A stretch of DNA of 48,476 nt from Nitrospirales bacterium. Lineage in GTDB: Bacteria > Nitrospirota > Nitrospiria > Nitrospirales > UBA8639. This document shows positions 1-48,476 of this stretch, piece after piece. Under the pieces are notes generated by a model. It worked only from the letters and a program-made list of their open reading frames with translations. It made no database searches and was not told the DNA's origin. Within the stretch, counting starts at the first letter, position 1, and each line of letters starts with the position of its first letter. The stretch spans positions 1 to 48,476 of the forward strand of contig JAJDBS010000161.1 in NCBI GenBank assembly GCA_029261235.1, in the 5' to 3' direction. The translations under genes were made by a program, and so were the position numbers.

Positions 1-1
1 A

Positions 2-214
2 TTTTTTAACAAGTTTGGCTATCCGTATGAATTGGTCAACGCCTTGCCTAATCCTGAGAAACGTGAAGCCCTTTCTAAAATGACGAACTGGCCAACTTTG
101 CCTAAAGTCTTCATCAATGGCCAATTTTATGGGGACACCGATGTCTTGGGGCCGATGGAAGAAAAAGGGGAATTACAACCGCTCTTAAAAGCGGCCTTCC
201 CTGATCAAGCCTAA
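2..214 (+). CDS. Monothiol-glutaredoxin-like protein, 3' fragment
   Basis: The reading frame is open from the window edge and ends at a TAA, so only the last 70 residues are present. The segment NWPTLPKVFINGQFYGDTD followed by a GELQPLL-type C-terminus matches the second half of the Grx4/GrxD-type monothiol glutaredoxin fold (the cis-Pro TLPKVFI loop and the glutathione-binding GD-D stretch). The catalytic CGFS segment would lie upstream of the window and cannot be checked. Members of the family carry and transfer Fe-S clusters in the cytoplasm. An internal TTG at 32 is not a start, since homologous sequence continues upstream of it. A strong terminator follows. Confidence 0.75.
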   Translation, partial: FFNKFGYPYELVNALPNPEKREALSKMTNWPTLPKVFINGQFYGDTDVLGPMEEKGELQPLLKAAFPDQA

Positions 215-245
215 TTCCTCGATTACCATTCCGGTATGACCACAC

Positions 246-280
246 AAGACCCACCAGGAAACTGGTGGGTCTTGTTTTTT
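246..280 (+). terminator. Rho-independent terminator after the glutaredoxin gene
   Basis: A perfect 12-bp stem, AAGACCCACCAG (246-257) paired with CTGGTGGGTCTT (262-273), closes on a GAAA tetraloop and is followed by GTTTTTT. It lies 32 bp after the stop codon, a textbook intrinsic terminator that separates the glutaredoxin unit from the pilus locus. Confidence 0.93.
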
Positions 281-466
281 CAAATCCGCACCAATAACAC
301 ACCTCGTTTTCCTGCTCACGAAACTTCTTCCGTTAGAAATGCTAGGTTGTAGCTTTACCTGCTCCATTGCGTGTTCTCATCGGTTATTCCTCAATCATTC
401 CCGTTGCTGAGACAAGATTTTTCATGCGTGTCAAGCCCGACGTTAGCTTTCCGATACGTGTAAATA

Positions 467-1096
467 ATGAAAGCTCCACTCGTCAAGAAAATCTTTGTCG
501 TCATAACTCTTCTGGGAATGCTGGCTTCAACAACAGCTTCTGGAAGCGATCTGAAACTATCATTGGACTCTTCAGGTCCCCCGAAATTTCAAGAACTTCA
601 GAAAACCCTGAAGCGCGCATCCTCCCCAAGAACCCCCCCAGCTTCAATGCCGACACACCGAACAACTCGAGGCATACCCTTATACCCCCCAGCCCACACC
701 AAACACGATTACAACCATCAGAAAACACAAGGAGTGAAACCTCATACAAAATTAGGATGGCGGCTCTTGTTGAAAGAACAACCACAAGCCGCCATGGCTG
801 CCTACCGAGAAGCCCTGCGAAAAAACCCCAAATCGGCCAAGGCCTATTTGGGCTTAGGTATTTCTTTGAAAAGTCTAGGGAAAGTAAGACTCGCCAAAAA
901 AGCGCTGCTTAAGGCAGTCAATCTCAATCCTCGCTTACCATCCGCACTCGTACATTTGGGCTACTTGTATGCAGAAGGTCATTTTGGCCAGGCGGACCGC
1001 TCAACAGCTCGTCGACTTTTCCGGGAAGCTTCTCAGTTAGGCGACCCCTTTGCCTCCATCGCCCTCCTGGATATGAAGTCTCGCTCAAAACTCTAA
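467..1096 (+). CDS. Exported TPR-repeat protein
   Basis: A 209-aa protein. Residues 5-26 form a signal peptide (basic MKAPLVKK, then a hydrophobic stretch to STTASGS). A Ser/Pro/Thr-rich low-complexity linker runs to about residue 95. Residues 97-200 hold about three tetratricopeptide/Sel1-like repeats (LGWRLLLKEQPQAAMAAYRE; AYLGLGISLKSLGKVRLAKK; HLGYLYAEGHFGQADRST). It is probably a periplasmic scaffold. It lies 129 bp before the first prepilin gene on the same strand and may belong to the pilus locus, although other pilus-associated TPR proteins (PilF/PilW, MshN) are not clearly similar. No convincing Shine-Dalgarno precedes the ATG. Confidence 0.7.
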   Translation: MKAPLVKKIFVVITLLGMLASTTASGSDLKLSLDSSGPPKFQELQKTLKRASSPRTPPASMPTHRTTRGIPLYPPAHTKHDYNHQKTQGVKPHTKLGWRLLLKEQPQAAMAAYREALRKNPKSAKAYLGLGISLKSLGKVRLAKKALLKAVNLNPRLPSALVHLGYLYAEGHFGQADRSTARRLFREASQLGDPFASIALLDMKSRSKL

Positions 1097-1225
1097 ATCT
1101 ACATAAAAAACCGCCCCTCTACGGTTAAGAAAGCATTGGACAACTCCGATACTCCCAGTAGCACTAACTAAAATGATAATGAAACATCGGAAGACTCAAG
1201 AACGTCCCCAAAGGAGCAGTCGCAT

Positions 1226-1909
1226 ATGTTAAGAAAACTCTTCCAATCTTCTAAAAAAGAACAAGGGTTTACACTGGTCGAAATGATTGGAGTCCTCGCG
1301 ATCATTGCTATCCTCATAGCCTTGTTGCTTCCAAAAGTATTCACATTGATTGCTTCCACAAATTCACGGGCCCTGGCAGCCGCCATTCGGACCTATGAAA
1401 CGGCAATTGTTAATTATTATGCTGATGTCGGCAGCGTCTACCCGCTGAATGTTGCAGGGACTCCCGCTGCAGAAAACGGCGGGCTGAGCACAACAGCCAC
1501 TTCCCTTGCCGCCCGGTTAACCCTTGATGTTTCAGATCCCTTGAATGTAGGCACAGGATCATGGCCTCGTTTCCGAGGACCCTATGTCGAAAAGTTTAAT
1601 TCGGCCGTCCCCCCAGGTTACGGTACACAAATAACCTTAAGAACAACCACGAGCGTCGCGTTGGGAACCGCGACAACCGATTCGAACATTGGGTGGGACC
1701 TGAAAGGTGATGATGGCAATAGCGATCTCCCCTCGACATCCAGGACGGCCTACTTGAGGGTCGAAGGGGTGTCTGATACGGAATTTAATGAGTTGGATGG
1801 CATCATCGACGCGGGAATTGGGACAAACCTTACCGAACGTCAACTACGAGGACGGGTGAAGTATCGAGCGGCCAGTGATCGGCTCTATATCTACATGCAG
1901 CACCAATAA
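1226..1909 (+). CDS. Type IV prepilin / pseudopilin (candidate major pilin)
   Basis: A 227-aa prepilin. A short basic leader ends ...KKEQG, followed by FTLVEMIGVLAIIAILIALL, the class III signal processed by a prepilin peptidase before Phe. Glu at +5 of the mature protein is present, and the first about 25 mature residues form the hydrophobic N-terminal helix. The head domain (mature residues about 35-210) has no cysteines, unlike MshA or PilA, so no C-terminal disulfide loop. A good Shine-Dalgarno, AAGGAG (1211-1216), fixes the ATG. It comes directly before the assembly ATPase gene, so it is a candidate for the major subunit or a GspG/MshA-like subunit. Which pilin is major cannot be told from sequence alone. 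Confidence 0.9.
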   Translation: MLRKLFQSSKKEQGFTLVEMIGVLAIIAILIALLLPKVFTLIASTNSRALAAAIRTYETAIVNYYADVGSVYPLNVAGTPAAENGGLSTTATSLAARLTLDVSDPLNVGTGSWPRFRGPYVEKFNSAVPPGYGTQITLRTTTSVALGTATTDSNIGWDLKGDDGNSDLPSTSRTAYLRVEGVSDTEFNELDGIIDAGIGTNLTERQLRGRVKYRAASDRLYIYMQHQ

Positions 1910-2022
1910 GAAAAGTATCTATCACATGGATACACGGTTATGGAGATTCAACGCATAGTCTTTACACTTTTCCTAATCCTCTCTCACAAGCGGTCACTCA
2001 CTCAATGATTGCTTAGCTTCAG

Positions 2023-3732
2023 ATGAGTGAACCGACGATGTCCACCACATCTTCATCTTCCCCAACCACAGCCACTAGACCCCAATTAGGAGCCTCTCTC
2101 CTTCAGGACGGGTGGATTTCGCAAGAACAATTAGACCTGGCATTACGCGAAGCCAAGCGAACACAGGTCATGCTCGGGCAAACCTTAATCAGCTTGGGCT
2201 TTATCACAGAAAAAGTTCTGGCTCATTACCTTGCTGAGGGCACGCAAACAGGGATGGTTGATCTCTCGGCCACCTTCATCCCTCCTGAAATTCTGGATCT
2301 CATTCCTTACGACCTGGCTTCTCAGTTTCAGGTACTCCCCATCGGTAAACGAGGACAACTGCTAGACCTTGCTATGGCAGACCCCTTAAACATCATGGCA
2401 GTCGATACCATTGAAAACAAAACAGGCCTCAACGTTCACACGCAAACAGCTCCAGCGCAAGAACTCTCCGAAGCCATCGAAGGCCATTACGCACATACCG
2501 AGTCCATCAAACAACTACTGGATGAACTGTCCACGAAAGGTTTATCCGATCTAGGAGAAGATGCGAGCCAGGAAGCCCCCCTGATTCGTCTGTGCAATCA
2601 ATTAATCGCCGCTGGAATCCAAGCCCGCGTGACTGATATTCATATCGAACCTGATGAACAGTATTTGCGAGTTCGCATGCGAATCGATGGAATTCTGACT
2701 CAGGAGTTGCTCATTTCCAAACCCCTTCAGGCTCCGATTACCGCTCGCATCAAGCTCATGTCGAATTTAAATCTCACTGAAAAACGTACGCCGCAGGATG
2801 GACGTATTTCCTTCACCTTAGGCACGCGTCGCGTTGATCTTCGTGTTTCCACACTGCCTACTAATTTCGGAGAAAGCATTGTACTCAGAATCCTCGATAA
2901 AGGTGCCCTCAAGCTAGAATTTCGAGCGTTGGGATTTTCCCAAAACGATCAAACTCGTATGCAAGCTCTCATTCAACGGCCACATGGAATCATTTTGGTA
3001 ACGGGTCCCACTGGAAGCGGGAAAACCACGACCTTGTATACAGCTCTTCGGCACGTCAATGCCAAAGAAAAAAGCGTGTTTACCTTGGAAGACCCAATCG
3101 AATATCAAATGCCTATGATCCGACAAACTCAAGTCAATCCCGATATCGACATGACATTTGCAGCCGGCCTCCGAGCCCTGCTTCGTCAAGATCCTGACGT
3201 TATCCTAGTTGGTGAGATCCGAGACCAGGAAACGGCAGACCTGGCTATGCGCGCCGCCCTCACCGGACATTTAGTCTTTTCAACATTACATACCAACGAT
3301 GCGCTCGGAGCCATTCCTCGACTCATTGACATGGGCATTGAGCCCTTTCTCTTAGCATCCGCACTCACGGCCGTCGTTGGACAACGGCTCGTCCGATGTA
3401 TTTGCCCTGCATGTAAAGTTGAACGAACAGATGCAAAGCAGGTCTTAGCTGAACTCAACGTTGACCTTCCCACCGATAGACCACTCAAACTTTGGACGGG
3501 TTCAGGCTGCAGATCCTGCGGCAATAGCGGCTATTCTGGACGAGCTGGGATATACGAAATCATTCATATTACTGACCAACTTCATACCCCCATCGTTCAT
3601 GGACCAGATCTCACGGCCATTCGAGCCATCATTCACAAAGAGGGTATGCCCACGATGTTTCAAGATGGATTACTGAAAGCACTCAACGGCATCACGACGT
3701 TAGAAGAAGTCTTGAGGGTTGCCGGTGGCTAA
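2023..3732 (+). CDS. mshE: Pilus assembly / type II secretion ATPase (MshE/PilB/GspE family)
   Basis: A 569-aa cytoplasmic hexameric ATPase that powers pilin polymerisation. Residues 24-160 form an MshEN-type N-terminal domain (LLQDGWISQEQLDLAL, then LGQTLISLGFITE). In PilB/MshE proteins this domain can bind c-di-GMP, which is notable beside a c-di-GMP signalling island. The core has Walker A GPTGSGKTTT (328-337), the Asp box, Walker B LRQDPDVILVGEIRD (387-401) and a His box (TGHLVFSTLHTND). The zinc-binding cysteines are C459, C461, C464, C496 and C499, so the first half reads CxCxxC rather than a plain CxxC. It overlaps the next gene. Assignment to the Msh branch rather than Gsp or Pil rests on the downstream mshL-M-N-like order. 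Confidence 0.92.
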   Translation: MSEPTMSTTSSSSPTTATRPQLGASLLQDGWISQEQLDLALREAKRTQVMLGQTLISLGFITEKVLAHYLAEGTQTGMVDLSATFIPPEILDLIPYDLASQFQVLPIGKRGQLLDLAMADPLNIMAVDTIENKTGLNVHTQTAPAQELSEAIEGHYAHTESIKQLLDELSTKGLSDLGEDASQEAPLIRLCNQLIAAGIQARVTDIHIEPDEQYLRVRMRIDGILTQELLISKPLQAPITARIKLMSNLNLTEKRTPQDGRISFTLGTRRVDLRVSTLPTNFGESIVLRILDKGALKLEFRALGFSQNDQTRMQALIQRPHGIILVTGPTGSGKTTTLYTALRHVNAKEKSVFTLEDPIEYQMPMIRQTQVNPDIDMTFAAGLRALLRQDPDVILVGEIRDQETADLAMRAALTGHLVFSTLHTNDALGAIPRLIDMGIEPFLLASALTAVVGQRLVRCICPACKVERTDAKQVLAELNVDLPTDRPLKLWTGSGCRSCGNSGYSGRAGIYEIIHITDQLHTPIVHGPDLTAIRAIIHKEGMPTMFQDGLLKALNGITTLEEVLRVAGG

Positions 3733-4933
3733 TTTTCAGTATCGTGCGATTGATGCGCAAGGCAAACCTGCGGAGGGAGAGATGACGGCGCTCGATCTCT
3801 CACAATTAGAACAGCGCCTCCAAGATATGGGACTCTGGCTCGTTCGAGCTCTCGAGGCTAAGCCCAATGCTTCCAAACGTTCCGGCAAACTCGGGAAAGT
3901 GAAATCACGTGATCTATTAGATTTTTCCACCCATATGTTTACCTTATTGGACGCGGGGATCCCACTCTCTGAGGCCGTAAAAAACTTGTCGGAAGAATCC
4001 CCAAATCTTCAATTACGCGCAACCCTACAAAAGGTGTTTCAGCAGGTTGAGGCAGGCTCCCCGCTCCATACAGCAATGAACCAATATCCCTCGATATTTC
4101 CTCCTCAAATTACCAACCTGATTCAAGCCGGCGAAGAGAGCGATACCCTAGCGGATACATTCAAAGAACTTGAAAGGTATTTAGATTGGGTAGATTTGAT
4201 TAAGGGCGATATCCGGCAAGCCACCATCTACCCCAGCATCGTCATTGTCGCAGTCACGGGACTACTCATTCTATTGTTTACATTTGTGATCCCACAATTT
4301 GTTCCCATCTTACAAGACTTGAATGTCCCACTCCCATTTATCACCGTACTCATTATTGGCATCAGCGAATTCATGGTCAGCACATGGTATTTTTGGATGC
4401 CCATGCTTCTATTGATACCTCTGGCCTGGTGGGTGGGACGAAATTATATCCCCGGGTTCTCGCGCTGGCGTGACCGAATCATCTTAGAATTACCCATCAT
4501 CGGAGGACTACTCCAGATGTTGACTTTGTCAAAATTCGTGCAAAATTTTGCGGTGCTCTATCGGGCTGGAATTCCGGTTCTTCAATGCTTGGAGTTGTGT
4601 CAGGGAGTCGTCGGCAATCAAGTTGTTTCACGTGCCCTTCAACATGTCCAACGCAATATCGCAGAAGGTTCGACGATCAATGAATCTCTTCAAAAGCATC
4701 CCATTTTCCCACCCATGATGATTCAAATGATTTCGGTCGGGGAAACCAGCGGAAATCTACCTAAGACCCTCATGAACGTGGCCAATTACTATAATCGAGA
4801 AATTCCGCGTCGAGTGAAGAAAGTCTTTGCGATATTCGAACCAGTCATTACCCTAGCACTGATCGGCATCGTGGGACTCGTGGCACTCGCCCTCTTCATG
4901 CCCATGATGAGCCTGATGGGTGGACTCCATTGA
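3725..4933 (+). CDS. mshG: Inner-membrane platform protein (MshG/PilC/GspF family)
   Basis: A GspF-type polytopic platform protein of about 402 aa. It has two tandem GspF domains (residues about 62-185 and 265-385) and three membrane segments (about 168-193, 203-240 and 367-395). The N-terminus MANFQYRAIDAQGK is family-typical, which favours the GTG at 3725 with GAGG (3714-3717) seven bases upstream; an in-frame TTG at 3719 is the alternative. Its start lies inside the end of the ATPase gene and its end overlaps the next prepilin gene, so these are translationally coupled. It anchors the ATPase under the pilus base. Confidence 0.92.
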   Translation: MANFQYRAIDAQGKPAEGEMTALDLSQLEQRLQDMGLWLVRALEAKPNASKRSGKLGKVKSRDLLDFSTHMFTLLDAGIPLSEAVKNLSEESPNLQLRATLQKVFQQVEAGSPLHTAMNQYPSIFPPQITNLIQAGEESDTLADTFKELERYLDWVDLIKGDIRQATIYPSIVIVAVTGLLILLFTFVIPQFVPILQDLNVPLPFITVLIIGISEFMVSTWYFWMPMLLLIPLAWWVGRNYIPGFSRWRDRIILELPIIGGLLQMLTLSKFVQNFAVLYRAGIPVLQCLELCQGVVGNQVVSRALQHVQRNIAEGSTINESLQKHPIFPPMMIQMISVGETSGNLPKTLMNVANYYNREIPRRVKKVFAIFEPVITLALIGIVGLVALALFMPMMSLMGGLH

Positions 4934-6392
4934 ACGGAACAAGAACTCTGTCCCCCGCGGTCATCTCAATTCTATCCACCTTCCACTCATGATCTGTTCT
5001 CAAAAAGGATTTTCCCTTATAGCCCTTATTGGGATCCTCGCGACTATTTCGATCAGCCTAGCAATCGCCAGCCCAGCCTTGGTCAAAATATTTGAACGCG
5101 AACATCAAGAAACGGAACACCTTCAGCTTCGCCTGATTGCCAATGGTATTTTCAATTACCTCGAACAGAACAAAGCCTTTCCACCGACTTTAACAAGTCT
5201 AGTCCCAGATTACGTCCCATTTTCGACAGCCCAGATCAGCACTAATGCCCATGGGTTCCCACGTTATTATGCTATTCATCCTGCGATGCTTGGATTCAAC
5301 AATAGCGCCGGACTGTTAACATCGGAGCTCGTCAATGCCAGATTCCTCCTCTTATCCAATCTCTCGCAGGACGTTACACCAACGATCACCACCTCTACTG
5401 AGTTCGAAACCTGGTGGACCACAAATGAAAGTGCTACTCCAAACTTATTCCTTCATCGAGGCAATATCGCCAATCTCTTGTATTCCTTGGCCATCACACC
5501 TCAAGGTAACGGAGCGAGTTATTTCGTGAGTAACACCCCGGCCACAGATTCCGGAGGTGGCCTCCTTACTACTCACAGTGCCTTTCACCTCTTGGGAACA
5601 ATGATTGGGTTTGACGAGGATACGACCTATAGCATCCCTGAAGTCCAATTTGCCCTCACAACAAACACCGCCTATTGGTTCGATCCCAACTGTTCCTCGG
5701 GAAAGCAGTGGAATCCAGTCCTTTCAAATTGTCTCAGTCCAATCGTTCTCTATACATTTGAGGAGGGAAGTGGGACAACGGTCAATGATGTCTCCGGAGT
5801 CGGATCGCCTCTCAACCTGACCGTGGCCAATGGAGCTGCGACAAGTTGGGTCTCTGGGGGCCTATCTATCAATTCCTCAACTATTGTCGAATCATCTGTA
5901 GCAGCGACAAAGGTCATTGATGCAGTGACAACAAGCAATGCCATCACCATTGAAGCATGGGTGAAGCCTGCAAACCTTATTCAGACTGGTCCCTCACGCA
6001 TCGTCACGCTCTCCCTAAACACCGGGAACCGAAATTTTACGATGGGCCAAGTAGCCAACACTTTTGATCAGCGGTTACGAACGACCACGACAAGCAATAA
6101 TGGGCTTCCGTCCATCACCACACCATCGGGCACAGCTACGACCGCATTAACTCATGTGGTGTATACCCGGGATGCATCAGGATCTGCCACGATCTATGTG
6201 AACGCAGCCCCCGAGGTGAGCGGAACGGTTGGAGGAAATATTTTGAACTGGAATACAACCTACAAGCTCGCGCTGGGCAATGAATTCACGCTAACTCGGA
6301 CTTGGCTTGGAGAATTCCACCGCGTGGCCATTTATGATTCTGCATTAAGCCAAAGTCAAGTGACGCAACGATTTGCGGCCGGGGCAAATTAG
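4920..6392 (+). CDS. Prepilin-like protein with C-terminal LamG domain
   Basis: A 490-aa protein. A leader ends SQKG, followed by FSLIALIGILATISISLAI: a prepilin peptidase site and hydrophobic helix, but position +5 is Ala instead of Glu. A missing Glu5 is typical of tip-type minor pseudopilins such as GspK. Residues about 60-270 are a head domain clearly paralogous to the prepilin at 6624 (shared FPxTL, RYY, RFLL.TNL, TPTITT.TEFE.WW and the final FDPxC...C pair). Residues about 274-490 form a LamG/concanavalin-like domain (IVLYTFEEGSGTTVNDVSG, ITIEAWVKP, HVVYTRDASG, WLGEFHRVAIY), as seen in adhesins and in MshQ-type proteins. It starts at GTG 4920 inside the platform gene; ATG 4989 would give a shorter leader. 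It is probably a pilus-tip adhesin. Confidence 0.85.
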   Translation: MDSIERNKNSVPRGHLNSIHLPLMICSQKGFSLIALIGILATISISLAIASPALVKIFEREHQETEHLQLRLIANGIFNYLEQNKAFPPTLTSLVPDYVPFSTAQISTNAHGFPRYYAIHPAMLGFNNSAGLLTSELVNARFLLLSNLSQDVTPTITTSTEFETWWTTNESATPNLFLHRGNIANLLYSLAITPQGNGASYFVSNTPATDSGGGLLTTHSAFHLLGTMIGFDEDTTYSIPEVQFALTTNTAYWFDPNCSSGKQWNPVLSNCLSPIVLYTFEEGSGTTVNDVSGVGSPLNLTVANGAATSWVSGGLSINSSTIVESSVAATKVIDAVTTSNAITIEAWVKPANLIQTGPSRIVTLSLNTGNRNFTMGQVANTFDQRLRTTTTSNNGLPSITTPSGTATTALTHVVYTRDASGSATIYVNAAPEVSGTVGGNILNWNTTYKLALGNEFTLTRTWLGEFHRVAIYDSALSQSQVTQRFAAGAN

Positions 6393-6623
6393 ACAAAGGC
6401 ATACGACAAGGGGGGAATTTTCCCATTTGACTCATTCCTCACGATCTCCTTCCTATTTCTCACTCTTCACGTCCGACTCCTCACATTTCTCGATTCCCCT
6501 CCCAATTAAGAATGGCTTCCTATTCTCCGACAGATAGATAAGGGAGAGGTCTATCCGGCCAATCTTCCAGGCTCAGACATGTGCGTAAGTGGTGTGATCA
6601 GACAAACAGGAGAGTGTCGAGTA
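6393..6623 (+). other. Pyrimidine-rich spacer between the two paralogous prepilin genes
   Basis: This gap holds a GGGAATTTTCCC palindrome shortly after the stop codon and then a pyrimidine-rich stretch (6430-6510) of TCACTCTTCAC and CTCCTCAC words, like those in the right arms of the dispersed repeats. I see no clear promoter; it may carry a degenerate repeat and a weak terminator. Confidence 0.35.
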
Positions 6624-7475
6624 ATGTTCAGCAGGTCTAGGAACAAAGGTATACGTGCCGTCCAACCAAAAATGATGGTACTGGCACAACAAACTTCAAT
6701 GGTCGTAACGCGACATGCCTCACGCCTCACGCCTTCGGCCGGGTTCACACTTGTGGAAATGATTGGAGTTTTGGCGATTCTGGCAATTTTGGCCAGCTTC
6801 ATTACACCTAATGTCGTCAATCAATTACGGAGCGCACGACGAGATGCTGAGGATCAACAACTAGCCAATATCGCACAAGGGATCGAACTATTCCTCCGTC
6901 AAAACCGCTCATTTCCTGGAACCCTTTCAGCTCTCAGTCCTGACTTTGTAGCAACTTCGGTAGGACAACTCACGAATAACCCAAATGAATTTTTGCGCTA
7001 TTACTTTGTCCAACCGAATATCAGCGGCTATACAAACCCTGTTGGATTAGATCCTGGAAATCTAGCCGATTCACGATTTTTACTCATTACCAATTTAGAA
7101 GAAGATGCCGCCCCTACAATCACAACGGATACAGAATTCGAAAGCTGGTGGAATGTAGACGAAACTGGGACACCAAATCTCAAAATCCATCGTGGGCATG
7201 TTGGTAATTTGTTTCATCTGCTGAGTCTCTCAGCGGATGGGGCTGGAGGCAGTTACTCCGTCGATGGAACGTCTACGAATTCCAGTGGAGGCACCTTAGC
7301 TCCCCATATTCGTTACCACGTGGCGGGAACGCCTATTGCGCTGGATGAAGCCAATACGTTTGGAACAGCTGAAACTCAATTCACTATGGTCACAGAGGCG
7401 GGCTATCAATTTGATCCTGATTGTCCAAATGGATCCCAATGGCGAGTCATTAGCAGCGGATGTTACGCCCCGTAG
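6624..7475 (+). CDS. Prepilin, paralogue of the LamG prepilin
   Basis: A prepilin of about 283 aa. The processing site is SAG|FTLVEMIGVLAILAILASF with Glu at +5. The head domain shares blocks with the preceding prepilin (RYYFVQPNISGY, SRFLLITNLEEDAAPTITT, ESWW, the final FDPDC...GC pair) but stops where the LamG domain begins there. ATG 6624 has a good Shine-Dalgarno (AGGAGAG, 6608-6614), giving an unusually long leader of about 40 residues; ATG 6699 gives 15 residues and ATG 6579 is also open. Just before the cleavage site the DNA reads GCCTCACGCCTCACGCC (6717-6733), a half-copy of the dispersed repeat family, so part of the leader is repeat-derived. It is separated from the preceding gene by about 230 bp. 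Confidence 0.88.
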   Translation: MFSRSRNKGIRAVQPKMMVLAQQTSMVVTRHASRLTPSAGFTLVEMIGVLAILAILASFITPNVVNQLRSARRDAEDQQLANIAQGIELFLRQNRSFPGTLSALSPDFVATSVGQLTNNPNEFLRYYFVQPNISGYTNPVGLDPGNLADSRFLLITNLEEDAAPTITTDTEFESWWNVDETGTPNLKIHRGHVGNLFHLLSLSADGAGGSYSVDGTSTNSSGGTLAPHIRYHVAGTPIALDEANTFGTAETQFTMVTEAGYQFDPDCPNGSQWRVISSGCYAP

Positions 7476-7490
7476 GAAGCCTAGTCGGCA

Positions 7491-8981
7491 ATGAATTTAT
7501 CACCAACAATGCATTCTCTGAAAGAAGGTTTTTGGCCAACCGTCCTAAACTTTTCTGATAAATTTCGGAGTAAAATTTCTCGCAAACCTCTTACTATTCT
7601 CAGTGTGAGTCTAGTGAATGGTCGTTTCAGAGCCATGTCCATCATTAATGATTCTATACATAAAAGTTGGGAAAAGCCTGGCATCCTCTTGAGATCAAAA
7701 AGTCTGTACCAGGCCGTTTCGGATGCTATTGACCATACAGAATTTTCGGGCAATCACATTTCAATTCTTGTGGAAGACAGTCGATGTATGACCCTATCGG
7801 TTCAACTCCCCATCATGACAGAAACCGACTTGATCCCCATTCTTGAACGGAAAGTGCAACAGGCCAAAACATGGGAAGAGCCGCCAGTCTGGCGCTATAA
7901 CCTCAGCATGCAAGCCAGAGGGAAGGAAAACGTCCATCTCGAAATTTGGCCACAAAGCCTTCTCGATGAAATCATTCAGGCATGCAAAGACTTGGACCTT
8001 CAGCTTCAACTACTTGTCCCACTTTCAGCACTTTCAGAAAGTCAGCTGAGCACCTTGTCTATTGAAGAAGGGGAAGCCACCATTCTTATCAGCATATTAG
8101 AAGGCAAGGTGTCCTTCATCGCCGCAGGAGAGGATGGAGTTCCGGTCCTGACACGGCACCTTGCGCCCGCGCAAGATTGGGTTCCCTTAGGCGAACGAAT
8201 CGGCACAGAAGTCAATCGCACCATTCTGTTCATCACACAACAACTCAGCGTCAATATTCCCCATATTTGGTTTATCAGTGAAGACGAACAATTGACGTTG
8301 GCAGAAGTCCAACCTCACGTTTCTACGCCTATATTTCCATGCCCTGTTAAGCCAGATTGGAAATACTGGCTCTGGGTGGGAGCGAATCTTCCCATCAATT
8401 TGAGGAATAACTTTACCCCTATTGAGGTACGGCGAGCACCACTACAGAAGATGTTCACCAAAACCTTAGCAGCCATGGTCGTAGGATTCGTAATTTTCGG
8501 TGTTGGAGCGACAGCAATGATTGAAGGATACGTTTCTCACAATCAAAGCAGCCTCCAACTCGCCAAAACTCAAGCTCGTGCCCTCCGAGAAGACCAAAGA
8601 CATTGGATGAGTCAACTCGTCACGTTAAACACCGAACGGGAATGGGCCCAGGTTATTTCTGAATCGACCGTTCCCTCGCTTGAAGGCCCGCTGTTGAGTT
8701 ATTTGGGGAATATTATTCCTCCTCAGATCATTCTTCATAAAGCTGTGATCAAACGCACAAATGATCAGTGGGACCTGGAGCTAGCAGGAAGAACCTCAAC
8801 CAATCTTTCATCGACCTTGTCGCTCATAGATCAACTTGTTGGCCAACTAACACAAGGGCCCTATCACGTCAGGGTAGAGGAAGGTTGGCAGGACCAACTG
8901 TTGAGTCAGACGAGTTCTCAGACTCCAAGGAAAGACATTCCACCCTCTTACCAGTGGACCTTAAAAGGAAATCTTTCATGA
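7491..8981 (+). CDS. PilM/PilN-like (GspL/MshI-type) assembly protein
   Basis: A 496-aa protein. The N-terminal about 310 residues resemble a degenerate actin-like PilM/GspL cytoplasmic domain (LTILSVSLVNGRFRAMSI, then SILVEDSRCMTLSVQLP and EATILISILEGKVSFIAAG). A single membrane helix follows (about 322-345, AAMVVGFVIFGVGATAMI), then a coiled coil and a ferredoxin-like periplasmic domain (PPQIILHKAVIKR...WDLELAGRTS) typical of PilN. It therefore combines the PilM and PilN roles in one chain, as GspL does, linking the ATPase and platform to the periplasmic ring. It begins 15 bp after the prepilin stop and its TGA overlaps the ATG of the next gene. Confidence 0.72.
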   Translation: MNLSPTMHSLKEGFWPTVLNFSDKFRSKISRKPLTILSVSLVNGRFRAMSIINDSIHKSWEKPGILLRSKSLYQAVSDAIDHTEFSGNHISILVEDSRCMTLSVQLPIMTETDLIPILERKVQQAKTWEEPPVWRYNLSMQARGKENVHLEIWPQSLLDEIIQACKDLDLQLQLLVPLSALSESQLSTLSIEEGEATILISILEGKVSFIAAGEDGVPVLTRHLAPAQDWVPLGERIGTEVNRTILFITQQLSVNIPHIWFISEDEQLTLAEVQPHVSTPIFPCPVKPDWKYWLWVGANLPINLRNNFTPIEVRRAPLQKMFTKTLAAMVVGFVIFGVGATAMIEGYVSHNQSSLQLAKTQARALREDQRHWMSQLVTLNTEREWAQVISESTVPSLEGPLLSYLGNIIPPQIILHKAVIKRTNDQWDLELAGRTSTNLSSTLSLIDQLVGQLTQGPYHVRVEEGWQDQLLSQTSSQTPRKDIPPSYQWTLKGNLS

Positions 8982-9565
8982 TTATCTGGGCCACAAGACT
9001 CCGTGCCACTCTTTCCGACAACAAAAGCCTCATCTTAGTGATCATGCTTGCCGGAAGTCTCACATTCGTAGGATGGATGAGTCTTGACAAATTTGCAGAA
9101 GTCAGCGCCAACCAGTCTTCCATACACACCATCATCGATTTGGAACAAGAAATTTCTCGACTTCGAATCCAGTATCGTCAGGCTAATCCCGAGACTCATC
9201 AGTCCGATCTCGAAGAAGCCGAGCATCGTTTATTACACGATTTCACTCATCTAGCCCAATGGGCTCAAAAACTTCAAGAAGAAGGAGAACGGATCGCCCT
9301 TCACATGAACTACCAGATCCGGAAGGCAGAACAAACTCCATCTTCGATACAAGGCATCACCATCGTTCCTCTAAATATCCATTTACGCTCACTGAATGAT
9401 CTAAGTGGGTACCGTTCATTCTTGAAGTTTTTGCAAATCTTGGAACAATCAGGTCCACGTATCAATATTGAAGAGGTTGCCGTCAATGGTGACGGCAAAA
9501 AGGCCACAACCTTTACAGTTGGATTATCAACATGGATGAAGACACAAGATTCCGTCGAGCTTTAA
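8978..9565 (+). CDS. PilO/GspM/MshJ-like protein
   Basis: A 195-aa bitopic protein. A short cytoplasmic N-terminus is followed by one membrane helix (about residues 17-35, LILVIMLAGSLTFVGWMSL), a long coiled coil (about 45-110) and a small periplasmic domain (GITIVPLNIHLRSLNDLSGY...FLQILEQSGPRINIEEV), the PilO layout in which LxxLxxYxxFL...LE is conserved. An open frame extends upstream to 8768, but ATG 8978 overlaps the preceding stop (ATGA) and follows AAGGAA (8964-8969), so the shorter form is chosen. It partners the preceding PilN-like domain in the inner-membrane alignment complex. Confidence 0.75.
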   Translation: MIIWATRLRATLSDNKSLILVIMLAGSLTFVGWMSLDKFAEVSANQSSIHTIIDLEQEISRLRIQYRQANPETHQSDLEEAEHRLLHDFTHLAQWAQKLQEEGERIALHMNYQIRKAEQTPSSIQGITIVPLNIHLRSLNDLSGYRSFLKFLQILEQSGPRINIEEVAVNGDGKKATTFTVGLSTWMKTQDSVEL

Positions 9566-10059
9566 AAAGTCCGTTCGTCATGGCTGGCTTGTGCCTCATG
9601 GCAGGCATTGCGGTTTATCACAATGTGATTCAATCAACCAGTGACTTTTCATTGCCAATTTCCGTGGCCTCCACACCATCTCCAACGGAACTAACGCCAA
9701 CAACTGCTCCCCTTTCGTTAGTGGGACACGATATAGAGGCAACCCAATGGATTGCTTATCCAGCACGCGATCCCTTTGCGCCCACATCTATAGCAAAATG
9801 GTCGAAGTCATCTTCACAACAATCCTCGACCTCTCCACCTGGAACCCTTACACCACACGGAACAGCACCAAGCCAACTCACCTTGAAAGCGATCGCAATC
9901 GAGGCCCAACACCGTAGTGCTGTGATCAATCGTCAAGTTGTGGTTGAAGGGGAAATGGTCGGAGGGTTTCACGTTGTTTCTATTCAACTGAAAGGCGTCT
10001 TGCTTACACGACATGGCAAGAAAAAATTCTTAACCTTTGCGACAGACTCGACCTCCTAA
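9532..10059 (+). CDS. PilP/GspC/MshK-like protein
   Basis: A 175-aa protein with one N-terminal membrane segment (about 13-31, SPFVMAGLCLMAGIAVYHN), a Pro/Ser/Thr-rich linker containing ARDPFAP, and a C-terminal HR/PilP-like beta domain (LTLKAIAIEAQHRSAVINRQ, VVEGEMVGGFHVVSIQ, GVLLTRHGKKKFL). The DPF motif and the 'INRQVVxEGE.V.GFxVxxI...V.L...G' pattern are characteristic of PilP/MshK proteins, which link the inner-membrane complex to the secretin. It overlaps the preceding gene by 34 bp. Confidence 0.75.
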   Translation: MDEDTRFRRALKSPFVMAGLCLMAGIAVYHNVIQSTSDFSLPISVASTPSPTELTPTTAPLSLVGHDIEATQWIAYPARDPFAPTSIAKWSKSSSQQSSTSPPGTLTPHGTAPSQLTLKAIAIEAQHRSAVINRQVVVEGEMVGGFHVVSIQLKGVLLTRHGKKKFLTFATDSTS

Positions 10060-10075
10060 ACACACGTTAACAACG

Positions 10076-11674
10076 ATGCAACACTCAAGAACTCAACATT
10101 CAATAAGCCGCGTGCTTAGAGCCACAACGCATTACCTCTGCTCCTCGAACAATTCATTCTGGGCTATGTTCATCGTGATAACCGTCATCGGACTGTTGAC
10201 TCTTTCTAGCTGTACCACTACTGCACCAGAAAAAGACGTAAGACCTATGCCCTTACCCACCATTTCTGAATCCAGGCCATCATACAAGTCTCACGAAATT
10301 CAATCGGAACTAAAGAATTCCAACGTGACGTTTTCCCTTGAAGATCGCATGTTATTCAGCAACGATATGGTCATGGCTGAGGATTCTCATCCGACTCCTT
10401 CTGAATTAGGCCCCCTGTATTCGTTTCGAGCACATGAACTTCCTTTAGTTGATGCCCTCGCGCTCTTTGCACGAAGTAATAAACTCAACATCGTCACCGG
10501 ACCAGCGATTACGGGATCCACTACGGTCGACTTTCATGATCTGCCACTAGAGCAAGCGATGTCAGCTCTACTGGAAGCTCATGGATATTACTGGGAACAC
10601 CAGAACAACCTCATCCAAATTCGTCGATTCAAAACGGCCCAGATGAATATAGATTACATCCGATTGATTCGAGGAGGTGAGGGACAGAATCAAGCAAAAA
10701 TGAGTTCTGGGTCCTCTGGTGGAGGTGGGTCACAAGAAGCCGGACAAATCACGGTTAACCAACAAGACGAAATAAAATTTTGGGAGGAACTAGAAGAACA
10801 AATCGAGACCCTCATGTCTGATGATGGGCGATTGGTCATCAACAAGCTTTCAGGCACCATTCAAGTGACAGACTGGTATCAGCGAGTCGATGAGATTGAA
10901 GATTTCCTGTCATCTGTCCATAAGGCTTTACACCGTCAGGTTCAAATAGAAGCTCGAATTTATGAAGTGAACTTAAATGACAATTACAGCTTGGGCATCG
11001 ATTGGAATCGAGTTGATTTTTTAGGGGATTCCTCCGGGTTAATTGGTGCGGCAAGCACAATCATCACCTCACCCATTGGCGGGGTTATTCCCAAAATCAA
11101 CACGACCTCGATTTCCTTTTCCGATGCAAGCTTTGACGGAGTCATCAAGGCTCTCCAGGAACAGGGCGAACTCAAGGTGGTCTCGCAACCTCGTATCGTC
11201 ACGTTGAACAATCAACCGGCTCTTATCAAAGTGGCCACCGATCAACCTTTTTTCACGCAAACCATTACCCAGGGTACGTCAGGAACTGGGAATATCGTCA
11301 CCGAAGAAGCCAATTCAGTGACCATCGGCTTGGTGTTATCCGTTACCCCTCAAATTTCCGAGGATGGATGGATCATGCTCGACGTCACACCTATTATTTC
11401 TCGGTTACGTGAAACCGCGATTTCCCCCCTTGAGACGTCCAATGCTCCTGTCTTGGATATCAAGCAATCCTCTGGACTCGTGCGCCTCAAAGATGGCGAA
11501 ATGATGATAATCGGTGGACTGATCCAAGAAGAATCATCAGAAACCGAACGAAAAGTCCCACTGCTAGGTGACATTCCTCTTCTTGGACGACTCTTTACCG
11601 GCACCTATACGGTAAAAACCAAAAGCGAATTAGTCATATTTATTTCGCCAAAGATTATAAAGTCCACCCTATGA
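10076..11674 (+). CDS. mshL: Lipoprotein secretin, MshL-like outer-membrane channel
   Basis: A secretin of about 532 aa from ATG 10076; an in-frame TTG at 10037 and ATG 10166 are alternatives. The hydrophobic segment FIVITVIGLLTLSSC ends in a lipobox (LSSC), fitting MshL-type lipoprotein secretins. An N-terminal secretin/STN-like domain follows (PLVDALALFARSNKLNIVTG, then DLPLEQAMSALLEAHGYYW), then N domains around a Gly/Ser-rich insert (SSGSSGGGGS) and the C-terminal secretin domain (QVQIEARIYEVNL, VVSQPRIVTLNNQPA, VPLLGDIPLLGRLF, SELVIFISPKII). It forms the outer-membrane pore for the pilus. Its stop overlaps the start of the next gene (ATGA). Confidence 0.9.
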   Translation: MQHSRTQHSISRVLRATTHYLCSSNNSFWAMFIVITVIGLLTLSSCTTTAPEKDVRPMPLPTISESRPSYKSHEIQSELKNSNVTFSLEDRMLFSNDMVMAEDSHPTPSELGPLYSFRAHELPLVDALALFARSNKLNIVTGPAITGSTTVDFHDLPLEQAMSALLEAHGYYWEHQNNLIQIRRFKTAQMNIDYIRLIRGGEGQNQAKMSSGSSGGGGSQEAGQITVNQQDEIKFWEELEEQIETLMSDDGRLVINKLSGTIQVTDWYQRVDEIEDFLSSVHKALHRQVQIEARIYEVNLNDNYSLGIDWNRVDFLGDSSGLIGAASTIITSPIGGVIPKINTTSISFSDASFDGVIKALQEQGELKVVSQPRIVTLNNQPALIKVATDQPFFTQTITQGTSGTGNIVTEEANSVTIGLVLSVTPQISEDGWIMLDVTPIISRLRETAISPLETSNAPVLDIKQSSGLVRLKDGEMMIIGGLIQEESSETERKVPLLGDIPLLGRLFTGTYTVKTKSELVIFISPKIIKSTL

Positions 11675-12495
11675 CCACACTCGACCTCAGCCTTTGTTAC
11701 GAAAAACTGGGCTTTGCTGAACCACCGTTTCGCCTAACGCCTGACACAGATTTCTTTTTCCCTGGTAGTCATCATATGGAAGCCTTGAACCATCTTCGTT
11801 TCGGTATTGCCAGCGGCGGCTTTACCATGCTGACAGGAGAAGTGGGATTGGGGAAAACACTGCTATGTCGACACCTACTTCGACATCCCCCAGAAGGCGT
11901 ACGCTTTGCTTATCTCATTAATCCCGATCAATCGTATGGCGACCTGCTCACCTCCATTTATGAAGACCTCACAGGAACGACACCGGAAGATTCCTCTTTA
12001 GGTAGCCTTCAACGAGAGTTACCGAAACTCCTTCTCCGTTTGGCTGAAGGTGGCGAACGTGTTGTCGTTCTCGTAGACGAAGCCCATCGGTTAAGCGGAA
12101 AAGTTCTAGAAGGGCTGAGACTCCTGTCTAATCTTGATACAGAGAAAGACAAACTGATGTGCCTTCTGCTCGTTGGGCAACCAGAACTTGAACAGAAACT
12201 CGCGGCCAGAGCCTTTCGTCCCCTACGGCAACGTATTAGCGTGCGCTATCGCTTACAACCATTTGGATATCAGGAAACCCGTGACTATATTTGTCATCGC
12301 ATTCAAAAAGTACAAAAAACAGACGGCCTTCGATTCCGGACCGGAGTGCCATGGCTGATATATATGCTCTCAGGAGGGGTGCCGAGGCGAATTAACCAAC
12401 TCTGCGACCGCGCCTTGCTTGGAGCCTTTGCAAATGAAAACCCAGTCATTGGTCACTTTCTCGTATGGAAAGCCGCCAAAGAATTTCTCAAGTAA
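11671..12495 (+). CDS. mshM: ExeA/MshM-family AAA ATPase
   Basis: A 274-aa protein. The family signature YEKLGFAEPPFRLTPDTDFF at the N-terminus is followed by Walker A GEVGLGKT (residues about 56-63), Walker B VVVLVDEAH (about 131-139), sensor LLVGQPEL and the arginine-rich AFRPLRQRISVRYRL. It resembles ExeA/MshM ATPases, in which the ATPase helps place the secretin in the envelope. It lacks the fused peptidoglycan-binding domain of ExeA. A 4-bp overlap with mshL and the next TPR gene reproduce the L-M-N order of MSHA loci. Confidence 0.9.
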   Translation: MTTLDLSLCYEKLGFAEPPFRLTPDTDFFFPGSHHMEALNHLRFGIASGGFTMLTGEVGLGKTLLCRHLLRHPPEGVRFAYLINPDQSYGDLLTSIYEDLTGTTPEDSSLGSLQRELPKLLLRLAEGGERVVVLVDEAHRLSGKVLEGLRLLSNLDTEKDKLMCLLLVGQPELEQKLAARAFRPLRQRISVRYRLQPFGYQETRDYICHRIQKVQKTDGLRFRTGVPWLIYMLSGGVPRRINQLCDRALLGAFANENPVIGHFLVWKAAKEFLK

Positions 12496-12523
12496 ATAAT
12501 AATGATGAACGTAACAACCCTGA

Positions 12524-12592
12524 ACCGTAAGGCGTTAGGGGGAAAATACCCTAGGCATCCTTCCCTTCCCCCCACACGGTTTACGCCTTACG
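12524..12592. repeat. Dispersed hairpin repeat (GTAAGGCGT family), intergenic copy
   Basis: CCGTAAGGCGTTAGGGGG (from 12525) and CCCCCACACGGTTTACGCCTTACG (ending 12592) form opposed arms; CGTAAGGCGT pairs perfectly with ACGCCTTACG. It lies between mshM and the mshN-like gene and belongs to the same family as the copies near 17443, 22176, 28071, 39057 and 41291. It could act as a processing or attenuation hairpin. Confidence 0.75.
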
Positions 12593-12647
12593 ATCCGATC
12601 TTCTTGCTACTCACTATTCACGACTTCGTCCTTACTGATTTAAAAAG

Positions 12648-14057
12648 ATGAGTATTATTGCCGACACATTAAAACGTCTCCAGGCACAAGCTAATGATTC
12701 CTCTCCCAAACCAAAAGAGGACGCAGTTCAACGTCCTGCTTTAAATAAAGGAGAAGGATCTGGACGCCATCGCAAAGATTCTCCGTTCACATTTTTGCTG
12801 GTGATGGTGGGGATGACCATTACGCTAGGTGGTCTTGCTATTGCAACATTTTGGATCGGTGGATATCTCGACTTTGGGCTTGGAACTACAAGCCAAGCTC
12901 GTGTGAATGACCATCGCTCTCTACCCAGGCCTCTTGATCGCTCCAATGATCCGGCAATCTTGGAGCACACCGCAGAACCCTCGATTCCTGCTGTCTCGGA
13001 GACAGCGCAGGGCACTAAAAGTGCCTCAAGTGTAAGCCAGGGCGACCAGATGCAGGCCTCGAAAAAATTTAAAGACAGGGCCTCACCAAAACCATCCTCT
13101 CCTCCGAGGGAGACCGCACCCTCTCAATTTGAGGTTAAAACTATTGGCACACCATCAACGACAACCATCGTTCCTATCACCCCTCCCGACCAACCCAGCC
13201 TTTCTGGTCAAAGAGATCAACAACACAAGGATCAGGGCGAAAAGGTTGTTCTATCCTCTTCAACTTCAGGGGAACCTTCATCCGTCATGATCTCCCCTAC
13301 ACTCCCAACGGAACGCATGGAAGATCACGGGATCGATATGATTGTTGTGGGCCAAGAAGATGAAGAAGAATCTCAAGATTTACTCGCAATGTTATCAGAG
13401 GAAGAAATCATCCAAACAGGAGAATTGGTGCAACCTAGCAGCCCCCCAACCAATTCTGCACCGAGGGCAATAACCCTAGCCGCACTGAAAGCACAACGAG
13501 AGTCCAAGAATCATGCTGCCGTACCACTCGTTTCATTACAACCGTCTCCAGCTCATCGGTTGAGTCACGCCCAAGAATTGATTCGAGCGGGAGAGTACGA
13601 AGATGCCGTGTCCCTCCTCTCTCCACTCTTTCATGAGCCACCCGTGAAGTGGCAGCCTTGGTTCTGGATGGGCACCGCATTACTCGGCAAGGGTGATATG
13701 AAAGAGGCTGATCAATTTTTCCTAAGTGGGTTAGCGAGAAATGACAAGATTCCACAGCTCTGGATTCAACGTGCATTGGTGGCACAACAGCGAGGAGACT
13801 ATCAACTGGCTATCCATGAATTGAGGCAAGCTGAATCTCTAGCAGCCGATCTTCCACACATTCATCTCAATATGGGCTATGCCTATGAACAGCTAGGGAA
13901 TGATCGAATGGCGAATCAATATTACGGAAAATTCCTGAAGCTTTCAGAAAACCAACCTTCATTCTTTTCCACGAGAAAAAAACTCTTTGCACGTTTAACC
14001 CAACAGTCTGTACCAGAGAAAAAATCTTCCTCCTCTCCTCCCTCCTCGGAACCCTGA
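12648..14057 (+). CDS. MshN-like TPR membrane protein
   Basis: A 469-aa protein. A cytoplasmic N-terminus (MSIIADTLKRLQAQ) resembles the MshN/GspB-type start. One membrane helix (about 47-70, FLLVMVGMTITLGGLAIATF) follows, then a disordered Pro/Ser-rich periplasmic linker (about 75-300) and four TPR-like repeats (about 300-445: HAQELIRAGEYEDAVSLL; WFWMGTALLGKGDMKEADQF; QLWIQRALVAQQRGDYQLAI; HIHLNMGYAYEQLGNDRMAN). Position after the mshL/mshM genes supports an MshN role. A 150-bp gap with a hairpin repeat separates it from mshM. Confidence 0.8.
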   Translation: MSIIADTLKRLQAQANDSSPKPKEDAVQRPALNKGEGSGRHRKDSPFTFLLVMVGMTITLGGLAIATFWIGGYLDFGLGTTSQARVNDHRSLPRPLDRSNDPAILEHTAEPSIPAVSETAQGTKSASSVSQGDQMQASKKFKDRASPKPSSPPRETAPSQFEVKTIGTPSTTTIVPITPPDQPSLSGQRDQQHKDQGEKVVLSSSTSGEPSSVMISPTLPTERMEDHGIDMIVVGQEDEEESQDLLAMLSEEEIIQTGELVQPSSPPTNSAPRAITLAALKAQRESKNHAAVPLVSLQPSPAHRLSHAQELIRAGEYEDAVSLLSPLFHEPPVKWQPWFWMGTALLGKGDMKEADQFFLSGLARNDKIPQLWIQRALVAQQRGDYQLAIHELRQAESLAADLPHIHLNMGYAYEQLGNDRMANQYYGKFLKLSENQPSFFSTRKKLFARLTQQSVPEKKSSSSPPSSEP

Positions 14058-14157
14058 TACAACTAAATCCTTCGTCCATTTGCCATCAAGACGACCTCCT
14101 CGAGCGTCAAGCCTCTACAATTTAAGCTACCGTTCAGATTTGAGTGCAAAAAACCGA

Positions 14158-14181
14158 AAAGAGAGCGATAAAACTCTCTTT
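14158..14181 (+). other. Hairpin between the pilus locus and the FIST gene
   Basis: AAAGAGAG (14158-14165) pairs with CTCTCTTT (14174-14181) over an 8-nt loop. Only a short T run follows, so it may be a weak terminator of the pilus transcript or part of the leader of the FIST gene. Confidence 0.4.
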
Positions 14182-14257
14182 ATCTGAAGGCTATTGATAT
14201 AGAGTAATTTTATGACAACAACCATATTTGCTGAATCATAAACAGGGAGAAGAATGC

Positions 14258-15391
14258 ATGAAGGTTCAAACATTTTGTCTTGATAATTCCAGCCCATCAA
14301 TCACTCGCCCAGATTTCATCCAGGATCCTCAGAAATCCCTGGTGATTGTATTCGGATCCTCTAGCTTTCTGGAATCTCCTGAACACGTTCAAACCATCAG
14401 CCAAACGTTTTCGGGCATTCCCATGATTGGCTGTTCAACGTCGGGAGAAGTGTTTGGGAATGAGATCAAAGACGACAGTTTGGTCGGAGGAGTGATGCAG
14501 TTTGATTGGACCACGGTCAGAACAGCAACCGTACCAATTCCCGATCCCACTCAATCATTTCATGTCGGCCAGCAAATTGCCAACGACCTCCTGGCCCCAG
14601 ATCTGAAGGGCGTCTTAGTGCTGTCCGATGGACTTCTTGTCAATGGCAGTGAACTCATCCGCGGGCTGAATGCAGTACTCCCGGAATCGGTGATCATTAC
14701 CGGAGGGTTGGCCGGAGACGGAGATCGATTCAAACAGACGTGGGTCATTCAAAATAATGTTCCTACAGGTGGCATGGTGACAGCCGTCGGATTGTATGGT
14801 GACCGCATTCATCTGGGTCATGCGTCTAAAGGGGGATGGGACTATTTGGGGCCTGAGCGTCGAGTCACACGTTCTGATGGCAACGTGCTCTATGAGCTTG
14901 ATGGCAAACCCGCCTTGGAGCTCTACAAGGAATATCTTGGGGATCGAGCCAGTGGGCTTCCGGCCACCGCTCTCCTGTTTCCCTTAGCCTTAAAACAAGA
15001 TGGGCCAGGTGATGAATATCTTGTGCGAACCATCCTTGCTGTGGATGAAGCTACCCAATCGATGACCTTTGCAGGAAACATCCCTCAAGATTCACTCGTA
15101 CAACTGATGCGAGGAAATTTTGACCGGCTGATTAATGGAGCATCTGAGGCAGCACTATTAACCAAATCTGAGGATCCACAGAATACTCTTGCCATCGCCA
15201 TCTCCTGTGTCGGCCGACGCCTCGTGTTAGGCGAACGTGCCGAAGAAGAAGTCGAAGCCACGTTAGATGTGTTCCCTCCTGGAACCCAACAAATCGGGTT
15301 TTATTCCTACGGCGAACTCTCCCCCTATGCCAATGGACGGTGTGAGCTCCATAACCAAACAATGACCCTCACCACGATTTCTGAGCACTGA
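14258..15391 (+). CDS. FIST-domain sensor protein
   Basis: A 377-aa protein with FIST N (about 25-215; LVIVFGSSSFL, GIPMIGCSTSGEVFG, VLVLSDGLLVNGSELIRGLN, ITGGLAGDGDRF) and FIST C (about 220-365; GKPALELYKEYLG, LVRTILAVDEATQSMTFAG, AIAISCVGRRLVLG, IGFYSYGELSPY). FIST domains are predicted small-molecule (amino-acid-like) sensing modules, usually near kinases or chemoreceptors. No signal peptide is visible, so it acts in the cytoplasm. ATG 14258 follows AGGGAG (14244-14249) with an 8-nt spacer, preferred over TTG 14228. The hybrid kinase starts 6 bp after its stop, so the two are almost certainly a sensor/kinase pair in one operon. Confidence 0.9.
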   Translation: MKVQTFCLDNSSPSITRPDFIQDPQKSLVIVFGSSSFLESPEHVQTISQTFSGIPMIGCSTSGEVFGNEIKDDSLVGGVMQFDWTTVRTATVPIPDPTQSFHVGQQIANDLLAPDLKGVLVLSDGLLVNGSELIRGLNAVLPESVIITGGLAGDGDRFKQTWVIQNNVPTGGMVTAVGLYGDRIHLGHASKGGWDYLGPERRVTRSDGNVLYELDGKPALELYKEYLGDRASGLPATALLFPLALKQDGPGDEYLVRTILAVDEATQSMTFAGNIPQDSLVQLMRGNFDRLINGASEAALLTKSEDPQNTLAIAISCVGRRLVLGERAEEEVEATLDVFPPGTQQIGFYSYGELSPYANGRCELHNQTMTLTTISEH

Positions 15392-15397
15392 CGAACG

Positions 15398-17671
15398 ATG
15401 CATCCATTGCTCAAACGACAACTCAAACGCTTGGGGGCAACTGACACCACGATCCCCCTTTCCTCAGAACGTTGGGCACAACTCTTGGAGCGCGTCAACA
15501 ATGCTTATACTGAGGCCGATCAAGGGCGAGAACTACTAGAACGGTCACTCGCCCTTTCATCCAAAGAGATGCAGCAACTCTATGACAATCTCAGACTGAC
15601 AAGCGAGACACGCCTCAAAAACGAGCAGGAGCGGACGAAGATGATCGTGGACTCCGCTCTCGATGCAATTATTTCCGTGGATGAAGCCGGAATCATTATC
15701 GATTGGAATTCACAGGCCGAAATTTTATTTGGCTGGGCGAAAGAAGAAATCGTTGGGCAACCGGTCGCTGACATGATTATACCTCCAACATTTCGCGAGG
15801 GGCACAAACATGGCTTTCAACACTACTTAACAACCAGGCAGGGCACCATCCTCAACAAGCGTCTTGAACTCGTGGCTCTTAATCGAAAAGGAGACATATT
15901 CCCCATAGAGCTTTCGATCAACGCGTTCACAGTAGACGATACCACGGTCTTCAGTGCATTTATTCGCGACATCACCGAGCGAAAACACACGGAGAAAACC
16001 CTACGGAAAGCCAAAGAAGTCGCTGAGCATGCCGCAAAAGCCAAAAGCGAGTTTCTGGCCACCATGAGTCACGAAATCCGCACACCCATGAATGGCATTA
16101 TCGGAATGACCGGGCTGTTGTTGGATACGAGTCTGTCTTCCCAACAACATCAGTTTGCCGAAACCGTTCGCAGTTCGGGTGAAGCCCTGCTGACAATTAT
16201 CAATGATATTTTGGATTTCTCAAAAATCGAAGCTGGAAAGCTAGATTTTGAAATCATTGATTTCGATCTTCGTGTGGCCATGGAAGATACCTTGGACCTC
16301 TTAGCTGAAAAAGCTGAGAGTGCTCAATTGGAATTAGTTGGATACATGGACCCCAGCGTTCCTGCGCATCTGAAAGGTGACCCTGGTCGTTTTCGGCAGG
16401 TTTTGCTGAATCTGGTTGGTAATGCCATCAAATTTACGAAAAAAGGGGATGTGACCGCGCGTATTTCCTTGCTTGAGGAAACGAAAGACACCGCCACGAT
16501 TCGTGTGGCCGTCACCGACACAGGCATCGGGGTCGACCCGTCGGCTCAAGCGCACCTCTTTCAACCCTTTCAACAAGCCGACAGTTCCACCACCCGTCAA
16601 TTCGGTGGAACAGGGCTCGGCCTGGCTATTTCCAAAAAATTAGTCGAACAGATGGGTGGAACCATCGGCATCGATAGTCAGCTGGGTCAAGGCAGCACCT
16701 TTTGGTTTACCGCCCGCTACCTTAAACAATCCGAGCCCCCAAAGGCTCTGCCAACAATGGACCTCGACGGATTGCGTCTCTGTTGTATCGACAATCACCC
16801 CATCAATCGTCAACTCGTGGAAGAATATGCCAAAGCCTGGAACCTGCATACGATCTCTGTCTCTACGCCTACTGAAGGTCTCGAAGTACTCCTACGAGCC
16901 ATGGACAAAGAAGAGCCGTTCCACATCGCCATTGTCGATATGGAAATGCCAGATATGGATGGAGTGGCTTTGGCTCGTGTCATCAAAAGCAACCCTCAAT
17001 TGTCGGATACTCGTTTGATACTCTTATCGTCCATCGGGCAACGAGGAGATGCAAAGGAGGCCAAAGCTGCAGGGTTTTCAGGCTATCTGACCAAACCTAT
17101 TCGCCAGAATGTTCTGAAGCACACATTAGAGACGGTGATGGGCCTTGAGAGCGAGAACCTGGATCAGGTTGACACACCAGTCATCACCCGTTTTTCATCA
17201 TTAGAATCAGCAGAAATAGTCGGGCATCGAATCCTTGTCGTGGATGATCATCAAGTCAATCAACAATTAGCCGTCATGATGATTGAACGGCTCGGGCACC
17301 GAGTTCACGTCGCCGCCAATGGGCAGGAAGCCGTCGACGCCTTGAAGACCATCCCCTATGACCTGATCTTTATGGATTGCCATATGCCTGTCATGGATGG
17401 CTACGAAGCCACGAAAAAAATTCGTGAAGTAGAAAGCGTGAAACGTGAGGCGTTAGGCGTAAGGAGTGAAATACAAGAATCGAGATCGCCTGACGCTTTA
17501 CGCCTCACGTCTGTTCACATACCTATCGTGGCCATGACGGCAAACGTGATGCCACAGGATCGTGAAAAATGCCTACAGGCCGGAATGGATGACTATTTAA
17601 GCAAACCCATTCGCCCTGACGGACTTGTCCGAATATTTGCTAAATGGCTATCTGCCCATACCTCAAAATGA
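15398..17671 (+). CDS. Cytoplasmic hybrid histidine kinase (PAS-HisKA-HATPase-REC-REC), FIST partner
   Basis: A 757-aa kinase with no membrane segment. A basic N-terminal helix (MHPLLKRQLKRLG) and coiled coil (about 25-80) precede a PAS domain (about 85-200), HisKA (H225 in TMSHEIRTPMNG), HATPase (about 325-445; N box NLVGNAIKF, G boxes DTGIGV and GGTGLGL), REC1 (D514 in VDMEMPDMDG, K in YLTKPI) and REC2 (acidic pair in VVDDH, D660 in FMDCHMPVMDG, YLSKPI). It has no Hpt domain, unlike its two sister kinases here. REC2 carries an insertion of about 27 residues (about 679-705) encoded by a GTGAGGCG-family hairpin repeat. It presumably takes its signal from the FIST protein encoded just upstream. 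Confidence 0.9.
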   Translation: MHPLLKRQLKRLGATDTTIPLSSERWAQLLERVNNAYTEADQGRELLERSLALSSKEMQQLYDNLRLTSETRLKNEQERTKMIVDSALDAIISVDEAGIIIDWNSQAEILFGWAKEEIVGQPVADMIIPPTFREGHKHGFQHYLTTRQGTILNKRLELVALNRKGDIFPIELSINAFTVDDTTVFSAFIRDITERKHTEKTLRKAKEVAEHAAKAKSEFLATMSHEIRTPMNGIIGMTGLLLDTSLSSQQHQFAETVRSSGEALLTIINDILDFSKIEAGKLDFEIIDFDLRVAMEDTLDLLAEKAESAQLELVGYMDPSVPAHLKGDPGRFRQVLLNLVGNAIKFTKKGDVTARISLLEETKDTATIRVAVTDTGIGVDPSAQAHLFQPFQQADSSTTRQFGGTGLGLAISKKLVEQMGGTIGIDSQLGQGSTFWFTARYLKQSEPPKALPTMDLDGLRLCCIDNHPINRQLVEEYAKAWNLHTISVSTPTEGLEVLLRAMDKEEPFHIAIVDMEMPDMDGVALARVIKSNPQLSDTRLILLSSIGQRGDAKEAKAAGFSGYLTKPIRQNVLKHTLETVMGLESENLDQVDTPVITRFSSLESAEIVGHRILVVDDHQVNQQLAVMMIERLGHRVHVAANGQEAVDALKTIPYDLIFMDCHMPVMDGYEATKKIREVESVKREALGVRSEIQESRSPDALRLTSVHIPIVAMTANVMPQDREKCLQAGMDDYLSKPIRPDGLVRIFAKWLSAHTSK
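17434..17511. repeat. In-frame hairpin repeat inside REC2 of the FIST-partner kinase
   Basis: Left arm ACGTGAGGCGTTAGGCGT (17443-17460) opposes right arm CGCCTGACGCTTTACGCCTCACGT (17487-17510), whose reverse complement begins ACGTGAGGCGT. Translated in frame it reads VKREALGV...SPDALRLTS and sits between KKIRE and HIPIVAMTAN of the receiver. Confidence 0.8.
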
Positions 17672-18057
17672 GAAAAGCATAGAAGGCAATCGACATGTGT
17701 TGCCTCACTCCGCAACCCTCCCCTTTCATCTAACGCCTCACACAACAGTCAAGAATGGTTCAGCGTTAAGAACCAACGTCCAGAAACCGAGAAAACCGTG
17801 ATGGGCTGAATGTCTTCGAAGCGCAATGTCCAGACTGCCTGGCTAAGAAGTGTCGAGCTGAGAGAAATTCTCGTGTGAGATCCAAAAATTTCTCTTTAAT
17901 AGATCTTCCAATAACATTCGTGCCCTCGAGTCGAATAGGAGTGAATGCCGATAAAAAAATCCACTGACTCTGAAGAAAAACCAAATGAAACCCCATCCCT
18001 TCTTCCTATCTCCAGATATTCCTTCCATGAGGGATATTTCCCTTCTGAAAATCATAG
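17672..18057 (+). other. 386-bp spacer before the Amt-kinase gene
   Basis: No gene is seen. The 5' part (17697-17745) is pyrimidine-rich with GCCTCACTCCGC and AACGCCTCACAC, which look like degenerate right-arm pieces of the dispersed repeat family. The middle contains GAGAAATTCTC (around 17872-17882), a short palindrome. A promoter for the following gene is expected here, but I cannot point to convincing -35 and -10 boxes. Confidence 0.35.
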
Positions 18058-21000
18058 ATGCCAACTAGCTCCTCATTCCAACCCTTGACCTGGATGCTGA
18101 CCTGCACGGCGCTCATCTTGCTGATGCAAGCCGGGTTTACGTGTTTGGAGACCGGTCTGGTCCGAGCCAAAAACAGTATCAATGTGGCTATCAAAAATGT
18201 GGTGGATTTTTGCATCGCGTCGGTTATTTTCTGGGCGTTCGGGTACGGGTTGATGTTTGGGGACTCAGCGATGGGCTGGTTGGGCACCTCACGGTTTCTC
18301 TTTGATGGTGAGGCCAACAACCAGCTCTGGGCATTCTTTCTTTTTCAACTCACCTTTTGTGGCACCGCGACCACGATCATTTCTGGAGCCGTTGCCGAAC
18401 GGTTGCGCTTTAGTGGGTACTTACTCATTTCAGTCCTCATCAGTTCAGCGATTTATCCCATCATCGGGCATTGGATATGGGGTGGGAATGCTGAGGGCTC
18501 CTCGACCGGCTGGCTCAACCAGCTAGGGTTCATAGATTTTGCGGGAGCCACCGTCGTCCATTCCACTGCAGGGTGGGTCGCATTGGCAGCTATCCTGGTC
18601 ATTGGGCCACGACTTGGCCGGTTTGGCACAAGCGCGTTCACCATACAAGGGCACAATATCCCACTCTCAGCATTAGGTTTATTCTTAATATTTGTGGGAT
18701 GGATGGGATTCAATGGTGGCAGTGTGGTGCAAGACGCTCATAGCATCCCACTCGTCTTAGTCAATACGGTTTTATCAAGCGCAGCAGGTGGATTAGCCGC
18801 ATTGGCCTATGCATGGAGGACGACCGGGCGGCCAGATGTCAATTCAGTCATTAATGGCATCCTGGCGGGACTTGTCGCGATCACAGCCTCTGCGCCCTTC
18901 ATGACACCGGCAACCTCATTGTTGGTGGGAGCCGTAGGAGGACTCCTCTGTATCCTAGCCACACGAATCCTAGAACAGTGGCACATTGATGATGTGATTG
19001 GAGCCATCCCCGCTCACGCCTGCGCTGGAGTGTGGGGTGCACTCGCTGTCGCACTGCTGGGGAATATCGAGCTATGGGGAACGGGGCACGACCGCTTGAC
19101 CCAATTCGGCATACAACTCACTGGAGTCGTTGCCTGCTTCACATGGGCATTTGGATTCAGTTTTGTCATCTTGAAAGCCGTCAACAGACTCGTTCCCCTT
19201 CGGGTATCCGAGGATGAAGAACACTTGGGCTTGAATATGACAGAACATGGAGCCAGTACCGCGCACCTTGATCTGCTCGGCCAGATGGAAAGCCACCGAA
19301 CCCAGGGAGACTTCACTCGCTTGGTCGAAGTGGAACCGCATACGGAGGTTGGGCAAATCGCCACAGAATATAACCGGGTCTTGGACCGGGTTAACACAGA
19401 AACACATCAACGAGAGGACGCAATTCAGGCTCTTCGAGAGAGTCAGGAGGAAACTCGACTCATCATCGACCATGCCTTGGATGCAATTGTGACCATCGAT
19501 CAGGAAGGCAACATCACCGACTGGAATCCACAGGCAACCTTGATCTTTGGATGGCCAAAATCAGAAATATTGGGAGAGAGCTTTGGAGCCAAATTGCTCC
19601 ATTCCGATCATCAGACCGAACAAGAACACCAACTCAAATATTTCTTGGAAACCAAGCAGCAACATGTCGTAAATAAACGTCTCAAAATCCGAGGACTCCA
19701 TCGCAAAGGGCATGAGTTTCCCATGGAAGTGACCATGGTGCCATTGTTCAAACAGAACTCGTATTCATTTTGTGCGTTCATCAGAGATATTACCGAACAA
19801 CAACAAACTGAAGCGGCTCTCCGCCAAGAAACCACTCTGATGCAACTCATCCAACAGGTCGCCATTGCGGCCAACGAAGCTCAAACCGTCGATGGGGCTT
19901 TTCAGTCCAGCTTGGATCGGATTTGTGCATTTACCAAATGGCCGGTGGCCCATGTGTACTTCCGTAATGACGAGAAAACTTGTCAACTATCGCCTTCCCA
20001 ATTATGGCATTTGGACAATGCTCATGAATTCCAGACATTTAAGTCTCTCACTGAACAAACAGTATTTACCTCAGGAGTGGGGCTTCCAGGACGAGTATTA
20101 GCGCATGGCCGAGCGACATGGATTCCTGACATTACTCAGGACCTCAACTTCCCTCGGGCACAGATGGCAGGAGAGCTTGGGATTCGTGGTGGGTTCGCCT
20201 TTCCAGTTCTCATTGGGAACACCGTCATGGGTGTATTGGAATTTTTTTCGCGTGCTATTGAAACTCCCAATGCTCGCTTACTAGAAGTCATGGAAATCGT
20301 CGGGACGCAATTGGGACGGGTGCTTGAACGCAAACGAGGAGAGTTGGCGCGCGAGGAAAGCGATGCGCGGATCAGAGGAATTGTGGAAACGGCAGCTGAT
20401 GCCATTATTACCATTAATGAAACAGGGATCATCCAATCGTATAACAGCGCAGCCGAACGTGTATTTGGCTATTCAGCTCAGGAAGCCATTGCCCAGAATG
20501 TGTCCTTACTCATGCCTTCTCCATACCAAGAAGAACATGATAGTTACCTCGGACGATATCTTGATGGACAGTCTTCCACCATTTTTGGGAAAAGCCGAGA
20601 ATTAATAGGCAAACGAAAAGACGGCGCTAACTTTCCCATGGAACTCGCCGTGAGTGAAACCAAAGTGGGTACTCGTCGAACGTTCACTGGCATTGTTCGA
20701 GATATCAGTCAGCGCAAACAACACGAACAAGAACTTCGGGAAGCCAAAGAACATGCGGAATCAGCCGCCATAGCGAAAAGTCAGTTTCTAGCAACCATGA
20801 GCCATGAAATCCGAACACCCATGAACGGCGTGATTGGCATGACTGGCCTACTCTTGGAAACAGACCTTTCCACTCAACAACAACAGTTTGCCGAAACAGT
20901 TCGGCACTCAGGAGAGACGTTGCTGAAGATCATCAACGACATTTTGGACTTCTCGAAAATTGAAGCTGGAAAATTGGACTTCGAATTGATCCCGTTTGAT

Positions 21001-22791
21001 CTTCGAACCACGTTGGAAGAATCGCTGGAATTATTAGCAGAAGCCGCAGGGAAAAAATCCCTAGAACTCGTCGGCTTAGTGAACGCCAATGTTGCCACAG
21101 CTCTCCAAGGAGATCCAGGACGTTTGCGCCAGATATTTATAAATCTCACGGGGAATGCCATTAAGTTTACAACTCAAGGTGAAATCATTGTAAAAATTTC
21201 GTCCGTCGAAGAAACGCAGGACATGGTCGCCATTCGTGTGGACATTCATGATACTGGAGAAGGCATCCCCCACGATATTCTTCCAAAACTCTTTCGACCC
21301 TTCTCCCAAGCCGACAGTTCAACAACTCGGCGCCATGGTGGAACGGGGCTCGGTCTGGCTATCTGCAAACAACTTGTCAAACAAATGAATGGAGAGATTG
21401 GCGTTGAGAATCGAGTGGAAGGCGGGAGCACCTTTTGGTTTACAGCCCGGTTCGGGAAACAACCTCCAATGGCGATACCTCTCGCGCAAACACCTGTCGC
21501 CCTAGAAAACCTCCGCGTCTGCGCGGTAGACGATCATGTGACCAACCGGCAATTATTAGAACAATATTTTCAATATTGGAATATGGATGGGACATTAGTA
21601 GAAGACCCAAATGAGTGCTTAATCCTGATGCAAGAACAAGCCCAGAATGGTACACCATTCGACTTGGCTATCCTCGATATGGAAATGCCAAATATGGATG
21701 GGTTTACATTAGCCAAACACATCAAATCGGACAGCAATCTACGAGACACACATTTGGTCTTGCTGACTTCCCTCGGAAGACGAGGAGATGCCACCGCAGC
21801 CAAACAATCTGGATTTTCTGGCTATTTAACCAAGCCCATTCGGAAAAAGCAGCTCCAAGACTGCCTGGAAACCGTCATGGGACTACCCGTGTCGGCGACG
21901 TCGTCTCTTCCTCAACCCTTAGTCACTTCTCATTTCCTCAAAGACCTCCACCGCCAACAAGTCATTCGCATCTTGGTGGTAGACGACCATCAAGTGAATC
22001 AGCAATTAGGAGTCTTGATGGTCGAGCGGCTAGCATTTCGTGCGGATGTCGCAGGCAATGGACTTGAAGCCCTCGAAGCCCTTTCTCGTATTCCGTATGA
22101 CCTCATATTAATGGATTGCCAAATGCCAGAAATGGATGGCTATGAAGCCACAAAAAAGATTCGAGAGGCGGAAAGCGTGAGGCGCGAAACGCAAGAAAAA
22201 GTCTCGCCCGACGCTTCACCCCTCACGTCTCATCATGTCCCGATTATTGCCGTGACCGCCAATGCCATGCAGGGAGATCGGGAGAAATGCCTCCAAGCCG
22301 GTATGGACGATTACCTCAGCAAACCTATCCGCCCTGAGGAGTTATCCCAAATCCTTTCCAAATGGTTACCGAGATCAGAAACTCCTTCTTTCTCGAGCAT
22401 TGAACCAGTCGAAGCATATCCGTTGCCTTCCACAAATGAGGCGACCTCGCCTGAAGTCGTGAATCAGGAGACTCTGGAAGAATTGGAAATTCTTGGAGGA
22501 CGAGAATTTCTTCGCACGATGATTCAAAGTTTTGTGGAAGATGCTCTGAAGTGCGTCACACTCATTGAACAGGCGTTGGATAAGCAGGACCTGACGCAAA
22601 TCCAAGATACCGCTCACGGACTCAAAGGCATTTCTCGAAACATGGGAGCCACGGCCCTCGCCCAAATAGCATTGGACCTCGAGACTGCCTGCCAGGGTGA
22701 ACAGACGACAATCCCTCCTGCACTTCGCGATTCCATTCAGAATGTATTCCAAACCACTCGTCAGAATCTTGAGAAGACCTTAGAAGAATAA
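18058..22791 (+). CDS. Ammonium transporter-sensor kinase fusion (Amt-PAS-GAF-PAS-HisKA-HATPase-REC-REC-Hpt)
   Basis: A 1577-aa protein. Residues 1-405 are a complete Amt/Mep/Rh channel with about 11 membrane spans; both pore histidines are present (H168 in TVVHSTAG, H320 in AHACAGVWG), with the DFAG aspartate and GFNGGS. A HAMP-like linker (about 405-460), PAS (464-581), GAF (591-761) and PAS (771-886) lead to HisKA (H916), HATPase (about 1010-1135), REC1 (D1207), REC2 (D1353) and Hpt (H1520 in AHGLKGISRN). Amt-kinase fusions such as Ks-Amt5 of the anammox bacterium Kuenenia are ammonium sensors; here the output is a full phosphorelay. REC2 carries the hairpin-repeat insertion (about 1372-1391). 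The start matches Amt N-termini but lacks a visible Shine-Dalgarno. Confidence 0.93.
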   Translation: MPTSSSFQPLTWMLTCTALILLMQAGFTCLETGLVRAKNSINVAIKNVVDFCIASVIFWAFGYGLMFGDSAMGWLGTSRFLFDGEANNQLWAFFLFQLTFCGTATTIISGAVAERLRFSGYLLISVLISSAIYPIIGHWIWGGNAEGSSTGWLNQLGFIDFAGATVVHSTAGWVALAAILVIGPRLGRFGTSAFTIQGHNIPLSALGLFLIFVGWMGFNGGSVVQDAHSIPLVLVNTVLSSAAGGLAALAYAWRTTGRPDVNSVINGILAGLVAITASAPFMTPATSLLVGAVGGLLCILATRILEQWHIDDVIGAIPAHACAGVWGALAVALLGNIELWGTGHDRLTQFGIQLTGVVACFTWAFGFSFVILKAVNRLVPLRVSEDEEHLGLNMTEHGASTAHLDLLGQMESHRTQGDFTRLVEVEPHTEVGQIATEYNRVLDRVNTETHQREDAIQALRESQEETRLIIDHALDAIVTIDQEGNITDWNPQATLIFGWPKSEILGESFGAKLLHSDHQTEQEHQLKYFLETKQQHVVNKRLKIRGLHRKGHEFPMEVTMVPLFKQNSYSFCAFIRDITEQQQTEAALRQETTLMQLIQQVAIAANEAQTVDGAFQSSLDRICAFTKWPVAHVYFRNDEKTCQLSPSQLWHLDNAHEFQTFKSLTEQTVFTSGVGLPGRVLAHGRATWIPDITQDLNFPRAQMAGELGIRGGFAFPVLIGNTVMGVLEFFSRAIETPNARLLEVMEIVGTQLGRVLERKRGELAREESDARIRGIVETAADAIITINETGIIQSYNSAAERVFGYSAQEAIAQNVSLLMPSPYQEEHDSYLGRYLDGQSSTIFGKSRELIGKRKDGANFPMELAVSETKVGTRRTFTGIVRDISQRKQHEQELREAKEHAESAAIAKSQFLATMSHEIRTPMNGVIGMTGLLLETDLSTQQQQFAETVRHSGETLLKIINDILDFSKIEAGKLDFELIPFDLRTTLEESLELLAEAAGKKSLELVGLVNANVATALQGDPGRLRQIFINLTGNAIKFTTQGEIIVKISSVEETQDMVAIRVDIHDTGEGIPHDILPKLFRPFSQADSSTTRRHGGTGLGLAICKQLVKQMNGEIGVENRVEGGSTFWFTARFGKQPPMAIPLAQTPVALENLRVCAVDDHVTNRQLLEQYFQYWNMDGTLVEDPNECLILMQEQAQNGTPFDLAILDMEMPNMDGFTLAKHIKSDSNLRDTHLVLLTSLGRRGDATAAKQSGFSGYLTKPIRKKQLQDCLETVMGLPVSATSSLPQPLVTSHFLKDLHRQQVIRILVVDDHQVNQQLGVLMVERLAFRADVAGNGLEALEALSRIPYDLILMDCQMPEMDGYEATKKIREAESVRRETQEKVSPDASPLTSHHVPIIAVTANAMQGDREKCLQAGMDDYLSKPIRPEELSQILSKWLPRSETPSFSSIEPVEAYPLPSTNEATSPEVVNQETLEELEILGGREFLRTMIQSFVEDALKCVTLIEQALDKQDLTQIQDTAHGLKGISRNMGATALAQIALDLETACQGEQTTIPPALRDSIQNVFQTTRQNLEKTLEE
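22176..22227. repeat. In-frame hairpin repeat inside REC2 of the Amt-kinase
   Basis: Left arm CGTGAGGCGCGAAACGC (22176-22192) opposes GACGCTTCACCCCTCACG (22210-22227), pairing at about 14 of 17 positions. The translation is SVRRETQEKVSPDASPLTS, at the same place in the receiver as in the two sister kinases. Confidence 0.75.
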
Positions 22792-23076
22792 TAAAAGAGA
22801 GGTGATTCGTCACTCCTCGTGTATTTGCCTTCCCCTAATCAGTCCCCACCAATTTTCATTCCTCAGTTCCTCTCACACATTCTCTTATATGTAGGGCTTT
22901 CACAGTTGCGGCTACGCCTCTGCATATTAAGTCTCAACTTCTAAAAACCGACAAAAATATTAGGAAAAACAAGGTTAGGCCCCTATTCCAGATCTCATCC
23001 TCGATTGCCGAAATTGGCAAGGGGAAACGGTCTATCTAATCAAGATGACGTTAGTCGACAGTACTCGGAGGAATTC
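22792..23076 (+). other. Leader region of the TonB-receptor operon
   Basis: An imperfect hairpin with a TTCG loop (GAGGTGA-TTCG-TCACTCC, about 22800-22817) just after the Amt-kinase stop may end that transcript, though no T run follows. Nearer the receptor gene, TTGCC and GGCAA (about 23007-23022) form a small stem followed by GGGGAAACGG. I do not recognise a known riboswitch consensus here. Confidence 0.3.
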
Positions 23077-25089
23077 ATGATAGACAATTCTCAGACACGA
23101 TATTTCCCTCAGCAAACCTGGCAACGTACCGTGAGAATAGGATTAACGACTCTACTGTTAATCTTCATAAGCGGGACTGCCTCCGGTGAGGATTTTGATC
23201 CTTCTTCAAACACAGACTTGACCGAACTCAGCTTGGAAGAACTCATGTCGGTGGAAGTTACATCTGTGTCGAAGAAAAAGCAAAAATTATCGGAATCCGC
23301 TGCAGCCATTTTTGTGATCACACAAGAAGACATTCGTCGATCGGGCGTCACAAGTATTCCAGAAGCACTCCGCATGGTTCCAGGCATACAAGTGGCACGA
23401 AGCAGTAATAATCAATGGAACATAAGTGCCAGAGGTTTCAATGAACGATTCACCAATAAATTGCTGGTCCTCATCGATGGCCGAACCGTCTACAACCCGT
23501 TATTTGCTGGAGTGACCTGGGAAACTCAAGACACCATGCTGGAAGACATTGAGCGCATCGAAGTGATCCGAGGCCCTGGCGGAGCACTCTGGGGTGTGAA
23601 TGCCGTGAATGGCGTCATCAATATCATCACGAAGCACACTCAGGATACACAGGGACTTTTAGTCAGCGGGGTCGCCGGAACCGAGGAAGGCATTGTGTCG
23701 GTCAGACAAGGGGGGAGTCATGGCTCAGATTTTCAATATCGATTGTTTGCCAAATACTTCAATCGAGATACGAGCTTTAACGCAGTAGGAGCCCATGATG
23801 ACACACGCATGTTCCGCAGTGGATTTCGCACGGATTGGCAACCGGCCACGCAAGATCATGTGATGGTTCAAGGAGAGCTCTATACCGGCGATGGTGGGCA
23901 GCAAAGTACGGTAGCCACGACCAGAACGTTTCCTTATGCATTTACCCTGGGCAACGAAGACCTTGAAATGTCAGGAGGGCATTTTCTCACACGTTGGGAG
24001 CATACCTGGGATTCCGGATCGGATATGGCACTACAATTTTTCTACGATCGTTATGAGCGAAGCGAAAACACGGTAAAAGCGACCATTGATACATTCGATG
24101 TGGACTTCCAACATCGATTCGAGTTCTTGAGCAATCAAGAACTCCTTTGGGGATTCGAGTATCGCTATTGGATGGACGACCTGCAGAATACTGCTGGGAC
24201 ATCAGTGTTCCCTGATGCTCAATCCTTCAATTTAGTCAGTGGCTTTCTCCAAGACGAAATCACGCTCATTCCAGATACCTTCATCGTCACCATTGGCACG
24301 AAACTCTCACACAACCATTTTACCGGATTTGAATATCAACCCAGCGGACGGTTTCTCTGGACACCCGCGGATGGTCATAGTCTGTGGGGAGCCGTTTCTC
24401 GCGCCGTCCGTGTTCCGTCTCGCTTGGAAGACAACATCCTCCTCACCCTTCCAGCGAATAGTACGACACCCTTCCCGACTTTAGTCAGAGGAAACCAGAG
24501 CTTCAAATCCGAAGAGCTCTTAGCGTTTGAAGTTGGGTACCGACTCAATACGTTTGAATGGATCACATTTGACATCACAGGATTCTACAATCAATACGAC
24601 AATATTCGTGGCACCAGAGTCATCAGCCTAGCCCCTCCGACTGGGACGCTCGAAAATAATTTAGAAGTGGACAGCCTTGGAGTAGAGCTCGCCAGTGACA
24701 TTCAACTGCAAGATTGGTGGCGAATCCGTGGGGCCTATACGTATATCAACATGTGGGTGGAAGGCCCAATTAATACTGCCCTCAGCACAACAGGCAGAGG
24801 CACACCACACCATCAAGGATCCATACGTTCCTTGATGACACTCCCCTATCAAGTAGAATTCGATTCATGGTTGCGCATTTCGGATAATATCCCTGCTCCA
24901 AACATTGCCGGATATATTGACTTGGATCTTCGCCTTGGCTGGAAGCCATGGCCGAATCTTGATCTGTCACTGGTTGGGCAAAACCTCTTAGATAACCATC
25001 ATCCAGAAGCGGCGCCTTCACTGTTCTTAGCGACACAACCGACTGAAGTCCAACGCAGTGTGTATGGAAAACTGACATGGAGTTATTAA
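23077..25089 (+). CDS. TonB-dependent outer-membrane receptor
   Basis: A 670-aa protein. The signal peptide spans about residues 15-38 (RIGLTTLLLIFISGTASG). A TonB-box-like segment and the plug follow (LSLEELMSVEVTSVSKKKQK, SAAAIFVITQEDIRRSG, IPEALRMVPGIQVARS, RGFNERFTNKLLVLIDGRTV, IERIEVIRGPGGALWGVNAV, GVINIITK), then a beta-barrel rich in aromatic residues ending in LTWSY, with a terminal aromatic as required for barrel assembly. ATG 23077 follows GGAGG (23067-23071) and is preferred to the upstream frame opening at 23005. Its ligand cannot be read from sequence. The next two genes (YfiR-like and a CHASE8 kinase) suggest that it signals rather than only imports. Confidence 0.92.
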   Translation: MIDNSQTRYFPQQTWQRTVRIGLTTLLLIFISGTASGEDFDPSSNTDLTELSLEELMSVEVTSVSKKKQKLSESAAAIFVITQEDIRRSGVTSIPEALRMVPGIQVARSSNNQWNISARGFNERFTNKLLVLIDGRTVYNPLFAGVTWETQDTMLEDIERIEVIRGPGGALWGVNAVNGVINIITKHTQDTQGLLVSGVAGTEEGIVSVRQGGSHGSDFQYRLFAKYFNRDTSFNAVGAHDDTRMFRSGFRTDWQPATQDHVMVQGELYTGDGGQQSTVATTRTFPYAFTLGNEDLEMSGGHFLTRWEHTWDSGSDMALQFFYDRYERSENTVKATIDTFDVDFQHRFEFLSNQELLWGFEYRYWMDDLQNTAGTSVFPDAQSFNLVSGFLQDEITLIPDTFIVTIGTKLSHNHFTGFEYQPSGRFLWTPADGHSLWGAVSRAVRVPSRLEDNILLTLPANSTTPFPTLVRGNQSFKSEELLAFEVGYRLNTFEWITFDITGFYNQYDNIRGTRVISLAPPTGTLENNLEVDSLGVELASDIQLQDWWRIRGAYTYINMWVEGPINTALSTTGRGTPHHQGSIRSLMTLPYQVEFDSWLRISDNIPAPNIAGYIDLDLRLGWKPWPNLDLSLVGQNLLDNHHPEAAPSLFLATQPTEVQRSVYGKLTWSY

Positions 25090-25182
25090 TCGCCCCACGG
25101 CCTAGCAGTGATGATTGGCCAACATCCTACCATGACAGTCCGGCTCTTGATGCCTGAGCTGTCGTTGATTGCACGCTTCTCC

Positions 25183-25743
25183 ATGATGCACAGACCTCAT
25201 CGTTCATTGCACGTGTTCCTGGTTATCGTGATCACGTTGAGCTATCTGTTCTGGAATCCAGAACGCAGCCAGGCCGAGGCGCCAAGGGAATATCAGGTCA
25301 AAGCCGCGTTTCTGTATCACTTTGCCACCTTTGTGGATTGGCCCTCCTCCACATTCAAGGACACCAAGGACCATCTTCGTATCTGCATTGTGGGAAAAGA
25401 TCCATTCGGGGAAAATCTCGAGGCCACGCTACGTGCGAAAAAAATTGGCGAGCACCCTCTTGAAATTCACCGTAATCCCCGCCAATCAACATTGAAACTG
25501 TGTCATGTACTGTACGTCACCGCATCGCGGTCATCGCAACTGCGGACCTACCATCAACAACACGGCAACGCAAACGTGTTGACGGTAGGAGAAAACGACA
25601 CCTTCATGCAGCATGGCGGCATGATCAAATTCTTCATGGATGATCATAAAGTACGGTTTGCCATCAACCCTGATGCCATCAATAAAACGAAGCTGAAAGT
25701 CAGCTCGAAATTGCTGCGTCTCGCCAAAATTATTACCCCATAA
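25183..25743 (+). CDS. Periplasmic YfiR-family protein
   Basis: A protein of about 186 aa from ATG 25183. A signal peptide (HRSLHVFLVIVITLSYLFW...AEA) is followed by the YfiR domain (DUF4154): EYQVKAAFLYHFATFVDWP, LRICIVGKDPFGENLEATL, CHVLYVTASRSSQL, NVLTVGENDTFMQHGGMIKF and NPDAINKTKLKVSSKLLRLAK. In Pseudomonas, YfiR is a periplasmic repressor of the CHASE8-GGDEF protein YfiN. Here the gene lies between a TonB receptor and a CHASE8 histidine kinase. An open frame begins at 25108 (GTG/ATG), but starting at 25183 gives a normal signal peptide. Neither start has a clear Shine-Dalgarno. Confidence 0.88.
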   Translation: MMHRPHRSLHVFLVIVITLSYLFWNPERSQAEAPREYQVKAAFLYHFATFVDWPSSTFKDTKDHLRICIVGKDPFGENLEATLRAKKIGEHPLEIHRNPRQSTLKLCHVLYVTASRSSQLRTYHQQHGNANVLTVGENDTFMQHGGMIKFFMDDHKVRFAINPDAINKTKLKVSSKLLRLAKIITP

Positions 25744-25748
25744 AAACG

Positions 25749-28700
25749 ATGCCATTTTCCTGGACACCAAAAATCGTTCAACGAATGCCTCTCAAGAGGA
25801 AGTTCCTCTTGATCGTGCTGCTCACGTCTGGGCTAAGCCTTCTATTCGCTTGTACCGTTTTGGTGGTCAATGACTTACTCGAATTTAGAGAATCGCTCGT
25901 CAAAGAGCTCACGGACCAGGCCGGCTTAGTTGGCGAAAGCAGCTCAGCAGCGCTGGTGTTCAATGACCAAGAAACCGCGCAAGAAATTGTCTCGGCCTTC
26001 CAGCATCAATCGAACATTCTTCAAGCCATACTCCTGACTCCCAAAGGGGACGTACTCGCGCAATACCAACCTGGACCGATTCCAGAATTCAGAAACACAT
26101 CGAACCAAATGACGACGATGGTCTCGTGGGAATCCGTGGAAATCTTCCGCCCCATCATCTTCAACCAGGAGCATGTCGGCTCCCTCTATGTCCAATCCAA
26201 TCTACAAACCATGTATGAACACCTCGAGGGCCTTCTCAAAGTCATGATTGCCGCCATGATCATATCGGGCCTCTTGGCACTATTCATTTCATCACGACTC
26301 CAACAAGCCATCCTCAGTCCATTGGTCAACCTCACAAACGTGGCCACACGTATTTCTCAGAGTCAAGATTATTCCTTACGCGCCCCCATGCATGTCCCAG
26401 ATGAAATCGGAACGTTGATCGATGGGTTCAATGTCATGCTGCAAGAAATTCAGAACCGAGACAGCGAACTGGAAGAACATCGTTCCCATTTATCAGACAT
26501 GATCACCGAACGCACCAATGATCTCATGAACACCAACGTCCTCCTTCATAAGGAAATCACTGAACGAGAACGCGACGGCCAGGAAATTACCAATATGGCC
26601 ACAGACCTACAGAAGAAGAATGATGAATTGGCTGTATCGCGCGACGCAGCCCTCCAAGCCGCTAAGGCGAAAGCTGAGTTCTTGGCCACCATGAGCCATG
26701 AAATTCGTACACCAATGAATGGCGTCATCGGCATGACCAACTTGTTAATAGATACGACTCTCACGAACGAGCAGCAGTACTTAGCCAACACCGTACGCAC
26801 GTCAGCTGAAGCACTCCTGACACTCTTGAACGACATTCTTGATTTCTCAAAAATTGAGTCGGGAAAACTTGAACTGGAGTCCATTGATTTCGATGTGAAC
26901 ACCACATTGGAAGATACACTTGATTTACTCGCCGAACGAGCGTCTCACAAACAGGTGGAATTAACAGGCGTCGTGTTTCCTGATGTGCCCACGAGACTGA
27001 AAGGTGATCCCGGGCGCATTCGCCAAATTCTCTTGAATTTAGTTGGCAACGCGATCAAATTTACAAAGCAAGGCGAAGTCAGCGTTCAGGTCTTGTTCAT
27101 GGAATCATCCGAGTCGAAAATCGAGCTGCAAGTGCATGTCTGGGATACCGGAATCGGCATCGCCCCACACGTCAAAGACAAACTCTTCCACGCCTTTACC
27201 CAAGCCGATAGCTCCACGACCAGAGAATATGGTGGCACAGGATTAGGATTAGCCATTTGCAAACAACTCGTGGAACTGATGGATGGTCAAATTGGCGTAG
27301 AAAGCCAGCGTGGAGAATGGAGTTTATTTTGGTTTTCGGTGACATTAGAAAAAGCCGCTGCAACCACTCAGACAGAATGGCTGCCTCGACCTGACCTTCA
27401 GGGTCTCCGAGTCTTATGTATGGATCAAAATCCCACAAGTTTATTCCTGTTGGAATCTTATGCCAAATCCTGGGGCATGGTCGTCCAGACAACGGCGAAC
27501 ACGCACGACTGTCTCCCCATTCTCCAAAACGCCATGGCCTCTGGCCATCCGTTTGATGTCGCTATTGTGGATCGCGGCATGTCTAAGGTAGACGGCCTCA
27601 AGCTAGGGCAACTGATCAAACAACACCCGGACGTGGCTCAGACCAAACTTCTGCTCCTCACCTCAATCGGCCAACGTGGAGAAGCGGCAACAGCCCATGA
27701 GGCTGGGTTTGCCGGCTATCTCACCAAACCCATACATAAGCTGCAACTGCATGATGGGTTAGCCACAGTCATGGGATACTGTTTCACCGAAAATCCCAAA
27801 CAGGCACGGCCATTAGTCACGCGACATACCCTCAAAGAAACACAACGACGATCTCGCGATAAAATCCTGGTGGCTGACGACCATGCCATCAACCAGCAAC
27901 TCATTGTCTTACTCCTTGAGCGCCTCGGGTATGGATCTGACGTCGTGAGCACTGGACGAGAAGCCATCCAAGCGGTAGCAACCGAATCGTATGCCCTCGT
28001 GCTCATGGACTGCCAAATGCCAGAAATGGACGGATTTGCAGCCACGAGGAAGATTCGAGAAGCGGAAGTCGTAAGGCGTGAAGCGTTAGGCGAAAAAGAC
28101 GAAACACACAAAACACAATCGCCTGACGCTTTACCCCTTACGCCTAACGACGCGCTTCGAATTCCAATTGTGGCTTTGACCGCCAATGCCATGCCTGGCG
28201 ACAGAGAAAAATGCTTAGCAGCAGGAATGGACGATTACCTTACGAAACCTATCCGCCCTGAAGAATTGGCTCTGGTCCTGGAACGTTGGCTTCCAGAATA
28301 TCCTGCAACCACACACCAGGATTCACTCCTTGAGAAAGATCACCCTATCGATAGAGCAGAAGAACAGAATACTACCAGCGCGAATGATCTTGGCGACCAA
28401 GAAATTGAAACACCTTCCCCCATCGATTCATCGAGGCTGCAGGAATGGCAAGAGCTTGGTGGAACAGAATTTGTCAGTCGCATGGCAGAACAATTTGTCA
28501 CGGATGCCACGAATTGTACTCAGGCCATCACACAAGCACTCGATCAACAAGACGTCAATGAATTGGCAGAAGCCGCTCACGGACTAAAAGGAATTTGCGC
28601 CAATATTGGCGCAACACAGCTCCACCAAATAGCCATCAACATTGAGCAAGCCCTTCGAGCAGGGGAAAAGGTCGACTCCGAGGAAACCACGAAATCACTA

Positions 28701-28760
28701 GAAATAGCCCTCGCTCAAATCACCAACCACCTTGCGACCCTCCAGGCGCCTCAGCAATAA
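25749..28760 (+). CDS. CHASE8-HAMP hybrid histidine kinase with REC-REC-Hpt, YfiR partner
   Basis: A 1003-aa protein. A first membrane helix (about 18-40), a periplasmic CHASE8-like domain (about 45-150; SSSAALVFNDQETAQEIVSA, IFRPIIFNQEHVGSLYV) and a second helix (about 158-180) precede HAMP (about 180-235), a coiled coil, HisKA (H317), HATPase (about 415-535), REC1 (D608), REC2 (D754) and Hpt (H944 in AAHGLKGICANIG). The layout imitates the YfiR-YfiN pair, with a phosphorelay kinase replacing the diguanylate cyclase. REC1 is unusual: MSKVDG replaces the normal MPxMDG and the acidic pocket reads CMDQN. REC2 has the hairpin-repeat insertion (about 773-801). It starts 6 bp after the YfiR stop. 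Confidence 0.92.
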   Translation: MPFSWTPKIVQRMPLKRKFLLIVLLTSGLSLLFACTVLVVNDLLEFRESLVKELTDQAGLVGESSSAALVFNDQETAQEIVSAFQHQSNILQAILLTPKGDVLAQYQPGPIPEFRNTSNQMTTMVSWESVEIFRPIIFNQEHVGSLYVQSNLQTMYEHLEGLLKVMIAAMIISGLLALFISSRLQQAILSPLVNLTNVATRISQSQDYSLRAPMHVPDEIGTLIDGFNVMLQEIQNRDSELEEHRSHLSDMITERTNDLMNTNVLLHKEITERERDGQEITNMATDLQKKNDELAVSRDAALQAAKAKAEFLATMSHEIRTPMNGVIGMTNLLIDTTLTNEQQYLANTVRTSAEALLTLLNDILDFSKIESGKLELESIDFDVNTTLEDTLDLLAERASHKQVELTGVVFPDVPTRLKGDPGRIRQILLNLVGNAIKFTKQGEVSVQVLFMESSESKIELQVHVWDTGIGIAPHVKDKLFHAFTQADSSTTREYGGTGLGLAICKQLVELMDGQIGVESQRGEWSLFWFSVTLEKAAATTQTEWLPRPDLQGLRVLCMDQNPTSLFLLESYAKSWGMVVQTTANTHDCLPILQNAMASGHPFDVAIVDRGMSKVDGLKLGQLIKQHPDVAQTKLLLLTSIGQRGEAATAHEAGFAGYLTKPIHKLQLHDGLATVMGYCFTENPKQARPLVTRHTLKETQRRSRDKILVADDHAINQQLIVLLLERLGYGSDVVSTGREAIQAVATESYALVLMDCQMPEMDGFAATRKIREAEVVRREALGEKDETHKTQSPDALPLTPNDALRIPIVALTANAMPGDREKCLAAGMDDYLTKPIRPEELALVLERWLPEYPATTHQDSLLEKDHPIDRAEEQNTTSANDLGDQEIETPSPIDSSRLQEWQELGGTEFVSRMAEQFVTDATNCTQAITQALDQQDVNELAEAAHGLKGICANIGATQLHQIAINIEQALRAGEKVDSEETTKSLEIALAQITNHLATLQAPQQ
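28071..28147. repeat. In-frame hairpin repeat inside REC2 of the CHASE8 kinase
   Basis: Left arm GTAAGGCGTGAAGCGTTAGG (28071-28090, continuing CG) opposes a right arm from CGCCTGACGCTTTACC (28120) through TTACGCCTAACG. About 19 of 22 positions can pair around a loop of about 27 nt. The translation reads VVRREALGE...SPDALPLTP. Confidence 0.8.
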
Positions 28761-29178
28761 GATTATTCCTTGTTCCCTGCATTGAGTCTTTTTCATCCTA
28801 TCCTTCAAGATCATCTCAAACATGAAATCCTAATTGTCTGTCTCTCACCTGACGTTCTACTCTGCTAACTCTTGACTCCAAATCTTCAACATATTCCCAT
28901 CCACTTTCTTCCCTCTGTACTTCATCAACGAGTGCAATCCTTTAGGGATTGCACACAACAACATAGTGCCGAGATGTGACCTGAAGAATGTGCGTTATCT
29001 GTGGTCAAGTTTCTGGCAGCTCATCCGAAAATGAATCAGTATGCAAAAAAATTCACGTCAATCAGTAGATACCCTTCATCCTGCAGAATTGAATATCAGC
29101 GTCATGCATCAAAGAAAAAACTCGTAGCAACAGATCAGACAAACCGCACAACAACCTCTGACGACTCGAAATATTGAC
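28761..29178 (+). other. 418-bp spacer before the HD-GYP regulator gene
   Basis: No gene is seen. The first 160 bp are pyrimidine-rich (TCTCTCACCTGACGTTCTACTCTGC resembles the right arms of the dispersed repeats only loosely). A perfect 9-bp hairpin sits at 28932-28954. The remainder is AT-richer and probably contains the promoter of the HD-GYP gene, but no convincing boxes could be assigned. Confidence 0.35.
28932..28954. other. Perfect 9-bp hairpin
   Basis: GTGCAATCC (28932-28940) and GGATTGCAC (28946-28954) flank a 5-nt TTTAG loop. No T run follows, so it is not an obvious terminator. It could be an operator-like inverted repeat or an RNA leader structure of the HD-GYP gene 225 bp downstream. 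Confidence 0.6.
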
Positions 29179-30282
29179 ATGATCTCACAACAACAATGCC
29201 AAAACGCCACGATCCTCATCGTTGACGATCAAATGACGAACATTCTGCTGTTAGAAAGTATTTTGCAAAGCGCAGGATATACGAAAATTCACTCGACTCA
29301 AGATCCGACAGAGGTCGTGACTCTTGTCAAAGAACTGAACCCGGATCTCATCTGCCTCGATATTCGGATGCCACATATCAACGGCTTTCAAGTCATGGGG
29401 CAACTCAAGATCATTCAGAAAGAACGGTTTCTTCCCATTCTAGTCTTAACCTCGGAAGAAGATCGAGAAACCCGATTACGCGCATTGGAATCTGGGGCAA
29501 AGGACTTTTTACATAAGCCCTTCGACAAAGTTGAAGTGCTCATGCGTATTCGTAATCTTCTAGAAGCCAGTCTCCTAAATCGAACGATGATATTCCAGAA
29601 AGATACACTAGAAGAAATGGTCAAGGAACGCACGCAGCAGCTGAAGGAAACACAATTAGAAATTGTGCATCGCTTAGCGCAAGCAGCAGAACATCGAGAC
29701 AATGAGACTGGCGGCCATATCGTCCGAATGAGCCATTATGCCGTCGTCATCGGACGTGCGTGCGGAATGAACGAAGAAGAAAGCGACATCCTGTTTCATG
29801 CCACACCCATGCATGACGTAGGCAAGCTGGGCATTCCAGATAAAATCTTACTCAAACCTGGGAAGCTGGATGCGGAAGAATGGGAAATCATGAAACAACA
29901 CACCGTGATTGGCGGCCAATTATTGTCGAATAGCCAATCCCCCGTCCTGCAAATGGGAGAAATCATCGCACTCACTCATCATGAACGCTGGGACGGGTCT
30001 GGATACCCTAATCGTTTGGCTGGTGAGGATATCCCCCTCGTTGGCCGAATCTGCGCCATCGCTGATGTCTTTGATGCCCTCTGTTCAAAGCGATGTTACA
30101 AAGAGCCCTGGCCTCTGGAAAAAGTGATGAAAGAACTCCGGTCACTGTCTGGGATTCAATTTGATCCACGATTACTCGAAATGTTTGACGAACTCCTCCC
30201 GGTTGTCTTGGAGATTCAGCGATCACACACCGACGTCCCTGTACCCCAGTTTAATCTGAGCGAAGCTAGCTACCTCGTCTAA
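29179..30282 (+). CDS. Response regulator with HD-GYP c-di-GMP phosphodiesterase output (RpfG-like)
   Basis: A 367-aa protein. The receiver (about 10-130) has acidic residues D16 and D17, phospho-acceptor D61 (LDIRMPHINGF) and K113 (HKPFD). A helical linker (about 140-165) leads to an HD-GYP domain (about 165-345) with the HD pair H212-D213 (MHDVGKLGIPD), H267-H268 (THHERWDGSGYP) and an intact GYP at 275-277. The metal and substrate motifs look complete, so it should degrade c-di-GMP when phosphorylated. It is a likely acceptor for one or more of the upstream phosphorelay kinases, which have no dedicated output regulator next to them. It ends about 165 bp before the multi-PAS kinase. Confidence 0.93.
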   Translation: MISQQQCQNATILIVDDQMTNILLLESILQSAGYTKIHSTQDPTEVVTLVKELNPDLICLDIRMPHINGFQVMGQLKIIQKERFLPILVLTSEEDRETRLRALESGAKDFLHKPFDKVEVLMRIRNLLEASLLNRTMIFQKDTLEEMVKERTQQLKETQLEIVHRLAQAAEHRDNETGGHIVRMSHYAVVIGRACGMNEEESDILFHATPMHDVGKLGIPDKILLKPGKLDAEEWEIMKQHTVIGGQLLSNSQSPVLQMGEIIALTHHERWDGSGYPNRLAGEDIPLVGRICAIADVFDALCSKRCYKEPWPLEKVMKELRSLSGIQFDPRLLEMFDELLPVVLEIQRSHTDVPVPQFNLSEASYLV

Positions 30283-30447
30283 TCCAACTCCCTTCGCCTC
30301 TTCCATGTTCTCTTCCCTCTGATCGACACGTCCACGTCACATTATGATCTTCCTTGAATCCGCGTAATGCGCTAGACTGAACTGCTCCCTCCCTTCTACA
30401 TAGACTGTGATCCAGTCGTTCATATTTCAACCAGGTAGGTGGACACG

Positions 30448-33400
30448 ATGCATTCCGTTTCCCCAAGATCCGGTCATTTCCCGTCGTTTCAACAATGGAG
30501 TCCCATGGGAGTGTTAGCCGGTGGGATCTTTATCATTGATCTCCTCATTCCTCTTGGTGTCGCAGCGGGGGTCCTGTATCTCGCAGTCGTCTTACTCAGC
30601 CTGCGCCATCGGGATTCACAACTTCCCTTATGGACGGCTGTAGGTTGCTCGATACTCACGATCACCGCCTTTTTCATCTCACCTGTCGGAGGCGAGCTCT
30701 GGAAAGTTTTGATGAATCGTGGTTTGGCCATCTTTGCAATCTGGACGACAACACTGATGGGGCGGATTCAACTTCAACAAGCGGGAACCATCCAACAGCA
30801 AGACAAGAGCATTCAAGACTTCATGACAATGCTTCCCTCCGCATGTTTTTCATTTGATCGGCAGGGAACCATCCTTTCCTGGAACCCAGCAGCGGAAAAA
30901 ATCTATGGTTATACCCAACAAGAAGCCGTAGGAAGCTCAAGCTATGATCTGCTCGTAACTCACCAGACCATAGAAAAAGCAAAGGCGGTCATCGATAACG
31001 TTTTTCAAGGAGCAGCGGCAGTCGACCAGATTTGGCATGACCGGAACAAACAAGGAGAACTCGGTTGGCGAGCGGGCAGTCTCTTTCCAATATTTGCTAG
31101 GAACGGACAGGTCGCGTACGGGATTAATTTCAACATAGACATCACAGCCCAAAAAAATGCGGAGTCTGGGCTTCAACAAAAGCATGCATTATTAGAGGCC
31201 ATCCTCAATTCCTCCAAGGATGCCATCTACGCCAAAGATCAGTCGGGCAAATACCTTATAGCAAATCAAGCAGCTGCTGATGTAATGGGGAAACCACCTG
31301 AGAGCCTTATCGGATTAGATGATATTCAGATATTCGGGGCCGAATATGGAGAAACTTTACAACAAACCGATTCCATTATTCTGACCAATAATCAAAATAT
31401 TCAATTGGAAGAAACGATCGCCATACAAGGAAATTTGCTCACATTCTCAACGACAAAATCTCCTCTCAAGTCTCCCAACGGAAATACCATCGGCCTAGTT
31501 GGAATATCACGAGACATCACCGAATGGAAGAAACTGCAAACAGATCTCTTACTCACTGATCGAGTATTTCAGGCTTCTCACGATCACATTTCCATCCTTG
31601 GACAAGATTACCGGTACCGCCGAGTTAACCCCAGCTATGAAAAGATCCATGGATACACTAGCCAAGAAGTCGTTGGCATGTCCGTCTCAGATTTATTAGG
31701 ACAAGAGATCTTTGATCACATAGTGAAGCCCAAGTTGGACCAATGTTTTCAAGGGGACGAAGTCCACTATGAGGCCTGGTTTCAATTCGGAAACAACCAG
31801 GATCATTATATGGCTGTGTCGTATCTCCCCCTCATGTCCGAGAACAGAGACATTAAAGAGATCGTGGTGATAGCCAGGGATATGACCGAACGGAAACGAA
31901 TGGAAGAAGCCCTTGAGTCACACGAACAACAATTACGGACTATTCTCGATGCCATGACCAATTTTGTTGGCATTGGAACAGCAGACGGGACGATTACAGA
32001 CTGTAATCAAGCTCCGCTTACGCTAGCCGGATTAACCAGAGAAGACGTCATTGGCAAACGTTTTACTGACACCGATTGGTTAAACTATTCACCAACAACT
32101 CAAGAGCAGGTCCGTGACATTATTCAACGGGTCAGTCAGGGAGAAATCGTCCGTGAAGACTACCAGGCTTGTATGGGTGATAACGGCATAGTGACTGTCG
32201 ATGCGTGTTTTGTTCCTGTCAAAGATGCAATGGGACAGGTCCAACAGATCGTCCATTCCGGCATCGATGTGACCAAACGACGTCAAATCGAAGACGCAGT
32301 AAAAAAAAGTGAACAGCAATTCCGAGACCTCTATGAATCTGCCCCGTTGGCCTATTTTTCAGCGACATGGGATGGACACATCACCAGGGTGAATGTCCGC
32401 GCGAGTGACCTGCTTGGATATTCCAAAGAGGAACTCATCGGGAAACACGTGCTGACTCTCTATGGTCAAACAAAAGATGGATATGAAAAAGCCTCAAACA
32501 TTCAAAAGAAAACTCAGGAGGGGATCTCCATACAGGATGAAGAATTAGAGATGCGCAAAAAGGACGGAACTATTCTTTGGGTCAGCCTCACTGTTCGTCT
32601 CATTTTTGATGAATCGGGGGAAATTATCGAGCGCCGAGGCATCGCTCAAGACATTTCAACCCGAAAAAAAATCGAAAGCGAGCTACGAGCCAGCGAAGAA
32701 CGTTTTCGAACTTTTTTTGAAGCGGGCTTGATCGGCATGGGAATAATTTCCTTAGAGCAGAAATGGCTGGAAGTGAATGATCAGCTCTGTTCGTTACTGG
32801 GTTATTCTCAAAAAGAACTTAAGCTAACAACATGGGCTGAACTCACTTATCCCGATGACCTCGCTCTGGATCAAACCAATTTCGAAAGTATGCGAGCCGG
32901 CACCGTAAGTTCCTATGCCACGTCGAAGCGGTACATCCGAAGAGATGGGTCACTGATGTATGCCAACCTCTATGTCAATGTCGTCCAAAATTCATCTGGC
33001 CAAGCTGATTATTTCACCACCATGATTGAAGATGTGACTGAACAAAAACACGGTGAAGCGTTACTCATGAAATGGGCTATGATTTTTCAGCATACACAAT
33101 GGGCAGTTGGCGTTAGTGACGGAACCTCAACCAATTTTGAAATGGTGAATGAAGCCTATGCGAGTATGCATGGCTATGCTATTCGGGAGCTAGAAGGTAT
33201 GTCAGTGACAGACGTCGTAACTCCAGAATTTCGGATCCAGTTTCCAAACATTATTCAAACAATTCACCAAGACGGATTCCTTTCCTATGAAGCCTGTCAC
33301 CTACGTAAGGACGGCAGCACCTTTCCCGCGCTGGTGACCGAGTCTGCCATCAAGGACATCAATGGACAAACGCTGTATCGCGTCACGAATGTCATTGACA

Positions 33401-36108
33401 TTTCTGAACTCAAATCCACTGAGGATGCGCTAAAGAAGAGCGATGAACGACTCAGCGTTGCACTTGAAGCCAGCTCTTCAGGAACATGGGATTGGAACGT
33501 GCTGACCGGAGAGGTGACATTTGGGAAAGAATGGCTTACGTCTCTTGGATATCAATCCCAAGACATTCTACCAACTGTAGAATCTTGGGAAAATCTCGTT
33601 CATCCTGACGATATGCCTATGACTCTACAGGCAATCAACCAGCACTTTTCCGGAGACACTCAAGTGTATGAATCCATCAACCGGCTTCGGATGAAAAACG
33701 GAGAATGGCGATGGAATTTGGACCGCGGAAGAGTGGTGGAATGGACCACCGATGGCAAACCATTACGTATGGTCGGAACGGATACAAATATTACCGAGCG
33801 CAAGGAGGTAGAAGTGGCCCTTGAAGAAAGTCGCAATCGGTTTCAAGCCATCTTTGATGATGCCGGAATCGGCATGGCTCTTGTCGATATTAGTGGACAT
33901 TTTGTCGAGAGCAATCGATCCTTCCAAACGTTTCTCGGCTACAGCGCTGAAGACCTACGCGTCTTGTCCTTCGAGATTATTACATATAAAGAACATGTCG
34001 AGACAAATCAGAATTTTTTCGAAGAGCTCAAGACGGGAACTCAAGATTCCTGCAACATGGAGAAGAGATATATCAGAAAAGACGGCCAGATCGTTTGGGG
34101 ACATTTAACCGTCACGACTATTAGACATGCCAGTGGAGAACTCCAGTTCGCCATCGGCATGATCGAGGACATCACAAAAAAGAAACTGTCTGAAGAACTG
34201 CTCACGAAGTGGGCCACCATTTTTCAGCACACACAATGGGGCGTGGCCGTGGGAAATGCAGATAGTCACAACTTAGATCTCGTGAACGAGGCTTATGCCC
34301 GTATGCATGGATACACCGTCGAGGAATTGCTAGGACAACCCATTGCCAAAGTCTTTGCTCCCAGTTTCAGGCCTCAACTTCCCGCGTTTATCCAAAAAAT
34401 TCATGCAGAAGGTTTCCAATCTATCGAATCGCTCCATCTTCGGAAGGATGGGACCACGTTCCCGGCCTTACTGACCGTCTCCGCCGTCAAAGATTCTCAG
34501 GGAGTGGTCCTGTATCGAGTGGCCAATCTGATTGATATTTCTAATCGAAAAATGGCTGAAGAGTCTCTTCAGGAAAGTGAGCAGAGATTTCGGAGCATGT
34601 TCGAGCAAGCCGCAGTCGGTGTCGCTCAGGTTAACTCGAACACCGGGGAATTCATCAGGATCAATCAACGCTACTGTGACATCGTCAAATATTCTCAAGA
34701 AGAAATGATGCTGACGAAATTCCAGGACATTACCCATCCTGCTGATCAGCTCGCTGATCTGGAAAATATGACGAAGCTGCTTTCCGGAGAAATTGCTAAG
34801 TTCTCTATTGAGAAACGGTATGTACAAAAGGGTGGCTCGGCTGTCTGGATCCACCTCACGGTCTCCCCCATGTGGCAGATTGGAGAGCAACCATCAAGTC
34901 ATATCGCTGTTGTAGAGGATATCACTGAACGTAAAATGGCTAAAGAGGCACTCGAACAATCAGAGCGACTGGCAAATTCCACCATGAATGCGTTGACGGC
35001 TCAGTTGTGTGTCCTTGATGAGTCAGGTCAGATTCTCTCCACGAACGAACGTTGGGATCAATTTGCACGAGATAATCATGGGGATCCTACAAAGTTAGGG
35101 ATTGGAATTAACTATGTGAATGTCTGCGCGCAGGCTGCAAAAAAAGGAAACAAAGATGCTGAATTATTCCTGAGTGGCCTCAATGCGGTGCTGACCAAAC
35201 AGCAATCAGAATTTTCCATGGACTACCAATGTTCATCGCCACGCCAGCTTCGTTGGTATTCGGCGCGGGTCACAAGATTTCCTGATCCTGGCCCCGTTCG
35301 TGTCGTCGTCTCGCACACCGATATCACGGAACAAAAATCGATGGAAGAAGCCATTCGCCGACAGAATGAAGAATTAGAAACTACGGTGCAACTGCGGACA
35401 GAACGGATTGTAGAACTCGAACAGCGTCGGATGCAGGTGGAAAAACTAGCCGCCCTTGCTCAAATTGCCGCAGGGGTGGCGCATGAAATCAATAATCCCC
35501 TAGCCAGTATTTCTCAATCACTCGTCTTGCTCAAGCGGGCTCTGTCAAAGGACCATCCACACTATCGTTATATGGCGAAAACGGAAGACTGCATTCAGCG
35601 AATTGCGGCCATTACAAAGAACCTCTATCAACTGTATCGCCCCAGTGGACCCATGCCGACACTCGTCGACATCAGAAAGTGTATTCAGACAGCCATGGAG
35701 ATCATGGAAGAGCGCTCAGCAAAGCAGGCGGTACGGATAAAAAGCTCATCTCATTCAACACCGATTGTGACCCATATCGCACAAAGCGAACTGATCCAAG
35801 TCCTCTGCAACCTAATTCACAATGCCATTGACGCATCTGTCGAAGGAGGTACGATTGAACTGAGCCTCACGACAGGACCCAAGGCTGTCGTCATTTCTGT
35901 TGCAGACGAAGGCGAAGGGATTGCACCAGAGGCCGCCGCCCATATTTTCGAACCTTTTTATACCACTAAGCAGAATGGATCGGAGGGAGGGATGGGTCTA
36001 GGCCTTTCAATTAGCTATAGTCTGGTGGAGGCCATGAACGGCTCACTTAATTTTTCTACCACAATGGGGCAAGGAAGTACGTTTGTGATCACATTGCCAC
36101 GAACCTAA
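30448..36108 (+). CDS. Membrane-anchored histidine kinase with about 12 PAS domains
   Basis: A protein of about 1886 aa. Three or four membrane helices (about 20-110; GGIFIIDLLIPLGVAAGVLY, CSILTITAFFISPVGG, GLAIFAIWTTTLMG) carry no large external domain. About twelve PAS/PAC units follow (roughly 119-234, 245-358, 368-485, 496-611, 625-741, 751-865, 875-988, 1001-1118, 1130-1245, 1254-1368, 1381-1495 and 1511-1628). An NtrB-like HisKA (H1679 in VAHEINNPLA) and HATPase (NAIDASVEGG, DEGEGI, GMGLGLS) end the protein, with no receiver attached. PAS 6-7 and PAS 9-10 are an internal duplication. ATG 30448 follows AGGTAGG (30433-30439) and is preferred to GTG 30439. A response regulator follows 17 bp downstream and is probably its partner. 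Confidence 0.92.
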   Translation: MHSVSPRSGHFPSFQQWSPMGVLAGGIFIIDLLIPLGVAAGVLYLAVVLLSLRHRDSQLPLWTAVGCSILTITAFFISPVGGELWKVLMNRGLAIFAIWTTTLMGRIQLQQAGTIQQQDKSIQDFMTMLPSACFSFDRQGTILSWNPAAEKIYGYTQQEAVGSSSYDLLVTHQTIEKAKAVIDNVFQGAAAVDQIWHDRNKQGELGWRAGSLFPIFARNGQVAYGINFNIDITAQKNAESGLQQKHALLEAILNSSKDAIYAKDQSGKYLIANQAAADVMGKPPESLIGLDDIQIFGAEYGETLQQTDSIILTNNQNIQLEETIAIQGNLLTFSTTKSPLKSPNGNTIGLVGISRDITEWKKLQTDLLLTDRVFQASHDHISILGQDYRYRRVNPSYEKIHGYTSQEVVGMSVSDLLGQEIFDHIVKPKLDQCFQGDEVHYEAWFQFGNNQDHYMAVSYLPLMSENRDIKEIVVIARDMTERKRMEEALESHEQQLRTILDAMTNFVGIGTADGTITDCNQAPLTLAGLTREDVIGKRFTDTDWLNYSPTTQEQVRDIIQRVSQGEIVREDYQACMGDNGIVTVDACFVPVKDAMGQVQQIVHSGIDVTKRRQIEDAVKKSEQQFRDLYESAPLAYFSATWDGHITRVNVRASDLLGYSKEELIGKHVLTLYGQTKDGYEKASNIQKKTQEGISIQDEELEMRKKDGTILWVSLTVRLIFDESGEIIERRGIAQDISTRKKIESELRASEERFRTFFEAGLIGMGIISLEQKWLEVNDQLCSLLGYSQKELKLTTWAELTYPDDLALDQTNFESMRAGTVSSYATSKRYIRRDGSLMYANLYVNVVQNSSGQADYFTTMIEDVTEQKHGEALLMKWAMIFQHTQWAVGVSDGTSTNFEMVNEAYASMHGYAIRELEGMSVTDVVTPEFRIQFPNIIQTIHQDGFLSYEACHLRKDGSTFPALVTESAIKDINGQTLYRVTNVIDISELKSTEDALKKSDERLSVALEASSSGTWDWNVLTGEVTFGKEWLTSLGYQSQDILPTVESWENLVHPDDMPMTLQAINQHFSGDTQVYESINRLRMKNGEWRWNLDRGRVVEWTTDGKPLRMVGTDTNITERKEVEVALEESRNRFQAIFDDAGIGMALVDISGHFVESNRSFQTFLGYSAEDLRVLSFEIITYKEHVETNQNFFEELKTGTQDSCNMEKRYIRKDGQIVWGHLTVTTIRHASGELQFAIGMIEDITKKKLSEELLTKWATIFQHTQWGVAVGNADSHNLDLVNEAYARMHGYTVEELLGQPIAKVFAPSFRPQLPAFIQKIHAEGFQSIESLHLRKDGTTFPALLTVSAVKDSQGVVLYRVANLIDISNRKMAEESLQESEQRFRSMFEQAAVGVAQVNSNTGEFIRINQRYCDIVKYSQEEMMLTKFQDITHPADQLADLENMTKLLSGEIAKFSIEKRYVQKGGSAVWIHLTVSPMWQIGEQPSSHIAVVEDITERKMAKEALEQSERLANSTMNALTAQLCVLDESGQILSTNERWDQFARDNHGDPTKLGIGINYVNVCAQAAKKGNKDAELFLSGLNAVLTKQQSEFSMDYQCSSPRQLRWYSARVTRFPDPGPVRVVVSHTDITEQKSMEEAIRRQNEELETTVQLRTERIVELEQRRMQVEKLAALAQIAAGVAHEINNPLASISQSLVLLKRALSKDHPHYRYMAKTEDCIQRIAAITKNLYQLYRPSGPMPTLVDIRKCIQTAMEIMEERSAKQAVRIKSSSHSTPIVTHIAQSELIQVLCNLIHNAIDASVEGGTIELSLTTGPKAVVISVADEGEGIAPEAAAHIFEPFYTTKQNGSEGGMGLGLSISYSLVEAMNGSLNFSTTMGQGSTFVITLPRT

Positions 36109-36125
36109 CTAACAAGGGGAACCGT

Positions 36126-36869
36126 ATGACACCTGCAGGAACCATTTTATTGGCTGATGATGAAGATACCTTTCTAGAAGCCACGAAAGACTTACTCGAA
36201 GAGGAAGGGTATGCGTGTCACGGTGTCAAAAATGCCACCGAACTCTCAGATGCCTTGAGCGTGGGGCAGTTCGACCTCCTCATTACCGACCTCAATATGC
36301 CGGGCAACCGCATTATGGAAAGGGTGAGTGAACTACGGGAACAATCAAAGATCATGCCTGTCATCGTCGTGACCGGCTATCCATCGGTTCCCACGGCGGT
36401 GGAATCGGTTCGTCTCAATGTTCTCGAGTACATGATTAAGCCGGTGAATTTCCCAACATTATTGAACGCGGTCCAGCGAGGACTCCTACAAAAAAAGGCG
36501 ATGAACACGCTATCGCACGCTCGCCAAGAAGCTGAGGAACATATCGCGAAATTGTCCCAGATAGAAGACACATTGAACGCCTTTCCAGGCTTAGTGAATG
36601 AGCACGTCAGTCACACCGTGCTGACGCAACTTTCTCCTGCCTCACCAACTCAGTCCCCATCAGATGAACCTTCGACTCCATCCATGACCGACTATTTTCG
36701 TCTCCGCGAGTCGGTCTTTCATACGATTCAAGTGCTCCAGAAAACCAAGAGTGCCTTCCGCTCCAAAGATTTGGCCGGTTTGCGTAAATATCTTGAAGAA
36801 GTGCTCGGAGACACCACTGAAACGCTCAAGAGTCAGGAAGCGCCAACCGATACCCCCTCTAAGGAATAA
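36126..36869 (+). CDS. Response regulator, receiver with helical C-terminal region
   Basis: A 247-aa protein. The receiver (about 5-125) has the acidic run DDED (11-14), D55 (TDLNMPG), T84 in VVTGYP and K105 (MIKPV), so it should be phosphorylatable. The remainder (about 125-247) is helical and polar with a Ser/Pro-rich linker (about 168-190). No helix-turn-helix, GGDEF, EAL, HD-GYP or AAA+ domain is visible. An AGGGG Shine-Dalgarno precedes the ATG. The 17-bp spacing to the multi-PAS NtrB-type kinase suggests a cognate pair in which the usual sigma-54 activator domains are absent. Confidence 0.85.
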   Translation: MTPAGTILLADDEDTFLEATKDLLEEEGYACHGVKNATELSDALSVGQFDLLITDLNMPGNRIMERVSELREQSKIMPVIVVTGYPSVPTAVESVRLNVLEYMIKPVNFPTLLNAVQRGLLQKKAMNTLSHARQEAEEHIAKLSQIEDTLNAFPGLVNEHVSHTVLTQLSPASPTQSPSDEPSTPSMTDYFRLRESVFHTIQVLQKTKSAFRSKDLAGLRKYLEEVLGDTTETLKSQEAPTDTPSKE

Positions 36870-36890
36870 CACTCCTCCTCATCGAGGCAG

Positions 36891-36913
36891 ACTCGTTCTC
36901 CCTCTAGACGAGT
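36891..36913 (+). terminator. Possible weak terminator after the receiver gene
   Basis: ACTCGT (36891-36896) pairs with ACGAGT (36908-36913) across an 11-nt loop, followed by a T-containing stretch (TGATCATTTCATT). The stem is short and the T tract is interrupted, so this is only a candidate. Confidence 0.35.
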
Positions 36914-37116
36914 TGATCATTTCATTCTGATTACCTGCCTAACGGGTCAACACTCTCAATCACGAGACAAGTTGAGACGGTAAAGATTTATACGGAATTT
37001 GTGCCATTGGTCTCAGCGCTCTAAAAGAGTCGGTAGGCGTACTATCAGATACGTCTCGCCACAGAAGAGCACTCTGAACAAGAACGGCTGGTTCCATCAA
37101 AAGCAGGAGAATCACG

Positions 37117-37491
37117 ATGATTGTCAACGCCATACAACCCGATCAATCCACTTGGGTGCTAGCCATATCAGGAAAATTGCTCTTTGACGCCCGCCATGCG
37201 TTTCAAAGCGCCATGAGCGCAGCCCAACAAACATTTCCTCGTCTGATTATTCTTGATCTCGAAGAACTCGTCCATATTGATAGTGCGGGATTAGGTCTCT
37301 TGGCTGTTGCCCATCGGAACCTGACTCCCATGGGCATAGGCCTCGCGATAGCGAACGCGCAAAAGACCGTACGAGATATCCTCCTCTTAACCAACATGGA
37401 TAAAATGTACCCTCTGCATGATTCGGTTGCTGAGGCTTCCAAGCGGTCATCAACCGCGAAACTTGCCACAAAGCTAGTATCTTCCCATTAA
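37117..37491 (+). CDS. STAS-domain protein (anti-anti-sigma-factor type)
   Basis: A 124-aa single-domain protein of the SpoIIAA/RsbV kind: WVLAISGKLLFDAR, then LIILDLEELVHIDSAGLGLL, then GIGLAIANAQKTVRDILLLTNM. The serine of the DSAGLG motif is the usual phosphorylation site, controlling partner binding. A CAGGAG Shine-Dalgarno lies 9 bases before the ATG. No RsbW-type kinase, PP2C phosphatase or sigma factor is in the window, so its partner is elsewhere or it works with another sensor of this island. Confidence 0.88.
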   Translation: MIVNAIQPDQSTWVLAISGKLLFDARHAFQSAMSAAQQTFPRLIILDLEELVHIDSAGLGLLAVAHRNLTPMGIGLAIANAQKTVRDILLLTNMDKMYPLHDSVAEASKRSSTAKLATKLVSSH

Positions 37492-37661
37492 AAAGAGTGA
37501 AACCTTGCCTTTTCCTCAAGGTATTGGGCAGTTGCCTGGTTTTTCCTCTTCATTTTCAATCATTGGCATCCGATACAATCGAAAGGACTCAGTTGAAGAG
37601 GATACGAGTCCTGGGCTTCAATTCTGTCAATGCTTCTGTATATTAGAGTGAAGTAAATTTT

Positions 37662-39035
37662 ATGGCCTTCGTTCCCTTAGACCCCAGCGCACTTCGGATT
37701 GGGTTATTTATCAAGATTGAAGGGTCGTGGTTCAGCCATCCCTTTCCGACCAACTCCTTTAAGATCATCGCGGCAAAGGATCTTGAAACCCTACAGGGGT
37801 TAAAAAAGGTCAAGCTTTTTGTGGATATCGATAAGTCGGACCCTGAGTCTTCCCCCACAACAACCTCTGAAGAATCACCGCCTCCGGAGCGTTCTAAATA
37901 TTTCGCTGACGAGGAACCCGTTGCACAAGATGCTGGAGAGGAGAGTGACTCTTCCATCCCTTCGGAGGAGGAGAAGGAGGAGGAGGAGAAAACAGTCCTA
38001 GATCCTATGGAGCGGAAACTTGCGGAGCATGAAGCCTTTCAAGAATATCAAGCACACCTCCAAGAAGTGGAAAATCAGTTCCAAGAGGTTCTCCAAGAAG
38101 CCAAGCAGTCCGTTCAGGATGTGGTGGCAGGTCGCCCCCGTGGGCTTCGTACGGCTCAAAAGATCGTGGGGAATCTCCACGATCTGCTCGAGGGGTCAGA
38201 GAACTCTCGAGCTCTGCTGAACCTTATTGGTTCTAACGAAACGAACGATGAGTTTTTTTTCCATGCCACCAACGTCGCGTCTTTATCAATGATGGTGGGG
38301 CTCGACCTCGGCCTGAGCCGCAAGGATAATGAAAAATTGGCTGTAGGCGCGTTTTTTCATGATATCGGAGAACTCAACTATTCTGCTGCTGAACTGTTGC
38401 GTAAAGGATTCATGGCCCCAGGCGAGTTGAAAAAATTTCAACAGACTCATCCCAAAAATGGCGCGGAAATGGTGGAAAAGATTCCGAATTTCCCGTATGA
38501 AGCCGTCGATGTTATTCGTCAACACCACGAACGGTTGAATGGGTCAGGGCAACCTTCAGGGAAAAAAGATGCGCAAATCAGTACCTTCGCTAAAATTGTC
38601 ATGGTCGTCGATCTGTATGATGAACTTTGCCATCACCCAGACCCAACCCGATCATTGTCACCTCCAGCAGCGCTCTCGTATTTGTATGTGAAATGTAAGC
38701 AGACCCTCTGGCAGGATGCCGTTGTCTCATTAATCAAACAACTCGGGGTCTATCCACCTGGTTCGTTGGTGCAGTTAAGCACCCAAAAAACGGGGATTGT
38801 CACCAGCGTGAATTTCAATAATCGACTCCGGCCGGTTATCTTGGTCTATGATGAATATGCTTCATCGAATGAACCAATCGTCTTAAACTTGGCAGAGGAA
38901 GACGATTCGTTGACGATTATTGCATCCATCGCTCCAGCTGATCTATCCCCGCAAATCCGAGAGGCCTTGAACCCACGACGCATGATCAGTTACTTCCCAT
39001 CCAACAGCCCCATAGAAGCCGCGGTCGCACAATAG
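37662..39035 (+). CDS. DUF3391 plus degenerate HD-GYP domain protein
   Basis: A 457-aa protein. The N-terminal domain (about 1-55; LDPSALRIGLFIKIEGSWFSHPF) is of the DUF3391 type often found before HD-GYP. A very acidic linker (about 58-120, with EEEKEEEEK) follows, then an HD-GYP-like domain (about 175-375) with the HD pair kept (FFHDIGEL) and HHERLNGSGQP where HHERxDGSGYP is expected. The signature Tyr is therefore Gln. A C-terminal beta extension (about 365-440) resembles the tail of such proteins. Catalysis may be lost or altered, so it could bind rather than cleave c-di-GMP. Confidence 0.88.
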   Translation: MAFVPLDPSALRIGLFIKIEGSWFSHPFPTNSFKIIAAKDLETLQGLKKVKLFVDIDKSDPESSPTTTSEESPPPERSKYFADEEPVAQDAGEESDSSIPSEEEKEEEEKTVLDPMERKLAEHEAFQEYQAHLQEVENQFQEVLQEAKQSVQDVVAGRPRGLRTAQKIVGNLHDLLEGSENSRALLNLIGSNETNDEFFFHATNVASLSMMVGLDLGLSRKDNEKLAVGAFFHDIGELNYSAAELLRKGFMAPGELKKFQQTHPKNGAEMVEKIPNFPYEAVDVIRQHHERLNGSGQPSGKKDAQISTFAKIVMVVDLYDELCHHPDPTRSLSPPAALSYLYVKCKQTLWQDAVVSLIKQLGVYPPGSLVQLSTQKTGIVTSVNFNNRLRPVILVYDEYASSNEPIVLNLAEEDDSLTIIASIAPADLSPQIREALNPRRMISYFPSNSPIEAAVAQ

Positions 39036-39056
39036 CTAAAAGACGACAGAAGAAAA

Positions 39057-39165
39057 ACCGTGAGGCGTCAGGCGTATAGCGGTTCGAAAAACATCCTCTT
39101 GTCTTTTACTCTTCACCGCTATTCCCATTCTCGCCCCCTCCTCACGCCTTACCCCTGACGTTTCA
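39057..39165. repeat. Dispersed hairpin repeat, copy between convergent genes
   Basis: Left arm ACCGTGAGGCGTCAGGCG (from 39057) opposes CTCCTCACGCCTTACCCCTG (39138-39157, continuing ACG). The loop of about 55 nt includes ACTCTTCACCGC. It lies between the ends of the HD-GYP-like gene (+) and the small hypothetical gene (-), so it could end transcription from both sides. Confidence 0.75.
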
Positions 39166-39537
39166 TGGCTTGGTAGTTATTCCCCAACCAAAACAATTGC
39201 GTATTCGGTGAAGCCAAGAGAGTGTCGGGATTACTTCCGGTTCGGGATCTGGATAATCCACCCAGAGCTCCTGATTACCTAAATATTGCTCGCCTTGGAA
39301 AATGCGTTGTGTCCGCAATTGCGAATAGCCTCGCTCCTGAAGAATCAGGACCACACGCTGCAGGGCCTCTTCTTCTGTCAACGAAGACTCCACGTCAATT
39401 TGCAACGCTTCATACCGCAACCGTGCCTGATATGCGGTTCCTTGACCGATCACGTGGACTTGGCGATTGAAGCCACGCTCTCGATCATCTAATCCAGAAA
39501 CATGATGGACGTTCGTTATTGAAGATGGTGATTCCAT
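39163..39537 (-). CDS. Small hypothetical protein
   Basis: A 124-aa protein of unknown family. It is soluble, with no signal peptide or membrane helix. A beta-strand-like start (FNRQVHVIGQGTAYQARLRY) is followed by a helix (SLTEEEALQRVVLILQERG) and YSQLRTQRIFQGEQYLG, then a strand ELWVDYPDPE. An AAGGGTAG Shine-Dalgarno precedes the ATG. It is transcribed divergently from nhaB across a 160-bp gap and its 3' end touches a hairpin repeat. No function is proposed. Confidence 0.65.
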   Translation of the reverse strand: MESPSSITNVHHVSGLDDRERGFNRQVHVIGQGTAYQARLRYEALQIDVESSLTEEEALQRVVLILQERGYSQLRTQRIFQGEQYLGNQELWVDYPDPEPEVIPTLSWLHRIRNCFGWGITTKP

Positions 39538-39582
39538 GGTGTCTACCCTTGTTCATGCCGTGTTTCTTGCATTTTCATCTTT

Positions 39583-39620
39583 TTGTGCTTTCATTAGAGG
39601 AGAAGAGCTTCTTATAATAC
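39583..39620 (+). promoter_or_regulatory. Putative sigma-70-type promoter of nhaB
   Basis: A perfect TATAAT (39613-39618) lies 82 bp upstream of the nhaB start. The hexamer 17 bp upstream of it (TTCATT, 39590-39595) matches TTGACA poorly, and TTGTGC at 39583 is too far away. The -10 box is therefore good and the -35 box weak. Confidence 0.4.
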
Positions 39621-39699
39621 CTCGTCTTTGTTTTCTAGAATTGTTTTATCAATCGAAGAACGATCAACACCCGTCTTCACGGAAAGGGCCGATATACAC

Positions 39700-41289
39700 A
39701 TGAGCCGTAGTATTCCTCAAGAATTAGCACAGAATTTCCTCAATCATACACCCAGTTGGTACAAACTCACGATAGTCGGCTTTCTGTTGCTCAACCCAGT
39801 GTTGGTGATCACCCTTGGTCCATTTGTGACTGGCTGGATCTTGATTTTGGAATTCATTTTTACGCTGGCCATGGCGCTGAAAAGTTACCCCCTCGCACCA
39901 GGTGGCTTGTTAGCCATTGAAGCCGTCCTCCTCGGTATGACCACACCCGACATGGTCTACCATGAAACCGTGAATAATTTCCAGGTCATTTTGCTCTTGA
40001 TGTTCATGGTCGCCGGCATCTATTTCATGAAAGATCTCTTGCTCTTTCTATTCACCAAAATCCTTCTGGGTGTGCAATCGAAAGTATGGTTAGGCCTTCT
40101 GTTTTCAATCATGGGAGCCTTCCTTTCAGCTTTTCTTGATGCGCTGACGGTCACCGCTGTCATCATTGCTGTGGCAACTGGGTTCTATAGCATTTATCAC
40201 CGGGTTGCATCTGGCAAATCCTATCATGCCTCTCATGACCATACGAGTGATCAAGAAGTGCAGGAATTAAATCGAAGTGACCTTGAAAGTTTTCGTGGAT
40301 TTCTGCGCAATCTGATGATGCATGGGGCTGTAGGAACAGCCTTAGGAGGCGTGTGTACCTTAGTGGGTGAACCTCAGAATCTCCTGATCGCGGATCGGGC
40401 GGATTGGGAATTCATGGAGTTCCTATTTCGAATGGCCCCGGTGACCATTCCCGTATTTTTTATGGGGCTCACCACCTGTTTCATCGTTGAAAAAATGAAG
40501 TGGTTTGACTATGGCTACGAACTGCCTGAACCTGTTCGTCATATTTTGGTGGAATATGAAACGGAACAACAAGAGCGCCGAGACAACGATGATAAAGCCA
40601 AGCTGATCGTTCAAGCTGTCGCAGGCATCTGGCTCATTATTGCCTTAGCCTTACATTTGGCTGAAGTTGGAATCATTGGCTTAACCGTCATTATCTTTAT
40701 CACCGCATTGAACGGGATCATCGAGGAGCATCAAATTGGAGAAGCCTTTAAAGAAGCGCTCCCTTTTACCGCCTTACTCGTAGTCTTTTTTGCGATTGTG
40801 GCAGTAATTCAAGAGCAAAATTTATTTGCGGGAATCATTGGCTATGGGTTGAGCTTGGATGCCACCCATCAAACCGGCATGTTCTATTTAGCCAATGGAG
40901 TTTTATCTGCCATCAGCGACAATGTCTTCGTCGCCACGGTCTATATTAACGAAGTGTTCCGCGCTCTTCAGGAAGGAACGATCACTCGAGAACAATTTGA
41001 CCTCCTCGCTGTCGCGATTAACACGGGGACCAATATTCCCAGTGTCGCCACACCAAATGGACAGGCGGCTTTTTTGTTTTTACTCACCTCTTCTCTCGCT
41101 CCAATCATCCGCTTATCGTATGGGCGTATGGTCTGGATGGCCCTACCCTACACGATCACCATGACGTTGGTTGGACTCTTCGCTGTCTATTTCTTCCTTG
41201 AACCGGCGACGAATTTCCTCTACGACATCAACTTGATTCAACACCATGCCATACCAGGAAGCGAGAGCGGAGGGTCAGCCCATCATTAA
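39700..41289 (+). CDS. nhaB: Na+/H+ antiporter NhaB
   Basis: A 529-aa inner-membrane antiporter from ATG 39700, close to the roughly 513 aa of the Escherichia coli protein. Long stretches match the family: SPWYKL-like [140 protein letters not shown] and [14 protein letters not shown]. It exports Na+ in exchange for H+ and so supports salt tolerance and pH balance. A frame extends upstream to 39628, but the family start fits 39700, with GAAAGGG about 11 bases upstream. A heptamer tandem repeat begins 2 bp after its stop. Confidence 0.95.
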
Positions 41290-41290
41290 G

Positions 41291-41356
41291 GCGTGAGGCG
41301 TGAGGCGTGAGGCGTGAGGCGTGAGGCGTGAGGCGTGAGGCGTGAGGCGTGAGGCG
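41291..41356. repeat. Tandem heptamer repeat, 9.4 copies of GCGTGAG
   Basis: Sixty-six bases of perfect GCGTGAG units start one base after the nhaB TAA. The unit is the same word that forms the left arm of the dispersed hairpin repeats, so this copy appears to have expanded by slippage. Confidence 0.97.
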
Positions 41357-41460
41357 ATAAAAGAGTAAGAAGGGTGAAGTGCAAAGTAAAGAGTGATATG
41401 AAGGAAGCAGGTCATTGCCCCCTTCCTTCTTACTACTTACTTCTATCTCCTCACCTCTGG
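41357..41460. repeat. Inverted-repeat region between convergent nhaB and OmpA-like genes
   Basis: AGTAAGAAGG (41364-41373) pairs with CCTTCTTACT (41425-41434), and GAAGGAAG (41400-41407) pairs with CTTCCTTC (41422-41429). A CTCCTCACC word near 41448 can oppose the upstream GTGAGG units. The alternative pairings overlap, so only one can form at a time. Together with the tandem repeat this makes a long structured 3' region shared by two convergent genes, a plausible bidirectional terminator. Confidence 0.65.
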
Positions 41461-42603
41461 TTACTGAGTAAGTGTTGCGACGGTCTTGTTGTTCGGTGTG
41501 ACTCGTTCAGGATACAGCACAATTTCTACGCGCCGATTTTGAGCTCGCCCTTCTTCTGAATTATTGTCTACTGCAGGTCTGGTCTCCGCATAACCGGCCG
41601 CGGAAAAATCCTGTGGATTCATTCCTGTTTGTTCGACCAAGAATCTGAGAACCGTGGTTGCTCGTGCTGTTGAGAGTTCCCAATTGGTAGGATACTGCTG
41701 TTGCAATCGACCATAAATGGGATTGTTGTCCGTATGCCCTTCGACCTGAACATTCTTATTGGGTAAGGTGGCTAACACTTCGCCCACTTGCTTCATGATA
41801 TCTAATCCTAAAGGCGTGAGTTGGGCTTGCCCAGATTTAAACAAGATTTGACCGAGCATCGTCAACACCAAGCGATCTTGATGTTGCGTGACCATTAAGC
41901 TTTTCCCGAATTTGTCTTCTAGGGCTTTGGTAATCCGATCAATTTCTCTGCCAACCGTCTGCACTTCATGCCTTACTTTGGCAAGCTTCGCCTCTTGCGC
42001 TTCACGATCAGCCCGCACATGCTCTAATTCTTTCTTGAGCCGCTCCACGTTTTGTAGTCGAGCCTCTAACTTCTGAAGTGCGTCTTCTAACTGGTCGTTC
42101 TGTGCACGCAATTGAGAAAATTCGTCAATTTGGGATGCCAAGGTCGAACGAATATTTCGGAAGGCTTGTCCGATATCATTAAAATCCACCTCGTCCCCTT
42201 CAAGACCTGATACATTGACTGGTTTGGCTCCAGAAACGCTTACCAAATCGTTTACTTGGGTATACAACTCCCGCAACTCTTGCTTATAGCCATTCAAATT
42301 CCTCTCTTTGACTTGCTCTTGCACGCCAATTTCGTCTTCCAGGTCTTTGTTCGCTTCTTGGAGTTGGACGACAGTTGTGTCTTTGATGCGCAACATACCT
42401 TCAGCCGTCTGCTTCTCTTTCTGTAGCTGCGCGACAGCAGCTTCTCGCTCTTGAGCCACTTCTTGCAATCGCTCCACTTCCTGCGCAGAAGTTTGATTCG
42501 CTAATTCCAACTCTTCAAGAGCCAGTTTATGAGTCTGTTGGCTGAGACAGCCGAGAACCAACGTACACATAAGCATGACACACAGGACTTTGATCGTATT
42601 CAT
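41461..42603 (-). CDS. Lipoprotein with long coiled coil and OmpA-like peptidoglycan-binding domain
   Basis: A 380-aa protein. The lipoprotein signal peptide ends LVLGC (Cys19). Residues about 25-230 are almost continuous coiled coil (LALEELELANQTSAQEVERL, KELEHVRADREAQEAKLAKV). Residues about 240-365 are an OmpA/MotB-type domain (QILFKSGQAQLTPLG, VQVEGHTDNNPI, NWELSTARATTVLRFL, SAAGYAETRP, AQNRRVEIVLYP) with the conserved Asp and Arg that bind diaminopimelate. A strong GAAGGAG Shine-Dalgarno precedes the ATG. It would tether membrane to cell wall across a long rod. A small lipoprotein gene ends 63 bp upstream on the same strand. Confidence 0.9.
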   Translation of the reverse strand: MNTIKVLCVMLMCTLVLGCLSQQTHKLALEELELANQTSAQEVERLQEVAQEREAAVAQLQKEKQTAEGMLRIKDTTVVQLQEANKDLEDEIGVQEQVKERNLNGYKQELRELYTQVNDLVSVSGAKPVNVSGLEGDEVDFNDIGQAFRNIRSTLASQIDEFSQLRAQNDQLEDALQKLEARLQNVERLKKELEHVRADREAQEAKLAKVRHEVQTVGREIDRITKALEDKFGKSLMVTQHQDRLVLTMLGQILFKSGQAQLTPLGLDIMKQVGEVLATLPNKNVQVEGHTDNNPIYGRLQQQYPTNWELSTARATTVLRFLVEQTGMNPQDFSAAGYAETRPAVDNNSEEGRAQNRRVEIVLYPERVTPNNKTVATLTQ

Positions 42604-42666
42604 ATGAGTGGCTCCTTCGCGTGATCTCTTAACATCCCCACTTGCTAAATAGAATAATCCTCACTT

Positions 42667-42948
42667 TTATTCTTCTGATTCAGAATTTGGGATATCGGGT
42701 TCTGCTTCTTCTTCCACCGGTGCTTGTCTCACGGCAGACCATCCTTGTGCTTCCAAGCATTGTTCAATCCGTTCTTCATTCAACCCGACTTTCCGTTGAA
42801 GCGACTGACATTCTTCTACATCTTCCTGTAATTGCGCCTTACCAGCTCCGGTCTTTGTCCAATACACGTTCACCACTTGGCTGCACCCAACGCTCAGGGT
42901 CAGCAGCAGGGCCAAGCCCGTAAACGTCACATACTCACGAGTGACCAT
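42667..42948 (-). CDS. Small lipoprotein
   Basis: A 93-aa protein from ATG 42948, which follows GGAGG with a 7-nt spacer; a longer frame to 43011 is less likely. The signal peptide YVTFTGLALLLTLSVGC ends in a lipobox with Cys22. The mature part is short, charged and acidic at the C-terminus, with two further cysteines (EECQSLQRK and IEQCLEAQGW) that could form a disulfide hairpin. No family was recognised. It is probably co-transcribed with the downstream OmpA-like lipoprotein and may be its envelope partner. Confidence 0.75.
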   Translation of the reverse strand: MVTREYVTFTGLALLLTLSVGCSQVVNVYWTKTGAGKAQLQEDVEECQSLQRKVGLNEERIEQCLEAQGWSAVRQAPVEEEAEPDIPNSESEE

Positions 42949-43249
42949 CTTCTCGCCTCCGTTTTCCGATTGAAATCCATACGGCCCATAGGGCCACCTG
43001 ACGTTGCCCAATAGTACATATCACGATCTCTTTGCCTTTCTTCGGTTTCTCTCGCTCAATTCTTGAGATAACAAGGAAGAAAATCCACAAAGATGTATCA
43101 ATATCAGGAATCATACCAGAAAAGACGTGATCTTCTTTCCTTTTTCAGAATGTAATACGTAGGTAAACTCTAGCTGTACACTCTTAAGAATTGAAAGAAA
43201 AAACCAACGCTGGAAAAGCTTCAACTTGTTTTAGAAGAAGCAGACAGTA
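42949..43249 (-). other. 301-bp spacer between nuoM and the lipoprotein genes
   Basis: No gene is seen. It contains two small inverted repeats: GGCCC-ATA-GGGCC (42983-42995) and CTCAA-TTC-TTGAG (43055-43067). The nuo-type transcript probably ends here and the lipoprotein pair probably begins here, but neither a T-tailed terminator nor clear promoter boxes could be assigned on the minus strand. Confidence 0.35.
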
Positions 43250-44761
43250 TCAGTTCAATCTAGCGGATTGAAGATTCGCGAGGCTGACTTGTGACATCTC
43301 CATCTGTTGCACAAGATGCGTCACGCTAGCATCCATCATTTCCATGAGAGGGCCAGGATAAACTCCGATCCACAGCACCATGATCGCCAGAGGAATCACG
43401 GTCGCCAACTCACGACGTGAGAGATCAGGAAGAAGAGCCGCCGCTTTGGTATTCGGTTCTCCCAATGCCACTCGTTGCAACATCCAAAGCATATACGCTG
43501 CCGCCAACACGATCCCACCCATGGAAAGGAGAACCATGGCGAAACTCGTGTCAGATATACCCACCAACACCAAAAATTCCCCAATGAAATTACAGGTACC
43601 TGGCAAACCAAACGCGGCTACGGAGAACAGAAAAAATAACGCGACGAATCTCGGCATGGTTTTATGCAACCCACCATAGTCGCCAATGGCCCGGCTGTGC
43701 GTACGGTCGTATAACTGTCCAACGGCTAAAAATAGCGCGGCAGTTGTGATCCCATGATTAAACATTTGCAGAATGGCACCCTGCACGCCCTGACTGTTGA
43801 ACGCAAACACCCCCAATGTGACAAAACCCATATGGGACACGGACGAATACGCCACAAGCTTTTTGAGATCTGTTTGGGCCAACGCCAAATATCCGCCATA
43901 GACGATCGCGAAGACGGACAACCATAAAATGAATGGGGCAAACGTGGCGGAAGCCTCGGGAAACAACGGCAAGCAAAACCGCAAAAATCCATAGCCACCC
44001 ATTTTCAATAATACGCCGGCCAAGATCACACTTCCTGCTGTTGGGGCTTCAGAATGCGCATCAGGTAACCACGTATGAAATGGCACCATGGGCATTTTGA
44101 TCGCAAAAGCCAAGAAGAGCGCAAGGAACAGCCAAAATTGGGTGTTGGAAGAATACGTTTGCTCGCTCAACACCATTAAATCGTATGTATGCCCTCCTTC
44201 TAAATACAGCCCCAAAATACCCACTAACAACAACAGACTTCCTGTGAGGCTATACAAAACAAATTTTATTCCAGCAGCAATGCGATTCGGCCCTCCCCAG
44301 AGAATAATCATGAAGTACATGGGAATCATCGTCAGTTCCCACAACATAAAAAACAGAAAGAGATCTAATGCTGTAAACACCACGATCATGGCCCCTTCGA
44401 CTAACAAAATAAGAGACAAAAATGCTCGAACCCTTGTCGTGATTGCTTGCCAGGAACACAACACACACAGCGGGCACAAGAGGGCCGTGAGTAGCACTAA
44501 AAGAATGCTGATCCCATCAACTCCCACTGCATACTGAATATTAAATGTCGGCATCCATTCCATCCGCTCCACGAACTGCATGCCTTGCTTGCCAAGCTCA
44601 AACCGCTGCCAGAGAATGAGTGAGACCCCAAGCTCCACCATGGTGCAAGCAAATGCGATACGACGCATCCATTCTTGATCGCGAACGAATGCAAGCAGAG
44701 CAATTCCTAAAAAGGGAATCACGACCATCCAACTAATGATATGTTCGGTAAATATGGTCAT
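43250..44761 (-). CDS. nuoM: NuoM-like proton-translocating subunit
   Basis: A 503-aa protein with about 14 membrane helices of the antiporter-like family. Key residues of the channel are visible: Glu in helix 5 (FFMLWELTMIPMYFMI), Lys in helix 7 (FAIKMPMVPFHTWLPDAHSE), Lys in helix 8 (VLLKMGGYGFLRF), the helix-12 region (LQMFNHGITTAALFL) and Glu in NFIGEFLVLVG. It follows the NuoL-like gene after an 82-bp gap, as nuoL-nuoM do in complex I operons. Here the upstream genes are Mrp-like rather than nuoJ and nuoK, so it may belong to an ion-pumping module other than standard complex I. Confidence 0.92.
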   Translation of the reverse strand: MTIFTEHIISWMVVIPFLGIALLAFVRDQEWMRRIAFACTMVELGVSLILWQRFELGKQGMQFVERMEWMPTFNIQYAVGVDGISILLVLLTALLCPLCVLCSWQAITTRVRAFLSLILLVEGAMIVVFTALDLFLFFMLWELTMIPMYFMIILWGGPNRIAAGIKFVLYSLTGSLLLLVGILGLYLEGGHTYDLMVLSEQTYSSNTQFWLFLALFLAFAIKMPMVPFHTWLPDAHSEAPTAGSVILAGVLLKMGGYGFLRFCLPLFPEASATFAPFILWLSVFAIVYGGYLALAQTDLKKLVAYSSVSHMGFVTLGVFAFNSQGVQGAILQMFNHGITTAALFLAVGQLYDRTHSRAIGDYGGLHKTMPRFVALFFLFSVAAFGLPGTCNFIGEFLVLVGISDTSFAMVLLSMGGIVLAAAYMLWMLQRVALGEPNTKAAALLPDLSRRELATVIPLAIMVLWIGVYPGPLMEMMDASVTHLVQQMEMSQVSLANLQSARLN

Positions 44762-44843
44762 ACATACCTCACAGAGATTGATCGATTTCCATTTCAGCCT
44801 TCACGGCATCATGATGACAGTGCCAGTTGTCACGTACATTCAA

Positions 44844-46937
44844 TTACACCAAGACATACAAGAGTCCAATAGCTGATACCAGCCAAAATACCATGACAAG
44901 CAAATGATGTTGAATGGTGCGAGATTCGGTCTCTTGGATGACCTGGCCTGCCGCATCGACACCTTTAAAAATTTGACCGAGGTTGGAACCTAACCAACGA
45001 AGATCGATCACGCGCCACAGCCATTGTCCAAGTCCCACGCTTGATCCTCCAACACCGACGATGACTCGATCGATACCCTTGATATCGATCACTCGCCATA
45101 GCCAGCTTGCCAACACAAGAGAAGAAGAGGCAACCGCGTGAACCATTCGATCAAACCCACGAATATCGACAATTCGCCACAGCCAATTGGCGAAACGAAG
45201 TGTCGGTTGCACGAAATACACTTCGTACCATTCATCAAAGTATCCCTTATGAAGAAAGAAGACATACAAGGCCTTCTTCCAGTCAGCCTCCTTCGAATGC
45301 ATGTGCGGCTTCGTCGTCTGTCTCGCCATGGCATATGCCCATCCGCCAATCGCCACTCCAAGTGGCAACAAGATCCACCATGAACGTGCAGTCAGTGCTG
45401 TCACCTCTACGCCCAGCAATGGGGATACAAGCAAAGCAGGAGTGAGAAATTCAACGAACCAAGTCCACATGACCATGAGCACATAGGCCATGACTCCGCC
45501 GACCAGCACCAGAGGGATGACATGCGTTGGAGAAAATAGCTGAGGCTGGATCGTGACAGTCCCGGCTTTTCCAACATTGGGAATTGTTGGTCCATGCTGA
45601 AAGAGCAGCAGGATCCCACGAAAAAGATAGATGGCCGTAAAGAAGACCGTCGCCAAGCCTATAAGCCAAAACACGATCTTAGCTGATCCAAATCCATTGG
45701 CATTCCACAGACCTTCGTAGGGGCCAGAAAAGATGACAAAGGGAGGCAAACAGGCTAGTACCAAAGCCCCCACATACAATGACGGTTGGGGGGGCGAATG
45801 ACTCGAATCATGATTCGCAATATGATGATTGGTGTGCACTGCTTGTAACGCATTTCCAGTGGACAAGAATAAAAAGGCCTTCAAAAAACCATGTGCCAGT
45901 AAGTGGAAGAGCGCAGCGACAAAAGCTCCTATTCCACACGACATGATCATGAACCCAATCTGACTGATTGTGGAATACGCCAGATTTTTCTTGATATCGG
46001 ATTGGACCATTGAGACCATGGCAGCAAACAAAGCTGTTGCCCCTCCAACGATCGCGATAAATGTCATCACTTGGGGCGACAACATGAGCAATGGACTCAT
46101 CCGAATGAGTAAAAATGGCCCTGCATTCACCATCGTCGCGGCATGAATCAATGCTGACACAGGAGTCGGGGCTTCCATCGCATACGGGAGCCAGATATGA
46201 AAGGGCAATTGAGCAGACTTCCCCATCGCGCCCACAAACAACAAGAGCGGAATGATTGTGATCGGATGGATATGGTATTCCATACCAAGCCACCCAAACA
46301 GATTGATGGTGTGATCCTGCAAGCCTTCAGCTTGAGCCAATATCGTCTGAATATCGAGGGTGCCAAACGTCGCAAAGGTCAAGATGATTCCAAAACCGAA
46401 TCCTACATCCGCAATCGCATTGACAATGAAGGCTTTCGTGGCCGCTTGAATCGCCGGCTTTCGTTGGGCTGAATGAGAGATTAACAAGTATGAACACAGC
46501 CCCATCACCTCCCAAAAGACATAGAGCATCAGCAGATTCCCGCTCATGACTAACATCAACATCGAAAAGGTGAACAGCGCAATGACCGCAAAGAACCGAT
46601 TGTAGCGAGGGTCCCCAATCATGTATCGCGAGGAAAAGACATGCACGACACTACTCACACCAGTCACCAATACCAGGAGAAGAACCGTGATCTGATCGAT
46701 GTAGAAATTCAGGTCAACAATAAGGGAGCCAACGTGTATCAATCGGTAGAGTGAGACTGAGATCGGTCCACTGGTGCCCACTTCAAAGAACGCGTAGAGG
46801 GAAAGGGCGAATGAAATACCCATCGCAGGTATTCCAATCCGATGTCCCTCATCTCCCCATCGCCGCCCGCCCAAGGCTAAGACGACTGCAGCAATGAGAG
46901 GACACAGAGGAATCAAAACAAATATGGACATCTTCAC
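44844..46937 (-). CDS. nuoL: NuoL-like subunit with triplicated C-terminal amphipathic segment
   Basis: A 697-aa protein, longer than the roughly 610-650 aa usual for NuoL. The core matches NuoL: FWEVMGLCSYLLI (helix 5 Glu), GAMGKSAQLPFHIWLPYAME (Lys), VSALIHAATMV, VQSDIKKNLAYSTISQIGFM and HLLAHGFLKAFLFLSTG (Lys). Near the C-terminus (about 580-660) the WLWRxxDIxGxDRxV segment occurs three times at an exact 27-residue period before the last helix. In NuoL this region belongs to the lateral helix area that lies along the other antiporter subunits. Its start is 2 bp from the MrpD-like gene's stop codon, so the two are co-translated. Confidence 0.9.
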   Translation of the reverse strand: MKMSIFVLIPLCPLIAAVVLALGGRRWGDEGHRIGIPAMGISFALSLYAFFEVGTSGPISVSLYRLIHVGSLIVDLNFYIDQITVLLLVLVTGVSSVVHVFSSRYMIGDPRYNRFFAVIALFTFSMLMLVMSGNLLMLYVFWEVMGLCSYLLISHSAQRKPAIQAATKAFIVNAIADVGFGFGIILTFATFGTLDIQTILAQAEGLQDHTINLFGWLGMEYHIHPITIIPLLLFVGAMGKSAQLPFHIWLPYAMEAPTPVSALIHAATMVNAGPFLLIRMSPLLMLSPQVMTFIAIVGGATALFAAMVSMVQSDIKKNLAYSTISQIGFMIMSCGIGAFVAALFHLLAHGFLKAFLFLSTGNALQAVHTNHHIANHDSSHSPPQPSLYVGALVLACLPPFVIFSGPYEGLWNANGFGSAKIVFWLIGLATVFFTAIYLFRGILLLFQHGPTIPNVGKAGTVTIQPQLFSPTHVIPLVLVGGVMAYVLMVMWTWFVEFLTPALLVSPLLGVEVTALTARSWWILLPLGVAIGGWAYAMARQTTKPHMHSKEADWKKALYVFFLHKGYFDEWYEVYFVQPTLRFANWLWRIVDIRGFDRMVHAVASSSLVLASWLWRVIDIKGIDRVIVGVGGSSVGLGQWLWRVIDLRWLGSNLGQIFKGVDAAGQVIQETESRTIQHHLLVMVFWLVSAIGLLYVLV
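45001..45243 (-). repeat. Three 81-bp tandem repeats within nuoL
   Basis: The DNA words ATATCGACAATTCGCCACAG (45163), ATATCGATCACTCGCCATAG (45082) and AGATCGATCACGCGCCACAG (45001) recur at exact 81-bp steps in the plus orientation. They encode three degenerate copies of a 27-residue unit with WLWR and (I/V)D(I/L) at fixed places. Confidence 0.85.
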
Positions 46938-46939
46938 CT

Positions 46940-48409
46940 TTACAAACCTGGCGGTAGCGTGTGCTCAATCAACATTCCCACAATGGGATCGCTCAATACG
47001 CCTAAGACGATGATCGCCACAGACGTGAACCCGACACTCAATTTGATCTGGATAGGAATTTCAATAGGCTGCGCATTGGACATCGTTGGAGTATGACGAA
47101 ACACTCGTTCAAAAACTTTGACACAATAGGCCAACGTCAACATGGTTGAAAGCAACACCGCTCCCACCGCGATATAATTATGCGCTTCAAGCGCTCCAAG
47201 GATGATGTACCATTTCCCAAAAAACCCACCCGTTGGTGGAAGCCCAATCATCCCCAAGGCGGCTACGACAAGAGCCGATGTGAATAAAGGAGATTGTTTG
47301 GCCATTCGTCCCACATCCTCTATGGTGTAGACTCCATAAAGATGGATGGCTGCCCCCGCAATAAAAAATAAGGATGCCTGCATCACCGCATCATTTAATA
47401 AATAGAACACTCCTCCCACAAACCCCGTTTGGTTGCCTTGGCTCACCCCAATGAGAATGATCCCGATATGCGAAATACCGCCATAGGCAAACATTCTTTT
47501 TAACTCCTGTTGAGTCAATGCGAGAACAGCACCAATCACAGCGGCCAATGCACCCAGTAGTCCCACGAGTAAGAGGACGGGGGTGTCGTCTACCACAACT
47601 TTTACCCCAAGCACCCAAAACATAATTCGTACCCATCCTAAAAGCGCCACCTTGGTCACCAGTGACGCTAAAATTGGAGAAACAGAATTTGGAGCATGGG
47701 TATACGCATCAGGAAGCCACGCATGGAATGGCACCAAGGCCATCTTAATTCCCAATCCGATAAACATAAACAGCAAACCGCCCACCACGGCTTTGGAGGT
47801 CAATAAATGCGGAAGTTGCTCGGCCATATCCGCCATATTCAACGTCCCGGTCGCGGCATAGAAGTAACTCACCCCTAATAAATAGAGAGAGGCACCTAAG
47901 GTTCCCAAAATCAGATAACGAAAGGCCGCCATCAGGGCTTTCCCGCCAGCCACGCCGACAAGGGCATAACTCGCTAACGCCGCGACTTCAAGAAAGACAA
48001 ACAAGTTAAACAGGTCGCCAGCAAATACAATGCCGGTGAGGGACGAAATCAACAACAGGATCAGGGTATAAAAATGAACAAGCCGCCCCCCAAGATCTTT
48101 TGGCGCTGTTGGCCCTGCAAATATGACGGTCACCAAAGCTAATATACTCAACGCCACTAACATGACACTCGCTAATCCATCTGCCACCCATTCAATTCCT
48201 AAGGGCGGCGGCCAACCACTAAACGCATAGCGGATCTCGCCATGTTGAAAGATATTGATGAGATTCATGATGGAGAACACCACCATGCTACACAGCACGC
48301 TTAAGGCAATGGAACGACTCCATGCCCTATGCCGCAAACAGACGATCGGCATCGAAATTGCGGCGAATAATGGAACGAGGAAAAGAAGAGCTGGTAAATG
48401 TCGGCTCAT
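46940..48409 (-). CDS. mrpD: MrpD-like antiporter subunit (NuoN/MrpD family)
   Basis: A 489-aa membrane protein with about 14 helices. The closest pattern is MrpD/MnhD: LTGIVFAGDLFNLFVFLEVAAL (Glu of helix 5), IGLGIKMALVPFHAWLPDAY (Lys of helix 7), APNSVSPILASLVTKVALLG (Lys of helix 8), QQELKRMFAYGGISHIGIIL and GLPPTGGFFGKWYII. In Mrp complexes it forms part of a Na+(or K+)/H+ antiporter. Its ATG overlaps the stop of the upstream MrpC-like gene (ATGA), as in mrpC-mrpD operons, but it is followed by nuoL and nuoM genes instead of mrpE-G. Confidence 0.88.
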   Translation of the reverse strand: MSRHLPALLFLVPLFAAISMPIVCLRHRAWSRSIALSVLCSMVVFSIMNLINIFQHGEIRYAFSGWPPPLGIEWVADGLASVMLVALSILALVTVIFAGPTAPKDLGGRLVHFYTLILLLISSLTGIVFAGDLFNLFVFLEVAALASYALVGVAGGKALMAAFRYLILGTLGASLYLLGVSYFYAATGTLNMADMAEQLPHLLTSKAVVGGLLFMFIGLGIKMALVPFHAWLPDAYTHAPNSVSPILASLVTKVALLGWVRIMFWVLGVKVVVDDTPVLLLVGLLGALAAVIGAVLALTQQELKRMFAYGGISHIGIILIGVSQGNQTGFVGGVFYLLNDAVMQASLFFIAGAAIHLYGVYTIEDVGRMAKQSPLFTSALVVAALGMIGLPPTGGFFGKWYIILGALEAHNYIAVGAVLLSTMLTLAYCVKVFERVFRHTPTMSNAQPIEIPIQIKLSVGFTSVAIIVLGVLSDPIVGMLIEHTLPPGL

Positions 48410-48476
48410 TCCAACTTCTTCAAAATCTCTGCTTCATCAAGACTGCCATACGTCCGGTAAATGGCAGAACATAAAG
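48406..48476 (-). CDS. MrpC/NuoK-like subunit, C-terminal fragment
   Basis: Only the last 22 codons are in the window, reading LCSAIYRTYGSLDEAEILKK then LE and stop. The AxYRTY...LD...L pattern fits the cytoplasmic tail of MrpC (a NuoK homologue), and the 4-bp overlap with the MrpD-like gene supports this. NuoK itself cannot be excluded on such a short piece. Confidence 0.5.
   Translation of the reverse strand, partial: LCSAIYRTYGSLDEAEILKKLE

What the first reader, a model, noticed from the sequence alone, without database searches (positions are those of the whole stretch)
17434..28150. Hairpin repeats inserted in frame at the same site of the last receiver domain in three sister kinases
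Copies at 17434-17511, 22176-22227 and 28071-28147 are opposed-arm GTGAGGCG-family hairpins lying within coding sequence. Each falls in the alpha3-beta4 loop of REC2, between K(K)IRE and (H/R)(I/V)PI(V/I)A of the receiver, and each encodes a VxRRE...SPDAxxLTS-like peptide of about 20-29 residues. The same repeat family also occurs between genes in this window. The kinases differ widely at silent sites, so either an old insertion was kept while copies diverged and continued to exchange with the repeat family, or insertion hit the same site repeatedly. A mobile or amplifying non-coding hairpin turned into a receiver-domain loop is unusual. It could change partner choice, mRNA structure or translation pausing.
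Basis: partly seen in the sequence, partly recalled or inferred. Interest (0 to 1): 0.8.

Follow-up and report, generated by a model that had tools for sequence, protein, structure and literature searches.

The report
Genomic repeats refill kinase receiver loop
One small loop in bacterial signalling kinases is repeatedly filled, in frame, with seven-letter DNA repeats of the kind scattered through that bacterium's own genome, so non-coding repeat DNA keeps becoming protein at the same spot.

Summary
Confirmed and extended. Three hairpins lie in frame in the alpha3-beta4 loop of the last receiver domain of three hybrid kinases. They are built from 7-nt units (GTGAGGC-like). The first copy matches an intergenic hairpin elsewhere in the genome in both arms (48 of 51 bases); DNA beside the loops is 63-73% identical between sister kinases. 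Loop DNA repeats at lags 7, 14 and 21, flanks do not; in 57 of 103 loops (8 of 11 tested in this genome) synonymous recoding does not reproduce it. In other Nitrospirales the same loop carries other heptads (ACGAGCG, TTTCGAG) that are dispersed in those genomes; in a deltaproteobacterial genome and its unnamed relatives it carries AAAGCTC, CAACTCG or AATCATC. Loops are more alike within a genome than receiver relatedness predicts. In one orthologue pair the loop was replaced between 95%-identical flanks. Most likely a permissive loop harbours copies of spreading heptad repeats and is refreshed by exchange. The hairpin looks secondary: substitutions mostly break pairs. How the repeats move, and whether the loop does anything, is not shown. 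Closest known kinds: in-frame Rickettsia palindromic elements and heptameric simple repeats.

The parts
15398..17671 (+). hybrid histidine kinase 1 (PAS, HisKA, HATPase, receivers; 757 aa)
17426..17518 (+). heptad-hairpin loop of the last REC, EVESVKREALGVRSEIQESRSPDALRLTSVH
   Evidence: matches the intergenic copy in L007 in both arms; replaced relative to the G005 orthologue L071
18058..22791 (+). ammonium-transporter-fused hybrid kinase (Amt, PAS, GAF, HisKA, HATPase, receivers, Hpt; 1577 aa)
22165..22236 (+). heptad-hairpin loop of the last REC, EAESVRRETQEKVSPDASPLTSHH (aligned with a 7-residue gap, 3 heptads, against the first)
25749..28760 (+). hybrid histidine kinase 3 (CHASE8, HAMP, HisKA, HATPase, receivers, Hpt; 1003 aa)
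28059..28160 (+). heptad-hairpin loop of the last REC, EAEVVRREALGEKDETHKTQSPDALPLTPNDALR
39059..39171 (.). intergenic opposed arms of the same heptads (39059-39087 and 39140-39171)
   Evidence: each found as partner of another copy; between ORFs
41290..41366 (.). GTGAGGC tandem array directly after the stop codon of the NhaB gene, between convergent genes
6704..6742 (+). heptads in the reading frame of a prepilin-like protein directly before the G|FTLVE site

Best explanation
The loops are copies of a genome-wide family of non-coding repeats made of 7-nt units, often as two opposed arms, that settled in a permissive protein slot, the alpha3-beta4 loop of a receiver domain of hybrid kinases. 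The slot lies away from the phospho-acceptor end of the fold (recalled REC architecture), so a stop-free peptide of about 20-40 residues is tolerated: in the model it lengthens helix alpha3 and then forms a flexible loop. Copies are inherited with the kinase, but are now and then overwritten or resized by exchange with other copies and by gain or loss of heptads; since 7 is not a multiple of 3, only changes that restore the frame keep the protein whole. Lineages fill the slot with a repeat that is dispersed in their own genome. Shown: 7-nt periodicity, position, match to dispersed repeats, excess likeness within a genome, one loop replacement, one 7-nt difference with loss of frame. Inferred: the copying mechanism (recombination or template switching between heptads) and near-neutrality of the peptide.
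For: Lag 7/14/21 identity in 47 g1 loops .448/.409/.372 against .239/.248/.268 in REC flanks; ten other lags .25-.29 in these loops. Lag 7 is reached by at most 3 of 300 synonymous recodings in 57 of 103 loops, 8 of 11 tested here. Whole-genome 15-mer matches against the reversed-pattern control: GTGAGGC 99 v 4 here; ACGAGCG 98 v 6 in G049, 66 v 6 in G047, 2 v 6 here; TTTCGAG 49 v 5 in G031. In loops, GTGAGGC occurs in 6 of 11 here and 6 of 9 in G005; ACGAGCG only in g5/g14 loops; TTTCGAG only in f3 loops; reversed controls 0 for these three. At equal REC-body identity loops are more alike within a genome; permutations reaching the excess: 2 of 2000 within g1. Both arms match an intergenic hairpin, 48 of 51, counted by eye on the alignment. 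L001/L071: flanks 95%, loop 64% with 12 gaps. Arrays: 2 of 24 inside ORFs in 448 kb of this genome, 82% coding. AlphaFold: alpha3 61-81, residues 81-100 pLDDT 55-66, the other blocks 88-98 except the last, 73. Other heptads in the slot in G059, G070, G071: 0 or 1 of 500 recodings as periodic, 11 loops; one parsed G070 loop is short.
Against: 46 of 103 loops show no signal at 1%, among them all 5 of genera g12/13/15. G007, same genus, has no heptad arrays in 400 kb yet loops of 24-39 aa, 1 of 5 passing at 1%. The match is not exclusive: AATCATC is dispersed here (43 v 3) and in G049 (30 v 0) but is in none of the loops at two mismatches, and G031 also has 67 v 5 GTGAGGC matches. GTGAGAA, 95 v 15 in this genome, is in 6 loops, but so is its reversed control. 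G047 has 66 v 6 ACGAGCG matches but 0-3 arrays in a 400 kb sample. In G031, 9 of 24 arrays fall inside mechanically called ORFs. Six of 7 orthologue loops between G000 and G005 have no gaps. Loop-to-sample BLAST put the own genome first in only 14 of 31 loops (flanks 9 and 11). Silent sites in the loop diverge less than in flanks (pS .14 v .34; 0 of 20000 flank window sets as low), which neutrality does not predict.
Confidence: 0.76

Rival explanations
1. One ancient insertion, kept while kinases duplicated and diverged, with no later exchange.
For: Six of 7 orthologous loops between G000 and G005 align without gaps.
Against: Other heptads at the same site in other genera and in a deltaproteobacterial genome; same-genome excess; loop replaced between L001 and L071; REC orthologue candidates 85-92% identical with and without heptads in genus g7 (L058 against L057, L061, L062).
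Confidence: 0.08
2. The loop is born in place by slippage on the R-E-A-E codons of alpha3 (CGTGAAGC resembles a heptad), and likeness to intergenic repeats is coincidence or base composition.
For: The majority sequence of the loop start continues the alpha3 codons in 7-nt steps in g1, g3, g5 and g14 (read by eye); one 7-nt difference.
Against: Both arms match an intergenic hairpin; TTTCGAG, AAAGCTC and AATCATC do not resemble those codons yet are dispersed in their own genomes.
Confidence: 0.1
3. The heptads are a contingency switch: gain or loss of one 7-nt unit shifts the frame and turns the phosphorelay kinase off and on.
For: A G010 REC of the Amt-kinase type lacks exactly one heptad against its G012 counterpart and is out of frame, with the frame open further on (L147 against L041; Amt fusion of either not checked); silent sites slow; heptad phase variation in Haemophilus HMW1A (PMC8262952, search listing only).
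Against: Units are imperfect, which should slow slippage; one allele in a draft genome; no population data.
Confidence: 0.12
4. Selected mRNA hairpin (pausing, stability).
For: Window hairpins fold better than nearly all synonymous recodings.
Against: 14 of 103 loops pass at 1%; 14 of 47 changed stem pairs kept over 12 directed comparisons; G070/G071 loops have heptads with next to no fold.
Confidence: 0.06
5. Transposase-driven MITE or REP-type element with target preference for this site.
For: Opposed arms and dispersed copies.
Against: No fixed length seen; Y1 transposase (PF01797) does not follow the repeats in 20 genomes: G047 0 hits with 66 heptad matches, G007 4 hits without heptad arrays. 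Other transposases not searched.
Confidence: 0.12

Closest known systems
Rickettsia palindromic elements (RPE) and Wolbachia protein-coding palindromes
   Same: Palindromic repeats found between genes and in frame within genes, adding a peptide that the protein tolerates (passages read in PMC10969869 and PMC2229807; Wolbachia only as a cited title there).
   Different: RPE are about 105-150 bp families in many unrelated genes; here the window loops are 72-102 nt, built of 7-nt units, of different families in different lineages, and centred on one loop of one domain.
Heptameric simple sequence repeats (GGGAATC in Xanthomonas, GGGGAYT in Nostoc, TAACTGA in Beggiatoaceae)
   Same: 7-nt units dispersed over the genome, mostly non-coding (passages read in PMC4692102 and PMC4679880).
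   Different: Here often opposed arms, and a recurrent in-frame home in a receiver domain. The first of these papers studies G-quadruplexes, which was not examined here.
REP/REPIN elements with TnpA-REP
   Same: Short dispersed palindromes (search listings of PMC3733652 and PMC8266576 only).
   Different: No link to Y1 transposase distribution; end tags of REPs were not looked for.
Long alpha3-beta4 loop of a cytokinin-receptor REC
   Same: A larger alpha3 and longer alpha3-beta4 loop in StHK4 (passage read in PMC10779265).
   Different: No repeat origin in the passages seen.

Membership tests
Rickettsia palindromic element-like | repeat present both between genes and in frame inside genes | tested here: met
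Rickettsia palindromic element-like | element of about 105-150 bp | tested here: not met
   loops 72-102 nt in the window; lengths vary widely elsewhere
Rickettsia palindromic element-like | insertion in many unrelated genes | tested here: inconclusive
   2 of 24 arrays inside ORFs in 448 kb of this genome, one prepilin leader and one REC loop; but 9 of 24 in G031, ORFs not verified
heptameric simple sequence repeat | tandem 7-nt units | tested here: met
heptameric simple sequence repeat | over-represented outside genes | tested here: met
   22 of 24 arrays outside ORFs in this genome, 25 of 29 in G049, 15 of 24 in G031, 3 of 3 in G047
heptameric simple sequence repeat | changes by whole units | tested here: inconclusive
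   one 7-nt difference; a 7-aa gap between loops; period 7 in loop lengths not above other periods
MITE | terminal inverted repeats | tested here: inconclusive
   opposed arms in many but not all copies
MITE | target-site duplication | not tested
   no empty-site pairs were aligned
REP/RAYT | associated Y1 transposase | tested here: not met
   17 of 20 genomes have PF01797, but its number does not follow repeat number
REC domain (Response_reg) | Pfam match and receiver fold | tested here: met

The most novel reading that the evidence does not exclude
The alpha3-beta4 loop of receiver domains is a convergent harbour, in at least two bacterial phyla, for lineage-specific heptad repeats that spread by an undescribed copying process with a 7-nt step; loop turnover in phosphorelay kinases, with occasional frame-shifting heptad loss, makes this a source of new loop peptides and possibly of on/off variation in sensing.
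Probability: 0.3. Interest if true: 0.88.

Novelty: new variant of a known kind. Interest (0 to 1): 0.74.

Why it matters
It is a natural record of non-coding repeat DNA being turned into protein at one structural position with several different repeat families, so the rules (frame, stop avoidance, tolerance) can be read directly. It also points to dispersed 7-nt-unit repeats that differ by lineage and whose means of spread is unknown, and gives sites at which to study it.

Tried and rejected
Rfam at gathering scores: no match in the window. Loop-to-genome BLAST as a test of the genome match was weak (14 of 31). GTGAGAA as a second loop family in this genus rests on inspection of single loops (L016, L093): counted over all loops it does not exceed its reversed control, so it is not claimed. 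Period 7 in loop lengths: not above other periods, although 27 of 81 lengths fall in one class mod 7. Hairpin conservation: not supported. Y1 transposase link: not supported. Stop avoidance: of 18 tandem GTNAR units read with TNA as a codon, 17 are TTA, 1 TCA, none TAA/TGA, against 29 T of 246 in the genome sample; partly forced by taking open frames, and loops are related, so only a description. Literature: 9 searches of an open-access library showed no listing that describes heptads in receiver loops; passages of five papers were read, none whole. The PDB fold search (first 50 of 604 matches at E 0.001 shown) gave receiver domains; their loops were not compared.

Rows dropped: one search failed from a pattern error and was redone, where 3 of 130 loci (L096, L117, L147) did not fit; 127 rows gave 118 distinct RECs, 103 with loops of 18 aa or more. 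The loci are the best-scoring ones of a capped list, so fractions are not population estimates. In one search, 19 of 80 RECs were not parsed. The replaced pair L001/L071 was left out of the silent-site counts. The permutation for other f1 genera (0 of 2000) mixes genera, so only the g1 test separates genome from genus. CAACTCG was not counted genome-wide.

Full report
WHAT WAS CHECKED. The three hairpins exist where stated and lie inside open frames of hybrid histidine kinases of 757, 1577 and 1003 aa; the second is fused to an ammonium transporter. They fold at z -5.2, -2.9 and -6.4 against dinucleotide shuffles, and 4, 4 and 0 of 300 synonymous recodings fold as well. The loops run from the codon after I-R of alpha3 to beta4: 17426-17518, 22165-22236 and 28059-28160. 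An AlphaFold model of the first (30-row alignment, mean pLDDT 88.7) keeps the receiver fold, with alpha3 at residues 61-81, low-confidence blocks 81-90 and 91-100 (55 and 66) and beta4 at 103-107; the best structural matches are receiver domains.

THE UNIT IS A HEPTAD. In 47 loops of the window's genus (20 aa or more), identity at lag 7, 14 and 21 is .448.409 and .372, while REC DNA on either side has .239.248 and .268; ten other lags lie at .25-.29 in these loops. Genera g3, g5, g14 and family f3 give .477.424.474 and .392 at lag 7 with flanks at .22-.26. Seven is not a multiple of three, so this is not a protein repeat: in 57 of 103 loops lag 7 is reached by at most 3 of 300 synonymous recodings: 34 of 47 in g1, 3 of 5 in g3, 10 of 21 in g5, 6 of 9 in g14, 4 of 16 in f3, 0 of 5 in three other genera. 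In the window's genome 8 of 11 tested loops pass; the twelfth REC hit had a 16-aa loop and was not tested. The hairpin passes the same control in 14 of 103.

LOOP AND GENOME SHARE REPEATS. Whole-genome counts of 15-mers (two mismatches) against the reversed pattern: GTGAGGC 99 against 4 in this genome and 167 against 1 in G005; ACGAGCG 98 against 6 in G049, 66 against 6 in G047, 38 against 6 in G042, but 2 against 6 here; TTTCGAG 49 against 5 in G031. With the same rule on the 103 loops, GTGAGGC is in 6 of 11 loops here and 6 of 9 of G005 and in single loops or a few of other family-f1 genomes; ACGAGCG is in 6 loops, all of g5 or g14; TTTCGAG in 5, all of f3; their reversed controls are in none. 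Not every dispersed heptad reaches the loop: AATCATC is dispersed here (43 against 3) but in no loop, G031 also has many GTGAGGC matches (67 against 5), and GTGAGAA (95 against 15 here) is in 6 loops but so is its reversed control. In 400 kb samples, heptad arrays are present in G000, G031 and G049, rare in G047 (0-3) and absent in G007. For 103 loops compared pairwise, at REC-body identity of 45-70% the mean loop score is .21-.24 within a genome.18 within a genus and .13-.14 between genera, while above 80% identity (orthologues) it is .42. Within g1, 2 of 2000 label permutations reach the same-genome excess. A direct BLAST of loops to samples was less clear: own genome best in 14 of 31, flanks 9 and 11 of 31.

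DIRECT LINK TO AN INTERGENIC COPY. The loop at 17426-17518 aligns with a hairpin on another contig (L007, place C241:4056) in both arms, 26 of 27 and 22 of 24 bases; the two differ mainly in the hairpin's end loop. Ungapped DNA beside the loops is 63-73% identical between the three window kinases.

HOW IT CHANGES. Of seven orthologue pairs between G000 and G005, six loops align without gaps. In the seventh, the window's first kinase, flanks are 95% identical and the loop 64% with 12 gaps: it was replaced. In genus g7, RECs 85-92% identical differ in having heptads or not. A G010 REC like that of the Amt-kinase has 86 nt of loop where its G012 counterpart has 93, lacking one heptad, and runs into TGA, with the frame open further on; it is a draft genome. 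Loop dN/dS is .41 against .14 in the flanks, but silent sites in the loop diverge less (pS .14 against .34; none of 20000 sets of flank windows as low). I have no explanation for that. Of 47 changed stem pairs in 12 directed comparisons, 14 are kept, so RNA pairing is not what is maintained.

BEYOND THE ORDER. Of the 80 best RECs of a capped scan of named genomes, Nitrospira included, 61 were parsed and 51 of these have loops of 7-11 residues. One record titled Deltaproteobacteria (genome G059) has an AAAGCTC hairpin at the same site; two more RECs of that genome have nearly the same loop, so this may be one event duplicated, and the first receiver of the same protein has a CAACTCG loop instead. 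Its unnamed relatives G070 and G071 have AATCATC/AATCAAC heptads in both receivers of one reading frame, in three kinases. For the 11 heptad loops of these three genomes 0 or 1 of 500 recodings are as periodic; one parsed G070 loop is short. Dispersed counts: AAAGCTC 99 against 35 in G059, no excess in G070; AATCATC 65 against 10 in G059, 76 against 0 in G070, 32 against 1 in G071.

A SECOND SLOT. Arrays are scarce in genes here: 2 of 24 inside ORFs in 448 kb (82% coding), 4 of 29 in G049, but 9 of 24 in G031, whose ORFs I did not verify. The one here that is not a REC loop, and one in G031 and two in G049, lie just before the processing site of prepilin-like proteins (1 of 3, 1 of 3 and 2 of 7 motif hits), in the part that would be cut off (start codons not proven). 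That fits the view that such repeats last where the peptide does no harm.

READING. The best account is a dispersed heptad repeat that occupies a permissive loop, inherited with the kinase and refreshed by exchange, with lineages using different repeats. What is not shown is how repeats spread: Y1 transposase numbers do not follow them. Whether the loop is neutral, tunes the kinase or switches it by 7-nt loss is open. The nearest known kinds are RPE (in-frame palindromes) and heptameric simple repeats; it differs from RPE in length and, here, in the genes occupied, and adds to heptameric repeats a recurrent coding site. Nine searches of an open-access library listed no paper describing it.

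Noticed in passing
6704-6742; L193 5271-5342; L222 17671-17773 and 19189-19281: Heptad repeats in frame directly before the G|FTLVE site of prepilin-like proteins, in three genomes; other prepilin-like motifs in the same samples lack them.
   Followed up: partly
41290-41366: Array of GTGAGGC directly after the stop codon of an NhaB Na+/H+ antiporter gene, between convergent genes.
   Followed up: no
18058-22791: Ammonium transporter fused to PAS, GAF, histidine kinase, receivers and Hpt in one 1577-aa protein.
   Followed up: no
L147 (G010), REC on the reverse strand: Counterpart of an L041-like REC with one heptad fewer, out of frame with TGA; a real off allele or a draft error.
   Followed up: partly
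loops of six G000/G005 orthologue pairs: Silent sites in the loop diverge about 2.4 times less than in flanks although amino-acid change is not reduced; unexplained.
   Followed up: partly
L332 (G059): Two receivers of one reading frame carry two different heptads in the same loop (CAACTCG, then AAAGCTC).
   Followed up: partly
G000 whole genome: AATCATC heptads are dispersed in this genome too (43 against 3 in the control) but are absent from its receiver loops.
   Followed up: no
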